A stretch of 64,000 nt of DNA, from positions 124,001 through 188,000 of the forward strand of contig JAIRYV010000064.1 in NCBI GenBank assembly GCA_031267685.1, given 5' to 3'. Origin of the DNA: Treponema sp. Lineage in GTDB: Bacteria; Spirochaetota; Spirochaetia; Treponematales; Breznakiellaceae. Below, piece after piece: positions 1 through 64,000 of the stretch (positions within the stretch are counted from its first letter, which is position 1; each line of letters opens with the position of its first letter). The position numbers and the translations under genes are program-made. The notes below the pieces were generated by a model. It did no database searches. It was not told the DNA's origin and saw only the letters and a program-made list of their open reading frames with translations.

Positions 1-172
1 GACTGTTCGCATCCGTTGAAAAAATCTTGTTACCGCAAAGCAGATAGACAGCGTTGAAACAAACAGCGTTCACGCCCCACTGTTCAGGTAGTCATCAGGC
101 TTCTGTTGTATAGAGAATTTGTAAAAGTATCCACTTACGTTTACTTGAAACTAGTCCATCCTTGAATACTAT

Positions 173-300
173 AGGGGCGCCCCTAAACATACTAGAGTTG
201 CCCTTAAGCCTTCAGGGGCGCCCCTAAACACTATAGAGTCGCCTCTGAAGGTCTCAGGATTGCCCTGATATTTCGAGGGATGACTCTAAACATATATCGG
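173..300. repeat. Degenerate 20-21 bp tandem array, GGGGCGCCCC type
   Basis: Six units with the GCC element starting at 179, 200, 220, 241, 262 and 282. Two units carry the perfect palindrome AGGGGCGCCCCT; the others hold one good and one decayed half. The unit resembles that of the larger array at 31388-31624, so the two belong to one family. No open frame is associated with it. Confidence 0.75.
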
Positions 301-790
301 TCGACTGAAAACCGTTAAGGGCGAACCAAAAAGGTTATAGAAAAGTCTTAAACAAGTGGAGAAACAATAGCATAGTGTCTTAGGACAGCATGAAACCAAA
401 GACGGAATAACAAAACGAGTAAGCAGTTTTATCTATAGTTTGAATGATGTACTAGAGTATGTTCAAGCTATGCAAAGAGATGCAAAGAGTGGTAACCATC
501 ATATCTCGTTTTTTGTATGAGGTACATACCTTTCTTCTGAAGAAAGCTATCGTGAAACGAACAGAGAGCTTCTGCCAGCAGAATGGAACGCCGGGTGAAA
601 CGTCTGAAGCATCTGCTCAAACGCCCGAAGCGTTCCTCTGCTCATGAGTGGAGTTTTGCCTGTGGAAAGAATCCACAAGCAAAGCTGCAACACGGCTTTA
701 CACTACCTGCTGGGTTGCGTATGATGTGAAGATACCATGACGAATCATTACGGAGTTCGGAGAATTGTTGACATCTTTCTCAAATTTCGC

Positions 791-819
791 TTGACACACC
801 TGGACTGTGGGCGTATAGT
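791..819 (+). promoter_or_regulatory. Sigma70 promoter of the first sugar transporter operon
   Basis: The -35 box TTGACA (791-796) is followed by a 17-base spacer and the -10 box TATAGT (814-819), almost a consensus housekeeping promoter. Transcription would begin near 826, giving a leader of roughly 85 bases before the permease start at 910. Confidence 0.75.
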
Positions 820-909
820 GCTTCTACTAATGATAAGTGTTTAATGACAAGGAACTTTTCTGAAAACAGTGGTTTACCAGGGGAGGTCTTGTTAAGGAGG
901 GTTTGTAAT

Positions 910-1830
910 ATGGTACCGATGCGGCGGCTCTTGCCCCAAATTCGGCAGAACGTCGGTCTTTATTTGTTGCTTTTGCCAGCGGTGGTATTGCTTTTGCTTT
1001 TCGCATATAAGCCGATGTACGGGGTGATTATCGCGTTTAAGGATTACCGGAATGCGCTGGGGATTATGGGAAGTCCGTGGTCTTCGCCGTGGTATGCGAA
1101 TTTTACCCGGTTTTTCAATTCGTTCCAGTTTGGCGTTACGGTACGGAACACGCTGGGTATCAGTGCCTATGGGCTTATCGCGTCTTTTCCATTGCCCATT
1201 GTTCTTGCGCTGGCGCTTAACCGGATGCGGCAGGGACTTTTCAAACGGGCGTTTCAGACGATAACGTATCTGCCTCATTTTATTTCAACGGTGGTCATGG
1301 TGGGGCTTATTCTCATCGTGCTGTCTCCGGGTTCGGGGCTTATCGGGCAGATTTGGCGGCTTTTTGGCGGGACTGCGCCGAATCTCATGGGCAGCGCGAA
1401 CGCTTTTGCCAGTATCTATGTGTGGAGCGACGTGTGGCAGCATACCGGCTGGGACAGCATTGTCTACTTAGCGGCGTTATCGGCGATTGACCCATCTCTC
1501 TACGAGGCGGCCACGATTGATGGGGCGAGTAAGCTGCAAATGCTCAAGAAAATCGATCTGCCCCTGATTCTCCCGACCGCGAGTATTCTTCTTATTCTAC
1601 GGGTCGGCAATACGATGAACCTGGGCTTTGAAAAGGTCTACCTTATGCAGAACAACCTGAATATGGCTGCGAGCGAGATCATCTCGACGTATGTCTACAA
1701 AATCGGCCTCATCAACTCCCAGTACAGTTATTCTGCTGCAGTGAACCTTTTCAACACGGTCATCAATCTGGTCTTGTTGTTGAGTGTCAACCAGATAACC
1801 AAGAAGTTAAGCAACAGTAGCTTGTTTTAG
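910..1830 (+). CDS. Sugar ABC transporter permease, LplB type
   Basis: Inner-membrane permease of a carbohydrate uptake ABC transporter (CUT1, LplB/YteP branch), 306 residues. It shows the expected hydrophobic segments and the cytoplasmic coupling loop with the EAA motif (YEAATIDGA, then LP) that docks on the ATPase. An upstream ATG at 844 is in frame, but AAGGAGG at 894-900 sits nine bases before the ATG at 910, and the resulting length matches the partner permease, so 910 is the start. It is followed within ten bases by the second permease and then by a binding lipoprotein. No ATPase is encoded here; in this branch a shared MsmX-like ATPase elsewhere usually serves several transporters. The substrate cannot be read from the sequence. 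Confidence 0.9.
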   Translation: MVPMRRLLPQIRQNVGLYLLLLPAVVLLLLFAYKPMYGVIIAFKDYRNALGIMGSPWSSPWYANFTRFFNSFQFGVTVRNTLGISAYGLIASFPLPIVLALALNRMRQGLFKRAFQTITYLPHFISTVVMVGLILIVLSPGSGLIGQIWRLFGGTAPNLMGSANAFASIYVWSDVWQHTGWDSIVYLAALSAIDPSLYEAATIDGASKLQMLKKIDLPLILPTASILLILRVGNTMNLGFEKVYLMQNNLNMAASEIISTYVYKIGLINSQYSYSAAVNLFNTVINLVLLLSVNQITKKLSNSSLF

Positions 1831-1839
1831 GAGGAAACT

Positions 1840-2760
1840 ATGAAAGAATCATCTGCCGGAAAACCGGCTGCAAAAAATACGGTAAGATCAACCGGCGCGG
1901 ACATGATTTTTAACATCGTGTTGTATGTACTGTCGGCTGTCATGCTTATTGTTATCGTGTATCCCCTGTACTTTATTGTTATCGCGTCCTTTAGCGACCC
2001 TTCGGCGGTAACAAGTGGCGAAGTGTGGTTTGCCCCCGCTGGATTTACGCTGGACGGGTATAAGGCGTTGTTTGCGGAAACGAGAATATGGCATTCTTAC
2101 TTTAATACGATTCTCTATACCGTGCTGGGGACTCTATTTGGTCTGGCGGTCTGTCTGTCTGCTGCCTATGCTCTTTCTCGAAAAGACCTTGTATTCCGTA
2201 AGCCGCTCATGGTGTTTTTTATTGTGCCGATGTTTTTTTCAGGCGGGCTTATTCCGACCTTTCTGACGGTGCGGCAGTTTGGCCTGTACAATAATTTTTG
2301 GGTGATGGTCATACCTTTTGCAGTATCGATTTATCATGTGATTGTGGCGCGAACTTTTTTTGAAAGCAATATTCCCGAAGCCCTTTGGGAATCGGCGCGT
2401 ATTGACGGCTGCGGCAACCTGCGCTTCTTTTTCCAGATGGTGCTGCCTTTGTCCACCGCGATTATCGCAGTGCTGGCCCTCTGGACAGCGGTAGGACACT
2501 GGAATTCATATTTTAACGCGCTGATATACTTACGGAATGAGAGCCTCATGCCCTTGCAGATTATTTTGCGGAATATCCTCATCACCAGTCAGTCTCAGGC
2601 GGCAATGGGTACTGGCGAGGCGGCGCAAATTGCGCTTCGCACGGCAAGCCTGGTCAAATACGGCGCGATCATTATTTCGACGGCCCCGATCATGTGCGTC
2701 TATCCGTTTTTGCAGAAGTATTTCAGCCAGGGCGCGATGATCGGTGCGGTCAAAGGGTAA
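1840..2760 (+). CDS. Sugar ABC transporter permease, LplC/YtcP type
   Basis: Second inner-membrane permease of the same CUT1 transporter, 306 residues. It has the usual six hydrophobic segments and the EAA loop (WESARIDGCG near residue 185). The ribosome binding site overlaps the stop codon of the first permease (TAG followed by GAGG), so the two are translated in tandem and should be made in equal amounts. It forms the channel together with the preceding gene and receives substrate from the lipoprotein encoded downstream. The family assignment is firm; the sugar is unknown. Confidence 0.9.
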   Translation: MKESSAGKPAAKNTVRSTGADMIFNIVLYVLSAVMLIVIVYPLYFIVIASFSDPSAVTSGEVWFAPAGFTLDGYKALFAETRIWHSYFNTILYTVLGTLFGLAVCLSAAYALSRKDLVFRKPLMVFFIVPMFFSGGLIPTFLTVRQFGLYNNFWVMVIPFAVSIYHVIVARTFFESNIPEALWESARIDGCGNLRFFFQMVLPLSTAIIAVLALWTAVGHWNSYFNALIYLRNESLMPLQIILRNILITSQSQAAMGTGEAAQIALRTASLVKYGAIIISTAPIMCVYPFLQKYFSQGAMIGAVKG

Positions 2761-2943
2761 GCACTTGTTGTAGAGACGAGGCGAATGATACTATATCTGG
2801 TGAAACGTTTACCAGTGTGGAAGCCTATGCGTAGGGGAAGAAAACTGCGCAGGGCTTGTTTTTTGGATTCGGGGTGTTTTTCTCAAATAGCGGATTTGGG
2901 TAATACACCATAGAAAAATATGTTTGGAGGAGTGAGAGAGAAC

Positions 2944-4512
2944 ATGATTAGTATGAGGAAAAAAGGGACTGCTGTTTTTGCAGCGGGCATGGTTTTGGTG
3001 ATTGGTCTGGCGGTTATGCTTGCTGGCTGTGGCAAGAAAAACGAGCCGGCTCAAAGCGGGAAGACGGAATTTACGGTTCTCACGATGCGCTGGGGCGATA
3101 TGGGCGATAGCTTTACGCAAAACCAGTGGCTTAAGGACTTGGAGGCGCGTACCGGCATTTCGATCAAGTGGCAGGCGGTGAGTAGTTCTGACTGGAATGA
3201 GCAGAAAAGCATCATGCTTGCGGGCGGGGAGCTTCCTGATATTGTTATTGGGAATATGACGTTTAACGACGCGGATATTATCAATAATATCGAATATTTT
3301 GTCCCGCTCGACGATCTGATTGACCGGAATATGCCGAATTACAAGCGGGCGCTTCAGACGATTCCGGCGCTTGGCGCGGTAACGACGTTTCCAGACGGGA
3401 AGAAATACTCGCTGGCTAAGAATCTGCCGTCCCGTCCGGCAGTGCGGAATCAGCCGGTTATCAACAAGAAGTGGCTTGATAATCTGGGGCTGGCGGTTCC
3501 GGCAACGCTTGATGAGTTGACGGCAGTGCTTCGTGCTTTCAAGCAGCAGGATGCAAACGGTAACGGCGACCCGAATGACGAGATTCCAGTGGCTTTTGGC
3601 AATGATTATGCGGCGGATTTGTTGAATCCGTTTGGTATCAACAGTTATCGCGATCCGTCAAACGGCATTTGTTCGATTGGTGGGGAGTTTGTGTTTTATG
3701 AGACGCACGATAATTATCGCGATGGTATCAAATGGCTGAACCAGCTGTATCGTGAGGGAATACTTGATCCTGAGTCTTTTACGCAGGATGACCAGATGCT
3801 GAACGGCAAACGGCAGGCAGCGAATGTATCCCGTATCGGGTTTGATTATCAGTGGTCGAATGACGCGGTTTTTGGGAAATGGAGTGATGAGTATATCATT
3901 ATTCCGCCGATTGCCGGGCCGGACGGAAAGGCGTATGCGTTTGGTGAAAGTACCGGCGTGTTTAGTATTCAGCGGAACGAGGCGCTTATCACAACGGCGT
4001 GCAAGGACCCTGCGGCTGCGGCTGCGTGGCTCGACAACTTCTATGAGAACGAGGCGAGTATTCAGAACTTCTGGGGCGCTATTGGGACGGTTATTACCAA
4101 GCACGAAGACGGCACTTATACGCTGAACGATCCGCCTGCTGGAACGAGCGCGGATGCCTGGTATTGGGATCAGAGTTTGCGCGATTTTGGCCCTAAGTAT
4201 GTGGAACCGGGTTTCAGCGACCGGATTAAGCTCAATCCGGCGACTGGCGACGGGCTTAAGCTGGAAGTTGCGAAACTTGCTGATGGCATGATAACCGACC
4301 CGTATCCCGATGTCATTCATACACTGGAAGAAACCTCTGAGCTTGCGACGCTTACTGCTGATATTTTCAGCTACACGGCTCAGTCCCGTGCCAAGTGGGT
4401 AACTCAGGGCGGAATTGACGCGGAATGGGACGGCTACATCGCCCAGCTTAAACGCATGGGCCTTGACCGCTATATGGAAATTAAGATGGCTGCCCTGGCA
4501 AGAACGCGATAG
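2944..4512 (+). CDS. Sugar-binding lipoprotein of the LplA/YtcQ type
   Basis: Extracytoplasmic solute-binding protein for the two permeases upstream, about 520 residues, the usual size of this large family-1-like branch. The N-terminus is a lipoprotein signal with lipobox LAGC followed by charged residues, so the mature protein should be anchored in the membrane by its N-terminal Cys. An ATG at 2920 is in frame, but GGAGGAG at 2926-2932 and the signal peptide both favour 2944. A gap of 183 bases separates it from the permeases. It may contain a weak promoter (TTGTAG at 2768, TATATC at 2792), which would let the binding protein be made in excess. The ligand is probably an oligosaccharide. Confidence 0.85.
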   Translation: MISMRKKGTAVFAAGMVLVIGLAVMLAGCGKKNEPAQSGKTEFTVLTMRWGDMGDSFTQNQWLKDLEARTGISIKWQAVSSSDWNEQKSIMLAGGELPDIVIGNMTFNDADIINNIEYFVPLDDLIDRNMPNYKRALQTIPALGAVTTFPDGKKYSLAKNLPSRPAVRNQPVINKKWLDNLGLAVPATLDELTAVLRAFKQQDANGNGDPNDEIPVAFGNDYAADLLNPFGINSYRDPSNGICSIGGEFVFYETHDNYRDGIKWLNQLYREGILDPESFTQDDQMLNGKRQAANVSRIGFDYQWSNDAVFGKWSDEYIIIPPIAGPDGKAYAFGESTGVFSIQRNEALITTACKDPAAAAAWLDNFYENEASIQNFWGAIGTVITKHEDGTYTLNDPPAGTSADAWYWDQSLRDFGPKYVEPGFSDRIKLNPATGDGLKLEVAKLADGMITDPYPDVIHTLEETSELATLTADIFSYTAQSRAKWVTQGGIDAEWDGYIAQLKRMGLDRYMEIKMAALARTR

Positions 4513-4589
4513 CCATCTGACGTGGGGCGCATTAGGCCGCGCGTGAAGGGAGAACAGTGAGTTTTCCTCACAGGGAGTGGGAAATTATG

Positions 4590-4618
4590 TCTGGAGTTTT
4601 GTATAGCAAAACTCCAGA
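4590..4618. other. Perfect 12-bp hairpin after the first operon
   Basis: Arms 4590-4601 and 4607-4618 (TCTGGAGTTTTG and its complement) enclose a five-base loop TATAG. There is no T-run on either side, so it is not a classical terminator. It may stabilise the 3' end of the mRNA. The rest of 4513-4761 shows nothing else. Confidence 0.5.
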
Positions 4619-4761
4619 AGCCAATCTGCGAATGTGGGTTGGCGACCACCTGCTGTGGGGATACTTTAGCTGGATGCCTTTCCCAGCTGATTAAACACTT
4701 CTTCCTTAATCCTAACAGTGCCTAGAGTCATTCAGTGGTTCTCACTTTAGGCTTATGGGTA

Positions 4762-4790
4762 CTGACAAAAGTTATAGTTTTTGCTATTGT
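4762..4790 (+). promoter_or_regulatory. Sigma70 promoter of the peptide transporter operon
   Basis: CTGACA (4762-4767), a 17-base spacer and TATTGT (4785-4790), about 55 bases before the start codon at 4848. It matches the housekeeping consensus at five of six and five of six positions. Confidence 0.6.
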
Positions 4791-4847
4791 AGTGCTTGCG
4801 GGTGAATGATTGCCCGTATAGCAAAACAAGAATCTAGGAAGAAAATA

Positions 4848-6680
4848 ATGAAGAAGATCACTGTGTTGACTGCGTTATTGGTAATGGGCGGCGCGGCGCT
4901 GATGGCGAACCCGTCACGGCAAGAGGAAAAAAGCCTCGAAGAACTGACTGCCACCGGGCCAGTGGGCGTGCGCGAGATACTCGACAGAACCACCAGAAAG
5001 CCCTGGCGAAACGAGCCTTTCGTCGCAGGTAGTGTCGGCGGAACATGGAACGATGTTATGATCGAAGAGCCTAAGAGCTTTAACCACCTCATCGCTGAGC
5101 AGGACTCGGCAACAGCCAGTATCGTTGGCGCGACCACTGAGAGCCTCATCCGCTACAATGTGGTTACGCGGCAGTGGGACCCACTGTGCGCCTCCCCAGA
5201 AGTCATTGTGAACGAAGCAGCCGGGACGCTCGATGTTGTGTATACCCTGCGCGAAAACCTCTATTGGACTTACTACAACTCCAGCCGTCGCGAACCTGTT
5301 ACCAGTGATGACGTTGTGTTCTGGTATAATGAGATTTATGGGGACCCGGATATGGGAAGCTCCGGCTATTATGGGCAGTTCGTCCTCATGCCTGACGGGA
5401 GCGAAGCTCATGTAGATATTGAGAAGCTCGATAACCGGCGTTTTGTGTTCCATTATCCGCGTATCGTTGCTGATCCGTATCTCAGTACCAACATGGACTT
5501 TGGTCCTCGCCATGTCTATGAGCCGGCAAAACAGGCAGGCGGTGTTGATGGGGTTCACGCTGTGTTTAGCGTTAATGTGAATCCGCAGACTATCCCGTCA
5601 ATGGGCAGGTACTACATCGCCGAGTACACGGTTGGTCAGCGAATCGTGTTTAAGCGGAATCCCAACTACTGGGAAAAGGACAGTAACGGCGTTGCGGGCG
5701 TGTATCCAGAAGAAGAAATCGTCAGAATCATTCCAGAGCAAAACACCCAGTATCTACTGTTCAAGGAGGGGGCTATCGAAACGTGGAGTGTCAGACCCAC
5801 CGACATTGACGAGTTGGTGTACAAGCAAAATCCGTCATATACGGTGTTTAACGCGGATGGCTCATTGAGCGCGCGGTTCTGGACCTTTAACCAGAACCCC
5901 AAAAACAAGGATACGCCGCAGTACGAGTGGTTTACGCAGACCGCGTTCCGGCAGGCAATGAGCTGCCTGTTGAATCGCGATCGTCTTATCTCACAGGTTT
6001 ACCGGGGCCTGGCTGACCCGAAGCTCTCCATTTTCCCGGAGCCGAACCTCTTCTATGACCAGAGCATTGTGTTACCGTACACCTACAACACCACCAAGGC
6101 GTTACAACTGCTGTCGTCAATAGGCATGAGGCGCGATGCCGGGGGCGTCATGCGAGACGCTAAGGGACGCGCTGTTGAGTTTGACCTGTCGATACAGGCT
6201 GAGGCGTCCGATGTTCTTGATACCGCGTCGGTAATCATGGATGAGCTGTCGAAGGTTGGCATTAAGGTAAACATTCGGGTACTGGACTTTCAAAAGCTGG
6301 TAGAGCAGCTTTTCAGCACCTTTGATTGGCAGACCCTGATCATGGCGCTGACTGGCTCTGGCATGTTCCCCAGTCAGGGTAGTAACACCTGGCCGAGTGA
6401 CGGGAATCTGCACCTCTGGTATCCGAGTCAGGAGACACCGGCGACAGATTGGGAGGCGCGGATAGATTATCTGTATCACGAGGCAGCTTACACCTACGAT
6501 CCGGCAAAGGCAAAGCCCTTATGGGACGAATTCCAGAAGATACTGCTGGAGCAATGCCCGCTGGTGTATCTGGTACGGCGCCAGGGCTTGTTTGCGATAC
6601 AGAATCGCTGGGACTTCTCGAACTTTTACTACGATAATATGAACAGCGCTGAACTCCGCCACATCTATCTGAAACGCTAA
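4848..6680 (+). CDS. Peptide ABC transporter substrate-binding protein (family 5)
   Basis: Periplasmic OppA/DppA-type binding protein of about 610 residues. It carries an ordinary signal peptide (MKKITVLTALLVMGGAALMA) without a lipobox Cys, so it is probably soluble or held by its signal. The family-5 body follows, with typical passages such as WSVRPTDIDEL and KRNPNYWEKD. The start is set by AGGAAG at 4836-4841 just before ATG 4848; an in-frame ATG at 4806 lacks a ribosome binding site. It is the first gene of an operon with two permease units and two ATPase units. Its size is at the large end of the family, close to those binding longer peptides. The exact ligand is unknown, and some family members bind oligosaccharides instead. 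Confidence 0.9.
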   Translation: MKKITVLTALLVMGGAALMANPSRQEEKSLEELTATGPVGVREILDRTTRKPWRNEPFVAGSVGGTWNDVMIEEPKSFNHLIAEQDSATASIVGATTESLIRYNVVTRQWDPLCASPEVIVNEAAGTLDVVYTLRENLYWTYYNSSRREPVTSDDVVFWYNEIYGDPDMGSSGYYGQFVLMPDGSEAHVDIEKLDNRRFVFHYPRIVADPYLSTNMDFGPRHVYEPAKQAGGVDGVHAVFSVNVNPQTIPSMGRYYIAEYTVGQRIVFKRNPNYWEKDSNGVAGVYPEEEIVRIIPEQNTQYLLFKEGAIETWSVRPTDIDELVYKQNPSYTVFNADGSLSARFWTFNQNPKNKDTPQYEWFTQTAFRQAMSCLLNRDRLISQVYRGLADPKLSIFPEPNLFYDQSIVLPYTYNTTKALQLLSSIGMRRDAGGVMRDAKGRAVEFDLSIQAEASDVLDTASVIMDELSKVGIKVNIRVLDFQKLVEQLFSTFDWQTLIMALTGSGMFPSQGSNTWPSDGNLHLWYPSQETPATDWEARIDYLYHEAAYTYDPAKAKPLWDEFQKILLEQCPLVYLVRRQGLFAIQNRWDFSNFYYDNMNSAELRHIYLKR

Positions 6681-6681
6681 C

Positions 6682-7764
6682 ATGGAGCGGCGTGAAGTCA
6701 GGGCGTGGTATGCCATGCCCGTACAGATGGTTTACCGGTTCAAGCGCCGGTTCCCGCTGGTATCATACATAGTTCAGCGGCTTTTCACGATGTTGATGAT
6801 GCTATTTCTGCTGGGCTTTGTGGTATTCGGGCTGATGGAGCTTGCTCCGGGCGACATTGTTGACCAGATCATGATCCAGCAGCTCTTTACCGAAGGCAGC
6901 GCCACGGCGAATATGCGCGCGCTCACTACGGAACAGCTTGCCTCCCGTCGCGCCAGTCTCGGTCTTGACCAGCCGTTCTATGTGCAGTATTTCCGCTGGC
7001 TCTCCCGTGTGCTGATTCACCACGACCTGGGTGTTAGCCTCATTTCCCGTGCGCCAGTATCGTTCCTCATCAGTTCCCGCATCTACAACTCACTGACTCT
7101 GAACCTAATCTCACTAGTGCTGATAACCGTGTTTTCGTTCCTGCTTGGCGTTTACTTCTCGACCAAAGCCGGCACGCCTGCTGACATTGTTGTTACCTTT
7201 TTCGCATTGGTACTCCATGCCTTTCCGGGTATACTGCTCTACATTTTGTTCCAGCTTTTCGCCTCAGTGAGCGGCTTGTTTCCAGTAACGGCGTTTCCAA
7301 GCTTTCCAATGGAATCGAATCCGGGAAGCTTTGTGTTATCCTACGTTCACCATATTTTTCTGCCGCTCTTTGCTTCGTTCCTGATGGGACTCGGCGGCAC
7401 GCTCCGCATGATTCGCGCAACCATGCTCGACCAGCTTGGCCAGCCTTACATCACGAGCCTGCGTTCCCGTGGTATCCATGAATGGCGGGTCTACTTTCAC
7501 CATGCTTTCAGGAATACCCTGAATCCCTACATCACCAGCAGTGCAAATATGCTTGCTGGTTTGTTTTCAGGCTCGCTCATCATGGAAATCATCTTTGCCT
7601 ATCCGGGCATTGGCCGACTCATGTACGAGGCGGTCTTGCAGGAGGACATCAACTTAGTGCTGGCAAACCTGATGTTCATCTCGTTTTTAGTGCTGCTGGG
7701 CATGGTATTATCGGACATACTGCTGGCGCTGGTTGACCCGCGTATCAGGTATGGAAAGGAGTGA
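6682..7764 (+). CDS. Peptide ABC transporter permease, OppB/DppB type
   Basis: First inner-membrane permease of the peptide transporter, 360 residues. It starts one base after the stop codon of the binding protein. Visible landmarks are the N-terminal membrane segment (VIVQRLF-like start YIVQRLFTMLMM), the typical MELAPGDI stretch after it, and the C-terminal coupling helix region (RNTLNPYI, then IIFAYPGIGRLMYEA). No good ribosome binding site precedes the ATG, so translation is probably coupled to the upstream gene; a slightly shorter form from the ATG at 6715 is possible. Confidence 0.9.
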   Translation: MERREVRAWYAMPVQMVYRFKRRFPLVSYIVQRLFTMLMMLFLLGFVVFGLMELAPGDIVDQIMIQQLFTEGSATANMRALTTEQLASRRASLGLDQPFYVQYFRWLSRVLIHHDLGVSLISRAPVSFLISSRIYNSLTLNLISLVLITVFSFLLGVYFSTKAGTPADIVVTFFALVLHAFPGILLYILFQLFASVSGLFPVTAFPSFPMESNPGSFVLSYVHHIFLPLFASFLMGLGGTLRMIRATMLDQLGQPYITSLRSRGIHEWRVYFHHAFRNTLNPYITSSANMLAGLFSGSLIMEIIFAYPGIGRLMYEAVLQEDINLVLANLMFISFLVLLGMVLSDILLALVDPRIRYGKE

Positions 7765-7775
7765 GTTTATTCCAA

Positions 7776-9911
7776 ATGAGAAAGTTTCTTCTATATATAA
7801 AGACCCGTCCACTGGCATTGGTTTCGTTCATTGTACTGGCAGCGCTTTACCTGATGATGCTCTTTGCCGAGTTTGTTGCGCCATACGCGCCAACCACGTC
7901 ATTTGCAGACCAGACCTTTCACCCACCAAACGTGCGCTGGTACCATGGCGCGTTTCAGGCGCAGGAGTGGCGCGTTACCAACACGGTTAGCTGGCGCTAT
8001 GCCCGTGTGCGCGATCTCTACAGCCCGATCCGGCTCTTTGCTAAGGGTGAACCCTACAAACTCTGGGGACTGATTCCCATGAACCGCCACCTTTTCACCA
8101 CCGACAGCGGCGCCTATCCAGTGCTGCTCATGGGCGCAGACCATCTGGGGCGCGACCTCTTTTCCCGCATCATCTACGGGAGTCGCATCTCACTCACCAT
8201 CGGCTTCATAGCAACAGCGCTATCGCTCTTTCTGGCTATGGTCTTTGGCGGCTTATCCGGCTACTTCGGCGGGCTTACTGACTGGGGTATCATGCGCTTC
8301 TCGGAATTCTTCATGCTGATTCCGGGTCTCTACCTCATCCTATTTCTGCGCTCCCTGCTTTCAACCAACATGGATTCCGGGCAAGCCTACATGATGATTA
8401 CCCTGATCCTCTCGCTTGTAGGCTGGCCAGGTTCTGCCCGTACCATCAGAGGTATGGTACACACCATCAAGCGTGAAGAGTTTGTGATGAATGCCCAGCT
8501 TGAGATGATGCCGTCGCTGGTCATTATCCTGAGACACATCATTCCGCAGATTGCAAGTTTGCTCATAGTAAGCGTCGCCTTATCAGTTCCCGGTTTCATT
8601 ATGACTGAGACAACGCTTTCGTACCTGGGGCTTGGCATCGTTGATCCAGCGGTAAGTTGGGGATCACTCATCAGGCGCGATATTTCCACGCTGACAAACC
8701 TCGTCAACTACCCGTGGATACTCAGCCCGATGTGGTTCCTGCTCATTGTTACCTTTGGCTTCAACTTTGTGGGCGACGCGCTTCGCGACTTCTATGATCC
8801 ATACCACACAGTGTTTCCGCGTCTGCTGAAGAAGCAGAGGAAAACGAGAACACTTGTAACGGAAACATCAGCAGTGGCGGCGGCAAGTGCTGTCAGCGCC
8901 GCGCCGCGCTTTCTTGAAGTGCGCGACCTCACCGTGAACTTCTCAGTGCTTCGTGGACGCACATCAATTTATGTACAGGCAGTGCGCGGTGTGTCGTTCA
9001 GTCTGACGAAGGGCGAAGTGCTGGGCATTGTTGGTGAAAGCGGCTCTGGCAAGAGTGTTAGTACGCAGGCCATACCAGCGCTCTTACCAAAAAACGCGCT
9101 GGTGTCTGGCACCATTTTATACGAAGGGCAGGAACTGCTGGGTCTGAGTACCGAGGCGCTCCGCGCGTATCGGGGCAAGAAGATTGGCATGATCTTTCAG
9201 GAACCTGGTCGTTCGTATGATCCGCTTCAAAACATGAAGAGTGTGTTTTTCGAGACCTTGCGGAACAGTGATCCGGCAATTACGCGGGAGGCGGCAATGG
9301 AAAAGGCTGTGGCCTTACTGGCGGAAACTGGTCTAGAAAATGGACAGGAACGGCTGTCGAACTTTCCACACCAATTCTCCGGCGGTCAGCTTCAGCGCAT
9401 TGGCATTGCGCTTGCCCTCGCCCAATCCTGTGAGCTGCTTATTGCCGACGAGCCAACCACTGCCCTTGACGTTACCATACAGAAACAGATCATTGACTTG
9501 CTGAAAGACTTGAGGCGGACGCGGCAGATTTCTATTATCTTCATCAGTCATAACATTGATCTTGTCGCGGATATTTCCGACCGTATCATGGTGATGTACG
9601 GCGGATTGGAGATGGAGGCTGCTACAGCCGCGACCATTACTCAAGCGCCGCTGCATCCCTACACCCGCGCTTTACTCGCCGCGTCTCCGCGTTTTGGCAG
9701 TCACTACTCACGGGAGCGTCTTCAGTCGATTCCGGGCAAAGTCAGCGACCCGGCAATGCCTGAACCGGGCTGTCCGTTTGCGCCCCGCTGCCCTGACGCT
9801 ACTATTGAGTGTACCAATGGCATACCGTCGTTGCGGACGCTTGCTAGGGGTCGCGAACTTCGCTGTGTGTCGAAGTCCACGCTGTCTGAGCCGCGTGAGC
9901 TCGATGAATAG
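7776..9911 (+). CDS. Fused peptide ABC permease and ATPase (OppC-OppD)
   Basis: One uninterrupted frame of about 710 residues joins two proteins that are normally separate. Residues 1 to about 355 are the OppC/DppC permease, with a long periplasmic loop after the first membrane segment and the coupling region around LEMMPSLVII. After an Ala/Ser-rich linker (residues about 360-385) comes a complete OppD-type ATPase: Walker A GESGSGKS, Q-loop IFQEP, signature FSGGQLQR, Walker B LLIADEP, switch ISHN, and the C-terminal Cys motif CPFAPRCP. A GTG at 7761 overlaps the previous stop, but the site AAAGGAG at 7755-7761 then leaves no spacing, so ATG 7776 is preferred. Permease-ATPase fusions of this kind are known in some bacteria. 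The partner ATPase follows after 360 bases. Confidence 0.9.
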   Translation: MRKFLLYIKTRPLALVSFIVLAALYLMMLFAEFVAPYAPTTSFADQTFHPPNVRWYHGAFQAQEWRVTNTVSWRYARVRDLYSPIRLFAKGEPYKLWGLIPMNRHLFTTDSGAYPVLLMGADHLGRDLFSRIIYGSRISLTIGFIATALSLFLAMVFGGLSGYFGGLTDWGIMRFSEFFMLIPGLYLILFLRSLLSTNMDSGQAYMMITLILSLVGWPGSARTIRGMVHTIKREEFVMNAQLEMMPSLVIILRHIIPQIASLLIVSVALSVPGFIMTETTLSYLGLGIVDPAVSWGSLIRRDISTLTNLVNYPWILSPMWFLLIVTFGFNFVGDALRDFYDPYHTVFPRLLKKQRKTRTLVTETSAVAAASAVSAAPRFLEVRDLTVNFSVLRGRTSIYVQAVRGVSFSLTKGEVLGIVGESGSGKSVSTQAIPALLPKNALVSGTILYEGQELLGLSTEALRAYRGKKIGMIFQEPGRSYDPLQNMKSVFFETLRNSDPAITREAAMEKAVALLAETGLENGQERLSNFPHQFSGGQLQRIGIALALAQSCELLIADEPTTALDVTIQKQIIDLLKDLRRTRQISIIFISHNIDLVADISDRIMVMYGGLEMEAATAATITQAPLHPYTRALLAASPRFGSHYSRERLQSIPGKVSDPAMPEPGCPFAPRCPDATIECTNGIPSLRTLARGRELRCVSKSTLSEPRELDE

Positions 9912-9916
9912 TAAGG

Positions 9917-9977
9917 GTCCGCGGATTTACGCAGATTACGCAGATATATCCGCGTAAATCTGCGTAAATCTGCGGAC
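9917..9977. repeat. Inverted repeat built from CGCAGATT/AATCTGCG words
   Basis: Two arms made of the words TTTACGCAGATT and AATCTGCG face each other around 9947, giving a long hairpin (GTCCGC at the left edge, GCGGAC at the right). Similar CGCAGATTACGCAGAT elements are, as far as I recall, scattered through many unrelated environmental genomes and behave like a small dispersed repeat. It lies inside the operon gap between the fused permease-ATPase and the next ATPase and could reduce downstream expression. Confidence 0.7.
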
Positions 9978-10045
9978 TCTTTAGAGAGTAATAAGTAGGT
10001 AGAGGTATGGAACTGGAAGACATTTTACAGAGACGTCTGACAATG

Positions 10046-10246
10046 CTAGAGATCACTCCAGGACTTGTAGAGATCATTCTACAACCCGTAGAGATCATTC
10101 CAGGACTTGTAGAGATCATTCTACAACCCATAGAGATCATTCTAGGACTTGTAGAGATCATTCTACAACCCATAGAGATCATTCTAGGACTTGTAGAGAT
10201 CATTCTACAACCCATAGAGATCATTCCAGAACCCGTAGAGATCATT
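10046..10246. repeat. Exact 21-bp tandem array (GTAGAGATCATT type)
   Basis: The word TAGAGATCA begins at 10047, 10068, 10089 and then every 21 bases to 10236, ten units without a single indel. Units alternate between two spacer versions (TCTACAACCC and TCCAGGACTT or TCTAGGACTT), so the true period is partly 42. A plus-strand frame (10007-10255) and a minus-strand frame (9844-10245) both run through it because 21 is a multiple of three. They encode only heptad repeats, and neither is convincingly a gene. The last unit runs directly into the AGGAG at 10247-10251. Confidence 0.9.
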
Positions 10247-10257
10247 AGGAGATAGAA

Positions 10258-10281
10258 ATGGCGGTGAAAATATGGCTGTAA
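10258..10281 (+). CDS. Possible 7-codon leader frame overlapping the ATPase start
   Basis: ATG 10258 has the best ribosome binding site in the neighbourhood (AGGAG, 10247-10251, spacing six) but encodes only MAVKIWL before a stop at 10279-10281. The start of the ATPase gene (10272) lies inside it in another frame and has only a weak site of its own. Ribosomes ending the short frame could restart on the ATPase, which would make this a coupling device. It may equally be accidental. Confidence 0.35.
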   Translation: MAVKIWL

Positions 10282-11249
10282 TCACGGTAACGAACCTGAA
10301 AAAACGCTTCAACCTTGAAGCTGGCTTCTTTGCGCGACTGGGGCGCTTTGTCTACGCGGTCAATGACGTGTCATTCAGCATTGGCAAGAATGAGACGTAT
10401 GGCTTGGTGGGCGAATCCGGATGCGGCAAAACCACCACAGCACGGCTGTTAGTACGTATGTATGAGAGCGATACTGGCGAAATTCGCTTTCAGGACACAA
10501 CAGATGTGCGCGCATTGCGGCACGGTCAGCTCAAGACCTACCGTGAACGGGTGAAGTATGTGTTCCAAGACCCGGCACGCTCCCTTAACCCACGCATGAG
10601 CGTCTACGATGTACTGGCGTCTGGCTACCGTTATTCGTCGCACTGGCCTGGTGAAAAGCGAGCGCGGGATGAGGCCGCCACTATGCTTGAGGAAGTGGGC
10701 ATGAGTGCCGCTGACCTTGAGCGCCGTCCCGCCGAGTTCTCTGGCGGTCAGCGTCAGCGCATCTCCATTGCCCGTGGACTTCTGCTTAAACCTGATCTGC
10801 TCATCTGTGATGAAGTGGTATCAGCGCTGGACGTGTCCATACAGGGTCAGATACTCAACCTACTCCTTGATCTCCGCTCCCGGCATACGCTATCGTTTTT
10901 GTTCATTGCCCATGATCTCAAGGTTGCCTGCTATTTCTGCGACACTATCGGCGTCATGTACCGGGGCGAGCTTATGGAGTCAGCGCCTGCCGCTGATCTC
11001 TATCGTTCAGCCCGCCACCCTTACACCCGTATGCTCTTCAGCGCTGCGTTTTACAATGCTGGTGAGGAACGGGCGGAACCGGCAAGCACTGCACCGCTGC
11101 GAGGCGAGGTGAAAACCGCGCTCAAGGAGCTGACTGGCTGCGCCTTTACTGAGCGCTGCCCCTTTGTTACTGAGCGCTGTCTTGCCGAGCGACCGCTCAT
11201 GAGCGAAGTGGGCGCGGGGCATCACGTGCGTTGTTTTCAGACTGGGTGA
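10272..11249 (+). CDS. Peptide ABC transporter ATPase, OppF/DppF type
   Basis: Second ATPase of the peptide transporter, 325 residues. In order: Walker A GESGCGKTT, Q-loop VFQDPARSLNPR, signature FSGGQRQRISIARG, Walker B LLICDEVVSALD (an unusual Cys before the Asp and Val after the Glu), switch IAHDL, and the OppF/DppF C-terminal Cys-rich tail CAFTERCPF. It should pair with the ATPase half of the fused gene. The separation from that gene by 360 bases of repeats is unusual, since opp operons are normally tight. Start chosen as ATG 10272 because homologues begin just before the first beta strand. Confidence 0.9.
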   Translation: MAVITVTNLKKRFNLEAGFFARLGRFVYAVNDVSFSIGKNETYGLVGESGCGKTTTARLLVRMYESDTGEIRFQDTTDVRALRHGQLKTYRERVKYVFQDPARSLNPRMSVYDVLASGYRYSSHWPGEKRARDEAATMLEEVGMSAADLERRPAEFSGGQRQRISIARGLLLKPDLLICDEVVSALDVSIQGQILNLLLDLRSRHTLSFLFIAHDLKVACYFCDTIGVMYRGELMESAPAADLYRSARHPYTRMLFSAAFYNAGEERAEPASTAPLRGEVKTALKELTGCAFTERCPFVTERCLAERPLMSEVGAGHHVRCFQTG

Positions 11250-11253
11250 AAAC

Positions 11254-11282
11254 TGGACAGAACATGAAAAGTATGCTATAAT
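11254..11282 (+). promoter_or_regulatory. Sigma70 promoter of the lipoprotein genes
   Basis: TGGACA (11254-11259), a 17-base spacer and a perfect TATAAT (11277-11282). Transcription would start near 11289, leaving a leader of about 46 bases before ATG 11335. Confidence 0.75.
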
Positions 11283-11334
11283 AAGAGTAAGGTTCTTGTA
11301 TAAGAATATATTTCATTTGCAAAGAGGAGTTTAT

Positions 11335-11925
11335 ATGAAGAAATTGATAAAGGGTGTTTCTGCGATTGCGGTTCTGGCTCTGCTTGGTTTAGTTATGGTG
11401 GGCTGTGCAAGTTCCCCCCAGAGTAGTGGGTCTGGGTCTACTCCACAGGCGACGCATGATCCAACCCTGCCTGCGTGGATTGACGATCTTCCGCCTGAGG
11501 ATGTGCTGTGGGGAATTGGCGCTGCTAAACAGTCCAGTATGTCCATGTCAAGAACCACTGCCCGTAACCGTGCGGTCGTGGATATTGCTCGTCAGATCGA
11601 CAGCCGCGTAAAGGCCATGTTCACTGACTACAACCGCGATGCAGGAACCACGAGTAGTCAGGCGAATCTGTCTCTTCAGGAAGACGTCAGCCGCACTTTA
11701 ACCGATGTGGACCTGAGCGGTACTGAAACTAATGCTAACTGGACAGCTCCGGATGGAACCTATTGGATTCGGGTTTCATATCCCAAAGCTAATCTTCTGA
11801 AAACAGCGGAGCAGATATTTGACAGCGAGGCTGCCCGATATGCTGAATTTAAGGCGGATCAGGCGCTTGCGATAATGGAAAACGAGCTGTCAAGAAGCGA
11901 GAGACCGCAGGGAGTTCGGGAGTAA
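11335..11925 (+). CDS. LPP20-family lipoprotein
   Basis: Probable outer-membrane or periplasmic lipoprotein of 196 residues. The signal peptide ends in the lipobox VGCA. After a Ser/Gly/Pro-rich linker the body starts with LPAWIDDLP and contains the run ARNRAVVDIARQI, both typical of the LPP20-like fold found in many spirochaete and epsilonproteobacterial lipoproteins. GAGGAG at 11324-11329 fixes the start at 11335; an in-frame ATG at 11296 has no site and would spoil the signal peptide. Followed by a terminator and a second lipoprotein. Function of the family is not established. Confidence 0.8.
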   Translation: MKKLIKGVSAIAVLALLGLVMVGCASSPQSSGSGSTPQATHDPTLPAWIDDLPPEDVLWGIGAAKQSSMSMSRTTARNRAVVDIARQIDSRVKAMFTDYNRDAGTTSSQANLSLQEDVSRTLTDVDLSGTETNANWTAPDGTYWIRVSYPKANLLKTAEQIFDSEAARYAEFKADQALAIMENELSRSERPQGVRE

Positions 11926-11977
11926 GGTCTACCGCATCGCGTAGGAACCGTACTGCGCGGATAAGGCAGTTCTTTAC

Positions 11978-12021
11978 AGCGCCTTGAAACCTTGTAACAA
12001 GGATTGAGAGGCGCTTTTTTT
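11978..12021 (+). terminator. Rho-independent terminator between two lipoprotein genes
   Basis: AGCGCCT (11978-11984) pairs with AGGCGCT (12009-12015), with an inner CCTTG/CAAGG stem, followed by seven T residues (12015-12021). It ends only 14 bases before the next start codon, so the next gene depends on read-through or on a start within the hairpin region. Confidence 0.85.
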
Positions 12022-12035
12022 AGGACAAGGTATAT

Positions 12036-12836
12036 ATGAAGAAATTACTGACACTGGTTTTAAGCCTGAGTATCTTATCTTCCTGTGTAAGTGTTGATCC
12101 GTCAACGCAGCAGTCATCAGGTATAAAGGCAAAGCCGGTTGTAAACCCCGCTCAAACGGGTGAGCTTTGGAGCATGGCGTCTTCAAATGGCCGTTTGCTA
12201 TTTTACGGTATGTCGGGGCGGCGTTCCAAGCAAGAGGAGGCAATACAACTGGCGCTGGAAGACGCGGCGCGCAAGGTGGCGATGTTCTACTCGGTAGAGG
12301 GAAGCATAGTGCAGCAAAGCACAATGGGTTCAGCTACTTTTGATTACAGCTCCAGCACTAATACAACGCTTCTGTATGATAAAGACTATAAAAGATATGT
12401 TGATATGCTTGAATATGACCCTGAAACCGATGTGTTTGAATATCAGCAGATGGTTATAGTACGCGCATGGTATCGTACATCAAGTTTTGTGCCGTCGTAT
12501 GAGTCGTCATGGCGGGATGGCAGACCGACATGGACGCTGGAGCCGCCCACGATTCCGGGTTTTCTGGTTGGGGTTGGCTATGCCGGACGTCGCTCTGTCC
12601 ATAAAGACACGGTGAATGCCTCTCATGAAAACGCACTGTTTGCGATTATCTCCAACCGCTCAAACACGGTACAGAACAACTCAACAAGCTATCGGGGGCC
12701 AGGAACTTTTGACTACGGTTCCAGAACGAACAGTACAATCACCTCGAGCGGTCGTTTGGAAGGCTTTTATGTGCTTGCAACTTGGGAAGACACCCGTGAC
12801 AAGTCACTCTGGAGTCTGGGCATAGCCCGGCAATAG
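12036..12836 (+). CDS. Putative lipoprotein with an LPP20-like N-terminal half
   Basis: A 266-residue lipoprotein with lipobox LSSC at residues 14-17. The first half (LLFYGMSGRRSKQEEAIQLALEDA and following, a helix with regular Ala) resembles the LPP20-type organisation of the preceding gene. The second half repeats the theme (GFLVGVGYAGRRSV, then NALFAIISN), so the protein looks like two related domains. No specific family is recognised with certainty. The ribosome binding site (AGGACAAGG, 12022-12030) follows directly on the terminator T-run. Likely cell-envelope protein. Confidence 0.7.
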   Translation: MKKLLTLVLSLSILSSCVSVDPSTQQSSGIKAKPVVNPAQTGELWSMASSNGRLLFYGMSGRRSKQEEAIQLALEDAARKVAMFYSVEGSIVQQSTMGSATFDYSSSTNTTLLYDKDYKRYVDMLEYDPETDVFEYQQMVIVRAWYRTSSFVPSYESSWRDGRPTWTLEPPTIPGFLVGVGYAGRRSVHKDTVNASHENALFAIISNRSNTVQNNSTSYRGPGTFDYGSRTNSTITSSGRLEGFYVLATWEDTRDKSLWSLGIARQ

Positions 12837-12859
12837 CGCTGTGAGCTGCTATAAATAGC

Positions 12860-13456
12860 ATGGACGAGCGCAGTTTTATCTTGGGCGTTGACCTTGACGG
12901 CGTGGTTGGCGATTTTTATGGCGCTATGCGCGTCATTGCTGCCGAGTGGCTCAACAAGCCGTCGTGTGAACTCAGCGAGAATGTGAGCTACGGGCTTAGC
13001 GAGTGGGACATCGCCGACTATGGCGGCTATGAGCGTCTGCACCGTTTTGCCGTAACCCAACGCGCACTGTTCCGTGACATGAAGCCCATCAAAGACGCCC
13101 CGGGCGTGTTACGCAAGCTGTCTAACCGCGGCATCCGCATCCGGATTATCACGCACCGGCTCTTTCTGAAGTACGCGCATAGGACTTCGATTACCCAAAC
13201 CGTTGACTGGCTTGATAGCTACGACATTCCCTACTGGGATCTTTGTTTCATGCAGGACAAAGGCGCGGTTGGGGCGCATATCTACATTGATGACGGGCCT
13301 GAGAATGTTACCGAGCTTCGCGCCCAGGGACACGATACCATTGTTTTCACCAACTCCACTAACCGTTCTATACCCGCTCCTCGTGCTGATTCATGGCTTG
13401 AGGTGGAACACCTGGTTATGGCGGCGCTTGAAAAATGGAAGCCAGTTGCCACATGA
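12860..13456 (+). CDS. 5'(3')-deoxyribonucleotidase-like HAD phosphatase
   Basis: HAD-superfamily phosphatase of 198 residues resembling the NT5C deoxyribonucleotidases, which remove phosphate from deoxynucleoside monophosphates. Motif I is VDLDGVVGDF, motif II is IITHR and motif III is YIDDGPENV. The unusual long insert after motif I (WLNKPSCELSENVSYGLSEWDI) is also typical of this branch. No ribosome binding site is seen before the ATG; translation may be coupled to the lipoprotein gene 23 bases upstream. It converges with the next, minus-strand gene with only seven bases between stops. Confidence 0.75.
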   Translation: MDERSFILGVDLDGVVGDFYGAMRVIAAEWLNKPSCELSENVSYGLSEWDIADYGGYERLHRFAVTQRALFRDMKPIKDAPGVLRKLSNRGIRIRIITHRLFLKYAHRTSITQTVDWLDSYDIPYWDLCFMQDKGAVGAHIYIDDGPENVTELRAQGHDTIVFTNSTNRSIPAPRADSWLEVEHLVMAALEKWKPVAT

Positions 13457-13463
13457 TGTTCGC

Positions 13464-16184
13464 TTAAATTAACTTGTGTTCCCTCGCTGCGGCGCTGAGG
13501 GCGCTGTTCCAGTAATGCTCTTCAAGATATATACGCTTGGTTTCGAATAGGTCGATACGACTGGCGCGGCGCTGTAAACGCTGATTAGCGATACTGGCGG
13601 CAGTACCAAGATCAAGCGCAGAAGCGCCTGACTCCTGCAACATCCGGTAATAGGCGTAGAAGTAAAAAATGTCATTCATGTCCATATCGGGCAGGAGTTC
13701 GTCACGGGTGAAGCGTTGCATACGCTGTAGCAATCCGGCGCGCTCCTCGTCGCTAGTCGCAAGTTGGCACTGGGCAAGAGTGCGGTACACAAAGCTCAGG
13801 CGCTCATAGAGTTCCCACTCAGGCAGTAAGAGCAGTTCGCACTGGGCAAACCCGCTGTGCCAGTCAGGGCGCTCGGTAAACAGAAAGGCGTTTGTCGGCA
13901 TATTCGTTTCCAGTGTACGGGCGAGTTCCACGGTTTTCTGATAATCACCATATATATAAGCAGCTTCCAGCTCAAAGAGCAGGGCGTCTCCATAGGGAGC
14001 TGGCTTTTGCGACAAGGGCGCTTTTGCAAAGACTGCTGCGCGATATATCCATGCGGCCACAGTATGTTCCATTGCCTCACAAGTGGACCCTGCTGGATTC
14101 TCCTGGATGGCCTTGAATATATCCAGAGCCTCATCATACGCGCCGATCTCAAAGCGAAGTTTGCCCCGCAGGAACCGTATACGATCCACCCAGGCCGGCA
14201 GACCAGCGCTGACAGCAGTCTGCTCGGCGCGTTGGGCAAAGTGTTCAGCCCGGGAAAGATTACCAAACAGAAACTGGGCGACAGCGGCGTAATACGCGGA
14301 CATACACAGCTCGTCAAGTTGACCAGCTTTTTCTGCATTATCAACAGCAAACGCGATGTAATCCAACGATTCGTCAACGTGCCGTCCCGCAAGATTCACA
14401 ATGGAGAATAGGCGATACACCGGCGCTCCACCGATCTTCCGCTTCTGACTGATTATCATGGCTTCTTTAATCATGCTGGACGCGGCGTCAATGTTCTTTA
14501 TGCCCAGGTTATAGCTGGCAAGGTTAACCAGGATCTGAATTCGATAACCAGGGAAGAAATTACCTGTAGGCACTGCTTCAGTGAAGGCTTTGTTAATGGC
14601 GTCCTCATCGCCATGAATCAGAGACTTGAGCGTATTAAAGATAAAGAGAATCGCAGGACCCCGTTCCTCGCCGACAACAGTATAAAAATGCTTTTTAGCA
14701 ATGGCCTCTTCCAGGCGCTTGAATGTACCGTTAATCACATCGCCGTATATCGCGTTCAGAATCAGCCGGTCGTCAGCCGTGCCGCCCAGCTTTGACAACG
14801 CCTCAAGCAGGCTGAAACAAGCACGAAACTTACCAGAATGGGTCCAAGCAAGCAGGCGGTTTATAACAAGCCGCCGTATCCACAGTATCCGTTCACCCAG
14901 AATCTGTCCCGCGTGCGCCGCAAAGTCAGGAATACGTGGGTACGGGTCTTCAATCGCGTCAATAATCCCCAGCGTCATAAACATCTTGAAGGCGCGGCGG
15001 ATCATACCGGAATTCCGCTCCTCTTCCTCAAAAAGCTGGGGAAACAGGATGCCGGGAAAGTATACCCGCATAATGCTAACCGCATAGGCCACTTCCCAGA
15101 GATCTTGCGTTAGTTCCGGTTTGTTCTGGGTATTGAAATCTTCAGACGCGAACTTGATAACCCGCGGAAACACCATTTCCCAGTGCTTGATCCGCTGCTC
15201 AACGCCCGCGACATCAGTCGCACAGGTTCCATAAACCTGAAGATCAACCCGATCCGGCAGGCTTGTGAATACGTCCATCACGATCTGGCTTGCCGTACTG
15301 TCAGCCTGATGGATGTTCTCGATAATAAGGATTGCCGGACATTTACGGTTTTTCATCACCGCAATATACACCGCGAGTACCTTTTGGAAAAAGATTCGCG
15401 CCTTTTGCATGAGATAGTCTGAATACTCCTCCAATAGACGCTCGCGGAAGAGCAGAGCCGCAAGAGCATCTAGCTCATCAAGCATTTCAGAACGGATATA
15501 CTCGTTCACAAAAGCCCGAATCGAGGGGGACAGCATATCAGCAAAACAGCCAATGCCGCTTCGTTCAGCAAAGCGAAGCACCAACGGCGGCAGTTCCTTC
15601 ATCATATCAGCGCAAAAGTGATACAAGCCATCGCGTTTACCAATGAACATCGGGCCTACCAACAAAACATTTCGCCGCGATCCACTCATAATGACCCGCC
15701 CAATCTTTTCTCGGAAGGGAAACGGATCAAACGCGCCTTCTTTCTCCAACGAGGTTTCAATACTCACCAGTTGGGCATAGCCGTCAATAAGCGAAACCAT
15801 ATCTTCCAAGTAATCAAAGCCATTCAGATTGGGGGGCGGTGTTTTCAGGTCTACAATTCTTTCGTCCATACGTGCATACGCACTTAACGGTTCCTGAACT
15901 ATGGGCGCAAACCAGACGCCGGTCCCTCCCGGTCGGGCGGCAAGAGCGCTACAGAGCCGCCCCATCTCGTAATCCGCCACATCGCGACAAATCACCAGCG
16001 AAAACCCATATAACTCATTCCCAACTCCCGCAAGCAGATCACGGATTGACTCAATAACCGTGATGATAGTCAGCCAAATGCCAAGCGCATGTTCATCAAA
16101 CGATCCGATTACAATCCGGTACTTCTGCTCGGTTTTCCCACCCGCACCCTCAATAGCCCTGACAATAGCTTCTTCCAATAACAC
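13464..16184 (-). CDS. Large ATPase-like protein with TPR-like C-terminal half
   Basis: A 906-residue cytoplasmic protein. Near residue 176 is a P-loop-like stretch (LLVGPMFIGKRD) in which the usual Ser/Thr after GK is Arg, and near 286 a Walker-B-like strand ILIIENIHQAD. The second half (about 500-800) is a run of helix pairs with many Ala, Tyr and Leu, as in TPR repeats. The layout resembles STAND/MalT-type or guanylate-cyclase-associated ATPases, but the altered P-loop casts doubt on hydrolysis. An ATG at 16250 is in frame, but GGAGGT (16189-16194) lies five bases before GTG 16184, and TATAAT at 16258-16263 (minus) fits as its -10 box, so GTG 16184 is chosen. Function unknown. Confidence 0.6.
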   Translation of the reverse strand: MLLEEAIVRAIEGAGGKTEQKYRIVIGSFDEHALGIWLTIITVIESIRDLLAGVGNELYGFSLVICRDVADYEMGRLCSALAARPGGTGVWFAPIVQEPLSAYARMDERIVDLKTPPPNLNGFDYLEDMVSLIDGYAQLVSIETSLEKEGAFDPFPFREKIGRVIMSGSRRNVLLVGPMFIGKRDGLYHFCADMMKELPPLVLRFAERSGIGCFADMLSPSIRAFVNEYIRSEMLDELDALAALLFRERLLEEYSDYLMQKARIFFQKVLAVYIAVMKNRKCPAILIIENIHQADSTASQIVMDVFTSLPDRVDLQVYGTCATDVAGVEQRIKHWEMVFPRVIKFASEDFNTQNKPELTQDLWEVAYAVSIMRVYFPGILFPQLFEEEERNSGMIRRAFKMFMTLGIIDAIEDPYPRIPDFAAHAGQILGERILWIRRLVINRLLAWTHSGKFRACFSLLEALSKLGGTADDRLILNAIYGDVINGTFKRLEEAIAKKHFYTVVGEERGPAILFIFNTLKSLIHGDEDAINKAFTEAVPTGNFFPGYRIQILVNLASYNLGIKNIDAASSMIKEAMIISQKRKIGGAPVYRLFSIVNLAGRHVDESLDYIAFAVDNAEKAGQLDELCMSAYYAAVAQFLFGNLSRAEHFAQRAEQTAVSAGLPAWVDRIRFLRGKLRFEIGAYDEALDIFKAIQENPAGSTCEAMEHTVAAWIYRAAVFAKAPLSQKPAPYGDALLFELEAAYIYGDYQKTVELARTLETNMPTNAFLFTERPDWHSGFAQCELLLLPEWELYERLSFVYRTLAQCQLATSDEERAGLLQRMQRFTRDELLPDMDMNDIFYFYAYYRMLQESGASALDLGTAASIANQRLQRRASRIDLFETKRIYLEEHYWNSALSAAAREHKLI

Positions 16185-16335
16185 GATTACCTCCGGCCTA
16201 ACACGCCGGAGCTGAGCCCTGAATCGCAGAAAAAACAACATCTGTACCATGGAGAAATTATAGACTTAATAACATTAAAAGATAAGGGGCAAAAGCCGTG
16301 AGAGCGAATAATTATTCACCCCCACGTTACTATCA

Positions 16336-18608
<2,273 letters not shown>

Positions 18609-18704
18609 TTAAGACTAAGTAACTTTTTGTATCCATTGGACAAGTTCCCTTACCATTATTGTCGCTTAAATTATTTTTTAGTACTTCCAGTTCTCTATAT
18701 AGTA

Positions 18705-19385
18705 TTAAACCAGAATATTCAACATGTTTTGAAAGAATGTAAACAAATCATCAACACGGTTACAAATATAAGTCGCCCCAGCTTTATCCAATTCCTCTTT
18801 AGTTCCATATCCATACAATACTCCAATAGAGTCTATTCCATTAGACTTCGCTCCAATAATATCATATTTCCTGTCTCCAACCATGATAGTATGTTCTTTT
18901 GCCAGTTTGAATTTATCAATAGTATATGCTATTATATCTCCTTTATCCGATAAAGTCCCTTCCCAATTGCTTCCCACAACATATCTAAAATAACGTTCTA
19001 TATTAAAATATTGCAGCACCTTTATCGCATACTTTTCCAGTTTTGAGGTCGCTATAATACAGTTTATATTCGCCTCATGTAAATTCTTCAGAACAATATC
19101 AATACCCTTATATAATTCATTTTCATAAACTCCCTTTTCCGAATAATACGTTCTATAATATTCAACCGCTCTTTTTACGTCATATTCACTAAATGAATAA
19201 TATTCCTTAAATGACCATTCCAATGGAGGCCCAATAAATGATTTTAATGTATTGTTTTCCTCAATAATACCAAACCGGCTAAGAGCGTATTTTGCAGAAT
19301 TGGTTATTCCTAAATATGAATCGGTTACTGTTCCGTCTAAATCGAATAATACAGTATTATAGAACGTTACTTTTCTGAACGCCAT
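18705..19385 (-). CDS. HAD-family phosphatase (phosphoglycolate phosphatase-like)
   Basis: HAD hydrolase of 226 residues with the Gph/PGMB layout. Motif I is LFDLDGTVTDS, then a helical cap domain, motif II IIATSK, a conserved Lys before motif III and VGDRKYDIIGA. It probably removes phosphate from a small metabolite; the substrate is unknown. Base composition is much richer in A and T than that of its neighbours, with many AAT, ATA and TTA codons. Together with the neighbouring methyltransferase remnant this suggests transfer. A ribosome binding site (GGGAG) precedes the ATG. A short frame overlaps its start. Confidence 0.85.
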   Translation of the reverse strand: MAFRKVTFYNTVLFDLDGTVTDSYLGITNSAKYALSRFGIIEENNTLKSFIGPPLEWSFKEYYSFSEYDVKRAVEYYRTYYSEKGVYENELYKGIDIVLKNLHEANINCIIATSKLEKYAIKVLQYFNIERYFRYVVGSNWEGTLSDKGDIIAYTIDKFKLAKEHTIMVGDRKYDIIGAKSNGIDSIGVLYGYGTKEELDKAGATYICNRVDDLFTFFQNMLNILV

Positions 19386-19468
19386 AGCATCTCCCTGTTT
19401 AGAGGCTTTAATCCTCTCAATTCTTCCAAAGCCTTAATTTCTTGCTCAAACCACAGCCTATTTTTCAC
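19367..19468 (-). CDS. Short frame of 33 codons overlapping the HAD gene start
   Basis: GTG at 19468 has an excellent ribosome binding site (AAGGAG, 19479-19474, spacing five) and encodes a basic, helical peptide beginning MKNRLWFEQEIKALEEL. Its stop lies 19 bases inside the HAD gene, so the two could be translationally coupled. It could be a true small protein, the trimmed end of a lost gene, or a translational leader. No family is recognised. Confidence 0.45.
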   Translation of the reverse strand: MKNRLWFEQEIKALEELRGLKPLNREMLWRSEK

Positions 19469-19501
19469 TCTATCTCCTTATAAACAAGTATCGGAATTCA
19501 A

Positions 19502-19541
19502 CGCCATAACTTGAGCAGTTTCAGGTTGAAACAATGTTCAT
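19502..19541. repeat. 40-bp direct repeat, copy 1
   Basis: Matches 20038-20077 at 36 of 40 positions in the same orientation. Both copies contain GAGCAGTTTCA, a variable triplet, then TGAAACAATG, a small hairpin. The two copies bracket the methyltransferase remnant. Confidence 0.8.
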
Positions 19542-19580
19542 CTATTTATAATCAGTATGATGCCAATTCGATAAGATAAA

Positions 19581-20040
19581 TCACCCTTTTGTATTTGACA
19601 ACAACTCATAAAGATCATATTCGACCTCATCTGTCCACTCGTTATAATAATCCGCATAACGTCCATGATATGACGGATCGCAATAAATAATATCATCGTG
19701 GTTCACGATTTTAGTTATATATGATTTATTGAACCATTCCGGGTTTTTACAAAACAGTATATTCTATTTTCACTTTGCATTAAAGCGTACCATGCCACTA
19801 AATCCAGACCTTGACAAAAAGAAAAAATCCAAATGTTCATACCCGTTATTGTTCGACAGCCTTAAATGCGCTCCCTCTATTTCCAAATATTCTCTAACAT
19901 TCATAGCCCTTATGTTGCCCTATTTAATTACATTGTAAAAGTTAATCAAGTACGAGTTAATGTCTGACAAAAGATACCCATTAGCCGTTACACTAAAAGC
20001 AGCAACGCCTGTACCCATAAACTGCTCAATCCATCTGCGC
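19581..20040 (-). pseudogene. Remnant of a D12-class DNA adenine methyltransferase
   Basis: Reading one minus-strand frame through three stop codons gives a recognisable D12 (Dam-like) N6-adenine methyltransferase. FMGTGVAAF corresponds to the AdoMet-binding FxGxG motif, SDINSYLINFYNVIK is the usual following segment, FFFLSRSGFSGMVRFNAK is the central core, and DIIYCDPSYHGRYADYYN is the catalytic DPPY motif with Ser replacing the second Pro. Stops interrupt it at about 19920 and twice near 19776. Internal sequence is missing before the catalytic motif, and the C-terminus is cut soon after it. It is dead. Such enzymes usually accompany a restriction enzyme; none is seen. Confidence 0.85.
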
Positions 20041-20077
20041 CACAACTTGAGCAGTTTCACACTGAAACAATGTTCAT
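20038..20077. repeat. 40-bp direct repeat, copy 2
   Basis: Second copy of the repeat at 19502-19541, at the 5' side of the methyltransferase remnant. The remnant's open frame reads through it. Confidence 0.8.
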
Positions 20078-20124
20078 TTGCCACGTACTTATTCGCCATA
20101 ATGGTTGTCGCCATGTTCCAGCGC

Positions 20125-20397
20125 AGAACGTTGTTTAGCACACAGAACACTTTGTAACGCCGGCAAAACACGTTGTTCTCATCTGCAAATACTTTGTTTA
20201 CCGTTGAGAACACCTTGTTTTCACTGGTAAACACTTTGTTCTCACTGGTAAACAAAGTGATATCACTTTCAAATAGAGTGTTATCACATGAGAATACTCT
20301 ATTCTCACTGGTAAACACTTTGTTCTCACTGGTAAACAAAGTGTTCTTACCGGTAAACAAAGTGTTGTCATTTGCAAACAAAGTGTTTACACGACGC
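20125..20397. repeat. Exact 21-bp tandem array (AACACTTTGTT type) with inverted cores
   Basis: Thirteen units, starting at 20125, 20146, 20167 and so on with no indel. The 11-base unit core is AACACTTTGTT in some units and its exact reverse complement AACAAAGTGTT in others (units 11 to 13), while the spacer (for example CTCACTGGTA) keeps one orientation. Because the period is 21, a minus-strand frame stays open and would encode heptads such as NKVFTSE, but no start or family supports a gene. Confidence 0.92.
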
Positions 20398-20505
20398 ATA
20401 TTGTTGGTGTACCAGTGGATTATGTTGATGTTTTGACGCATATTGTTGGTGTACCCAGATACTATGTTGATGTTTTGATACATTATGTTGATAAACCAGC
20501 GCAAA
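20398..20505. repeat. 21/42-bp array adjoining the previous one
   Basis: About five 21-base units of a different sequence, each containing a variant of TATGTTGAT or TATTGTTGGT, arranged in pairs so that 42 bases repeat almost perfectly. It follows the AACACTTTGTT array without a gap and keeps the same phase. The rest of 20505-20615 shows no gene. Confidence 0.8.
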
Positions 20506-20615
20506 ATATTGTTTCACCCGGCAGATAGATATACCCAGACAAGAAACATATTCAAGCACTCAGGAACTATTTGAGAAGTCCCTACGCCTAAAGGTGTTGG
20601 GACTTCTCTAGCTTT

Positions 20616-23225
20616 TTACTGATACAATACCGCCATTGACAATCCCGGCAATGTTACCGTGCCTTCAATGATCGTGAGCGCTCTTGTTCCGGCATTGGAT
20701 GCATCCACAACTTGGTTCCAAGTACCAGTTTCAGGAAGCGTGAGCGTTACTGGATCACTGTTCGCGTTATAGGCAACGAAGATCGTCTTCCATGCATCGC
20801 CATTAGCGTTGTCTTTTAACACAAAGCTCACAACGCGGTTTTTTTGCTCTAACACTTCCATATGACTCTCAATGTCTGCTTTCGTATCCATGCGGAAGGC
20901 GGAATGAGCGCGGCGTAGGGCGATAAGACCAGTGTAGTAATCAATAACCGTGCTGTAGCGTGAGGCGTTTTCCCAGCGGATGCGATTAATGGCGTCTGGA
21001 CTGGCATAACTATTGTGATCCCCGAACTTGGTTCGTAAGAACTCATCGCCAGCTTGAAAGAAAGGGACGCCCTGAGCGGTAAAGATGATGCCGTTGGCAA
21101 GTAATACTGACTTCACCGCGTCGTTATCAAACAACGGCTTGTTTGAGTCAATGAGGCTGTAAGGATTGTTTTTAAGATCACTTGCCCCCAAAGACCTAGC
21201 AATTTTGTCCCAGAGGTTAAGGTTATCGTGGGCTGTAACGTAGTTGATACTCTCGCTTGCCTGCGCTGTGAAGTCATTGACAGAACCCATGACGCCGTAC
21301 ACGATGCGGTCTTCAGTGCCAGCCAATCCGGTTGCAAAGCCTTTGCCTGTTCCATCGCTGTCGCCCTTAATCGCTGTTCTGATGTTATCGTTAAACACCG
21401 CGAAGCCCTTGTTCTTCTGCTTACCTTTGGTGGTTTGCAGCTGCTGTTCCAGTGGTGAACCACCTGCCTGCCACGGTTCTCCATAGACAATGATGCTCGG
21501 ATCAACCTTAGCGCGAAGCTCTTGAGTGATTTGTTCCATGGTTGGCACATCGATCAATCCCATGAGGTCAAAGCGGAAGCCATCTATGCCGTACTCTTGC
21601 GCCCAGTAGAGGCAAGACTCAACGATGAACTTGCGTACCATAGGATGCTCTGATGCAACTTCATTGCCGCACGCTGAACCATTCGCATAGTCTCCAGTGT
21701 CGGTGAGTCGGTAGTAGTATTGAGGGACTGCCGCATCAAAGGGCGTGCTGCCTGTTTCAAAGGTATGGTTATACACAACGTCCATCACAATGCGTATACC
21801 GGCGTTATGAAGCGCCTGCACCATGGCTTTGAATTCTCGGATGCGCGATGTTGGGTCTTGCGGGTTGGTAGCATATAAACCCTCTGGTACGTTGTAGTTA
21901 CGCGGGTCATAGCCCCAGTTGAACTTAGGGTTTGGCGACGATGGATCATCAACAGTAAGCTCGTTCAGCGAGGCGAAGTCAAAACTTGGCAGTAAATGAA
22001 CGTGCGTAATACCGAGCGCCTTGAGATGGTCGACGCCGCTTGCTGCGCCTGTGCTGTTTTTGGTAGCTGTCTCGGTAAAAGCAAGGAACTTACCTTTGTT
22101 AGTCATGCCACTATCATCGTCAATCGAGAAGTCTCGTACATGAAGCTCGTACAACACGGCGTCCTGCATATTGCCAGAGAAGGCTGGTCGTACTGTTGGC
22201 TGCCAAGGTGTTGGATTGGTTGCGGCGAGGTTAACGATTGCCATGCGTTGTCCATTTGCCGACACAGCCTTAGCATACGGATCAGCGGCGTAATGTACTG
22301 TACCGTCAACGAACTCAACGCGATAGAGGTAATACTTACCGTCGAGGTTTCCTGTTACTAATGCTGTCCAGACGCCGGTAGTTGGGTTCTTAGTCATGGT
22401 GTTCACGTTTGTGGTCTCGTGGTTTGTAACCTTACCTTCAGCGTTATACACGCCGGCGTCGTCATACAGTGCCACGGACACTGCTGTTGCAGTTGGTGAC
22501 CAGAGTTTGAACACGCTCTGAGCTGCTGCATAGGTAACGCCGAGGTCGTTGCCTTCATAGTAGAAAGGCTCCAGAATGTCGCGCATAGTCAGTGGCTTAT
22601 CAGCGTGTTTGCCACTTTCGTCGCGCACTATATATGCTTTGGACACATCGGTAATAGCTTCATCAAGCGTGATGATTACCTGCTTACTCGTCTTACCCTT
22701 ACGGGCGGAGCTGGCGAGTCGTTGTTCGCCCTGATACACTGTGAAGACGCCATAGTCTTCTGGCGTGTCCATAAGCCTGACAAGAACTTCGGTAGTGCTA
22801 TCTGCCACAGCGAACTGTATTGGTGGCGTAGCGGTTACTGGTTTTGTTGTATAAATCGTTTCATCTCCCTGCATAATCCATATCTCCTTTGCTTTAGTGA
22901 ATCGGTCGGGGTTTGTATCCTTCTCAGCCCAATCGTTACCCGGCTCGCTTCGTCGCACAATCACGCCATATTCGTCGCTCTGTGTGATTTCCGCGCCAAT
23001 AGCCGCGGTAACGAAGCCGCTGGCATCCTTATCCCTAAAGGCAAACCCCTTACCTTCGCCGCCTATGGGCCATACCCAGAGGTTCCATTCATCGTAAACC
23101 CCATCATAACGGTAGTAATGCACTGTGAGTACCGCTTCTGTGTTTACGGATGATGTTGTTGCTGGCGTTTCCTTCATGCACGAGTATAGCGTGAATAACG
23201 AAACGATGATAGACAGTTTCTTCAT
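20616..23225 (-). CDS. Type I pullulanase, lipoprotein (GH13)
   Basis: Debranching enzyme that cleaves alpha-1,6 bonds in pullulan and branched alpha-glucans, about 869 residues. A lipoprotein signal ends in LYSC, so it is anchored at the cell surface or periplasm. Then come a PUD/CBM41-like starch-binding domain (YYRYDGVYDEWNLWVW), a CBM48 region, and the GH13 barrel with the pullulanase mark NWGYDPRNYNVPEG. Catalytic residues are the Asp in GFRFDLMGL (about 555), the Glu in VYGEPWQAGG (about 582) and the Asp in TAHDNLNLWD (about 667). AAAGGAG before ATG 23225 and the signal peptide exclude the longer frame from 23288. It shares an upstream operator with the maltodextrin operon. Confidence 0.93.
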   Translation of the reverse strand: MKKLSIIVSLFTLYSCMKETPATTSSVNTEAVLTVHYYRYDGVYDEWNLWVWPIGGEGKGFAFRDKDASGFVTAAIGAEITQSDEYGVIVRRSEPGNDWAEKDTNPDRFTKAKEIWIMQGDETIYTTKPVTATPPIQFAVADSTTEVLVRLMDTPEDYGVFTVYQGEQRLASSARKGKTSKQVIITLDEAITDVSKAYIVRDESGKHADKPLTMRDILEPFYYEGNDLGVTYAAAQSVFKLWSPTATAVSVALYDDAGVYNAEGKVTNHETTNVNTMTKNPTTGVWTALVTGNLDGKYYLYRVEFVDGTVHYAADPYAKAVSANGQRMAIVNLAATNPTPWQPTVRPAFSGNMQDAVLYELHVRDFSIDDDSGMTNKGKFLAFTETATKNSTGAASGVDHLKALGITHVHLLPSFDFASLNELTVDDPSSPNPKFNWGYDPRNYNVPEGLYATNPQDPTSRIREFKAMVQALHNAGIRIVMDVVYNHTFETGSTPFDAAVPQYYYRLTDTGDYANGSACGNEVASEHPMVRKFIVESCLYWAQEYGIDGFRFDLMGLIDVPTMEQITQELRAKVDPSIIVYGEPWQAGGSPLEQQLQTTKGKQKNKGFAVFNDNIRTAIKGDSDGTGKGFATGLAGTEDRIVYGVMGSVNDFTAQASESINYVTAHDNLNLWDKIARSLGASDLKNNPYSLIDSNKPLFDNDAVKSVLLANGIIFTAQGVPFFQAGDEFLRTKFGDHNSYASPDAINRIRWENASRYSTVIDYYTGLIALRRAHSAFRMDTKADIESHMEVLEQKNRVVSFVLKDNANGDAWKTIFVAYNANSDPVTLTLPETGTWNQVVDASNAGTRALTIIEGTVTLPGLSMAVLYQ

Positions 23226-23237
23226 AGCTTCTCCTTT

Positions 23238-23253
23238 GGTGTTACGTAACACC
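23238..23253. promoter_or_regulatory. 16-bp operator palindrome upstream of pullulanase
   Basis: GGTGTTACGTAACACC, a perfect palindrome directly upstream of the ribosome binding site. An identical palindrome lies at the same place before the GH13 gene of the maltodextrin operon (52094-52109). Sixteen identical bases at two functionally linked genes indicate a shared repressor or activator site, perhaps of the LacI or GntR type; the regulator is not in the window. Confidence 0.8.
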
Positions 23254-23261
23254 TCTATAAC

Positions 23262-23288
23262 GTTATACGAGCTTAATAGAACTGTCAA
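23262..23288 (-). promoter_or_regulatory. Possible pullulanase promoter with a palindromic -10 region
   Basis: On the minus strand TTGACA (23288-23283) is followed after 15 bases by TATAAC (23267-23262), which lies in the 12-base palindrome TATAACGTTATA (23256-23267). The short spacer suggests a promoter that needs help or is regulated. The operator palindrome follows immediately downstream. Confidence 0.5.
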
Positions 23289-23681
23289 TCTTATAAAAAT
23301 GAAATTGATACATTGCTCATATCCCTTTACACGAAGGGATGAGGCGGCGTTCCGAGTAACGCTGCCTTAGAAACTGTTTATTGATGTCTAACACCGCAGG
23401 GGATGGCTTATCAAGCCGTCAGACCGTTGGTGTTAGCCTCCATCGCGTTATTGCGCTGCATCTGTGATGGCTATGGCTTTGTGGTTAGAACCGTACCTGC
23501 TTTGAGCGTCTTTAGCTGCAGTATTTTCGGACACGCCCCATATGGGGCGGGGTATTATTATAGATAAGATGCTTATATGGCTTTTTATGGTGAATCCCAC
23601 TTTTTGTGTCGTAAGATAGACTTTTTTAGAGCCATGAACCACACGAATTCTGTTTGTGTGGTTCATGGTAACGTTTTATTT
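23289..23681. other. Intergenic stretch with palindromes, no gene
   Basis: No supported gene. It holds the perfect palindrome CGCCCCATATGGGGCG (23534-23549) and a 13-bp hairpin at 23632-23668. Short open frames have no ribosome binding site or family. Confidence 0.5.
23632..23668. terminator. 13-bp hairpin downstream of the nupQ-like gene
   Basis: CCATGAACCACAC (23632-23644) pairs perfectly with 23656-23668 around an 11-base loop, 14 bases after the permease stop codon on the minus strand. There is no clean T-run on the minus strand, so it may act by stabilising the mRNA end rather than by intrinsic termination. Confidence 0.5.
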
Positions 23682-24581
23682 CTAATTTCGGCCTTTGTCA
23701 TAAGGCTGGCCTGATGCGCGGGGTGCGTAGTCTTTGCCGCTGAATAACACCAGTGTTATCAAAGTGATGAAATAGGGCAGGGCGCTGAAGAATTCAGATG
23801 GAATGAATTGCAGGCTTTGTATGTTGATGATGTTTACCGCAAGTGCCGATGACGCGCCGAATAAAAATGACGCGCCCAGTATGCCGAGCGGAAGCCAGCG
23901 GCCAAACGAAACCGCGGCAAGGGCAATAAACCCCTTACCGTTGATAGTGGTTTGTGTGTACTGAATGTCCTGCGTCAGCACAATGCACGCGCCGGCAAGT
24001 CCAGCTAGAGCGCCTGAAATAAGTACGGCGGTGTAGCGGATTGTCAGCACGCTGACGCCGGCAGACGCCAGTGCTTGGGGGTGTTCGCCGCAGGCGCGGA
24101 GACGCAATCCGATTGGCCGCTTGTATAACACAAACCAGCTTATTAGCAGAATCACCAAGGCAATCCATGCAGTGGGATAAATACCACCGGGGCCGGGAAG
24201 CATACCCATGCGGGGATTCATCGTGCGGTCCATTCTAAAGAGCAGTTGGCAGAAAAAAACCGTGATGCCGTTCGCTAAGAGGTTGATGCCAGTGCCAGAG
24301 ATAACCTGATCAGCGCGGAGGCTGATGGAGGCAAAGGCGTGAATCAGCGAAAAGAGACAGCCGAAGAACGCGCCTACAAACAGTGCCAACGGTATCGAAA
24401 AGCCGATGCTCTTTTCCATGAGTACATGAGTGGTCGCGGCAGCCATTGCGCCAATAGACATGAGTCCTTCCAGCGCGATGTTCACCACGCCAGCGCGTTC
24501 ACAGATCATGCCGCCGGTGGCTGCAATGAGTATGGGCGCAACGATCATCAGGGTAGATGGAAGCATATTAAGTAGGTTCAT
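23682..24581 (-). CDS. Nucleoside/simple-sugar ABC permease, NupQ type
   Basis: Inner-membrane permease of the BMP/Nup branch (nucleoside uptake in Firmicutes and spirochaetes), 299 residues. Typical features are the N-terminal helix pair, GMICERAGVVNIALEGLM, and the later GKGFIALAAVSFGRWLPLG. The start overlaps the stop of the preceding permease gene (ATGA at 24578-24581). The ATPase (NupO) and BMP-type binding lipoprotein normally encoded with it are not adjacent, so they must lie elsewhere or be lost. Confidence 0.88.
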   Translation of the reverse strand: MNLLNMLPSTLMIVAPILIAATGGMICERAGVVNIALEGLMSIGAMAAATTHVLMEKSIGFSIPLALFVGAFFGCLFSLIHAFASISLRADQVISGTGINLLANGITVFFCQLLFRMDRTMNPRMGMLPGPGGIYPTAWIALVILLISWFVLYKRPIGLRLRACGEHPQALASAGVSVLTIRYTAVLISGALAGLAGACIVLTQDIQYTQTTINGKGFIALAAVSFGRWLPLGILGASFLFGASSALAVNIINIQSLQFIPSEFFSALPYFITLITLVLFSGKDYAPRASGQPYDKGRN

Positions 24582-25741
24582 TGGTCAGACACTCCTGGTA
24601 TTTCTTGAACTGCCTTGCGTGTCTTGAGGTGTTCTTTCATCCGCCAGTCAATGAAGATACGGACCCCGGCACGAAGGGATATAAAGACCACGATCAGACC
24701 CATGATGATCGAGGTGATTTCTTTGGGGATTTGACGCGATTGCATGAGCGGCTGGGCTGACTTGAGCATACCGAACAAGAGTCCGGACAGGGCGGTTCCC
24801 CATGCAGTGCTGTTGCCCACGAGCGCCACGGCAATGCCGTCAAACCCGTAGCCGTCCTGTGTGGAAAGCACGCGCCCGGACGGAAACAGGCCGAGCGCCA
24901 CTACAGCGCCTGCGAGTCCGGCAAACGCGCCGCTGATCGCCATTGCCGCCGTAATGTTACTGTTGACGCTGATGCCGCTATAACGCGCCGCGTCTTTATT
25001 GAGACCCGTGGCCCGCAGCGCATAACCCAGCCGCGTCTGACCCATAACGATCCAGTAAAACAGGATCGCGGCGAGGGTGATGTATAATCCATAGTTCAAG
25101 CGGGACTGGTTAGTGATGGCTTCCAGAAAAGGACTGGACAGCCGTGCTGTTGCTGGAAAGGGCGGTGTCTGAAAGGTGTTACTGCCCGGTATGAGCAGGG
25201 TGAAGTAGCGGGAAGCGTAGTAGGCGATGTAGTTCATCATAATAGTGGCCACGACCTCTGACACACTGAACTTTGCCTTGAGGAAGCCGACCACACCGCC
25301 CCAGACCGCGCCTGCTGCCAGCGCCGCGACGAGTGCTAAAGCCCAGTGCAGTCCCGGAACCTGCGGGCCATAGATGGCCACGAGCTGCGCCACGGTCAGG
25401 CCCACGATGTACTGCCCCTCTGCACCGATATTGAAGAGGCCGGTTTGCGCCGCGAATGCCATTGAGAAGCCGCAGAGTATGAGTGGCAGAGACATGACCA
25501 GCCATTCGCCAATGTAGCGTGCGTTCCAGCGCCCTGAACGCAGGTCCAAACCCGTGATGACCTGTACGATTGCTGAGTACATCCCACCCGGATTCCGGCC
25601 TACCAGAAAAATCAGAATAGTTCCGACAAAGAAGCCAAGCAGGACTACGGCCACTGACAGCAGGGCGTTAGAGCCAGTGAAAGCTTTGAGAATTTCATCA
25701 CGTAAGTTCTTGTTTGGTATATAGGTACCAGGCTCAGTCAT
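24578..25741 (-). CDS. Nucleoside/simple-sugar ABC permease, NupP type
   Basis: First permease of the pair, about 387 residues, with many membrane segments and the family passage AAQTGLFNIGAEGQYIVG followed by GYALRATGLNKDAARY and DGYGFDGIAVALVG. ATG 25741 has a GAGG six bases upstream; a TTG-started extension to 25762 is less likely. A palindrome (25753-25767) lies just upstream. With the next gene it forms a permease-only operon. Confidence 0.88.
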   Translation of the reverse strand: MTEPGTYIPNKNLRDEILKAFTGSNALLSVAVVLLGFFVGTILIFLVGRNPGGMYSAIVQVITGLDLRSGRWNARYIGEWLVMSLPLILCGFSMAFAAQTGLFNIGAEGQYIVGLTVAQLVAIYGPQVPGLHWALALVAALAAGAVWGGVVGFLKAKFSVSEVVATIMMNYIAYYASRYFTLLIPGSNTFQTPPFPATARLSSPFLEAITNQSRLNYGLYITLAAILFYWIVMGQTRLGYALRATGLNKDAARYSGISVNSNITAAMAISGAFAGLAGAVVALGLFPSGRVLSTQDGYGFDGIAVALVGNSTAWGTALSGLLFGMLKSAQPLMQSRQIPKEITSIIMGLIVVFISLRAGVRIFIDWRMKEHLKTRKAVQEIPGVSDQ

Positions 25742-25752
25742 AGGCGCCTCAT

Positions 25753-25767
25753 GCGTATACAATACGC
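25753..25767. promoter_or_regulatory. Perfect 6-3-6 inverted repeat before nupP-like gene
   Basis: GCGTAT, ACA, ATACGC. It is placed 12 bases upstream of the start codon, where it could be an operator or a small hairpin in the leader. A possible promoter (TTGAAC, 18 bases, GATAAA on the minus strand) lies upstream of it. No second copy was seen in the window. Confidence 0.4.
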
Positions 25768-25801
25768 TTTATCCTCAAGTCTGTATAGCTGGTTCAATCC
25801 A

Positions 25802-25830
25802 GAAACCTCACCACAAAGTGGCAAGGTTTC
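25802..25830 (-). terminator. Hairpin at the end of the Gld-type operon
   Basis: GAAACCT at one end pairs with AGGTTTC at the other, with a further CCAC/GTGG inner stem, 13 bases after the stop of the DUF4340 gene. No T-run follows on the minus strand, so its role as terminator is uncertain. Confidence 0.45.
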
Positions 25831-25842
25831 CTAACGTTGAAC

Positions 25843-26859
25843 CTAAAAAGTGAAGAGCGTATTCTTGCGCCATTCGGACAAGGCGAACACTAAGCCGCTC
25901 CGCGCATTGCTGCCTTCGGCAATCGCACTGTGGCGACTATTTTCCAGCGGTGGGCCAAGCCTGATGACGCGACTGCTGCCGTCCCCCAGCTCCAGCCTGA
26001 CCCAGGCTACGTCAAAAACCGGATCACTGGCCTGTATTGAGGTAACAAAATCATCCCCTTCAAAACCCAGAAGCCCCCGGATATATGACTCAACTTGCTG
26101 AACATCAGCATCCCGCTCGCCGGACGAGTCTGAGATGATCCAACCGCTTCCATTCCGCGTCAGGGTTTGCTCTGACACCTGCGCAGGCAGTGCTTCCTCC
26201 TCGCTGGTGTCAGAGTCGGTAGGCGGCGCATGGATAACTACGCGCTGAACCGCGTCAACACCGGTCGAAACGCTTCCAGTATCCGGGAAGAGGCGTAGGT
26301 TATACCACGACGTAATGGAACTCAGGGCATAGGAAGCTATCGTACTGCTTGCGCTCGATCGAACCTCGTCCTGATTGTTTTTACGCATATATACCGCGCC
26401 CAGCATATCAGCATCCCCCACAAGTAGATCGAGAAGCGGAGCTTCGGATAGACCGCCCCGAATCACGATATGGTCTGCACTATCCTCAGTAAGGCCAAAG
26501 CGCTCATGGGAAGAGGAACCCCGCAACAGATACGGGGCTTTGGTTGACAACACATGGAGCAGGTCTTCAACGCGAAGCTGTTTCGCTGGATAGTCAATGC
26601 TGTCGCGGGTAACAAACCATTCGCCGCTCTTCCGCACAAGGCTGATACTTGACCCGTCGTGAAAGAGTTCGATACGGTCAGCCTGCTCAACCCATTTCTC
26701 GTCAAGCCATGCGTAGTTTGCGTCGCGTGTGTTTATCCGCTCTGGCTCGAAGATGAGAGTTCCTGTGTAGATAAGCGCCAGCGCCACGACCAGGCCGGTA
26801 AGAATGTATATCTTCCGGTATATCTTTTTTGTATAAACACTCATACCACTGTTAGACAT
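25843..26859 (-). CDS. DUF4340 protein of the Gld-type ABC system
   Basis: A 338-residue protein with one N-terminal membrane segment (residues about 14-34) and a large extracytoplasmic part. The DUF4340 pattern is visible in ADRIELFHDGSSISLVRKSGEWFV, followed by the ERFGLTEDSA section, and it repeats in weaker form later. In many genomes DUF4340 genes close operons encoding an ABC ATPase, an ABC-2 permease and a GldG-like protein, exactly as here. GGAGG precedes ATG 26859, which overlaps the upstream gene by eight bases. Molecular role is not known. Confidence 0.85.
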   Translation of the reverse strand: MSNSGMSVYTKKIYRKIYILTGLVVALALIYTGTLIFEPERINTRDANYAWLDEKWVEQADRIELFHDGSSISLVRKSGEWFVTRDSIDYPAKQLRVEDLLHVLSTKAPYLLRGSSSHERFGLTEDSADHIVIRGGLSEAPLLDLLVGDADMLGAVYMRKNNQDEVRSSASSTIASYALSSITSWYNLRLFPDTGSVSTGVDAVQRVVIHAPPTDSDTSEEEALPAQVSEQTLTRNGSGWIISDSSGERDADVQQVESYIRGLLGFEGDDFVTSIQASDPVFDVAWVRLELGDGSSRVIRLGPPLENSRHSAIAEGSNARSGLVFALSEWRKNTLFTF

Positions 26860-28447
26860 GTTCGTTTCCTCCTTTTGCTCTGCGTTTTCGCTGCCATGCC
26901 AGACACACGCCCATGATGATCACCGCAAGCGGGATCAGGATTACGTTAAGTGTGCGCGCCCAGCCCATAGCCGCTGCTTCCCTCTGCGGGTTTGCAATCT
27001 TGTCCAGCCGTGCGCCCGTACTTTGCCGGCTCCTAATGCTGATGATGTCGTCATCAGCACAGAGCCAGAGCGCGGCCTGTACCAGAAAATCGAGGTTCTG
27101 CCGACGCTGTATATAGGCTGAACCAACATCGCTGTCCGCAATTACAATGATACGCGATTCTTTGGCAGTGGCTGGCAACTCAGGCAGTTCCTCTGCGGAG
27201 CCTTCCCGAATGGGCTTTGCCGCGCCGGCAAAATAGCTGGGGAAAACGCCGGAAAGCGCGGCTCCAAACGTCTTCTTCCCTGTGGTAGCGGCAACCTCAG
27301 CTTCCAGAAGATACGCGGGGGCATCTGGACTGACCGAGAAATCTGTAGTCTCAAGCCATGCCTGCTCCGTGCTAGTAAAAAGCACTTCGGCCTGTATGCC
27401 TTCCGGCGGATTCAACTCAAGGTGATTTGGCCAAAACAGGTCAAGGCCATTAAAACGCGCTGTAAGCGGATGACTCGGATTCCCGTTCTGGGACAACACA
27501 CCAATCCAGAGCGGGTATTGAACATAGCGCTGTTGCAGAGCGCCGTAAGCGTTTTGCGTTGTATACGCCAGGAAAAGCGCCGAGCGGTCAAGCGCCAGTT
27601 CCGGCTTAACCGTTGCCCCGTAAAATGAAACCATAGATAGAAGCCCCTTATCCATCATAAGCCGCGCTGTAGGCATACTCTGGGTATCGATAAACACTCC
27701 CTCAACCGCAAAAAGTACCTTGCCGCCGTTCTGAATGTAATGGTCAATACGGTAGAGCGACCAATCGTCCAGATATTCAGTCCCACCCAGCACGAAAAGC
27801 GCAGGCAGACTGGCTGGAATCTCTTCACCAACACTGAATTCCCGTAGGCGGAAACCTGACATATCGAAAATCTGTCCAATATACTCATAATCATTGGTAA
27901 GACTACGAGTGGAATCGCCGACAAGCACGCCAATCTCCCGTGTATCTCCCTGTACCAGCGAGCGTATACGACTCGTCAGGTCGTATTCAAGGGTATCAAG
28001 CGAGAATACCATTGGCAGGACTTCCACCTGATCGAGGTATTCAATGGCAATACCAGAGTAAACTGTGGCAAAACTCGTCTGATCCTGCTCCTCAGTCTGT
28101 ATCTGCTGTGGCTGGATACCGAGCATTTCCATCTCCATGCTGAGGTTTGCCTTAACCGGATCGCGCACAGAAACCCGAATCTTGCCATGTGAGTAGGCGG
28201 CGTATTCGCGTAAAAGGTCTTCGATCTCCCCAGGTATTGGATGTATGGCAGAGAGCTTTTCAGAGAGGTAATAGGTAATCCCCACCTGATCCGGAATCTC
28301 AGTGTAGAGGTTCCGCGAAACAGCGGAAATTGTATACATCTGGTCTGTGGTCAGATCAAGCCTGAACCATAAGTTTCGGCTTATGAGCAGGCTAAGCGCA
28401 ATAACGGCAATGCTCAAAACCGTGATAATGACATGTTGTTTTTTCAA
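26852..28447 (-). CDS. GldG-like ABC transporter auxiliary protein
   Basis: About 531 residues with an N-terminal membrane helix, a long extracytoplasmic region (DUF4350/GldG-type, with DPVKANLSMEMEMLGI and KVLFAVEGVFIDTQ) and a C-terminal membrane helix. In Bacteroidetes GldG works with GldA and GldF, a transporter first linked to gliding motility; homologues in other phyla have no proven role. GGAGG at the end of the permease gene sits five bases before TTG 28447, which gives the natural beginning MKKQHVIITV. The in-frame ATG at 28459 has almost no spacing to a ribosome binding site and is less likely. Confidence 0.85.
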   Translation of the reverse strand: MKKQHVIITVLSIAVIALSLLISRNLWFRLDLTTDQMYTISAVSRNLYTEIPDQVGITYYLSEKLSAIHPIPGEIEDLLREYAAYSHGKIRVSVRDPVKANLSMEMEMLGIQPQQIQTEEQDQTSFATVYSGIAIEYLDQVEVLPMVFSLDTLEYDLTSRIRSLVQGDTREIGVLVGDSTRSLTNDYEYIGQIFDMSGFRLREFSVGEEIPASLPALFVLGGTEYLDDWSLYRIDHYIQNGGKVLFAVEGVFIDTQSMPTARLMMDKGLLSMVSFYGATVKPELALDRSALFLAYTTQNAYGALQQRYVQYPLWIGVLSQNGNPSHPLTARFNGLDLFWPNHLELNPPEGIQAEVLFTSTEQAWLETTDFSVSPDAPAYLLEAEVAATTGKKTFGAALSGVFPSYFAGAAKPIREGSAEELPELPATAKESRIIVIADSDVGSAYIQRRQNLDFLVQAALWLCADDDIISIRSRQSTGARLDKIANPQREAAAMGWARTLNVILIPLAVIIMGVCLAWQRKRRAKGGNEHV

Positions 28448-28449
28448 AA

Positions 28450-29172
28450 CTACCTCCATTTCCTGAATAGCAGGACACGAGTATTAAGGAAGAGAAACAG
28501 CAGCGTTGTTAGTATGAAAAAGGCTAGGTCTCTCGTATCAATGATACCTTTAGAAAAAGTCTCAAAGTGAAAGGCCAGAGAAATAAAGTTAAGCGCCTCG
28601 CTCAAGGGGAGCGGCAGGTTAAAACTCTGGGTAACCTGGCTGATCAGGGTTATCACCAGCAACACAACCGCTATGCCGAGAAAGGCTCCTGCTTGGTTCT
28701 TGGACAGACAGGACAGAAGCAAGCCCAGAGCCACGCTTGACGCGGCAAGTAACAACGCGCCCACATACTCACCAGCGATAACCCCGCTATCAAAGTTCCC
28801 CAGAGGGAGGAGGCTGAGCGGTACAGGAAGCGTAAGCACCAGTATCCCGGCGACAACCGTGAACGAGGCAATGAACTTCCCCAACACGAGATCCCAGTCT
28901 GAGAACGGCATGGTGAGCAGAAGCTCAATGCTCCCCAGCTTACGTTCTTCTGCCCAGCTTTTCATAGTTATTGCTGGAATCACCATGATGAAGGCCAGCG
29001 GAAACGCCGCAAAAAAGATGCGGAGGTTCGCGCTGTCCATAGCAAAAAAGTGCTGGTAATAGAATAGCCATATCGAGACAAAGAGCAGGAAGAATACCGT
29101 AATCCCGTACAGAACCGGCGATATGCTATAAGAATAGAGTTCCTTCTTCGCCAACGCCATTATTTTGCTCAT
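28450..29172 (-). CDS. ABC-2 type permease, GldF-like
   Basis: Inner-membrane permease of 240 residues with six hydrophobic segments and the ABC-2 signature region AITMKSWAEERKLGSIELLLTMP. It overlaps the ATPase gene by ATGA (29169-29172), with GGAGG nine bases upstream, and is the membrane partner of that ATPase. Confidence 0.88.
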   Translation of the reverse strand: MSKIMALAKKELYSYSISPVLYGITVFFLLFVSIWLFYYQHFFAMDSANLRIFFAAFPLAFIMVIPAITMKSWAEERKLGSIELLLTMPFSDWDLVLGKFIASFTVVAGILVLTLPVPLSLLPLGNFDSGVIAGEYVGALLLAASSVALGLLLSCLSKNQAGAFLGIAVVLLVITLISQVTQSFNLPLPLSEALNFISLAFHFETFSKGIIDTRDLAFFILTTLLFLFLNTRVLLFRKWR

Positions 29173-30167
29173 AAAGAACCTCCTGTGGGGGCAGACGCCG
29201 CATCGGTGACAGACACCGTGCCACTGGAACTCTGTTCTGAGGTCAGCTTTACAAAGATGTCTTCCAGACTGAGCTTCTTCCGGTTCATACCCACAATCTT
29301 GAGTCCTTCGGCAACCGCCCAGTCAAAGATACGCTCGCCATCAAGCGTTTCCCCACCACGCACTGAGAAACGCGCCAATACCGCGCCATCTGTCTCCTCA
29401 AGCGCGTCAACGCTGAGGCTGCCGTCAAGACGCGGAAGCCGTTCTTCAATGCCCGCTACAGACGCGCCCTTGAGCAGCACTTGCCAGGTATCAGTTCCCT
29501 TGAGCGACGCGGCAATTTCGTCCGGCTTTCCCTGTGCAGCAATACGGCCATCATTGATGATGAGTACCTGCGAACAGATCACCTCAACCTCCTGTAAAAT
29601 ATGCGTTGAGAGAATCACTGTCTTTCGTTTACCCAGCTCGTTTATGAGCGAGCGAATCTCGATAATCTGGTTCGGGTCAAGGCCAGTGGTCGGCTCATCA
29701 AGGATGAGAATCGGCGGGTCATGAAGAATGGCCTGCGCCAGTCCCACCCGCTGTTTATACCCCTTAGAAAGCGTCTCGATACGCCGCCCTACCATATCTC
29801 CAAGCCCGCAAGATTCAACGCTTTGCCGTATCACCCTTTTTCGCTCAGACTTGGAAACCTGCCGCACGTCAGCCATGAACGAAAGATACTCGTTCACCGT
29901 TAAATCCCCATATAGAGGTACACTTTCCGGCAGATAGCCAATGCGTTTCTTCACCTCAACCGGCTCTTCCTGCACGGAAATCCCGTCCACAAACGCAGTT
30001 CCGGCACTGGGAAAGTGAAAACCCGTGAGTATTTTCATAATAGTAGTCTTCCCCGCTCCGTTTGGCCCAAGGAAGCCCAGTACCTGATCCTGCCCCACGG
30101 AGAAAGACACATCCTTCACCGCCTCGACCGATCCGTACCATTTACTCAGTCCTTGCACTTCAATCAT
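29169..30167 (-). CDS. ABC transporter ATPase, GldA/CcmA-like
   Basis: Cytoplasmic ATPase of 332 residues. Walker A GPNGAGKTT, Q-loop region YLPESVPLYGDLTV, signature LSKGYKQRVGLAQA, Walker B ILILDEPTTGLD, switch STHIL. The C-terminal extension of about 90 residues is usual for the export-type GldA/NatA group. First gene of the four-gene operon; AAGGAG lies ten bases before the ATG. A possible promoter lies in 30180-30220 (TTAACT and TTATAT on the minus strand, spacing 17). Confidence 0.9.
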   Translation of the reverse strand: MIEVQGLSKWYGSVEAVKDVSFSVGQDQVLGFLGPNGAGKTTIMKILTGFHFPSAGTAFVDGISVQEEPVEVKKRIGYLPESVPLYGDLTVNEYLSFMADVRQVSKSERKRVIRQSVESCGLGDMVGRRIETLSKGYKQRVGLAQAILHDPPILILDEPTTGLDPNQIIEIRSLINELGKRKTVILSTHILQEVEVICSQVLIINDGRIAAQGKPDEIAASLKGTDTWQVLLKGASVAGIEERLPRLDGSLSVDALEETDGAVLARFSVRGGETLDGERIFDWAVAEGLKIVGMNRKKLSLEDIFVKLTSEQSSSGTVSVTDAASAPTGGSL

Positions 30168-30610
30168 TTTTCACAAGCTCCTTACAATGTGTATATATAT
30201 AACCATAAACCACAGCGAAAGTTAACAAGAAAGCTTGGTACAAGCTGCTCTTTTTCCAATTCCAGTTCACCACTTTTGATCACATTTGAATCGTTCCCTC
30301 GTTCTCGATTTGTACGACGAAATATACTGTTTTCCCCTATTGTACTTGACTCCCTTTATACGCGACATCTGCACTATAGCTATCCCTGCAAAAACTATCA
30401 AGCGGTTTTAATAATAGAAAGAAAAGCGCTCAGGAATCTAAGCCGCGATGATTCCCACAGCAAACGTCCGCGTTTTCGGAAGACCTTGCACGTTGTGTGT
30501 TGTTTATTTTTTCGCGTTACCACTATAGTACATACCGTCCTTTCCCAGCGCGGCGATCATCTCATAGAAGTCCGCCTATCTTCCGCCTCTTAGCTTTTAC
30601 TTTTTACTCG
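30168..30610. other. Intergenic stretch, nothing recognisable
   Basis: Apart from a weak promoter-like region for the ABC operon near 30180-30220, no gene, repeat or clear hairpin is visible in these 443 bases. A plus-strand open frame over part of it has no ribosome binding site and is antisense to the ATPase gene. Confidence 0.5.
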
Positions 30611-31279
30611 TTATCCGATCACAGCTTCCTCAATCAGGGACCATGAACCCTGCTCACCCGCGCCATTCTCGTAGCACACCGCATAATAAGCCGTCTTGCC
30701 CTTCTCTCCCTCCGTATAGCTTACTATCAGGGACGTTCTTCGGTTGAATTTCGCTTTCGGCAAATATTCGCCAGAAAGAGGACTCTCGCCGCCAACCTGC
30801 CAGCCGTAGCACACCCCGTAAACACCATCTGGTTTGGATGCCTTGCCATTCTTAGGGTTCAGCGCCAGTATCCTATGCTCAAAATGGCTCCGGGTGTTCT
30901 CAACCACGATGTCGGGTCGGATCACAGGGGCATGATGATGGGTCACCGTAGTGTCTCTGGAGAAAATACTCAACTGTGCTTTGGCTGCTTCGTCCATTTT
31001 CTTGTTAAAACGGACAGATGAATTGGCAAAATAGCGTATCTCGTTGATACATTTTTCCTTTGCCTTATTCTTAGTGAGCCGATTCATCGAAGAATCATTC
31101 ATTCTGTAGGCTTCATACGCTGCCAAAAAGCCATCAATCATGGCTAAAACCACCGCAAGCACCGCTGGATCCCAACCATAGGCCGCAACCTTCACCGGAT
31201 CCTCTAGTACCACTTTCCATTTCAGACATAATTCAATTACATGTAGTTCCCTGCCGGGAATCCAATCCTTATGCGCCAT
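30611..31279 (-). CDS. Hypothetical protein of a family seen in spirochaetes and Bacteroidetes
   Basis: A 222-residue soluble protein. The N-terminal part is helical (VLAVVLAMIDGFLAAYEAYR, then NEIRYFANSSVRFNKKM) and the C-terminal part is strand-rich, ending in SWSLIEEAVIG, like a fibronectin-type domain. From memory, proteins with this layout recur in Treponema and in gut Bacteroidetes without known function; I cannot name a Pfam entry. AAGGAG precedes the ATG at a good distance. TTGACA lies about 75 bases upstream on the minus strand, but with a poor -10 box. Codon use matches the local average. Confidence 0.7.
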   Translation of the reverse strand: MAHKDWIPGRELHVIELCLKWKVVLEDPVKVAAYGWDPAVLAVVLAMIDGFLAAYEAYRMNDSSMNRLTKNKAKEKCINEIRYFANSSVRFNKKMDEAAKAQLSIFSRDTTVTHHHAPVIRPDIVVENTRSHFEHRILALNPKNGKASKPDGVYGVCYGWQVGGESPLSGEYLPKAKFNRRTSLIVSYTEGEKGKTAYYAVCYENGAGEQGSWSLIEEAVIG

Positions 31280-31387
31280 TCCAGGTCTCCTTAGCTATTA
31301 TTTTTGGTATCCTAAAACCTTACCATGCTATTCATACGCTTGTCAACACCTTTCTATAAACTTTTTGGTAGTTTCATAACGTTTTTC

Positions 31388-31624
31388 AGTTATCCCTAAA
31401 GTATATAGGGCATCCCCTGAAGTCTCAGGGGCGCCCCTGAAACCATTAGAGTTGCCCCTGAACACTTTCCAGTTGCCCCTGAAGCCTCAGGGGATGCCCT
31501 ATATACTTTAGGGATAACTCTGAACACTTTTGGGCATCCCCCGAAGTCTCAGGGGCAACTCTGAACACTTTCCGGTTACCCCTGAAGCCTCAAGGGTAAC
31601 TGGAAAGAATGCAGGGGCAACCTA
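31388..31624. repeat. 20-21 bp tandem array with a 33-bp perfect inverted repeat
   Basis: About twelve units with cores such as AGTTGCCCCTGAA. Units of 20 and 21 bases alternate. Cores occur in both orientations: AGAGTTGCCCCTG in one unit, its exact complement CAGGGGCAACTCT in another. Bases 31388-31420 and 31487-31519 are perfect inverted repeats of 33 bases, able to form a large cruciform or RNA hairpin. The unit family is shared with 173-300. Confidence 0.9.
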
Positions 31625-31668
31625 ATTCCAAGTAAGCACAATTGGATACTTTTATAGTTTCTCCCTCG

Positions 31669-32155
31669 TCAGAAGACTTTGCTCTGTCTGACGGCTTTTT
31701 TGCCCGACTTGAGTTTAAAAAATACTTCTTCCTTGTTATCCGGTGTCTGAAAAGCTGTTATAGCTCTTTTTCCATGAGCTTTTTTGTGATTTGTGCGACT
31801 GCTCTTTTGGTTATGCCGTTCTCTTGACAAGAGCCAATTCCATCTGCTAACCTCATAAAGAGAGGTACAGATATCAGGATAAACACATAGACTCATCCGG
31901 CATGTTTGCGTCTCATACTTCTTCATTCATCGTGTGCTGATCATCTAGGCGGAACTTTGGTCAATACCCGGAGAACCCTAGGGATTCGCGGCGATTGATG
32001 AGGCGAACTACTTCTAGCAGCTTATCTACATTACTCTGCCCATGATGCGGAAACTCCTCTTTGCTGTCGATCTTGATGTGATCTATCGATTCCCTCTGCG
32101 GTAACTCTGGCGCTGCTTCTATTCCGGTTATGTTTTTATTGTAAACCTCATTCAT
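31669..32155 (-). pseudogene. Decayed MarR-type regulator
   Basis: A minus-strand frame from 32155 (MNEVYNKNITG, then HHGQSNVDKLLEVVRLINRR) stops at 31961. After a gap and a frameshift, the sequence continues with a winged-helix segment: ENGITKRAVAQITKKLMEKEL in one frame and FQTPDNKEEVFFKL in another. That is the MarR recognition helix followed by its beta wing. At least two frame breaks and internal stops make it non-functional. Whether the N-terminal part belongs to the same former gene is an inference from position and orientation. Confidence 0.6.
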
Positions 32156-32229
32156 AGTACTTTATAGTCTACTATATCTTATGTTAGACCAGGTCGTTAC
32201 TCCGTTCGATAGGCAGTGTCAGACATTAC

Positions 32230-32257
32230 TTGAAAGATAGGTAAAATTCCCTATAGC
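32230..32257 (+). promoter_or_regulatory. Probable promoter of the second sugar transporter
   Basis: TTGAAA (32230-32235), 16 bases, TATAGC (32252-32257), about 60 bases before the start codon at 32315. Confidence 0.5.
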
Positions 32258-32314
32258 CACGTGAATTCTTATGGCTTATGCTTTTTCTAACTTAACTTAT
32301 TAGGAGGAACTACT

Positions 32315-33976
32315 ATGCGTTATAGTATAGTTCGATTTGGTTTAGCCCTGTGTATGGGGCTATGTGTGCTTGGTTCTGTCTTCGGTGCGGGGCAGCAGAA
32401 TCAGGGGGCGACAAGTAGCGACCCCAATTACCCGATTACCATCTCGGTATTCACCCAGCAGCCTCAGCAACAACCGCCGGCTGACAACAAGATTTACCGA
32501 TGGATTAAGGAAAAGTTCAATGTGAGCTTTTCGTGGGACATCCTCGTGGGCGACATTGCCCAAAAACGTGGCGTCATGATCGCGGGCGGCGATTACCCTG
32601 ACCTCATTGAGGTCAACGAAACCCAGTTCATTGATGCGGGCGCACTCATCCCGCTCGAAAACCTTATCGAGCAGTATGGTCCTAACATCAAGCGGCACTA
32701 TGCCGGTGTCTGGGAGCAGATGAAATGGTCTGATGGACACATCTACTACCTCATCAACTGGGGCGTCTACGATGGCCTGAATCAAAGCCCCTACTATGGC
32801 GACTCAGCGCTCTGGGTTCAAAAGGAAGTGTTAAAAGAAGCAGGCTATCCCAAAATCGTTACCATGGATCAATACTTCGACCTGCTCATCAACTACGCGA
32901 AGCAGCATCCGACGATTAATGGCGCGCAGACAATACCCTTCACGATCCTCACCTATGACTGGCGGGCGTTTTGCCTCTGGAACCCGCCAAACTTCCTTGC
33001 AGGCTATCCCAACGAGGGCAATGGTACGGTAGACCCGGTAACCTATAAGTACACAAACTTCTTTACGCAGGATATCTCCAAGCGCTGGTTCAAAAAGCTT
33101 AACGAACTGAACGCTCAGGGGTATATTGACCGTTCCTCCTTTGTAGACAACTACGATCAGTACATTGCCAAGATTTCTTCTGGTCGTGTGCTTGGTCTCC
33201 ATGACCAGCGCTGGCAGTTCCAAACTGGCGATGATTCGCTTCGTGATCAAGGTATGTATAACCGCACTATGGCTCCGCTCCCTATCGTGTATGACCAGAA
33301 CATTCGTCCCCGTTATCGCAACATTCCGATTCCCAACATTGGTCGTGGCCTTGGCATTAGCGTAAAAGCCAAAGACCCTGTACGCATCATCCGCTTCATC
33401 AATGCACTGTTAGAAGAAGAAAACCAGCGAGTCATGGAGTGGGGCATTGAAGGTCAGGACTGGCAGCGCGATTCCAAAGGCGTGCCATATCGCACTCCTG
33501 AACAGAGGGTAAACTGGGATGATCTGGTGTGGCAGCTGCACAACCGCGCCATGTTACTGCGTGAAGTCATGCCCATATGGGAAGGTTCCTGGACTGACGG
33601 CTATCCCACCTCACTCGGAGACTTTTATCCAGAACGGGAAGCCATTACCCGCAATGAAGATCGTGAACTCTGGGCTGCCTATGGCGTAACAAGCTATGCG
33701 GAACTCATGGACAAAGACCCGCTGCCCAATTCCCTCTGGTTCCCGACATGGAGTATGCCAAATCCGCCTGATGGTTCCGATGCTCAGATCGCCTACCAAC
33801 GCGCCGAGCAGACTATGCGGAAGTATCTGCCGCAGGTGATTCTGGCCGCGCCGGCTGATTTCGAGCGGCTCTGGGCAGAGTATGTGGCACAAATGCAAAG
33901 TGACGGCATTGCCAAATATGAAGCCTATATGCAGGAACAGCTCAACCTGCGTATCAAGCAGTGGGGCGGCAAGTAA
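32315..33976 (+). CDS. Sugar-binding protein of the LplA/YtcQ type
   Basis: Extracytoplasmic solute-binding protein of 553 residues for the permeases encoded downstream. An ordinary signal peptide ends near GSVFGA, without a lipobox Cys, unlike the first LplA-type protein of this window. The body has the family pattern (GGDYPDLIEVNET, then ALIPLENLIEQYGPNIKR). GGAGGAA precedes the ATG. A terminator hairpin lies between it and the permeases, which should allow far more binding protein than permease. The ligand is unknown. Confidence 0.87.
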   Translation: MRYSIVRFGLALCMGLCVLGSVFGAGQQNQGATSSDPNYPITISVFTQQPQQQPPADNKIYRWIKEKFNVSFSWDILVGDIAQKRGVMIAGGDYPDLIEVNETQFIDAGALIPLENLIEQYGPNIKRHYAGVWEQMKWSDGHIYYLINWGVYDGLNQSPYYGDSALWVQKEVLKEAGYPKIVTMDQYFDLLINYAKQHPTINGAQTIPFTILTYDWRAFCLWNPPNFLAGYPNEGNGTVDPVTYKYTNFFTQDISKRWFKKLNELNAQGYIDRSSFVDNYDQYIAKISSGRVLGLHDQRWQFQTGDDSLRDQGMYNRTMAPLPIVYDQNIRPRYRNIPIPNIGRGLGISVKAKDPVRIIRFINALLEEENQRVMEWGIEGQDWQRDSKGVPYRTPEQRVNWDDLVWQLHNRAMLLREVMPIWEGSWTDGYPTSLGDFYPEREAITRNEDRELWAAYGVTSYAELMDKDPLPNSLWFPTWSMPNPPDGSDAQIAYQRAEQTMRKYLPQVILAAPADFERLWAEYVAQMQSDGIAKYEAYMQEQLNLRIKQWGGK

Positions 33977-34066
33977 TTTCTAACGCCACTTTCGATAAAG
34001 AAACCCCACGATGAAGGTCTGAGTCGCGCTCCACGCAAGTTGCGTGGTGAAACCATACCAAAATGA

Positions 34067-34094
34067 GGAACCGCTATAGAGCGGTTCCTTTTCT
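34067..34094 (+). terminator. Terminator or attenuator between binding protein and permeases
   Basis: GGAACCGCT (34067-34075), loop ATAG, AGCGGTTCC (34080-34088), then TTTTCT. Just upstream lies another perfect palindrome, CCACGCAAGTTGCGTGG (34031-34047). Partial termination here would set the ratio of binding protein to permease. Confidence 0.8.
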
Positions 34095-34110
34095 ATAAGG
34101 AGCTTCGATT

Positions 34111-35055
34111 ATGACGCATGCAAACGCGGTTAATATCAACCGCCCAAAGACCCTTTTTGAAAAGATTGTGTTACAGAAACAGCTTATTTTCATGTCCGTC
34201 CCTCTGGTCATCTATGTAATAGTTTTTTCTTATGTGCCGCTCTGGGGCTGGACAATGGCATTCCAGAACTTCCGACCAGCGCGTTCATTCGCTCAGCAAG
34301 AATGGGTTGGTCTGCGCTGGTTCACGTTTCTGTTCTCCGACGAGGTGTTTTTAAGGACGATTCGCAATACAATCGCCATGAGCTTTATCAACATGGCCCT
34401 GGGCTACATCACCGCTATTGGCTTTGCCTTGTTGCTCAACGAACTGAAGCAAGTGCTGTGCAAGCGGATCGTGCAAACTATTTCCTATCTGCCCCACTTT
34501 TTGTCGTGGGTCATTGTAACGGGCCTGGTGGCAAGTATGCTTGCCGTGGAAAACGGGGCTATCAATGACATACTCATGTTCTTTGGCCTCATCAAAGAGC
34601 CAATTCTCTGGCTCTCAATACCAAAATACTTCTGGAGCATCATCGGCGCGACCTATGTATGGAAAGAAGTCGGGTGGAACACCATCATCTACCTTGCCGC
34701 AATAGTAGGCATAGACCCAGCACTCTACGAGGCAGCAGAGATCGACGGCTGTAATCGGTACCAGAAGATGTGGAGCATAACCCTGCCCGGAATAAAGCCA
34801 ACCATCATCATTATGATGATTATGAGCATCGGCCATATCCTGGACGCAGGCTTTGAGATGCAGTACCTCTTACGCAACGGCCTGATTCAGGATGTTGCTG
34901 ACACCATTGATATCTACGTGCTTATGTACGGACTTCAGCGTTCCAACTACTCGCTGGCAACCGCCGCCGGGATGTTCAAGAACATTGTCAACATCAGCCT
35001 CATCTTTATCGCTAACGAAATCGCCAAACGCGCAGGCGAGGAGCGCCTTATATGA
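34111..35055 (+). CDS. Sugar ABC transporter permease, LplB type (second system)
   Basis: Inner-membrane permease of 314 residues with the LplB layout and EAA loop (YEAAEIDGCNRYQKMWSITLP). AAGGAG lies eight bases before the ATG. It forms the channel with the next gene. Like the first system it has no ATPase of its own nearby. Confidence 0.9.
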   Translation: MTHANAVNINRPKTLFEKIVLQKQLIFMSVPLVIYVIVFSYVPLWGWTMAFQNFRPARSFAQQEWVGLRWFTFLFSDEVFLRTIRNTIAMSFINMALGYITAIGFALLLNELKQVLCKRIVQTISYLPHFLSWVIVTGLVASMLAVENGAINDILMFFGLIKEPILWLSIPKYFWSIIGATYVWKEVGWNTIIYLAAIVGIDPALYEAAEIDGCNRYQKMWSITLPGIKPTIIIMMIMSIGHILDAGFEMQYLLRNGLIQDVADTIDIYVLMYGLQRSNYSLATAAGMFKNIVNISLIFIANEIAKRAGEERLI

Positions 35056-35957
35056 AAGCCTATACCCTTTCCAAACTTGAAAACCGTATTTTCAATACGG
35101 TTAATCTGATCCTTATGATCGTTATCGCAGCGTGTATGCTCTACCCTTTCTGGAACACCGTAGCAATCAGCTTTAACGAAGCAACTGATACCATACGCGG
35201 TGGAATTACACTACTCCCCCGCCGCTTTTCCTTGCAAAACTACAAAGCTGTCTTCGCATCTGGCACTATCTACAATGCCTTCTTTATATCAGTCGCCAGA
35301 ACTATCATCAACACAGTTACCAGCGTGTTTTTCACCAGTATGATCGCCTTCGCACTCTCGCGCAGAGAATACATCTTCCGTAAACCACTCACCTTCATCA
35401 TCGTACTGTCCATGTACATCAACGCCGGTCTGATCCCCACCTACTTCCTCATGCGAAACTTCGGCCTCATCAACTCATTCCTCGTCTACATAGTTCCGGG
35501 TGTGGTAAGCGCCTTTAACTTCGTCGTGATTCGTACCTACATGCGTTCCCTACCTGAAAGCATCATTGAGTCAGCGCGCATCGATGGCTGTGGAGACTTC
35601 TGGATTTTTATACGTATCATACTGCCACTCTGCCTCCCAGTGCTAGCAACCGTATCATTGTTCGTGGCAGTGGGCGCGTGGAACTCATGGTTTGACACCC
35701 TTATCTACAACTCAGGACGCGCCTACCTGCACACGCTTCAGTACAAGTTGATGGAGTTCCTCCAGTCCAGCCAGACTCAAGCAAGGAGCGCGGCCGATGT
35801 TGGCGCAATGGCTATGTCCCAATCATCAAGCATGGTAACCCCGGTAAGTATCCGTGCTGCCATTACCGTGGTTGCAGCGCTGCCAATTCTGATCGTCTAC
35901 CCTTTCATGCAGCGCTACTTTGTCGTGGGCTTAAATGTTGGCGGTGTGAAAGAATAG
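35052..35957 (+). CDS. Sugar ABC transporter permease, LplC/YtcP type (second system)
   Basis: Second permease of the transporter, 301 residues, overlapping the first by ATGA (35052-35055), so the two are made together. Coupling loop IESARIDGCGDFWIFIRIILP. It resembles the LplC of the first system in length and ending (FMQRYFVVGLNVGGVKE). Confidence 0.9.
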   Translation: MKAYTLSKLENRIFNTVNLILMIVIAACMLYPFWNTVAISFNEATDTIRGGITLLPRRFSLQNYKAVFASGTIYNAFFISVARTIINTVTSVFFTSMIAFALSRREYIFRKPLTFIIVLSMYINAGLIPTYFLMRNFGLINSFLVYIVPGVVSAFNFVVIRTYMRSLPESIIESARIDGCGDFWIFIRIILPLCLPVLATVSLFVAVGAWNSWFDTLIYNSGRAYLHTLQYKLMEFLQSSQTQARSAADVGAMAMSQSSSMVTPVSIRAAITVVAALPILIVYPFMQRYFVVGLNVGGVKE

Positions 35958-36016
35958 AAAGAGCAATGGTCAACCGGAAGCTGTCGCGATTGGCTGTGGA
36001 AATGTTACAATATATT

Positions 36017-36068
36017 ATGGAGACACGGAGAAGATAAAAGAGCTTATGCTTCTTCTTAGTGTCTCCAT
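36017..36068. other. Long hairpin after the second sugar transporter
   Basis: ATGGAGACAC (36017-36026) pairs with GTGTCTCCAT (36059-36068); the loop contains a further AAGA/TCTT pairing. No T-run follows. It probably marks the operon's 3' end. Confidence 0.5.
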
Positions 36069-36239
36069 ATAGTTTGATGGGGCGGAAGAATTGGAGTAAC
36101 ATGAGAGTATCAAAACCATTGAGCCATATATGGCAATAGACAACACAAGCGCATCAACCAGAGAAGAAGCCGACGTTTGAGGATGTCTGGGCAATATCTC
36201 AAGAGACAGAGAATTAAAATGATATAAAGAGGTATTGTG

Positions 36240-36458
36240 ATGAAATTAGAGGCTACTTTGAAACATTCATGCCCGACTATGAGTTTAGGCATTATCTTTA
36301 ATAATAAGGAAGAAGTTCAAAAGGCATATAAAATGTTATCGATAGGTGGAAATATTTTATTTCCGCTTGGATCGTTACCATGGAGTGAATGTGCCGCTGA
36401 TGTTGTGGATAAATTTGGAGTATGCTGGTATATCGCGGTATACTATTTTTATGTATAG
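36240..36458 (+). pseudogene. C-terminal piece of a VOC (glyoxalase/PhnB-like) protein
   Basis: 72 codons whose content fits the second half of a PhnB-like vicinal-oxygen-chelate protein: SLGIIFNNKEEVQKAYKML, then ILFPLGSLPWSECAADVVDKFGVCWYIAV. The N-terminal half, which supplies half of the metal-binding fold, is missing, and the upstream sequence shows no trace of it. A possible site (AAAGAGG) precedes the ATG, so a short product may be made, but it cannot be a complete VOC enzyme. Confidence 0.6.
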
Positions 36459-36692
36459 CATAACTATACTGGATAAATAGAGAGTACAGGTAAACAGAAA
36501 ACAGCCCGCCGCGATGAGTGTATGCGGTGTCTAGCCATCTTGGAGATGTTCGAAGACTTTCCTTGGACTATTCAAAGTCATTTTGAAGAATCTCCGAAGA
36601 CCCAAAAAAGTCCCGGCGAACATTGAAAAAGCGTGTCTACCAGGACTTTATGAGTGACCGTGAATACTTCGGAAACATCCAGCGGGAAGAGT

Positions 36693-37046
36693 TTAGTCCC
36701 TTTCACTTTCAGCATCAGCTTCGTCGACCCATTTTTTGCCCCTGGTGAAGTAGAGTTTCAGGTATTCGTAGATAGTTTTTGCACCGGGAATATTCTGTTT
36801 TGCCGCTGCGTGTACGTTATGGTAGACTGTAATGGTCGCGTGATAGACTTCGCTCTCTGCCGCCATGATCGTGTCCGCAACGGTTTCATCAATCTAGTGT
36901 ATAGCCATGTGGAGTCTCCAGAAGTCGCAGGCATCACTAAAATCCTTGTCAAATTCGCCTATATTGATGAAACTGAGATCAAAGACAGGGTTGTCATGGG
37001 CGTAATCGCGGATTTTTTCCACGAACATGAGACTTTTATTGCCCAT
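36693..37046 (-). pseudogene. Hypothetical gene interrupted by an amber codon
   Basis: A minus-strand frame of 117 sense and stop-containing codons (MGNKSLMFVEKIRDY, then SDACDFWRLHMAIH) reads well through a single TAG at codon 51 (36896-36894) and continues IDETVADTIMAAESEVYHAT, then AKQNIPGAKTIYEYL to a stop at 36693. The style is that of small helical proteins recurring in spirochaetes and Bacteroidetes, but I cannot name the family. One point mutation would restore it. The longer plus-strand frame over the same bases (36654-37202) is its antisense shadow. Confidence 0.55.
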
Positions 37047-37177
37047 CTTCAGTATAGTACGATGTTCCGCAGGGTCAGAGCGAGGGTATCGGGCGTAAGC
37101 GCTGTCTTCACAGCCTCAATCTGGCCATACATCGTGCATCAGTATGTATTCTGGTATGCCATCTTTATACCGAAATA

Positions 37178-37399
37178 TATTTTTTCTTTGTATAAAATTT
37201 GAATTTATTACTCATGAATTCAAATTTCTTTGCTGTACACTTAAATATCTTTATCGAAAATTTGAATTTCTTAGTTGTAAACTTGAATTTTTCATTATAA
37301 GACTTGAATTTCTTCAAAGAAAATTTAAATTTCTTTGTCATAAATTCAAATTTTCATCCAGTAAACTTTAATTTCTTTAACGTAAACTTGAATGTAAAG
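37178..37399. repeat. Exact 21-bp tandem array (TTGAATTTC type)
   Basis: Ten clear units starting at 37199 and then every 21 bases to 37388, preceded by one degenerate unit. Core TTGAATTTC or TCAAATTTC; AAATTTGAATTT in one unit and its complement AAATTCAAATTT in another. Very AT-rich. A plus-strand frame through it encodes only heptads such as FKFLCHK. Confidence 0.9.
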
Positions 37400-37628
37400 G
37401 CGGCATATGACAACTGGTTCACGCAGTGCGAACTTATAGAGACACGGCTGCTTCGCTATCTATAGCACAGTGCTGCCCTCTCGCTCCAGAGCGTCGCCGT
37501 GAACCTTCGGGCTGATTATGGTTTCTTTCCAGTGTACAGTCTATAATATACCTGTAATGTCCTGACTTTGACGCGCCTTCGGCAAACATGCAGTCAAAAT
37601 ATCCACTTTAGCTTCAATATAGGAAGTC

Positions 37629-38642
37629 TCATTCCTTTCCAAGTCTGATTCCCAAACAACTTGCCACAGCGCGTTCCCAGCCGGGGATTCGGTTATGGAT
37701 GGGTACATTCGCCAGTACGGTTTTGCCGTAGGGATTCTCCTTTTCTGGGCGGAGAGTGCGCAAGACCATGGCTGTTGAGCCACCTCCATCAAAGTTAAGG
37801 CCATCGCAGGCGCCGATCCGCTGCAGCAAAAGTCCAAGTTCCGCCTCGGTGGCGCCGATGCTGGATGATCGCCTTCCGTCAATGGCGAGGAGATAGAGGA
37901 TATTCCCACTTGCAGAAAGTCCTGCCGCGCTGCGTGGATAACGGGGGGCTTTTTCGTCCGCTGCCTGATCCAGCACACGCTTGACCAGCGCCCCGTCTCT
38001 GAGTACCATCTGAAAACCCCCGACTGCGTTTGCTATACCGTGCATATTGGCCAGTTCTCTCTGAGAAACGATGGCGGCCATTCTTTGCGTTGAGAAAGCG
38101 TCATCGCCTTTTTCAACGGCATGGTCCGCGTAAAACACCAGCGCATCGTAGCGGGGATCGGGACGGGCGACTATAATGCCGTTTGAAACCGTGATTCCGT
38201 CTATAAACCGATCTTCTCCGATCTTTGCCGAAGATGGACTAAAGGGATTGGTATTGATCCCCGCGACACAGTTTGAGTGTTCTACAAAATGAGAGACAGA
38301 AGCAGCGGGTATGTGATTCTCCTGGTAAGCACCCTCACCTGTTCCGGGGTCGCTTACCACGATGGAAAGCCTCGGTTCGCTCAGATCCGCCCGAAGCACC
38401 CAGAACTCAAGCCGGGGATTCTCTGTCTTTCCGGCGAATAGGGCCAGTCCGCCGCCGAATTCCTCTGCATATGGCTCCCATTGCGGGACAACGGCGTCAA
38501 TCGTCCCAAAAGTGGTGGGTGTAGCAACGGTTTCCCGCAGTGGGGAAAATGTCTGGCAGGAGGTGAAAGAAAGGAATAACAGTAATATTTTTGTCAAGCG
38601 CCTCGATGTATGACTAGTTATGTATTTGTTTTGTCTTTGCAT
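37629..38642 (-). CDS. Phosphodiester glycosidase-like lipoprotein (NAGPA/DUF2233)
   Basis: About 337 residues. The family motif NFDGGGSTAMV lies near the C-terminus, with GEDRFIDGITVSNGIIVARP and GINTNPF upstream, as in NAGPA-domain proteins related to the enzyme that uncovers mannose-6-phosphate. Bacterial members are probably exo-glycosidases of phosphodiester-linked sugars. A lipobox-like SFTSC follows LTKILLLFL, so it is likely a lipoprotein. Start is uncertain: ATG 38642 has no clear ribosome binding site, and TTG 38597 would give a tidier signal peptide but has GAGG only three bases away. No operon partner is evident. Confidence 0.75.
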   Translation of the reverse strand: MQRQNKYITSHTSRRLTKILLLFLSFTSCQTFSPLRETVATPTTFGTIDAVVPQWEPYAEEFGGGLALFAGKTENPRLEFWVLRADLSEPRLSIVVSDPGTGEGAYQENHIPAASVSHFVEHSNCVAGINTNPFSPSSAKIGEDRFIDGITVSNGIIVARPDPRYDALVFYADHAVEKGDDAFSTQRMAAIVSQRELANMHGIANAVGGFQMVLRDGALVKRVLDQAADEKAPRYPRSAAGLSASGNILYLLAIDGRRSSSIGATEAELGLLLQRIGACDGLNFDGGGSTAMVLRTLRPEKENPYGKTVLANVPIHNRIPGWERAVASCLGIRLGKE

Positions 38643-38701
38643 TAGCGAAGGGTAAACCGTCGAGGCAAAGCAAGTCAACCACGATTGCCTCATACATGCT
38701 G

Positions 38702-39244
38702 CTAGAAAGAGGGCGCACACGTTATACGAATGGATACAGCAAGGGAAGTCACGACAACATCGCTGCTGGCCCCTCGCTCTAGCCCAGCGCGGACGGCCTT
38801 CTTCTGATCCGTGTGCAGTGGATACACCCGAAGGGAAAGTTCGACACTCTGGGTAATGTTTAGATCATTGTCATTCTCCAGAGCGATGGAACCGTTCATA
38901 GTAATGATGGTTCCCACGTCAGGGGCAGCGGCCAGAGTGATGCTCCTTGCTCCTGTGGTATAATTCACGGTTCCCATAAAAGCAGTCCCGGCAATAATGG
39001 CACCGGCAATGATTCTTTTGTTACCGTTGATATAAATCTTGATTATATAGGCAGTCAGGGGAATTTCCGACGTGTCAGGACTGAAAGTGAAGGTTTTGAC
39101 CGACGTCCCGTTGGGAGATTCATTCGCCGTCCATTCACCCTCCTCCGAAGCCGACCTCCATGACTTGCTCTGATACATGATATCATTGGCATTTGCGCCC
39201 TGCAGGTTTTTTTTATAGATGTCATGGGCGGTTGCCAGTCCCAT
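38702..39244 (-). CDS. Hypothetical protein, possibly truncated
   Basis: A 180-residue frame with a strand-rich C-terminal part (ITLAAAPDVGTIITMNGSIALENDNDL) reminiscent of secreted or phage-tail-like beta domains, but no family is recognised. There is no clear ribosome binding site at ATG 39244, and the frame continues upstream for some 20 codons without a start, so it may be the end of a longer, lost gene. The 159 bases between it and the next gene hold nothing recognisable. Confidence 0.45.
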   Translation of the reverse strand: MGLATAHDIYKKNLQGANANDIMYQSKSWRSASEEGEWTANESPNGTSVKTFTFSPDTSEIPLTAYIIKIYINGNKRIIAGAIIAGTAFMGTVNYTTGARSITLAAAPDVGTIITMNGSIALENDNDLNITQSVELSLRVYPLHTDQKKAVRAGLERGASSDVVVTSLAVSIRITCAPSF

Positions 39245-39403
39245 TTCCCAGAAAGCATCCTGGCAAAATGTAGGTGAAGTGGAGTGTGAGAGGCATCGCT
39301 AACGAAGTTGCCGCGCCGACCTAGCGAAACGGAGCCCCGAGCCGCTTTAGTGGCGAAGCATATACACACCTGTTAGGCGAAGTACCCCCGTTTTTATACT
39401 TGT

Positions 39404-40318
39404 TTAAGGCAATACTTTATGGGTAATATTTCCGTTCTGGGTTACTGCGTTTATTATCCCAGATCCCTTTTTGTTAGTTATTTTCCCCGTAGTATATCCT
39501 GTCCTGTCCCAGCCACTGCTACTGGGGCGTTGCCTGTATGAATAATTTGATTGTATATCAACATCTACATCTACATTGTTTCCCACTTTCAATTCTATGT
39601 TTATATTACCGTTCGCTGTTTCTAGAGCAATAGTTTGTGCCTCTATCTCTCCTGTGTAATGTATGCTTCCGTTCACTGTTTTCAGAGTAATAGTTTGTCC
39701 CCCTATCCCTCCTGTGTAATCTATGCTTCCATTCACTGTTTGCAGAGCAATAGTTTGTCCCTCTATCCCTCCTGTATAATGTATGCTTCCGTTAGGCATA
39801 TCCAATTCAATAGAATCATACTTACTTTTGTTAAGAGTAAAACTTCCATTGGTTGTTTTTATATCAATCGAAGCGCAATCAATGTTATTAATCGTTATTC
39901 CACCGTTTGTGGAAACAAACTTGATCGAAGTGCAATCAATGTTATTAACCGTTATTCCACCGTTTGTGGAAACAAACTTGATCGAAACGCCATCAGGTAC
40001 CTGAACAATCACCCTCGCTCTATCATTCTGGACAATCCGATTCCGATTGTTATGGTAGGTTATTCTTCCATCATTGTATCCGCTAATGTTTAGTTGGACA
40101 TCGGAAACAAGTTTTATAATGGTTCCAGTTATATTTTCACTATAATTAAAAAAAACTTCATCAAAGTTTTTTATTATATGTATCTGGCCGTCCGGTGATT
40201 TCTCAACAACCATATCCAAAGCATGGAAATTTGCGTCAACCGTAAAATCTGCCGCATATACAGGCAGTCCAACAGTTACAAGAGCCAGAAAAATAAACCA
40301 ATTCCCTATAGATTTCAT
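39404..40318 (-). CDS. Exported DUF4097-like beta-repeat protein
   Basis: About 304 residues with a signal peptide ending VYA. The body is a run of short strands with NGSI/NGGI turns, the pattern of DUF4097-type beta-helix proteins. Two sets of recent internal duplication are visible in the DNA: a 57-bp unit (39870-39926 and 39927-39983, nearly identical) and a 60-bp unit repeated three to four times across about 39590-39790 (protein HYTGGIEGQTIAL). GGAGG six bases upstream fixes ATG 40318 rather than 40324. Probably a cell-envelope or adhesin-like protein. Confidence 0.7.
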   Translation of the reverse strand: MKSIGNWFIFLALVTVGLPVYAADFTVDANFHALDMVVEKSPDGQIHIIKNFDEVFFNYSENITGTIIKLVSDVQLNISGYNDGRITYHNNRNRIVQNDRARVIVQVPDGVSIKFVSTNGGITVNNIDCTSIKFVSTNGGITINNIDCASIDIKTTNGSFTLNKSKYDSIELDMPNGSIHYTGGIEGQTIALQTVNGSIDYTGGIGGQTITLKTVNGSIHYTGEIEAQTIALETANGNINIELKVGNNVDVDVDIQSNYSYRQRPSSSGWDRTGYTTGKITNKKGSGIINAVTQNGNITHKVLP

Positions 40319-40539
40319 TGTCATCCTCCAAAGTATTATTTATGAGATATCATAGCATATCTTCTTATGGAAGTCAAAATATTTTCTTCATTTTTCAATC
40401 AATTTTGGCGGATGGCCTAGCGATGTCTGGCACTACTGACATATATCGAACTATCGCTGCTTTTCTCTTGCCTATTTCCGCAAGCACGGCTAATATAGAA
40501 AAAACGCGCCGGAAAGCGGCGTGGTACAAGGAGTGTTTC

Positions 40540-41100
40540 ATGGCAAAACATGCGCTGGTGTTTCTGGCAGACGGCTTTGAGGAAGTGGAGGCTATCACCC
40601 CCATAGACTACCTCAGAAGGGCAGGTATTGAGGTAACGACGTGCAGTGTCGGTGGGCAAATGGTGAAGGGTTCGCACGGCATAGTGGTACAGGCGGACAC
40701 ACGCCTTGCAGCGCAGGGGCCGCTCAAGGCAGCGCATTGGGACGCGGCGCTGCTGCCGGGCGGTATACCCGGAGCGCCGAACCTGGCCGCATCAGAGGCG
40801 GTGAGCGCCTTGTTGCGGGATATGGCAGCGGCAGGCAAGCTGGTTTGCGCCATCTGCGCGTCGCCAGCAGTGGTTCTGTCCCCACTGGGCTTACTGAAGG
40901 AACGGCGCTTTACCTGCTATCCAGGTATGGAAACAGAGGTTACCGATGGAGCATGGTCAGAGGAGCGGGTCGTGGTGGACGGGAACCTTATCACCAGTCG
41001 AGGTGCAGGAACAGCGGCAGACTGGGCAATCAGCATTATCGCTCAACTCGTGGACAGGGAAACTGCAGAGATCATAGCTGCTAAAGTAGTGCTGAACTAG
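40540..41100 (+). CDS. DJ-1/PfpI family protein (YajL/ThiJ-like)
   Basis: 186 residues. The reactive Cys lies in the nucleophile elbow LVCAICASPAVVL and the conserved Glu in DGFEEVEAITP, as in DJ-1/YajL proteins that act on glyoxal-modified groups or as chaperones. AAGGAG (40528-40533) sets ATG 40540; the frame is open further upstream to 40318 but that part overlaps the promoter region of the opposite gene. It converges with the PfkB kinase gene and overlaps its 3' end by 20 bases. Confidence 0.9.
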   Translation: MAKHALVFLADGFEEVEAITPIDYLRRAGIEVTTCSVGGQMVKGSHGIVVQADTRLAAQGPLKAAHWDAALLPGGIPGAPNLAASEAVSALLRDMAAAGKLVCAICASPAVVLSPLGLLKERRFTCYPGMETEVTDGAWSEERVVVDGNLITSRGAGTAADWAISIIAQLVDRETAEIIAAKVVLN

Positions 41101-42172
41101 GGCGTCCTTTTGCGCTGCCGAGTGTTTTGGCAAACTGGGACAGCTTTTGCCGGTCAATGTGAGTGCCGGGTACATCAAGCACTTGCGAGGCAACCTTGTT
41201 TCCCAGACTAATACACTCGGCAAGGGACTTGTCCCGAATCCAGGCCGCGAGAAAGGCTGCGCAAAAGGTATCGCCCGCGCCAGTAGTTTCAAGCGGGATC
41301 ACGGCAAGGGCTTCCTCTCGATAGACCGCGCCATTGGCAAAAACAAGCGCGCCTTTGGGACCAAGTTTGATGACAATAACCGGAAAGAGGTCTTGCGCCG
41401 TCTGTTTCTTAAAGAAATCGTAACGTTGGGGAGGAAGCATATCTTTTTTCTCAAAGAAAACGCTATTTTCAATCTCACTTTCTTCGTTATTCTCCACTGG
41501 ATTCAGTGCATAGTAAAATGCCTCGGCCTCTTCTTCGTTCATAAACAGAAATAGTGGATAGTCGTTGCAATAGGCCGCTATGTTCCTGGCCTGCTGCGCG
41601 GCTATGGCAACGGAACTCAGATCAAGCGCGACTACAGTTCCGCACTCAGCGGCAACGTGCATAATATGGCGCACTAGAGCTTCCCGCTCCAGAATATAGC
41701 CGTCAATCACAATGACTTTCGCCGCTTGAACCGTTTCTTTCGGGATGTCGTCTGCGCTCAAAAGGCTTGCGGCAGCGGGACTAGCCGCAATACGAGCCGC
41801 ACCCTCCGAGCCTTGCAGAACAAGGCAGATGCCAGTCGGCGCATCTTTCTGGACAAGAAAGGTATTCACCCCAGCCTCACGTTCTTCCTGCTCAAAGAGC
41901 GCCGCAAAGTGATCCGGCGCGTTTCTGACAGAACCAATCGCACCGACAAAACCAGTGTCCAGACCCAGCATCGCCGCAATCTTCGCTACATTGGCTGCAC
42001 CGCCGCCAGCACTTGTGGTAACTTCTGGTAAGAACGACAGAATCTCGACGATTTTTTCATATTCGATATGCTGAATCGGCTTACTAAGGCCAATACTGTC
42101 AAGCATATCCCGATCAAGCAGGGCAAACACGTCAATGATGGCATTACCAATACAAAGCATATCTAATTTCAT
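41081..42172 (-). CDS. PfkB/ribokinase-family sugar or nucleoside kinase
   Basis: 363 residues. N-terminal motif GGGAANVAKIAAMLG and C-terminal TTGAGDTFCAAF with the catalytic Asp are the two PfkB signatures. The overall style is that of adenosine-kinase-like spirochaete proteins, longer than E. coli ribokinase because of an insert rich in Glu (NPVENNEESEIEN). Substrate is not determined. No ribosome binding site is visible before the ATG: the position is taken by the right arm of a hairpin, which suggests translation coupled to the acetate kinase gene upstream. Confidence 0.85.
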   Translation of the reverse strand: MKLDMLCIGNAIIDVFALLDRDMLDSIGLSKPIQHIEYEKIVEILSFLPEVTTSAGGGAANVAKIAAMLGLDTGFVGAIGSVRNAPDHFAALFEQEEREAGVNTFLVQKDAPTGICLVLQGSEGAARIAASPAAASLLSADDIPKETVQAAKVIVIDGYILEREALVRHIMHVAAECGTVVALDLSSVAIAAQQARNIAAYCNDYPLFLFMNEEEAEAFYYALNPVENNEESEIENSVFFEKKDMLPPQRYDFFKKQTAQDLFPVIVIKLGPKGALVFANGAVYREEALAVIPLETTGAGDTFCAAFLAAWIRDKSLAECISLGNKVASQVLDVPGTHIDRQKLSQFAKTLGSAKGRPSSALL

Positions 42173-42181
42173 GTTGTTTTA

Positions 42182-42197
42182 GGCGGCAAGTGCCGCC
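42182..42197 (-). promoter_or_regulatory. Hairpin between ackA and the PfkB kinase gene
   Basis: GGCGGCA and TGCCGCC separated by two bases, nine bases after the ackA stop codon (minus strand) and ten before the kinase start. It occupies the place of the ribosome binding site. It may act as a processing or weak termination signal. Confidence 0.5.
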
Positions 42198-42206
42198 TTG
42201 TCTTTC

Positions 42207-43544
42207 CTATTTCGCTACCGCCAATATGGAGGCAAGTTCCGGGTTCTTCGCAAGATCATCCTTGAGACCTGCAGCGCGTCCCTTATTCACATAGTCCTTA
42301 CTCTGGAAGGAATAGGTGAAGTTGGTATGCACATCGTAGGTTTTCTTCATCAGAGCATAGGCATCCTCAGTCATAACCAGTTCCTCATCAGTGGGAATGA
42401 TGAAGATCGGGATGCGCGAGTAGTCTTTGGAGATGATGGTCTCGGCGTTGCGGGTCCGGGCAAGCATATTTTTGTCTGGATCATAGACAATACCAAAGTT
42501 CTGCAGCCCCTCAAGCACCTTGCGCCTGACAAACCACGCAAATTCACCAACGCCGGCAGTCAGCACGAGCGCGTCAACACGCCCCAACGCCGCGATATAC
42601 GCGCCAATGTACTTGCGGACATGGTAGGCTTCCATGTCCTGCGCAAGAGTGGCACGAGCATCGCCTCTCACCACCGCGTCCTGAATGTCCCGACGGTCCG
42701 CGAATTCGCCACTGATACCAAGAAGCCCAGACTTTTTGTTCAGTGCAGACTCAATCTCCTCAGCACTCATGCCGGTTTTCCGCATCATGTAGAACGGTAT
42801 TGCCATGTCCGCATCGCCAGAGCGGGTTCCCATAATCAAACCCTCAAGCGGAGTCAGGCCCATTGAGGTATCAAAGGAACAGCCGTTCTTCACCGCGTTT
42901 ATCGAAGAGCCATTCCCCATGTGTGCAATGATGAGATTCGTCTTAAATGGGTCTTTGCCCAGAAGCACTGCAGCGCGTTTCGCAGTGTACAGAAACGAAG
43001 TCCCGTGAAACCCATAGCGCCGCACTCCATACTTCTCATACCACTCATACGGAAACGCATAGAGGTAGGACTCCGGCGGCATGGTCTGATGCCACGCCGT
43101 ATCCATGATCGCGCAGTGAGGCACATGAGGCAACACCTTCTTCGCAGCCTTAATGCCCATAATGTTGGCTGGAATGTGGAGCGGTCCCAGGTCTTTCACC
43201 TCGTTAAACCCCGCTATTACCTCGTCGTCAACAATGACGGATTTGGTAAACTTGTCTCCGCCGTGTAAAACACGATGTCCCACTGCCCCGATCATGTCCA
43301 TGTCCTTGATAACTCCATGTTCCGAGTCGGTGAGCGTCTTGATGATAAGTTCAACCGCGTCCGTGTGAGTGGGGCAATCGTGTTCCGTGGTAAATTCGGC
43401 CTTACCCTTTACCTTGTGGGTAATAAACGATCCTCCAAGTGTAACTTTCTCAACAATACCAACTGCGAGAACATCCTTCGCGTCCCAGTCATACACCTGA
43501 TACTTAGCGGAAGATGATCCACAGTTCAATGTCAGAATAACCAT
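42207..43544 (-). CDS. ackA: Acetate kinase
   Basis: Makes ATP and acetate from acetyl phosphate and ADP, the usual energy-yielding end of fermentation in this group. 445 residues. Motifs: [13 protein letters not shown] at the N-terminus, [23 protein letters not shown] and [18 protein letters not shown] precedes the ATG. The pta gene is not in the window. The PfkB kinase gene follows in the same direction. Confidence 0.97.
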
Positions 43545-43580
43545 GCAAATCTCCTTTTATAGTTTTATCCACACGCTCAT

Positions 43581-43608
43581 CAAACCCCATGCCTAAAGCA
43601 GGGGTTTG
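43581..43608. other. Solitary hairpin resembling an IS200/IS605 end
   Basis: CAAACCCC and GGGGTTTG around the loop ATGCCTAAAGCA. The GCCTAAAG word and the pairing resemble the element end at 52796-52815, so this may be a single left-over end. No transposase sequence adjoins it. The remaining 43609-43958 holds nothing recognisable. Confidence 0.4.
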
Positions 43609-43958
43609 TAGCTTGGGCTGCTTGTTCAGTTTGCTCTACAGGTTTCTGCCTTATCACCAAGAGCCAGCGCTCTATGTCCATAGACTTTGATTTCTCATAC
43701 TGCGTGGATACGAGAATGTATACTAAGCTATCTTTATCTCAATGTCAACCAGCGATTTTCCGTCTCCAGAGGGCCTTGTGCCAGACACTGACAACTAGTG
43801 CCAGACAGCCCGTCTTAAGCCAAGTGTTTTACGGCAGTTTCGGTAGGAGTGCAGACCGCGCCTTTACTGGGTTTAATACCCGTGCGACTTTGTTCCCTTG
43901 CTCAGAGGCGTCATTGACTCAGCGCACAGACGCGTCATGAAAGCCTTTGTTTTTCCAG

Positions 43959-44192
43959 AGACTGGTACATCTCTCGGAAAAGACTGGTACATCTCTCGGA
44001 AGAGACTGGTACATCTCTCGGAAGAGACTGGTACATCTCTCGGAAGAGACTGGTACATCTCTCGGAAAAGACTGGTACATCTCTCGGAAAAGACTGGTAC
44101 ATCTCTCGGAAGAGACTGGTACATCTCTCGGAAGAGACTGGTACATCTCTCGGAAGAGACTGGTACATCTCTCGGAAGAGATTGGTATGAGG
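43959..44192. repeat. Exact 22-bp tandem array (AGACTGGTACATCTCTCGG type)
   Basis: Units begin at 43959, 43981, 44003 and then every 22 bases to 44157, with a degenerate last unit at 44179. Units are nearly identical, differing mainly in an AA/GA dinucleotide, so the array is young. AGAGA and TCTCT flank a central GTAC, giving each unit an imperfect dyad. Since 22 is not a multiple of three, open frames here have a 66-base repeat and occur in several frames, which argues against coding. Confidence 0.92.
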
Positions 44193-44227
44193 TATTCTCG
44201 TTTTATAGAGACGATAGGGAAAACCGG

Positions 44228-45247
44228 TCAGAAACGCAGAAGGTTGCCACCATAGGTGAGACCCGCACCAAAGCCAACCGTCATGATGAGGTCGCCCCTT
44301 CGCAGTTCGCCAGCACGGTTGAGTTCATCGAGCGCAATGGGAATCGAGGCCGCCGAGGTATTCGCATACTCTTGTATGTTAAGGAAAAACTTTTGCTCCG
44401 GTATGTCCAGCCGCCTTGCCGCAGCCTGTACAATCCGCGCATTGGCCTGATGAGGTACGATGCGGCTCACGTCCTTAATGCTAATCCCCTCGTCAAGCAG
44501 AAGCTGCGTAATGGTAGAGGTTACCGCTTTGACCGCGAAGTTGTACACGGCTCGGCCATTCATCTCCATGTGCGGCGACAGAGTAATCGTGTCGTTGGCC
44601 TTGTAAGCGTTACGACTTCCGCCATCCCGTATCATAATATGCTCCGAACCAGAACCGTCAGCCCCTAGTATGGTTCGCAAAAGGCCGCGGCCTTCTGCCT
44701 CTGTCTTTTCGAGTAAAACTGCGCCTGCCCCATCCCCAAAGAGTATGCAGTTTGTCCGCTCATTCCAGTCAACAAAACGAGACAGAATCTCCGAGCCAAT
44801 AACCAAAGCCCGGCGGCGCTTTTTATTGATGGCAAGCAGGGCAGCAGCACTTTCAAGTGCATAGATGAAGCCGCTGCAGCCCGCGCTCAGGTCGAAAGCG
44901 CCCGCGTTACGCGCCTCAAGCCTGTCCTGCACTATGCAGGCGCTGGCCGGGCAGCCGATATAGTCCCCTGACGCAGTGCCGACAACAATCAGATCAAGGG
45001 TAAGAGCCAGTTCCTCAATGGTTTTTTCCGCACAAACCCCGCGCTCTATGGCCAGACTGAGCGTGTTACGCGCCGCCTCCAGCGCCAGATCACTGCATGC
45101 CACATCGTCATCAGCAATATGCCGCGCCTCAATGCCTGTATGTGAGCGTATCCACTCGTCGTTAGTGTCTAGTGTCTTTGCCAAATCTTCATTTGTAAGC
45201 CGCCGGGGAGGAATCGCCCGCCCTGTGGCGATAATTTCAAACGCCAT
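44228..45247 (-). CDS. fabH: Beta-ketoacyl-ACP synthase III
   Basis: Starts fatty-acid synthesis by condensing an acyl-CoA with malonyl-ACP. 339 residues. The catalytic triad is complete: Cys124 in SAGCSGFIYA, His266 in VPHQANARI and Asn296 in YANTSAASIP. AAAGGA precedes ATG 45247. Other fab genes are not adjacent. The upstream gap to the divergent DtxR-type gene contains a dyad, TTAATTA-CTGG-TTAATTA (about 45299-45317), that could be an operator. Confidence 0.95.
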   Translation of the reverse strand: MAFEIIATGRAIPPRRLTNEDLAKTLDTNDEWIRSHTGIEARHIADDDVACSDLALEAARNTLSLAIERGVCAEKTIEELALTLDLIVVGTASGDYIGCPASACIVQDRLEARNAGAFDLSAGCSGFIYALESAAALLAINKKRRRALVIGSEILSRFVDWNERTNCILFGDGAGAVLLEKTEAEGRGLLRTILGADGSGSEHIMIRDGGSRNAYKANDTITLSPHMEMNGRAVYNFAVKAVTSTITQLLLDEGISIKDVSRIVPHQANARIVQAAARRLDIPEQKFFLNIQEYANTSAASIPIALDELNRAGELRRGDLIMTVGFGAGLTYGGNLLRF

Positions 45248-45402
45248 GTTATATCCTTTTAAATTACCCTGAATATATTGAATATACCAAGGTTTGTTTT
45301 TAATTACTGGTTAATTAGACATACTTTTCAGTCAAATGGTTGCGCGTATACCCCCTAAAAAACGTTACTTCTATACTTTTGCGCCTAGACAAGTGGAGAA
45401 TT

Positions 45403-45795
45403 ATGCCTCAAAATAGTGTTATGACACAATCATTGGAAGATTATCTTGAAATGGTGAGTTTTCTTGCGGATGATGGGGAAGTGCGGGTGACGGATATTGC
45501 GGCGCGTCTCCATGTCTCCAAGCCTTCGGTGTTTACTGCACTGAAGGTACTGGAAGATCAGGGTCTGATTGAGCATAAGCGATACCGGACGGTGTTGCTT
45601 ACGCAACAGGGGGCGCGTAGAGCTGCGGAAATACGAGCCCGTCACCGTTTTCTCACTGAGTTTCTCCGTGATGTGGTGGGCGTGAACGCTGACATTGCGG
45701 AGAAAGATGCTTGCAAAATGGAACACTTACTCTCTGAAGAGACTCTCTTGAAAATGAAAATCTTTGCTAAGGGGAAGATACGGTCTGAGCGCTGA
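45403..45795 (+). CDS. DtxR/MntR-type metal-dependent regulator
   Basis: 130 residues with the N-terminal winged helix typical of the DtxR family (SLEDYLEMVSFLADDGEVRVTDIAARL, recognition helix VSKPSVFTALKVLEDQGLI) and a short dimerisation part with the metal-ligand style KMEHLLSEE. The SH3-like third domain is absent, as in MntR. GGAGAA before ATG 45403 excludes the longer frame from 45340. It probably represses metal-uptake genes elsewhere. Its stop overlaps the next gene. Confidence 0.85.
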   Translation: MPQNSVMTQSLEDYLEMVSFLADDGEVRVTDIAARLHVSKPSVFTALKVLEDQGLIEHKRYRTVLLTQQGARRAAEIRARHRFLTEFLRDVVGVNADIAEKDACKMEHLLSEETLLKMKIFAKGKIRSER

Positions 45796-46567
45796 ATATT
45801 TTGAAGCCTACTACACAGCTATCTATGGCTCACGTTGGATGCGCCTGCGACAAGCCCTGTTTGAAGATGCTGCGCTTGTTGCGTTTAGTTGTGGCTTGTC
45901 TGTTCCCTATTTCCTGAACCGTGCCTCGATACTGGCCGCTCATGCGCTCAGAATGTCGGAGGCAGGAACTGTGCTTGACGCCTGTGCTGCTCCGGGCGGC
46001 AAGAGCCTAGTGCTTGCTTCTGGGTTAAACGAAGGCCAGAGCCTGCTTGCCAACGAGCTTTCAAGCGAGCGGCGCGGGCGGCTTGCGCGGGTGTTGGACG
46101 AGCATCTTGGCGCGGAGAAACGGCGGCGTGTCCGTGTATCTGGCTTTGACGCTGCCCGTCTTGCAGGACAAGAGCGTGAGCATGGCCGCTTTGCCGGCAT
46201 ATTGCTTGACGCGCCTTGTTCCAGTGAGCGCTATGTTCTGCGAAACGAAAAAGCGCTTGCGGAATGGACAAACGCCCGTCCGCGCTATCTTGCTCAGAGG
46301 CAGTGGGCGCTTCTTTCAGCCGCGTTCCTGCTCCTTGCCCCGGGTGCATCTCTGGTATACGCCACTTGTGCTATCTCCGCTGAAGAAAACGATGGCGTGG
46401 TTTCCCGCCTTATGAAGAAGTACACGGGGGAAGTAGTGCTGGACGAGCCAGCGTTTAAGGAGGGTGAAAAGACCACTTTTGGCAGACTCATATTGCCTGA
46501 CGAAACCAACGGCATGGGGCCAATGTACATAGCGCGTGTTTGGAAGAACAGAAAGCTGCACGAATAA
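45764..46567 (+). CDS. RNA cytosine-5 methyltransferase (RsmB/NOP2 family, short form)
   Basis: AdoMet-dependent methyltransferase domain, 267 residues or slightly fewer. AdoMet site DACAAPGGKS, catalytic motif LDAPCSSERYVL and second Cys in VYATCAISAEEN are all present. Full-length RsmB has about 430 residues with an N-terminal NusB-like domain that is absent here, as in YebU-type or short archaeal-style enzymes. Start is unclear: TTG 45764 lacks a site, while AAGGGGAAG (45769-45777) would suit the CTG codon at 45785. Both overlap the DtxR gene, so translation is probably coupled. Confidence 0.85.
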   Translation: MLRGRYGLSAEYFEAYYTAIYGSRWMRLRQALFEDAALVAFSCGLSVPYFLNRASILAAHALRMSEAGTVLDACAAPGGKSLVLASGLNEGQSLLANELSSERRGRLARVLDEHLGAEKRRRVRVSGFDAARLAGQEREHGRFAGILLDAPCSSERYVLRNEKALAEWTNARPRYLAQRQWALLSAAFLLLAPGASLVYATCAISAEENDGVVSRLMKKYTGEVVLDEPAFKEGEKTTFGRLILPDETNGMGPMYIARVWKNRKLHE

Positions 46568-46602
46568 ACACGGATGGATGAGAGAATCCATCGTGTTTAT
46601 TC
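46562..46602. terminator. Hairpin between the convergent methyltransferase and malG genes
   Basis: GAATAAACACG and GATGG pair with CCATC and GTGTTTATTC, with one bulged base and a loop around 46580. It includes the methyltransferase stop codon and lies 16 bases before the malG stop. No T-run; likely a shared mRNA end. Confidence 0.55.
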
Positions 46603-46617
46603 GCGTAATTTGAGACT

Positions 46618-47463
46618 TTACTCGCCTTTGTTGGCGCCAGCCATGAGTCCTTCTAGTAGGTATTTCTGGAAGAACATATACAAGCAGGTGATTGGCACTG
46701 CTACCAGCACTGAACCAGCGCAAAACGCGGTGAGGTCAGGGTTCGAGGCGTTGACCATGTCAAAAAGGCCAATTGCCAGAGTGCGGCGCTCGGTCTGGTT
46801 GATGAGGTAGCGGGGAAGCATATAGTCCATCCACGGTCCCATAAAGCTCGTTACCGCGATGAAGGTAACAATGGGCAGAGAAAGGGGAAGGATAATCCTG
46901 AAGAAGAGCTGTACTTTTGATGCACCATCAATGAAGGCTGCCTCGTCGAGAGACTTAGGGATGTTCAGCATATAGCCGCGTACCAGCCAGATGTTGCCTG
47001 GGATGCCGCCAGCAACATAGATGATCACCAGCATATTGAGGTTATTCAACATACCGAAGTTCAGCGCCACCATGTACAGGGCAGTTAGGCCGAGGAAGCT
47101 GGGGAACATTTGCAGAATCATGACGAGGAGCAGTCCAGACTTGCGCCCCTTAAACTGGAAGCGGGCGAACACAAAGGCGGTCATGGTGTGAAAGATCATC
47201 GTGAAGATCATTGTAATAACGGCGACGTAGAAGGTGTTGCCGTACCATGCCGGGAATTTTGTGTCAGTGAAGAGCCGCTTGAAGTTATCGAACGTAACGC
47301 CTTCGGGAATGATGCTGGCGCGGTTGATGCCGGTGGACGGATTCACCGACGAGCCGACCACCCACAAAAGCGGGTATAGCACGATGATTGTTACGACAAT
47401 CAGCTCGATGTATACCAGCGCGCCGGTAATGATGCGCTGAACCTTGTATTTGCTTATGCTCAC
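46618..47463 (-). CDS. malG: Maltodextrin ABC permease MalG
   Basis: Inner-membrane permease of the maltose/maltodextrin transporter, 281 residues, six hydrophobic segments. EAA loop LDEAAFIDGASKVQLFFRIILPLS and the C-terminal passage LLEGLMAGANKG are typical of MalG. Last gene of the operon GH13-malE-malF-malG. No malK ATPase is present in the window. Confidence 0.9.
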   Translation of the reverse strand: MSISKYKVQRIITGALVYIELIVVTIIVLYPLLWVVGSSVNPSTGINRASIIPEGVTFDNFKRLFTDTKFPAWYGNTFYVAVITMIFTMIFHTMTAFVFARFQFKGRKSGLLLVMILQMFPSFLGLTALYMVALNFGMLNNLNMLVIIYVAGGIPGNIWLVRGYMLNIPKSLDEAAFIDGASKVQLFFRIILPLSLPIVTFIAVTSFMGPWMDYMLPRYLINQTERRTLAIGLFDMVNASNPDLTAFCAGSVLVAVPITCLYMFFQKYLLEGLMAGANKGE

Positions 47464-47466
47464 GGT

Positions 47467-48804
47467 TTAATTCTCCTTGAAAGCGCGGGTACGCAGCAGG
47501 TTCCATGCGGAGACTGACGCGACAATAATAAAGATGAAGATACTTAGCGCTGACGCATAGTTGTACATACGCTGATCCAGCGTCAGTTTAAATATCCACG
47601 AGATCAGGATGTCGGTTGACCCGGCCATCTGGTAGTTAGGATTAGGCGGCCCGCCTCCAGTGATGAAGTAGATCATGTTGAAGTTGTTGAAATTGAAGGT
47701 AATACTCATGAGGAGTTGGGGTGCGGTTGAGGTGATGATGACTGGCAGTGTGATGTTGCGGAACTGCTGTAAGACGTTTGCCCCATCAATCTGGGCTGCT
47801 TCATACATTTCTTGCGGAACTGTGGTCATAACGCCGGAGATGAGCGCCATAAAGTAAGGGAATCCGAGCCAGACGTTGATGATAAGCAAGGTTACTTTTG
47901 CCCAGAACGGGTCTGATAGGAACGGTATTGACTGATCGATGAGGCCGGCATTCAGGAGCATTTGGTTAATTGCGCCTTCTTTATTGAACATGACGCGGAA
48001 GATCATCATGGATACGATGGCTGGAACGGCCCACGGCAGTATCAGGATACCGCGCCATACCGGACGGCACTTCACTGCTTTAGCACGAAGCAGAAGCGCC
48101 TGCAAGAGACCAAAGGCGTAAGATGTAAAGGTTGCCAGAAACGCCCATTCAACGGTCCAGACCAGGATGCGGACAAAGGTTCCGCCCCAGATTTGGATAC
48201 GGAAAATGTCAATAAAAGTTTTGAAACCAGTCCATTCGACGAGACGCCGGGGAGGGATAAAGTTTTGATTATAGTTGGTGAATGCTACGAGTATTGCAAA
48301 GATAATCGGCACTATCGAGATGAAGATGACGAGGAGCATACCCGGGGCGATAACGATGTACTCAAAGGACTTATCCCAGAGGTCTCTGAAATATTGGGCG
48401 CTTGATGTTTTTTCACCTGCTTCAATACACTTGCGAGTACGGTAGGCGTCGATGATATTCCAGGCCCATACCGCCATGAAGATTAACATAACCAAGAAAG
48501 CGATGATTCCGCCGAGCATAAGCATAATCGAATGGTCATATGGAATAGTGCGGGAGCTTTCGCGGGGTATCTGCCCCAGTGTAAAGAGTCCCCACAAGCC
48601 TCTGGTGAAGTAACCGCCCTGGCGGAACTGTGCGCCAACCGCGTTCAGAAGAGCGGGGTCTGTGGTACCGCGTCGTGTAACCAGCTCAATCCCGACAAAG
48701 ATAAGCTGTAAGACAAAGAACAAAAAGCCTTTGGATTTTTGTTTATTCATAACTTGTCCGCTGCCCCAGATAAATGTGGAGCAAACGGCTGGTAGATAGG
48801 ACAT
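47467..48804 (-). CDS. malF: Maltodextrin ABC permease MalF
   Basis: Partner permease, 445 residues. Longer than MalG because of an extra N-terminal membrane region and a periplasmic part, as in MalF. EAA loop MYEAAQIDGANVLQQFRNITLP. GAGGAG lies six bases before ATG 48804. It follows malE after a 156-base gap that holds two hairpins, so malF should be expressed at a lower level than malE. Confidence 0.88.
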   Translation of the reverse strand: MSYLPAVCSTFIWGSGQVMNKQKSKGFLFFVLQLIFVGIELVTRRGTTDPALLNAVGAQFRQGGYFTRGLWGLFTLGQIPRESSRTIPYDHSIMLMLGGIIAFLVMLIFMAVWAWNIIDAYRTRKCIEAGEKTSSAQYFRDLWDKSFEYIVIAPGMLLVIFISIVPIIFAILVAFTNYNQNFIPPRRLVEWTGFKTFIDIFRIQIWGGTFVRILVWTVEWAFLATFTSYAFGLLQALLLRAKAVKCRPVWRGILILPWAVPAIVSMMIFRVMFNKEGAINQMLLNAGLIDQSIPFLSDPFWAKVTLLIINVWLGFPYFMALISGVMTTVPQEMYEAAQIDGANVLQQFRNITLPVIITSTAPQLLMSITFNFNNFNMIYFITGGGPPNPNYQMAGSTDILISWIFKLTLDQRMYNYASALSIFIFIIVASVSAWNLLRTRAFKEN

Positions 48805-48873
48805 ACTATCTCCTCTTTAATTTGTTTTGATCCGCGCTCATAAGGAGCGCGCCCAAGCACTTTTCTAGTAATC

Positions 48874-48942
48874 GCCGGGGTCTCGCTTAAACCCCAGGGT
48901 CTCGCTTAAACCCCGGCGAGGTATGCTGATTCAGTATACCTC
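48874..48942. other. Two intercistronic hairpins between malE and malF
   Basis: GCCGGGG (48874-48880) pairs with CCCCGGC (48911-48917), enclosing two direct copies of an 18-base unit (GGGTCTCGCTTAAACCCC at 48878-48895 and 48897-48914), each itself a hairpin. Directly next to it, GAGGTAT and ATACCTC (48918-48942) form a second stem. As at malE-malF of E. coli, such structures would protect the malE message. Confidence 0.75.
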
Positions 48943-48960
48943 ATTGCTCATACCCAAAAA

Positions 48961-50256
48961 TCAATTACGCGACTTACCCGCAGCCGAGAGAGCGATGTCG
49001 TAAGTATCCATAGCTTTTTTCTGGGCGTCGGCAACAGTGAGCTGGTCATCCCAAGTAAAGGTGAAGAGTGCTTTTTGAGCGTCCCACATCTGGTTCACTT
49101 CGGGGATAATCGGCATGGGGTCAGCAAAGGGCGCCTGCTCCTGAATACCAGCGAGATAAACATCGTCGCGGAGTCCGGGAATGTTATCGATATTCTTGTA
49201 TGCGGCGAGTTTGCCGGTGGTGTTGTACTGGATGGTTGCGCCCTCCTCACTCACCATGAAGTCAACAAAGGCAAATGCCGCGTCAAAGTTTTCGGAATAA
49301 CTGGACACTGCCCCGATGATGTTACCGGCGAAGACACGGGGTTGATTGCCAGCAATGGTCGGGAGCTTCGTGATACCGAAATTCACGCCGTTCTTCTTCG
49401 CATCTTCAATGCCCCAGGGTCCACAAATCGTGAAGGGAACTTCACCACGCTGAAATGCACCGACTGTGGCGTCATACGTCGCGTCGGCAATGTTCACGTT
49501 GTAATACGGTTTGAAGCTCTTGTAAAATTCCACGCCTTGCCGCACTGCATCGCTATCCCAACCTGGATTCTTATAGTCGTCCATATTCGGACCAAAGACG
49601 CTCATACCAAAGGCTGTGAGGAAGAAGTAGCTGACGTAGGCGTCGTCAAGCTGCCAGCGTAAAGCCCACTTGTTCTCAGACGGAACGTTCCATCGCTGGG
49701 CAAAGGCTTGCACTTCTTCAAAGCTTGTGGGAACCGGCGTGTCGCCCAAGAGGTCTTTATTATAGAAGAAAGCGATATTCTCGGTGGATACCGGAACGCC
49801 ATAGAGGTCGCCATCAAAGGTGGCGGTTGCTAATGATGCGTCGAGCAGGATTGGCTTGTACTTAGCCACGAGGTCTGCGGGGAATGGCTCACAAATGCCG
49901 TCGATCATGGCGTTACCCATGTGGTCATGCGCCATGATGAACACGTCAGGGCCTATACCCGCTGGGCCGTCGAGTGAGACTTTGCCACGAGTATCGACAC
50001 TGCCCACGTTCTGGTAGGTAACCTTCACGTTGGGATACCTTCGGTTAAACGCCTCAATGAGCGCGTTTGCCCATGTGTCGTTATCCAGCCAGATGGTGAT
50101 GTTGCCACCAATGGCGGCGGTACTAGTTGCCGCTGGAGCGACGCTGGAAGTGGTACTGCTTGAAGCAGTACTGCCGGAAGTCGTGGCGCTCTTTGTGCAT
50201 GACCCTAAGGCAAACACCAAAGCCGCGCCACATAATGCTGTTATTAATCGTTTCAT
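48961..50256 (-). CDS. malE: Maltodextrin-binding lipoprotein MalE
   Basis: Solute-binding protein of 431 residues with a lipobox LGSC and a Ser/Thr/Ala-rich linker. The MalE-type body shows TIWLDNDTWANALIEAFNRRYPNVKV, GPAGIGPDVFIMAHDHMG and PFTICGPWGIEDAKKNGV. GGAGG precedes the ATG. It lies between a cytoplasmic GH13 enzyme and the MalF and MalG permeases, consistent with uptake of maltodextrins. Confidence 0.9.
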   Translation of the reverse strand: MKRLITALCGAALVFALGSCTKSATTSGSTASSSTTSSVAPAATSTAAIGGNITIWLDNDTWANALIEAFNRRYPNVKVTYQNVGSVDTRGKVSLDGPAGIGPDVFIMAHDHMGNAMIDGICEPFPADLVAKYKPILLDASLATATFDGDLYGVPVSTENIAFFYNKDLLGDTPVPTSFEEVQAFAQRWNVPSENKWALRWQLDDAYVSYFFLTAFGMSVFGPNMDDYKNPGWDSDAVRQGVEFYKSFKPYYNVNIADATYDATVGAFQRGEVPFTICGPWGIEDAKKNGVNFGITKLPTIAGNQPRVFAGNIIGAVSSYSENFDAAFAFVDFMVSEEGATIQYNTTGKLAAYKNIDNIPGLRDDVYLAGIQEQAPFADPMPIIPEVNQMWDAQKALFTFTWDDQLTVADAQKKAMDTYDIALSAAGKSRN

Positions 50257-50287
50257 ACGATTCCTCCAAATTGGTCTAGCGTCGGCA

Positions 50288-52081
50288 TTACGCCGGCGCG
50301 TATGTGAATATCGCCACCGTATAGGGCGGTACTTCCTCAGTTAAAATAGTATCGGTAGTGAACGTAGGCGTCCCTCGACCCTCGACTCTGACACTGTTGC
50401 CCTCTGTATACACCACCGAAAGCCGACGCGTATCAGCGCCAGTCTCATCACGCAATGTCCAACAGTGAGCGCTGTTGCCAAGTGGTTCATAGCTGAGGGA
50501 GGCGTTGTTGATGAGTTCACTGTATTCGTGGCGGAAGGCGATGAGACACTGGAAAAAGGCAAACAACTCGTGGTCTTGGCGCGCCGGGTCCCAGAGCATG
50601 GGTTTACGGCAATCCGGTTCTTTTGCGCCGCTTAAGCCGATTTCGGTACCATAAAACACACATGGGGACCCGGGCAGTAAGAACAGCATGGTAAAGGCGG
50701 CGCGGAGGGCGCGTTTGTCGCCATTAGCCATGCTTAACACGCGGGCAGTATCGTGGGAATCAAGCAGGTTGAAGGCTATGGCGCTATGAAGCTCGCTGTA
50801 ACGCGCCAGCGCTGCGCAGAGGCGCTCGGTAAACTGGTCGCCGCGTATCTTGCGTTTGAGAAAGAAGTCGATGATGGCAAAACCAAGCTGATAGTTCATG
50901 GTAGCGTCAAAATAACCACCGTTAATCCAGAGCGAAGCGTCATGCCACACTTCACCGACAACGTAAAAGTTGGGTTTCAGGTCATGCACTCGCTTGGAGA
51001 ATTCGCGCCAGAAGTCAAACGATACCTCATTGGCAACATCAAGCCGCCAAGCGTCAATATCGCACTCAGTGATCCAGTACGCGGCGGCGTCAAGCAGGTA
51101 CTGCCGCACTGCAGGATTCTCAGTGTTCCACTTGGGGTGCAGCGGTATAAAGGCAAAGGCGTCAAAGCCCATGGCTTTGCGGTTATCGGGATGTTCCTTC
51201 ACCGGAAATTGCTGTATGTGAAAGTATCCCCGGTAACGCGACTGTTCCTGATTCTGCAACACGTCTTGCCAGAACGGATGTTTGTTACCAATATGGTTAA
51301 ACACGGCGTCCAACATTACCCTGATGCCCTTACTATGCGCCTCTGACACCAGCGCCTTGAGGTCGTCGAGTGTGCCAAAGTGTTCATCAACCTTGAAATA
51401 GTCCTGAATGTCATACTTATGGTTAGACGGCGCCTGAAACACCGGCGTCAGATAGATGCCGTTAACGCCCAGCGCCTTGATATAGTCGAGCCGTTGTCGT
51501 ATGCCCATAATGTCGCCGCCAAAGAAGCTATCCGGCCTGACCTCGTCCTTGTCCCAGTCCGCCAATGGCGACGGCGACAAACGCGAGTCGCCGTTACAAA
51601 AGCGTTCCGGGAAAATCTGATACCAGACTGTATTACGAACCCAAGCTGGAGCGCGGGGCGCGTCAACACAGTGTATATATGGAAGAAAGTAATGATTAAA
51701 GGTCATGTTAATGACTGTGTTGCTAAACAAAAAGATACCGTTTTCAGAGGCATAGAACTCTCCATCGTCGGTCTCCAGCCGGAACCCGTACTTTAGCCGC
51801 CTCCATTGTGGTATGGCAAGCTCACAGCGCCACACCCTCGGCGTCAGGTTGCCGCCAAATGCGTCATCACTGTCATAGCGTATGGTCAGCGGCAGTTCAG
51901 CGTGGTTCCACGCAGCGCCAGTCTGGGTTCTGGTATAGTCATACGGATCACCATAAATGATGCTGAGGCGTAAGCAATTACGCGACGTAAACACACGAAA
52001 AACAAGCCTGTCACGGTATTGGTCATAATAACAATACGGCAATGCCGCGCTATGTTTAAGCGCGGGAAGTTTATCAACCAT
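50288..52081 (-). CDS. Cyclomaltodextrinase/neopullulanase-type GH13 enzyme
   Basis: 597 residues without signal peptide, so it acts in the cytoplasm on imported maltodextrins. An N-terminal beta domain (CBM34-like) precedes the barrel, whose entry NTVWYQIFPERFCNGD and ALGVNGIYLTPVFQAPSNHKYD are characteristic of GH13_20. Catalytic residues: Asp in DAWRLDVANEV (about 345), Glu in VVGEVWHDA (about 377), Asp in LLDSHDTARVL (about 443). GGAGG sits before ATG 52081; the in-frame ATG at 52108 lies inside the operator. First gene of the maltodextrin operon. Confidence 0.92.
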   Translation of the reverse strand: MVDKLPALKHSAALPYCYYDQYRDRLVFRVFTSRNCLRLSIIYGDPYDYTRTQTGAAWNHAELPLTIRYDSDDAFGGNLTPRVWRCELAIPQWRRLKYGFRLETDDGEFYASENGIFLFSNTVINMTFNHYFLPYIHCVDAPRAPAWVRNTVWYQIFPERFCNGDSRLSPSPLADWDKDEVRPDSFFGGDIMGIRQRLDYIKALGVNGIYLTPVFQAPSNHKYDIQDYFKVDEHFGTLDDLKALVSEAHSKGIRVMLDAVFNHIGNKHPFWQDVLQNQEQSRYRGYFHIQQFPVKEHPDNRKAMGFDAFAFIPLHPKWNTENPAVRQYLLDAAAYWITECDIDAWRLDVANEVSFDFWREFSKRVHDLKPNFYVVGEVWHDASLWINGGYFDATMNYQLGFAIIDFFLKRKIRGDQFTERLCAALARYSELHSAIAFNLLDSHDTARVLSMANGDKRALRAAFTMLFLLPGSPCVFYGTEIGLSGAKEPDCRKPMLWDPARQDHELFAFFQCLIAFRHEYSELINNASLSYEPLGNSAHCWTLRDETGADTRRLSVVYTEGNSVRVEGRGTPTFTTDTILTEEVPPYTVAIFTYAPA

Positions 52082-52093
52082 GCTTCCTCCATT

Positions 52094-52109
52094 GGTGTTA
52101 CGTAACACC
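52094..52109. promoter_or_regulatory. 16-bp operator palindrome upstream of the maltodextrin operon
   Basis: GGTGTTACGTAACACC, identical to the palindrome before the pullulanase gene (23238-23253) and at the same distance from the ribosome binding site. A possible promoter (TTGCTA, 17 bases, TAGATT on the minus strand) lies upstream, so a bound protein would block transcription just after its start. Confidence 0.8.
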
Positions 52110-52151
52110 TACTTATCAATCTAAACTATGCTATTGAAAATAGCAAGTGAC

Positions 52152-52820
52152 AACTCCCCACGCCTAACGGCGGGAGATTCTTGGTTCGATGTTCGCTGCC
52201 ATCTTGCGATGGTTTTACATGAACTCCCCAGCATCGGTAAGATTGCCGTCAGTAAAGTTGCCGCAATTCCCACGTGTCCCGCGGTATTGTTTCTTCACTC
52301 GATACGTCGCAAACTCTGTTTGCACTTAATATGCGTCGCCCTTCGATAAGTATGTTCCGCGCCGCATTCTCGCCCTTCTCGTGTTCTGCTCCACAAACAG
52401 GGCAAACCCACTTACGGACAGACAAATCTTTTACCACGCTATTCTTTGCGCCACAACTACTGTAGCATCGTTAATAGGTTTTGCCAAACACCGGTTCTTC
52501 ACCATGTTCTTTACTTGTAAATCTTCTACGCATAGTATGTCATACTTCTTTACCAATTCCGTAGAGAGCTTATAAAAGAGGAAATGATTGTATACATAGC
52601 GGCAACACCCGAATGTTTTTTGCATGAGAGACTGCTGTTCGCTGTTCGGGTATATTCTGAACTTATAACATTTCTCCATTCTCTCCGCCCTATACGCTCT
52701 TTTAGTTTTCTATTCTTGCATAATACTGCAAGTTGCTGTATTATGCAACCTCCAAGATAAACAATCCTGCGAATCTTTGCACCTTATATCCTCTTGCCTA
52801 AAGGCAGGGGCTTTACGGCG
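52152..52820 (-). mobile_element. Deleted IS200/IS605-type element with both ends
   Basis: One end at about 52152-52180 has the hairpin CTCCCCACGCCTAACGGCGG with the following AGATTCTTGG; the other at about 52790-52815 has GCCTAAAGGCAGGGGCTTTA. These are typical subterminal hairpins of the IS605 group. Between them is only a shortened tnpB; no tnpA is present. A further palindrome with 11-base arms lies at 52716-52748, upstream of tnpB. The element sits between the maltodextrin operon and trpD. It can no longer move by itself. Confidence 0.8.
52249..52679 (-). pseudogene. Internally deleted tnpB
   Basis: Starts normally (MEKCYKFRIYPNSEQQ, then CCRYVYNHFL) but after about 37 codons jumps to a region near the second RuvC segment (KYDILCVEDLQVKNMVKN). 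It then breaks frame and resumes with one zinc-knuckle pair, WVCPVCGAEHEKGENAARNI. The first RuvC segment and one Cys pair are gone, and the final catalytic Asp of the usual HDRDxNAA motif is replaced (EHEKGENAA). It cannot be an active nuclease. Confidence 0.85.
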
Positions 52821-52860
52821 TTATCGGTAACATCAAGATAAAAGGAGTATCAATAGAAGA

Positions 52861-53871
52861 ATGATTAGGGAAGCTATCATACGGGCGGTGAATCGGGAAA
52901 ACCTGAGCTATGACGAGGCTGAGGCTGTGATGGATGAAATCATGGGCGGCAAGGCCAGTGAGATACAGATGGCGGCGTTTCTGAGCGCAATGTCCATGAA
53001 AGGCGAGACTATCGACGAAATCACCGCGTGCGCTGCGGGTATGCGGAAACACTGTATCCGCATATTGCACGATATGGACGTACTGGAAATCGTCGGTACT
53101 GGCGGGGATAAGTCGAACTCGTTCAACATATCAACGACATCGTCGCTGGTTATATCAGCAGCAGGGATTCCGGTAGCAAAGCACGGCAACCGCGCCGCAT
53201 CAAGCAAAAGTGGCGCAGCCGATGTGCTTGACGCGCTGGGGGTTAACATCGCTGTATCGCCAGAGCGAAGCCTTGAGCTGCTCAAAACCATACAGCTCTG
53301 CTTTCTTTACGCACAGAACTATCACCTTTCAATGAAGTATGTCGCGCCAGTGCGTAAAGAGCTGGGAATACGCACTATTTTTAACATACTCGGCCCACTG
53401 GTGAATCCAGCAGGGGCGAACATGGAACTGCTGGGAGTCTATGATAAAGACCTGATCGAGCCAATGGCGCAGGTACTTGCCAAACTCGGCGTCAAAAACG
53501 CGATGGTGGTGTATGGCCAAGACGGGCTTGACGAGATTTCTCCCAGTGCCCCGACGAACATCTGTGAAGTGCGGGATGGACAGTTCACCTCTTATGTCAT
53601 CACCCCAGAGCAATTTGGCCTCAGCCGTTGTAATAAACAAGACCTTATCGGCGGCAGTCCAGAGGATAATGCCAGGATAACGCGGGAGATTCTGGACAGC
53701 AAAAGGGGACCGCAGCGGGACGCGGTTTTGCTTAACTCGGCGGCGGCGATCCATATCGCCCGTCCATCACTGAGTATCGAGAAAGCGCTCAACCTTGCCG
53801 CCGAAACTATTGACAGTGGCAGGGCAGCGGCACAGCTTGATCGGTTCATCACGCTGTCTAGGCGAACATGA
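52861..53871 (+). CDS. trpD: Anthranilate phosphoribosyltransferase
   Basis: Joins anthranilate and PRPP in tryptophan synthesis. 336 residues, the usual length of the free-standing enzyme. The PRPP site VGTGGDKSNSFNIST and the following KHGNRAASSKSGAADVLDALG are diagnostic. AAAGGAG lies upstream at a rather long distance (13 bases). It is the first of three overlapping trp genes. The IS605-type element ends only about 40 bases upstream, so the promoter may be partly supplied by it. Confidence 0.96.
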   Translation: MIREAIIRAVNRENLSYDEAEAVMDEIMGGKASEIQMAAFLSAMSMKGETIDEITACAAGMRKHCIRILHDMDVLEIVGTGGDKSNSFNISTTSSLVISAAGIPVAKHGNRAASSKSGAADVLDALGVNIAVSPERSLELLKTIQLCFLYAQNYHLSMKYVAPVRKELGIRTIFNILGPLVNPAGANMELLGVYDKDLIEPMAQVLAKLGVKNAMVVYGQDGLDEISPSAPTNICEVRDGQFTSYVITPEQFGLSRCNKQDLIGGSPEDNARITREILDSKRGPQRDAVLLNSAAAIHIARPSLSIEKALNLAAETIDSGRAAAQLDRFITLSRRT

Positions 53872-54650
53872 TTCTGGACGACATCGCAGCAGCGACAAAA
53901 ACGCGGGTAGCGCGGGCGCGACAAGAGCATCCGCTTGAAGCGGTGAAGGATGCGGCGCGGGCAATGGCGGATAGCAGCACGGTCTCGTTTGAGGCAGCGT
54001 TATCAGCGCCGGGTCTCTCGTTTATCTGTGAGGTGAAGAAAGCGTCGCCATCAAAGGGTGTCATTGCCGAAAACTTTCCCTATCTGAACATAGCGCGGGA
54101 CTATGCAGAGGCAGGCGCGGCGGCAATATCAATACTCACCGAGCCGGACTTTTTTCAGGGCAGCGACAACTACCTACAGGACATAGCGCAGGCATTGCCT
54201 TTGCCCACACTTCGCAAGGATTTCATTATTGATGAGTATCAGATTTACGAGGCAAAGACACTTAGTGCCGCGGCGATACTCCTGATTTGCGCATTGCTGG
54301 ATACCATAACGTTGGCGCGTTATATCAGGATTGCCGATGCACTCGGCCTCGCCTGTCTGGTAGAGACGCACAACGAGGCCGAGATCGCATCCGCATTGGC
54401 AGCCGGAGCGCGTATCATCGGCATCAATAACCGCGACTTGAAGACGTTTCACGTTGATATTGGGACTACGGCGCGGCTTCGGCGGCTTATTCCGACGGAC
54501 AAGCTCGTGGTTTCGGAGAGTGGCATACAGACCCCGCAGGACATTGCGGCGTTACTGAACCAGGGTATAGACGCGGCGCTCATCGGCGAAGCTGTAATGC
54601 GGGCTGTAGACAAGAAGCAATACCTTATCCAATTACGGGGTAAAGCATGA
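53868..54650 (+). CDS. trpC: Indole-3-glycerol-phosphate synthase
   Basis: Closes the indole ring in tryptophan synthesis. 260 residues. Conserved segments FICEVKKASPSKGVI (substrate-binding Glu and Lys), SILTEPDFFQG, LRKDFIIDEYQI and GINNRDLKTF are all present. Start overlaps the trpD stop (ATGA). Confidence 0.96.
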   Translation: MILDDIAAATKTRVARARQEHPLEAVKDAARAMADSSTVSFEAALSAPGLSFICEVKKASPSKGVIAENFPYLNIARDYAEAGAAAISILTEPDFFQGSDNYLQDIAQALPLPTLRKDFIIDEYQIYEAKTLSAAAILLICALLDTITLARYIRIADALGLACLVETHNEAEIASALAAGARIIGINNRDLKTFHVDIGTTARLRRLIPTDKLVVSESGIQTPQDIAALLNQGIDAALIGEAVMRAVDKKQYLIQLRGKA

Positions 54651-55258
54651 AGATCAAGATTTGCGGGCTGTTCCGTGAGGCAGACATTGGCTATGCCAAT
54701 GAAGCCATGCCGGATTATATCGGCTTTGTGTTTGCGCCAAGCTGCCGCCAGCTTACGGCAACGCAAGCCTCAGCGTTCCGCGTCCGCCTACGCGAAGGCA
54801 TAACGCCGGTGGGTGTGTTTGTTGATGCGCCGGTGGAGAGCATAGCTGCCTTATATAAGGAAGGAATCATTGCGCTGGCGCAGCTGCACGGCCATGAGGA
54901 TACGGCGTATATTACCGCACTCAAGCGACTCTGCTCCGTACCGTTGATTAAAGCCGTGCGGATAGCAACTGGGTACAACACGCAACACGCACTATCGATG
55001 GACGCGGTGGACTTCTTTTTGTTTGACAATGGCGCAGGCGGCACTGGCCACACCTTTGACTGGGGCATCTTGTCCGAGCTTACGGCGCGTCTACGAAAAC
55101 CCTACTTCCTTGCCGGTGGGATCAATGGCGACAACATTACGGCAGCGTTGGCGCTCAAGCCCTTTGCCGTTGATGTTTCAAGCGGTGTAGAAACCAACGG
55201 CGTAAAAGACCGGACTAAGATGCTGAGTCTGGTTCAGCAGGTTCGTACTTGGAGATAG
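54647..55258 (+). CDS. trpF: Phosphoribosylanthranilate isomerase
   Basis: 203 residues. The active-site Cys is in KICGLF near the N-terminus, and the Asp with its surroundings in FDNGAGGTGHTFDW near residue 127; GVFVDAP, LAQLHGHE and the phosphate site FLAGGINGDN, VDVSSGVE are typical. It overlaps trpC by ATGA. The operon ends here with a repeat array; trpB and trpA, usually next, are absent, as are trpE and trpG. Confidence 0.95.
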   Translation: MKIKICGLFREADIGYANEAMPDYIGFVFAPSCRQLTATQASAFRVRLREGITPVGVFVDAPVESIAALYKEGIIALAQLHGHEDTAYITALKRLCSVPLIKAVRIATGYNTQHALSMDAVDFFLFDNGAGGTGHTFDWGILSELTARLRKPYFLAGGINGDNITAALALKPFAVDVSSGVETNGVKDRTKMLSLVQQVRTWR

Positions 55259-55285
55259 TTCTCGAATAGCGCAACTTTGTGAGGA

Positions 55286-55530
55286 CACATAGCCTATGTG
55301 CGAGTTGACACATAGCCTATGTGTGAGTTGACACATAGCCTATGTGCGAGTTGACACATAGCCTATGTGCGAGTTGACACATAGCCTATGTGCGAGTTGA
55401 CACATAGGCTATGTGTGAGTTGACACATAGGCTATGTGTGAGTTGACACATAGGCTATGTGTGAGTTGACACATAGGCTATGTGTGAGTTGACACATAGG
55501 CTATGTGTGAGTTGACACATAGGTATGTAT
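55286..55530. repeat. 23-bp tandem array of perfect palindromes
   Basis: Ten palindromes of 15 bases, CACATAG-N-CTATGTG, start every 23 bases from 55286 to 55493, plus a damaged eleventh at 55516. The central base is C in the first five and G in the last five; the spacer (CGAGTTGA or TGAGTTGA) keeps its orientation throughout. The array fills the gap between trpF and the Rpn nuclease gene. Units are almost identical, so it is recent. Confidence 0.95.
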
Positions 55531-55595
55531 GAAGAGATACAAAGACACGAATAGGTATGATAGCTTATCATCTGCTACAACAGTGAACTATAGTC

Positions 55596-55625
55596 TTTCA
55601 TTGTTGGCACCAACTGTGTTATATT
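55596..55625 (+). promoter_or_regulatory. Promoter giving a leaderless rpn message
   Basis: TATATT at 55620-55625 and a weak TTTCAT at 55596-55601 (18-base spacer), with the dyad GTTGGCACCAAC inside the spacer. The predicted start point coincides with the A of the ATG at 55632, and there is no ribosome binding site, so the transcript is probably leaderless. Confidence 0.45.
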
Positions 55626-55631
55626 GAATCC

Positions 55632-56507
55632 ATGCAAAGATTTTTTTTGTCACCATTAATAGACCTTGTTTTTAAGAAGCTGTATGGAGACCCGCATAAC
55701 GCAGAACTCCTCCGCAGTCTACTGGGAGCCATATTGAGTTTACCTGTTGACGAGTATAGTCAGCTTGAGTTTTTGGATACTCACCTGAGACCAGACATAG
55801 GAGGCGGTAAGTTGGCGATACTCGACGTCAAGGTAAGGACCAAGGGCGGCAAAATCATTGACATAGAGATACAGCTATTTCGGGTAACAGCATTTCGCTC
55901 GCGGATACTGTTTTATATGGCGCAGATGATCGTGCAACAGATCAATAAAGGAGACCCATACTCGAAGATCAAGCCAGTCATTTCTATTGTCATTGCGGAT
56001 CATTCTTTTATTAGCAAGGAAGAAGAGGGTGATTATCACAATGTGTATCACTTGGCGAACAAAAAGAGCCACAAGTCATTTACGGACATAGTTGAGATAC
56101 ACACCATTGAGTTAGACAAGGCGCCCGTTGGAGGAGACGGGACTTTATTGGGGAATTGGTTACAGTTCCTAAAATCGAAGACAGAGGAGGAATTTGCCAT
56201 GATAGCACAGGCGGATCCAGTAATAGCAAAGGCGGTTGATATTCTGGTAGACATGAGCGCGGACGAGCAGTTACGTACAGAGGCATTCTATCGGGATAAG
56301 GCTCTTCACGACTACAACACGCTCATGGAGGAAGCTCTCATTGAAGGTATCGAAAAAGGTATCGAGCAGGGTATCGAAAGAGGTATCGAAAGAGGGCGCT
56401 ATGCACAAGCGCGGGAGTCAGCCATAAAGCTGAAGCACCAGCACATTCCGTTCCAGATCATTGCCGAGAGTCTTGGGCTTACCGTGGAAGAAGTTGAGCG
56501 CCTCTAA
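55632..56507 (+). CDS. Rpn-family recombination-promoting nuclease (PD-(D/E)XK)
   Basis: 291 residues of the Rpn/transposase_31 family, DNA nucleases that promote RecA-independent recombination in E. coli and have recently been linked to phage defence. The N-terminal hallmark is DLVFKKLYGD, and the active-site region is LAILDVKVRTKGGKIIDIEIQLF (Asp and E-x-Q). The C-terminal tail contains the repeat IEKGIEQGIERGIERGR, then a small HTH-like end (IIAESLGLTVEEVERL). Such genes are variable and often transferred. It lies 100 bases from the palindromic array, possibly by chance. Confidence 0.88.
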   Translation: MQRFFLSPLIDLVFKKLYGDPHNAELLRSLLGAILSLPVDEYSQLEFLDTHLRPDIGGGKLAILDVKVRTKGGKIIDIEIQLFRVTAFRSRILFYMAQMIVQQINKGDPYSKIKPVISIVIADHSFISKEEEGDYHNVYHLANKKSHKSFTDIVEIHTIELDKAPVGGDGTLLGNWLQFLKSKTEEEFAMIAQADPVIAKAVDILVDMSADEQLRTEAFYRDKALHDYNTLMEEALIEGIEKGIEQGIERGIERGRYAQARESAIKLKHQHIPFQIIAESLGLTVEEVERL

Positions 56508-56859
56508 CCTGCGCTATGCTTGTCTCAAGGTTTTCGCCAACCTTGTTGAAACCTGCGATAAGGTTGTACTCGCTGTTTGTAAAGTGCTTGCTAGGAATGC
56601 CTGCTCATTCGTGTTACTATGTATCTTAATTGCTCAGGCAAAAAAAGTTCCAGACCGCAGCGTTGATATTGGGCTTATTCGGCACGACAGCTGCCCTGAG
56701 GGTTTTACAGGGGGAAGCCATCAATAAACTCAATCTACGGCCTGGAACCATTTCTTCAAAAATAAATGGCGGGTTTGTTGTGAAATGGGCGTTTCCTCCG
56801 CCCGCCATTACATTACGTGGGCTATGCCGCGGCTTATGCGCCGAGGGCATAGCCCTTTC
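56508..56859. other. Intergenic stretch with several hairpins
   Basis: No gene. CAAGGTT and AACCTTG (56533-56552) form a short stem soon after rpn. ATGGCGGG (56766-56773) and CCCGCCAT (56801-56808) form another, with an inner GGGCG/CGCCC. The terminator at 56819-56861 follows. Confidence 0.55.
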
Positions 56860-56861
56860 TT
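56819..56861 (+). terminator. Terminator between convergent rpn and barrel genes
   Basis: GGGCTATGCC (56819-56828) pairs with GGCATAGCCC (56846-56855), with an inner CGG..CCG stem, followed by TTTCTT on the plus strand. It ends at the stop codon of the minus-strand gene and probably serves both directions. Confidence 0.7.
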
Positions 56862-58650
56862 AGAAGCCCCACCAGAACTTGACCTGAACTTGGTTGTAGA
56901 TACCGCGCTCAGGATCAACTCCTGTCTGCATGATCTTTATCTGATCACGCAGACGAATCCCCGCATTCGGGCCAAATTTGAACTCAATACCCGGACGAAG
57001 CGTAAACCCAATTTGGTTGTAGTCATAGCTATCTTCTAGCGCTTTCTTTGACTTTTCAGGATCGCCGCCCCAGAAGTTATAGTAGCCGCCAAAAAGGAGC
57101 GAAGCTGTGATGCTATTGGTGTCATCGGAGAACAGCTTATAGCTCGGCGCCCACTCAACCGAAAGTTCAGTGTTGGTATTGTCGTCACTGACATAGAGCG
57201 GATCATTCCGAATCCATGCGTATACGGTGAATGTCTCTAAGGAAAACGAGCCAAGCTTGACGAGATCGGACAGACTGATGTCAAGACGGGGGTGAAGCTG
57301 GAAATTGACCGACCGTTTGTCGCCGTCACCACTGATAGGTACCTTTTTGAGGTCATCCTCTCCCTTATTGAGGTCAGCGAGCTGCATCTCTGCTCTAACC
57401 TGGATCGGTGATAAGTTGAAATCAAGAGCCACGTTCAGGTCCATACTCTCGCTCAGAGGTTTAGCCTTAGCAGCCGCATCAGCCGCAGTCTTAGCAGCTG
57501 CATCAGCCGCAGCCTTAGCAGTCTCAGCAGCAGTGTAATTGTCCCAATGGTAAGTGTGAGCCTGAGCAAGAGCAGTAGCCTTACTCTTAAGAGTCGTAGC
57601 CGCAGTCTCAGCAGCACCAGCCTTAGTCATAACATTAGTTATGTTAGAAGCAGAAGGATCATCAGCCGCAGCCTTCTTAGCATCAGCGAGATCCTTATCA
57701 GCCGAAGCAGCAGCAGTCTTAGCACTAGCGTAATCGCTCCAGGTAGTTGCACCCGACACCGAGCCCGCTGTCTGAATGGCCGTCTCAGCCGCAGAGAACT
57801 TCTGAGCAGCCTTAGTAGCAGCCGTAGCAGCAGCATCCGCAGCGGTACTGAGCGCATCATAGGAACCACCCCTGAGTTTCAGGGCGGCGCTTATGGTGGT
57901 ATACGGGATCAGTTCAGCGAGTTTGAAGCCGACGATCATGTTCTTAAAGGAATAATCAAATTTTGTTTCGACCTTCGGAACAGGTAGGGTAACACCAACG
58001 TTCAGTCCCTTAAGGGCAGTGATGGCAATGGGATTGATGTTGAGCTGAACAGCGCCGCCAGGATCATTTCCATAGGACCAGTTATCATCCCAAGCCGTCC
58101 ACGGGTCTTCGGGGCCACCCGCACGGAGCCACAGTTGCTTATTGAGCAACCAGAGCTTACCCCAGGGACTATCAAAATAGCCGTTAAACTCGCCATCAAA
58201 GTTGTTTACACGCCTTATACCACCTCCGACACCGAAGGAGTAACCGACGCCCGGTGCATCGCTATTGTCGTAAGAGGCGCTAAAGCTGATTTTACCGGTA
58301 TAGTCTTCATCATCGTTTTCTATGATAGTCGTGTCTCCCGCGTCCACCAACTTATTAGCATCCTTATCGTATGTTTTGGTCGGCGTGGTAACGAGAAAGC
58401 CGTTGAACACAGTTTGGACGCCGATGCTGAACGTTCCCGTACCGATGGAGACGCTGGGAGCGCTCCATTTTGTAGGCTCAGGCGCTTCCTCGGCAGCTTC
58501 GGCTTCCTCGGTGATAGCTTCGGCGACTTCGGCCTCCTCGGTGATAGCTTCGGTGGCTTCGGCTTCCTGAGCGAAAGCCATTCCGCTTATACCCCCGCAC
58601 AGCGCGAGAGCAAGACTTATCGAAACAAAGTTCCGTTTCATTTTCTTCAT
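56860..58650 (-). CDS. Outer-membrane beta-barrel protein with an Ala-rich coiled-coil insert
   Basis: 596 residues. A signal peptide ends at MAFA (residue 27) and is followed by an acidic Glu/Ala region made of repeats (residues 28-57, EAITEEAE). The main body is a series of amphipathic strands with many aromatic residues and ends in Phe (KFWWGF), the outer-membrane insertion signal. Between about residues 263 and 397 the barrel is interrupted by a long helical stretch extremely rich in Ala, Lys and Asp (for example AAKTAADAAAKAK), predicted to form a coiled coil that would project from the surface or into the periplasm. AAGGAG precedes ATG 58650. It resembles Treponema porin-like proteins; pore function is inferred. 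Confidence 0.75.
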   Translation of the reverse strand: MKKMKRNFVSISLALALCGGISGMAFAQEAEATEAITEEAEVAEAITEEAEAAEEAPEPTKWSAPSVSIGTGTFSIGVQTVFNGFLVTTPTKTYDKDANKLVDAGDTTIIENDDEDYTGKISFSASYDNSDAPGVGYSFGVGGGIRRVNNFDGEFNGYFDSPWGKLWLLNKQLWLRAGGPEDPWTAWDDNWSYGNDPGGAVQLNINPIAITALKGLNVGVTLPVPKVETKFDYSFKNMIVGFKLAELIPYTTISAALKLRGGSYDALSTAADAAATAATKAAQKFSAAETAIQTAGSVSGATTWSDYASAKTAAASADKDLADAKKAAADDPSASNITNVMTKAGAAETAATTLKSKATALAQAHTYHWDNYTAAETAKAAADAAAKTAADAAAKAKPLSESMDLNVALDFNLSPIQVRAEMQLADLNKGEDDLKKVPISGDGDKRSVNFQLHPRLDISLSDLVKLGSFSLETFTVYAWIRNDPLYVSDDNTNTELSVEWAPSYKLFSDDTNSITASLLFGGYYNFWGGDPEKSKKALEDSYDYNQIGFTLRPGIEFKFGPNAGIRLRDQIKIMQTGVDPERGIYNQVQVKFWWGF

Positions 58651-58918
58651 ATAAGATTTCTCCTTAATTGGATTGCATACGTTAATTCGCCCTGAGCGGT
58701 AACAGCGCTCTTAGCAACCATACTCGGACTAAGGGTGATTTCCGAAAGTTCGTTCTTGTAGGGTGTTTTGTTCCGCCTGCAACTGTCAGGCGCGCCCTTC
58801 AGGTTGAGCTTTGACTTTAGCATCTGCGCCTCGTTGCCAGCATTACACATCCGGTGAACGTAAACCCCAATGCCAGCATGATACTGAGCATTGCCATTAC
58901 ACCTGCTTTGCTTTTCAT
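58647..58918 (-). pseudogene. Frameshifted small lipoprotein upstream of the barrel gene
   Basis: ATG 58918 has an excellent AGGAGG (58929-58924) and begins a clear lipoprotein signal, ending TFTGC at residue 24, but the frame stops at 58817 after 33 codons. Removing two bases from the TGTGT at the lipobox would continue in the other frame (NAGNEAQMLKSKLNL and on) to a stop at 58647, which overlaps the barrel start as ATGA. Either the gene is broken by a dinucleotide insertion, or only the 33-residue form is made. The continuation has no recognised family. Confidence 0.5.
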
Positions 58919-58930
58919 GTTTCCCTCCTG

Positions 58931-58975
58931 AAAAAAACGCTGGAAAGGAACGACCAACGGCCGTCAGTTCTTTCC
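58931..58975 (-). terminator. Terminator just before the small lipoprotein
   Basis: On the minus strand, GGAAAG and CTTTCC arms (58975-58970 and 58947-58942) with an inner stem around ACGGCCGT, then seven T residues (58937-58931). It ends one base before the AGGAGG of the lipoprotein, so it can act as an attenuator. Confidence 0.65.
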
Positions 58976-58984
58976 TGTGCGCAT

Positions 58985-59034
58985 AAAAAATGGGAATCCC
59001 GTCTGTCCACATTATGAAGAGGACGGAATTCCCA
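58985..59034 (-). terminator. Strong terminator downstream of the poly-C frame
   Basis: Arms of 13 bases (59034-59022 and 59003-58991, one mismatch) followed on the minus strand by six T residues (58990-58985). It would end any transcript that comes through the poly-C tract when it is not being translated. Confidence 0.75.
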
Positions 59035-59181
59035 GATTTACCAATAAGAATAGAGATACTGCCTATCCGTACATCGGACAATACGAGACAAACAGAATTC
59101 TGATGAGAAGAAGTATACGCGAACTCTACACGGAGAGCTTTACACCCAGCGACTTGGGCGGATGAAACGAAATTTAAAGCG

Positions 59182-59244
59182 CTATAGGGGGGGGGGGGGG
59201 GGGGGCAGATTGTTAAATATTGTTATTCTCAAAGCGTTTTTCAT
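59182..59244 (-). CDS. Phase-off form of a poly-C contingency frame
   Basis: ATG 59244 has GGAGG nine bases upstream and encodes MKNALRITIFNNL, then six Pro codons from the C tract, then Leu and a TAG stop at 59184-59182. With 18 or 21 C residues instead of 19, the frame stays open for 179 further codons to 58647 and meets the barrel gene at ATGA. The long product has no recognised family. A short, switched-off contingency gene is one reading; an accidental open frame is the other. Confidence 0.4.
   Translation of the reverse strand: MKNALRITIFNNLPPPPPPL
59187..59205. repeat. 19-base G/C homopolymer tract
   Basis: Nineteen consecutive G on the plus strand. Tracts of this length change length readily by slippage and are known contingency elements in Treponema pallidum and Neisseria. 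Sequencing of such tracts is error-prone, so the true length may vary in the population. Confidence 0.9.
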
Positions 59245-59618
59245 ACTACAACACCTCCCTTTTTAAGGATCGCACCCCACCGAGCGCTTCTTTTATAAGC
59301 AATCTTTCCAGACCGCTGTCTTTCGACCTTATCAGGAACCATTTCCTGCTACCATTGAAACCAGTATATCCTACTCTCGTCGGCTTGTCAACAACAATTT
59401 TACACCAATGTGAAAAAATAGAGCAGGCAGCATTTGCCGCCGGCTGCAAACAAGCAAGATACTTCTTCATCATCGGATGTGTGTGTAAAAAGGTTAACAT
59501 ACCCACAGAAAGTATCTTAACCCTGCCATATATAGCTTGTCAAGCATTATTTTGACTTTTACCCAAAAACAAGCGCCGAAAAATTCGTCTGGTCTTCATA
59601 AACGGTGCGAACAAGTCC
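59245..59618. other. Intergenic stretch, no gene
   Basis: Apart from the ribosome binding site of the poly-C frame (59254-59258) nothing is recognisable. No terminator is seen after the serine hydrolase gene. Confidence 0.5.
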
Positions 59619-60665
59619 CTAAGCGCGTTCTCCATAGTGCAGTATAAGCAGATTATGGAAAATGTTGCGAGTGCGAAACAGACGCGTGTTTTCGCGAGTA
59701 GGATGTACACGGTTAGTTAAGAGAATCGCGTAGAGCCGGTAAACTGGATCAACCCAGAGGCTTGTGCCGGTATAGCCCGTGTGACCAAAGGCACGCGCTG
59801 ACATATAATCCCCGGCCGAAGAGCCACGCTCCCAGACCATCCAACCCAGACCCCGATTTTCGCCCCGACCTTCGGTGTAGTTCCGCGTCATCAGCTCGGC
59901 GCTTGGCTTCCGCAGAAAGCCCCGGCCTTCAAGCGAGTCAAGCATGGCGATTGCGAGGCGCGACATATCAGCGGCAGTGGAAAAAATGCCGGCATTGCCG
60001 CTTACGCCGCCCATCACCGCCGCGTTTTCATCGTGTACCTCGCCGCGTAAAACCCTGCCTCGCCACGGGTCGTTTTCAGTAGCAGCAATGCGCTCAAGCA
60101 AGGCTGCCGACGGTCGGTACATCGTTTCTTTCATGCCAAGTGGATCAAGTACCCGCTTTTGTATCACTGCGTCAAGCGGCTCTCCATCAATAGCCGAAAC
60201 AATCTCTCCCAAAAGGATGAACGCTTCACAGGTGTAGACAACGCGCTCAGAGCTGTCAGCGCGAAGCGGTGTCCAGATGATTTCTTCCAATAGATCAGCT
60301 TTGGTGTGCGCCGACAGGTAAAGGCGATTGCCACCGGCAATGGGGCTGGTGTGGGTAAGCAACTGAAACAGCGTGATAGAGGCCTTGGGCGTACCCTTAT
60401 ATGACGGTAGGAAGTAATCAACCATGTCCTGAAGGCGGATAAGGCCGTCCTCAAGCTGACGTATCAAGGCGCAGGCCACAAACAGTTTGGTTATTGAGGC
60501 CATGTCATAAATGCTGTCTTTGAGTACCGGCCCCAGTCCCTGACCCAGAAGGCCCACCGTACCTTGCTCAAAAACCTCAGTCTGGTTTCCCGTGATCCAC
60601 GATGCGCCGGGAAATGCCCCTTCGCGCACACACTCGCGTAAATAATTCTCAATGGTTGTTTGCAT
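59619..60665 (-). CDS. Serine hydrolase of the beta-lactamase class C family
   Basis: 348 residues of the penicillin-binding-protein/esterase fold. The catalytic Ser-x-x-Lys is MASITKLF, the Tyr motif is YTCEAFILLGEIV (Tyr present, the usual Asn replaced), and the third motif is FGHTGYTGTS. There is no signal peptide, so it is a cytoplasmic esterase or peptidase rather than a periplasmic lactamase. ATG 60665 is the natural start, although no clear ribosome binding site precedes it; a TTG at 60704 is the only alternative. Confidence 0.85.
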   Translation of the reverse strand: MQTTIENYLRECVREGAFPGASWITGNQTEVFEQGTVGLLGQGLGPVLKDSIYDMASITKLFVACALIRQLEDGLIRLQDMVDYFLPSYKGTPKASITLFQLLTHTSPIAGGNRLYLSAHTKADLLEEIIWTPLRADSSERVVYTCEAFILLGEIVSAIDGEPLDAVIQKRVLDPLGMKETMYRPSAALLERIAATENDPWRGRVLRGEVHDENAAVMGGVSGNAGIFSTAADMSRLAIAMLDSLEGRGFLRKPSAELMTRNYTEGRGENRGLGWMVWERGSSAGDYMSARAFGHTGYTGTSLWVDPVYRLYAILLTNRVHPTRENTRLFRTRNIFHNLLILHYGERA

Positions 60666-60718
60666 AGTGGTTTCAGCATACCAGAGCAGGCACTTTGTTT
60701 CCAAGACGCGTCCTCGCT

Positions 60719-62467
60719 TTACCCATGCTGGGCAGATACCATTATCAGGCTGAGAATGAATAAGCAGACAAGTCCAACGCCAAACACAATGGCAGCGGTG
60801 GAAAAGCTAAAGGCAATGACTGATGTGATGCTCAAAAGGTTAAGTAGCTTGCGAAAGAAAAACACCAAACCATTGAAGACTGATGGCAATATAAACAGCA
60901 TGGGGATACCCAAGTATTTGGGACGTATTGATGAACGAAAACACCAGCCAACAATAATAATAAGCATCACCAAAGACAACATGCCCAGGGGTTCGCTTAG
61001 ACGGTAGATAAGTTCAGCCTCAAATACTTTGGTAATATAGCCATAGTCTCCAAAGTGATCTAAGGCAGTAAAAAGCTCATCTATCGAAAGCACATCAAGG
61101 CCGCGTCGGAGTCTTGAAAGAAGGAGAAAATCGTTATAGCTCACATTCAGTATGAGGTCTGCATTGGTGATAGATGGACGCTCCTCGCCAATCCAGACCG
61201 GATCAAGACTGGCTTCCTCGTTTTCCCGCGAAAGTGCGCGGAGCATGATGAGGAGCTTTTCGGTTCCGTCAAGGCGAATAGGCAATATCTTTACATAAGG
61301 CGTTGTAAGATCATAACACAATGTACCCTCGGCAGAGAACGCCATAAGCTCAAAGCCAATACCGTAGGAAACGTCCGGCATGGTGGACAGAGAAAAAACA
61401 CGTAGAGCTGCGCGTCCGCCATTGTCAATGGGTAGGGAAAAGAGCATCCCTGAGAGCATTTCACCCACATGCTCGTCAACTTCATCAACAAAGAACGAGC
61501 TTTTCTGAGCGCCCTTTTCGCTCAAGACAAGAAAATTAGCCACGTCAGGGTCAGATGGAAGCCGGGGGGCAAGCGCCTTGAAAATGTAGTAGGCATGGAT
61601 CCAGTCACCAGCTACGACTGCCTCATAACCCTCCCGTTTCTGGTGGTACAGGTAGTATGCCTCCTCTTCCTGTGCGGAAGGTGTGAAGGCGCCTAGCGCG
61701 TTCCACGCGATGGTGGCCAGTCGCTGGGCTTGTGCTGCCTCAACACTGCCCTGACGTGCAAGACGGCCCGCAAGTATGGCGAGCCAGTGGGAGTCATAGT
61801 AACGTTCCTCACCAAACGCCGTATCCGCCATGACAAGGGCCTCAGTCACACTTACCGGTTCCTGACCGAGCGGATGGCGATTCCGGGAAACCGTTTCATC
61901 AATAGCATTGGGTCCATCACGAAGCGAGGAACGGAGACGCCAACTGTCCATACCAAATTCGATCTGCTCCCGCAAAGACTCGTTTTCAGGGTTTTCTGGC
62001 CATATCGAATCGCATACACGCATAAACTGATTCGCATCAGGCCATTCCCCCTGTTCCGCGTACCTCACGGCGCCAGCTCTGGATTGCGCATAAAGCTCTC
62101 CCCGAAACTGTAGTGTGGAGACAAAATCATGGACAAGGGGCGCGGCAAGAAGAAAGAGCAGCGTATACACCAACGTCGCTACAATGCCCATGATGATCGG
62201 AGTCTTGAAGTAGTCCAGAAGCTTGGGTGAAAAACGCCCGAACTTTTCTTGTGGGTTTTTCTGTAAGCCAAATAGGATCACAAGGCCGGAAAGAACCAAC
62301 GCCGGAAATAAATAAAAACAGGCAAGAAATCCACCCATAAAACGCCACTGGATAGAGTAGATGGGGAGCGGTACTGGGGTGGAAGGCATAAAGAACCGGA
62401 ATACCATAATCAATAGACAGGAGACAGCCACATAAGCAGAAAAAATGAACGGTTTAGTAATCTTCAT
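60719..62467 (-). CDS. Membrane protein of unknown function, third gene of the pspA cluster
   Basis: 582 residues. Four hydrophobic segments in the first 130 residues, a large soluble middle with helix pairs reminiscent of TPR (SVTEALVMADTAF, then DWIHAYYIFKALAPRL), and three hydrophobic segments at the C-terminus. No family recognised; the layout fits spirochaete-specific envelope proteins. AGAGGTGG before ATG 62467 sets the start, inside the end of the preceding gene (14-base overlap), so the two are translationally coupled. Confidence 0.7.
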   Translation of the reverse strand: MKITKPFIFSAYVAVSCLLIMVFRFFMPSTPVPLPIYSIQWRFMGGFLACFYLFPALVLSGLVILFGLQKNPQEKFGRFSPKLLDYFKTPIIMGIVATLVYTLLFLLAAPLVHDFVSTLQFRGELYAQSRAGAVRYAEQGEWPDANQFMRVCDSIWPENPENESLREQIEFGMDSWRLRSSLRDGPNAIDETVSRNRHPLGQEPVSVTEALVMADTAFGEERYYDSHWLAILAGRLARQGSVEAAQAQRLATIAWNALGAFTPSAQEEEAYYLYHQKREGYEAVVAGDWIHAYYIFKALAPRLPSDPDVANFLVLSEKGAQKSSFFVDEVDEHVGEMLSGMLFSLPIDNGGRAALRVFSLSTMPDVSYGIGFELMAFSAEGTLCYDLTTPYVKILPIRLDGTEKLLIMLRALSRENEEASLDPVWIGEERPSITNADLILNVSYNDFLLLSRLRRGLDVLSIDELFTALDHFGDYGYITKVFEAELIYRLSEPLGMLSLVMLIIIVGWCFRSSIRPKYLGIPMLFILPSVFNGLVFFFRKLLNLLSITSVIAFSFSTAAIVFGVGLVCLFILSLIMVSAQHG

Positions 62468-63377
62468 TGGCAGCCCACCTCTTTTTAAGAGAAGAATTCC
62501 CAAAGCTAAGTAAAAGAAACACAAGCCCCAGTATGAATAAGGCCAGTGGAACTACCAAAAACATGGGGAAAGCTTCCCCGTTTATGGCGCTTATAAACGT
62601 CCGCGCCTGCTCCGAATCAAGCAGAGTCTCTAGCTTCAGTACGCCCCAGAACAGGAGCGCACCCAGAAACAGATTCGCCAGCGGCCATGAACTCGCGTCA
62701 AACACGAAGCGCAGGGTACTCAGGCAAAACACGAGCGCGAGTATATACAGAAAAAACGATAAAAAACTTTCCCGCAAACGCACACCGCATTGCTCGCCAG
62801 CGTGGGTGAAGTTACCCAATATCCTTTCCATAATAAAATACATGGTATCATTTCTGAAAAAGACTGAGGGGACTCCAAGCCCTACCTGCGTGTCCTCATA
62901 CATAAGGGGCGAGTTCGGCGGGGCAATCACCTGCATACCCGACAAATCAGGAACCTGCAGGAGTACTTGAGACTGGTCCCCATCCACCGTGATAAGGCCC
63001 ACTCCTCCCAGATGATGAGACGTTTCGGTAGGCCAGGGCGATCCTCTCTGGATCACGCTGAGTATCAGTGAAAAAAAACCGATCCAGAGCAGGGATAAAA
63101 CCACCATATGAATAATGGAAAGGAAAATAGGAAACTTATACTGGGCGCAGTAGCTCAATCCAAACAGCATGGTGATGTAGACACTCAGCGGCAGAGAACG
63201 CCAGCCAGCAGTAAGCAGGGAGTCGATCTTAGCTTCCTGCTGGGTAAACGAAAGCATACGCGCCAGATCAATGCGGATCGCCAGAAAGTACGCGGTAGTC
63301 AACACCACAAACGCGCTGATAAACCAGAGACAGACAAAGCGGATCAATCTAACGAAGATAGGTAGTTTCTGGTTCAC
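62454..63377 (-). CDS. Membrane protein of unknown function, second gene of the pspA cluster
   Basis: 307 residues with about seven hydrophobic segments and one extracytoplasmic portion in the middle (QVLLQVPDLSGMQVIAPPNSP). GTG 63377 has a close GAGG upstream. No family recognised. It lies between pspA and another membrane protein, and probably acts with both in the inner membrane. Confidence 0.7.
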   Translation of the reverse strand: MNQKLPIFVRLIRFVCLWFISAFVVLTTAYFLAIRIDLARMLSFTQQEAKIDSLLTAGWRSLPLSVYITMLFGLSYCAQYKFPIFLSIIHMVVLSLLWIGFFSLILSVIQRGSPWPTETSHHLGGVGLITVDGDQSQVLLQVPDLSGMQVIAPPNSPLMYEDTQVGLGVPSVFFRNDTMYFIMERILGNFTHAGEQCGVRLRESFLSFFLYILALVFCLSTLRFVFDASSWPLANLFLGALLFWGVLKLETLLDSEQARTFISAINGEAFPMFLVVPLALFILGLVFLLLSFGNSSLKKRWAANEDY

Positions 63378-63393
63378 AACACCTCACAAGCTA

Positions 63394-64000
63394 TTAGGAT
63401 TTATCCGGCAAAGCCTTCATCTTTTCCTTGAGTTCAATAAGCATGAGATCAGCCGAAGAGTCGGAATGTTCCAGTTCCGAGAAACGTTTTTCCAGACTCG
63501 CGTCTGCGGACAGGTTCTCAAGCTCTTGTGAGGCGTCAGCCTCAGCTTCCATCTGGTCAACCTTTGCGGCCATGCGGTCAAAGGCGTCAAACGCGCTCCG
63601 GTTCCCTGCTACACTTGAGATAGTACTCTGTATCTTCTGTTGAGCTTCGGCGCGTTTGGCACGAGCCACAAGCAGGTTTTTCTTGCGCTGGGCTTCCTCG
63701 ATCTTGTTCTGTAGTTCCCGCAGCGATTCCTTAAGCTTGTCAACCGAAGCTTTCTGGGCTTCCCACTGCTTCCGGTACTCAGCGTAAGCGCTATCATACT
63801 CTTTCTTTCGTATGAGCGCTTCTTTGGCCAGATCGTCCTTGCCAGCCTGTACCGCGAGCATAGCCTTCCGTTCCCACTCTTGAGCCTGGGCGCGCTGATT
63901 CTCAGCTTCCCGTTCCAGCTTCTTCTCGTCGGCGATGGCCATAGCCACTGCTTTCTTTGATTCAATCAACTGCTCACTCATTTCAATGAGAAGCTGATTC
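63394..64000 (-). CDS. PspA/IM30-like protein (N-terminus beyond the window)
   Basis: At least 201 residues, continuing past the window edge. Almost entirely a charged coiled coil (EKKLEREAENQRAQAQEWERKA, QNKIEEAQRKKNLLVARAKRAEAQ), the mark of PspA/Vipp1 proteins, which bind stressed inner membranes and are ESCRT-III relatives. The two membrane proteins following in the same direction are probably its partners; the classical PspB and PspC are not recognised. The frame is open to base 64000, so the start is outside. Confidence 0.85.
   Translation of the reverse strand, partial: NQLLIEMSEQLIESKKAVAMAIADEKKLEREAENQRAQAQEWERKAMLAVQAGKDDLAKEALIRKKEYDSAYAEYRKQWEAQKASVDKLKESLRELQNKIEEAQRKKNLLVARAKRAEAQQKIQSTISSVAGNRSAFDAFDRMAAKVDQMEAEADASQELENLSADASLEKRFSELEHSDSSADLMLIELKEKMKALPDKS

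Follow-up and report, generated by a model that had tools for sequence, protein, structure and literature searches.

A locus in which translation through a homopolymeric C tract is likely to decide whether a downstream gene for a secreted protein is transcribed was identified in Treponema sp. The locus lies in a 64-kb stretch of DNA (the window) from a 2.67-Mb metagenome-assembled genome that is 82% complete, and it is best read as a phase-variable transcription attenuator. This reading draws on the anatomy of the locus, its conservation in four species, the keeping of the reading frame after the tract, the conservation of two hairpins, and the recurrence of the arrangement at paralogous loci of the genus and at loci of a second one. 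The features of the locus are as follows.

59363..59391, minus strand: promoter TTGACA-17-TATACT, 11/12 consensus and perfect to TTGACA-N17-TATANT
59254..59258, minus strand: Shine-Dalgarno sequence GGAGG of the leader (from the sequence), 9 nt ahead of the ATG
59206..59244, minus strand: coding part of the leader, 13 codons, MKNALRITIFNNL, with ATG at 59244-59242
59187..59205, minus strand: C19 tract (19, 20 and 16 in orthologues)
59182..59184, minus strand: stop TAG met at the present C19 (OFF; from the sequence)
58647..59186, minus strand: frame that is open at C18 or C21, running 179 codons past the tract and ending as ATGA with the barrel gene
58985..59034, minus strand: terminator A, stem 59034-58991 and T run 58990-58985, -23.6 kcal/mol, z -4.4
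58931..58982, minus strand: hairpin B, with a CCGTTG loop and a T run, immediately ahead of the Shine-Dalgarno sequence of the next ORF, -18.5 kcal/mol, z -2.4
58817..58918, minus strand: short lipoprotein-like ORF, 33 aa, MKSKAGVMAMLSIMLALGFTFTGC..., starting and stopping at the same points in G001 and G002
56860..58650, minus strand: switched gene, encoding a 596-aa secreted, probably beta-barrel protein with a signal peptide and no family hit

The window locus was compared with congeneric orthologues in the genomes G001, G002 and G004 (four species including its own), with paralogous loci of the same genus (L008, L010 and L035 in the own genome, L009 in G001 and L011 in G002) and with loci of a second genus (G013, locus L165; G086; G156; G172). 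Tract lengths are known from different species (19, 19, 20 and 16) and from paralogues (15 and 16), and are consensus values of short-read metagenome assemblies that may be one base off or mix strains. The named relatives of the barrel gene belong to the "MAG: Treponema sp." isolates Cd354_bin115, Gx481_bin13 and Pcl387_bin137, which we take, from the isolate names and general knowledge, to be termite-gut Breznakiellaceae.

The promoter TTGACA-17-TATACT is located 119 bases 5' of the leader ATG 59244; it is kept in G001 and G004 and is weaker in G002. Its position (59391-59363) places the C tract within a transcribed, and probably translated, leader. The leader start and the residues MKNALR are kept in all four species, and the C tract is entered in the same frame in each. 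As in the pil1 system discussed below, the repeat tract thus sits within a leader ORF that has a ribosome site of its own and lies 3' of a promoter. The C19 tract is the sole run of nine or more C or G in the window (11 overlapping matches versus 0.32 expected). An earlier note on this DNA had described the ribosome binding site at 59254-59258, the ATG 59244, the 19-base C tract and the immediate stop, and these coordinates were confirmed on the minus strand. The third frame after the tract meets a stop TAA at 59176-59174 (minus strand). In each of the four species one closed frame stops at +5 and the other between +10 and +13. As in pil1, the leader stop moves with the frame from well ahead of the hairpin to a point past it, at +5 or +13 when closed versus +540 when open, with the hairpin at +152. 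Judged by its reading frame, the present C19 is the OFF state.

All four species retain hairpins A and B with their T runs, so that a conserved terminator-like hairpin lies between tract and gene, again as in pil1. The two terminators that had been proposed earlier both fold (A, -23.6 kcal/mol; B, -18.5 kcal/mol), each with a T run after it. The earlier note had named a transcription start downstream of both terminators as a point against its reading; the sequence scan found no sigma-70-like promoter between hairpin B and the barrel gene at the window locus. Hairpin B shows five pairs with two-sided changes among 11 sequences. A covariance model of B matched in five genera and in 19 of the 160 family genomes, mostly without a tract, and hairpin B is possibly an undescribed cis-regulatory RNA. 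Loci with the CCGTTG loop just before the Shine-Dalgarno sequence include L158, L163 and L168-L183. Two tract-less barrel paralogues (contig C4 of the own genome and contig C96 of G004) carry a promoter, a short ORF ending inside A, then B and the gene. The hairpins thus occur more widely than the tract, which may have been added to them later as a switch.

The claim that 18 or 21 C would keep the frame open as far as an ATGA overlap was borne out: the frame runs for 179 codons past the tract and ends in a stop TGA (58649-58647) that overlaps the ATG 58650 of the 596-aa gene as ATGA. The search of relatives that had been suggested for the same frame found it conserved in three congeneric species with tracts of 19, 20 and 16, and across the four species the frame after the tract is open for 171-179 codons. 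Of the 15 pairwise gap runs that fall between the tract and hairpin B, 12 are divisible by three, compared with 3 of 23 further downstream; these counts are not independent and represent roughly four events between the tract and hairpin B. The three exceptions of the 15 are one cut-off effect, a single base missing from the T run of B in G004. The corresponding counts of gap runs divisible by three, 8 of 18 in the paralogues and 5 of 12 in the second genus, are uninformative. The frame is conserved before 58918, the start of the short ORF, and not after it. The exact ATGA ending is consequently found in the own genome and G002 only, and the stop falls 17 and 37 nt short in G001 and G004, respectively; the overlap described as exact in the earlier note thus holds in two of the four species.

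The long frame has a pN/pS of 0.4-0.9, and a column-shuffle test of synonymous change gave P values of 0.12, of 0.05 without G004 and of 0.01 in the paralogues. Selection on the peptide is weak, and in these alignments conservation is clearer for the frame than for the peptide. That the frame is open through the first terminator has a P of 0.02-0.6 per locus (combined P 0.02, rising to 0.12 when each group is represented by one locus). The open frame was rejected as proof in its own right, being not improbable by itself, and tests of frame keeping and of the same frame were therefore used instead. The short lipoprotein-like ORF at 58817..58918 is perhaps a remnant. In the G004 orthologue (L003) this ORF is interrupted by a second tract, G16, which is GGGG in the other species.

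The barrel gene has a good Shine-Dalgarno sequence of its own, and its own ATG lies 536 nt past the tract in a different frame. Its product had been called an outer-membrane barrel. The signal peptide, the aromatic C-terminus (by inspection) and the long consecutive beta strands in two AlphaFold models support that name, whereas the protein matched nothing in Pfam, NCBIfam or PDB sequences and the models are of low confidence (mean pLDDT 44 and 34); the identity is plausible on these predictions. An alanine-rich helical insert is present in the own barrel protein (window 57440-57860); it is absent from G002 and G004, and G001 has a different one. A gene of the PD-(D/E)XK transposase family (window 55632-56507) lies just past the barrel gene on the opposite strand. 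A plasmid search gave no match.

In the proposed mechanism, RNA synthesis would start just 3' of the promoter 59391-59363, and ribosomes would start at ATG 59244 and move into the C tract. Slipped-strand mispairing, which we infer to take place in living cells, would alter the length of the tract between generations. With a length that is a multiple of three, ribosomes would trail RNA polymerase through A and B, block their folding and finish at or near the start of the barrel gene, so that the gene would be transcribed and its translation probably helped. Reinitiation at the gene start (ATGA) would perhaps be added. With other lengths, ribosomes would stop 5 to 13 nt past the tract, about 140 nt 5' of A; terminator A would then fold and most transcripts would end there, with B as a further predicted site of termination. 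Attenuation was also the reading put forward in the earlier note, and it is the best one in view of the conserved frame, the lack of a later promoter in the scan and the recurrence at paralogues and in the second genus.

The five paralogues L008, L009, L010, L011 and L035 share one plan: a promoter, a leader, a tract of C13-C16, an extra terminator, A, B and the gene. The closed frames stop at +5 and +13 (L011 differs), and the open frame runs for 141-165 nt through the extra terminator at about +42 to +75. The 8-bp helix of this terminator is paired in all five paralogues with two compensatory changes; the sequences being so few, 55 of 500 shuffles were as good. The open frame of the L008 group ends about 12 nt before A, so that only the extra terminator is covered, and more than 100 nt ahead of the gene. 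L035 lies before a solute-binding protein. Two further ideas for this group were rejected. The first, that the C tract pairs with a G run of the first terminator, fails in that two of the five paralogues lack the G run. A second ORF relaying ribosomes through A reaches ATGA in L008 and L010; it lacks a conserved start, and in G002 its frame is broken. The loci L031 and L040 share 93% identity over 678 bp, have tracts of C15 and C16 and are both cut by contig ends; judged from the leader, only one of them is in frame. All nine scored loci of the window's genus are out of frame at present, which has a probability of (2/3)^9 = 0.026 under random lengths; this could fit a mostly-OFF repertoire, and decay could also explain it. 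These nine out-of-frame loci, the weak selection on the peptide, the unremarkable openness of the frame through the first terminator, the consensus nature of the tract lengths and the uncovered A of the L008 group are among the points that speak against the attenuator.

Tandem units of about 130 bp, each with promoter and leader, precede the C tracts at L037, L042 and L044 (contigs C74, C89 and C98 of the own genome) and at L084 (G001). The leader of the unit reads ..SLIPQK.., and two frames are open past the tract. The common downstream repeat of these loci, ..GACGATGTTTCG.CTCGCG.CA.A.ATTCAGTGG.., had no Rfam match.

The second genus carries tracts of C18 (G013), C9 (G086), C22 (G156) and C21 (G172), each with one frame open through A. 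The stop TAA overlaps or touches the Shine-Dalgarno sequence of the gene in three of these four loci and lies inside B in G013. Ile-Phe-Tyr is read across the T run of A in the four second-genus loci, the window locus and its orthologues; G004 has lost bases at this T run and its frame is still open. The finding that the same frame relative to A is open has a P of 0.02-0.13 per locus (second genus and orthologues of the window locus). The locus in G013 (L165) is the sole in-frame, complete ON example among 12 scorable loci; G156 was left out of the scoring of states, its leader start lying beyond the contig end.

Among 62 C-sense tracts of the window's genus with a gene downstream, a frame ends near the gene start in 17 (2.9 expected), a count that includes orthologues and a few contig-end runs and therefore stands for fewer independent cases. 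The G-sense control gave 1 of 44 loci versus 1.0 expected. A frame end was scored from -12 to +25 of the gene start and out of the gene's own frame, and expectations were taken from dinucleotide shuffles. The genes behind such tracts encode a CsgG/OMP-barrel protein, fibronectin-type and other lipoproteins and HAMP/Cache chemoreceptors. A strict cassette motif is confined to the window's genus. G014, a genome of another genus with 135 tracts, gave no clear excess (3 versus 1.4 expected), and generality to all poly-C-rich relatives was rejected on this ground. The genomes G014, G017, G026 and G063 contain 52 to 135 long poly-C/G tracts each, and G014, the only one of these tract-rich relatives that was sampled, has an arrangement different from that of the window's genus. 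At L083 (G001:C135, 2592-4697) a C15 tract precedes a 702-aa protein in which an iron-only hydrogenase C-terminal domain is fused to a chemoreceptor signalling domain. The C96 and C84 runs of L038 (1-109) and L100 are at contig ends and are likely sequencing or assembly artefacts.

Translational coupling alone would also link tract length to the barrel gene: the length would decide whether ribosomes arrive at the ATGA or Shine-Dalgarno sequence of the next gene, where they would reinitiate or open up its ribosome site, and the hairpins would mask the ribosome site without termination. ATGA or near-ATGA ends at many terminator-less tract loci, the ATGA in the own genome and G002, and the place of hairpin B just ahead of the Shine-Dalgarno sequence, widespread without a tract, all fit this explanation. 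It is nevertheless unlikely, as the ATGA is lost in G001 and G004 although hairpins and T runs are kept, the barrel gene has a good Shine-Dalgarno sequence of its own, and the L008-group frame stops more than 100 nt before the gene. Rho binds poly(C) strongly; after the leader stop, naked poly(C) RNA could load Rho, which would end transcription, with the intrinsic hairpins secondary. The genome has a rho gene, and coupled frames favour the C sense (17/62 versus 1/44 for the G sense). Such Rho-dependent polarity is rather improbable as the main cause, given the conservation of two strong hairpins of the intrinsic type, each with a T run, and given that the closed frames leave beside the tract a terminating ribosome that may hide it.

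The long frame might instead encode a functional phase-variable small protein, with control of the barrel incidental. The sign of weak purifying selection (pN/pS 0.4-0.9; P 0.01 in paralogues) agrees with this, but the long frame has no signal peptide or family match, its conserved peptide segments coincide with the hairpins, its second half is not conserved and the frames at other loci encode unrelated peptides, all of which makes such a protein very unlikely. The earlier note had also offered a promoter spacer, in which the tract length would set the spacing of a -35 box, TTAACA, and a -10 box, TATAGC. These boxes exist, 24 bases apart now and 17 apart at C12; the much better and conserved TTGACA-17-TATACT upstream had been missed. 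C12 is far from every length seen (16-20), and the boxes are not conserved in the orthologue alignment: a 5-nt deletion removes TTAACA in G004, and in G004 and G002 the sequence TGTAGT or TGTAGG stands in place of TATAGC. The spacer was rejected and is scarcely credible. Equally little weight is given to the absence of any working switch, with a decayed leader and a tract that is an assembly artefact. The nine out-of-frame copies and the artificial look of contig-end poly-C runs would suit it, but the tract is interior to a 197-kb contig with unique flanks, recurs at the corresponding position in three relatives whose genomes were assembled independently, and is accompanied by frame keeping and conservation in two genera.

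The class of mechanism proposed here, attenuation by leader translation, is known. The pil1 and pil3 loci of S. gallolyticus were shown by experiment to be leader-peptide attenuators, in which a frameshift lengthens the leader and ribosomes block a premature stem-loop terminator before the surface-structure gene (Danne et al. 2014, PMC3894217). The window locus is similar in having a repeat tract in a short leader ORF upstream of a terminator and a surface gene. The repeats in pil1/pil3 are GCAGA pentamers, whereas the spirochaete loci have a homopolymer, and one hairpin is replaced by two or three. The long leader of pil1/pil3 ends in or near the hairpin, whereas the spirochaete frame runs through it, often to the Shine-Dalgarno sequence or ATG of the gene. 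The pil1/pil3 arrangement comprises two loci in one species, compared with at least nine loci in two spirochaete genera here, which are known by sequence only. The new elements of the proposed switch are the homopolymer, the spirochaete host, the tandem hairpins, the stops overlapping the gene start or Shine-Dalgarno sequence and the multi-locus spread over two genera. Classical slipped-strand loci (Neisseria, Campylobacter) likewise have a long C/G homopolymer and frame-dependent ON/OFF states, but the window tract lies in a separate leader ORF outside the switched gene, unlike the classical intragenic tracts. In Treponema pallidum, also a spirochaete, C/G homopolymers are found upstream of outer-membrane protein genes; the poly-G tracts upstream of tpr genes are thought to act on the promoter, whereas the predicted window promoter lies upstream of a probably translated leader. 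As in trp-type attenuation, leader translation would decide terminator formation; in contrast to it, no sensed signal is evident at the window locus, and the state would be set in the DNA and inherited.

Among the papers found, the only demonstrated cases of phase variation by a leader-peptide attenuator are two pilus operons of a single streptococcus. The recurrence of a homopolymer version at several loci of two uncultured spirochaete genera suggests an independent origin and use across a surface-protein repertoire. Genome scans are thereby warned that a contingency tract may lie outside both the gene and the promoter under its control. More tentatively, the poly-C leader may be a control module repeated before different surface and sensory genes in this spirochaete lineage (barrels, a solute-binding protein, chemoreceptors and lipoproteins), some copies having terminators and others ATGA coupling alone, with the C tract possibly also loading Rho when OFF. 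One kind of heritable random attenuator might then set the surface make-up of these organisms.
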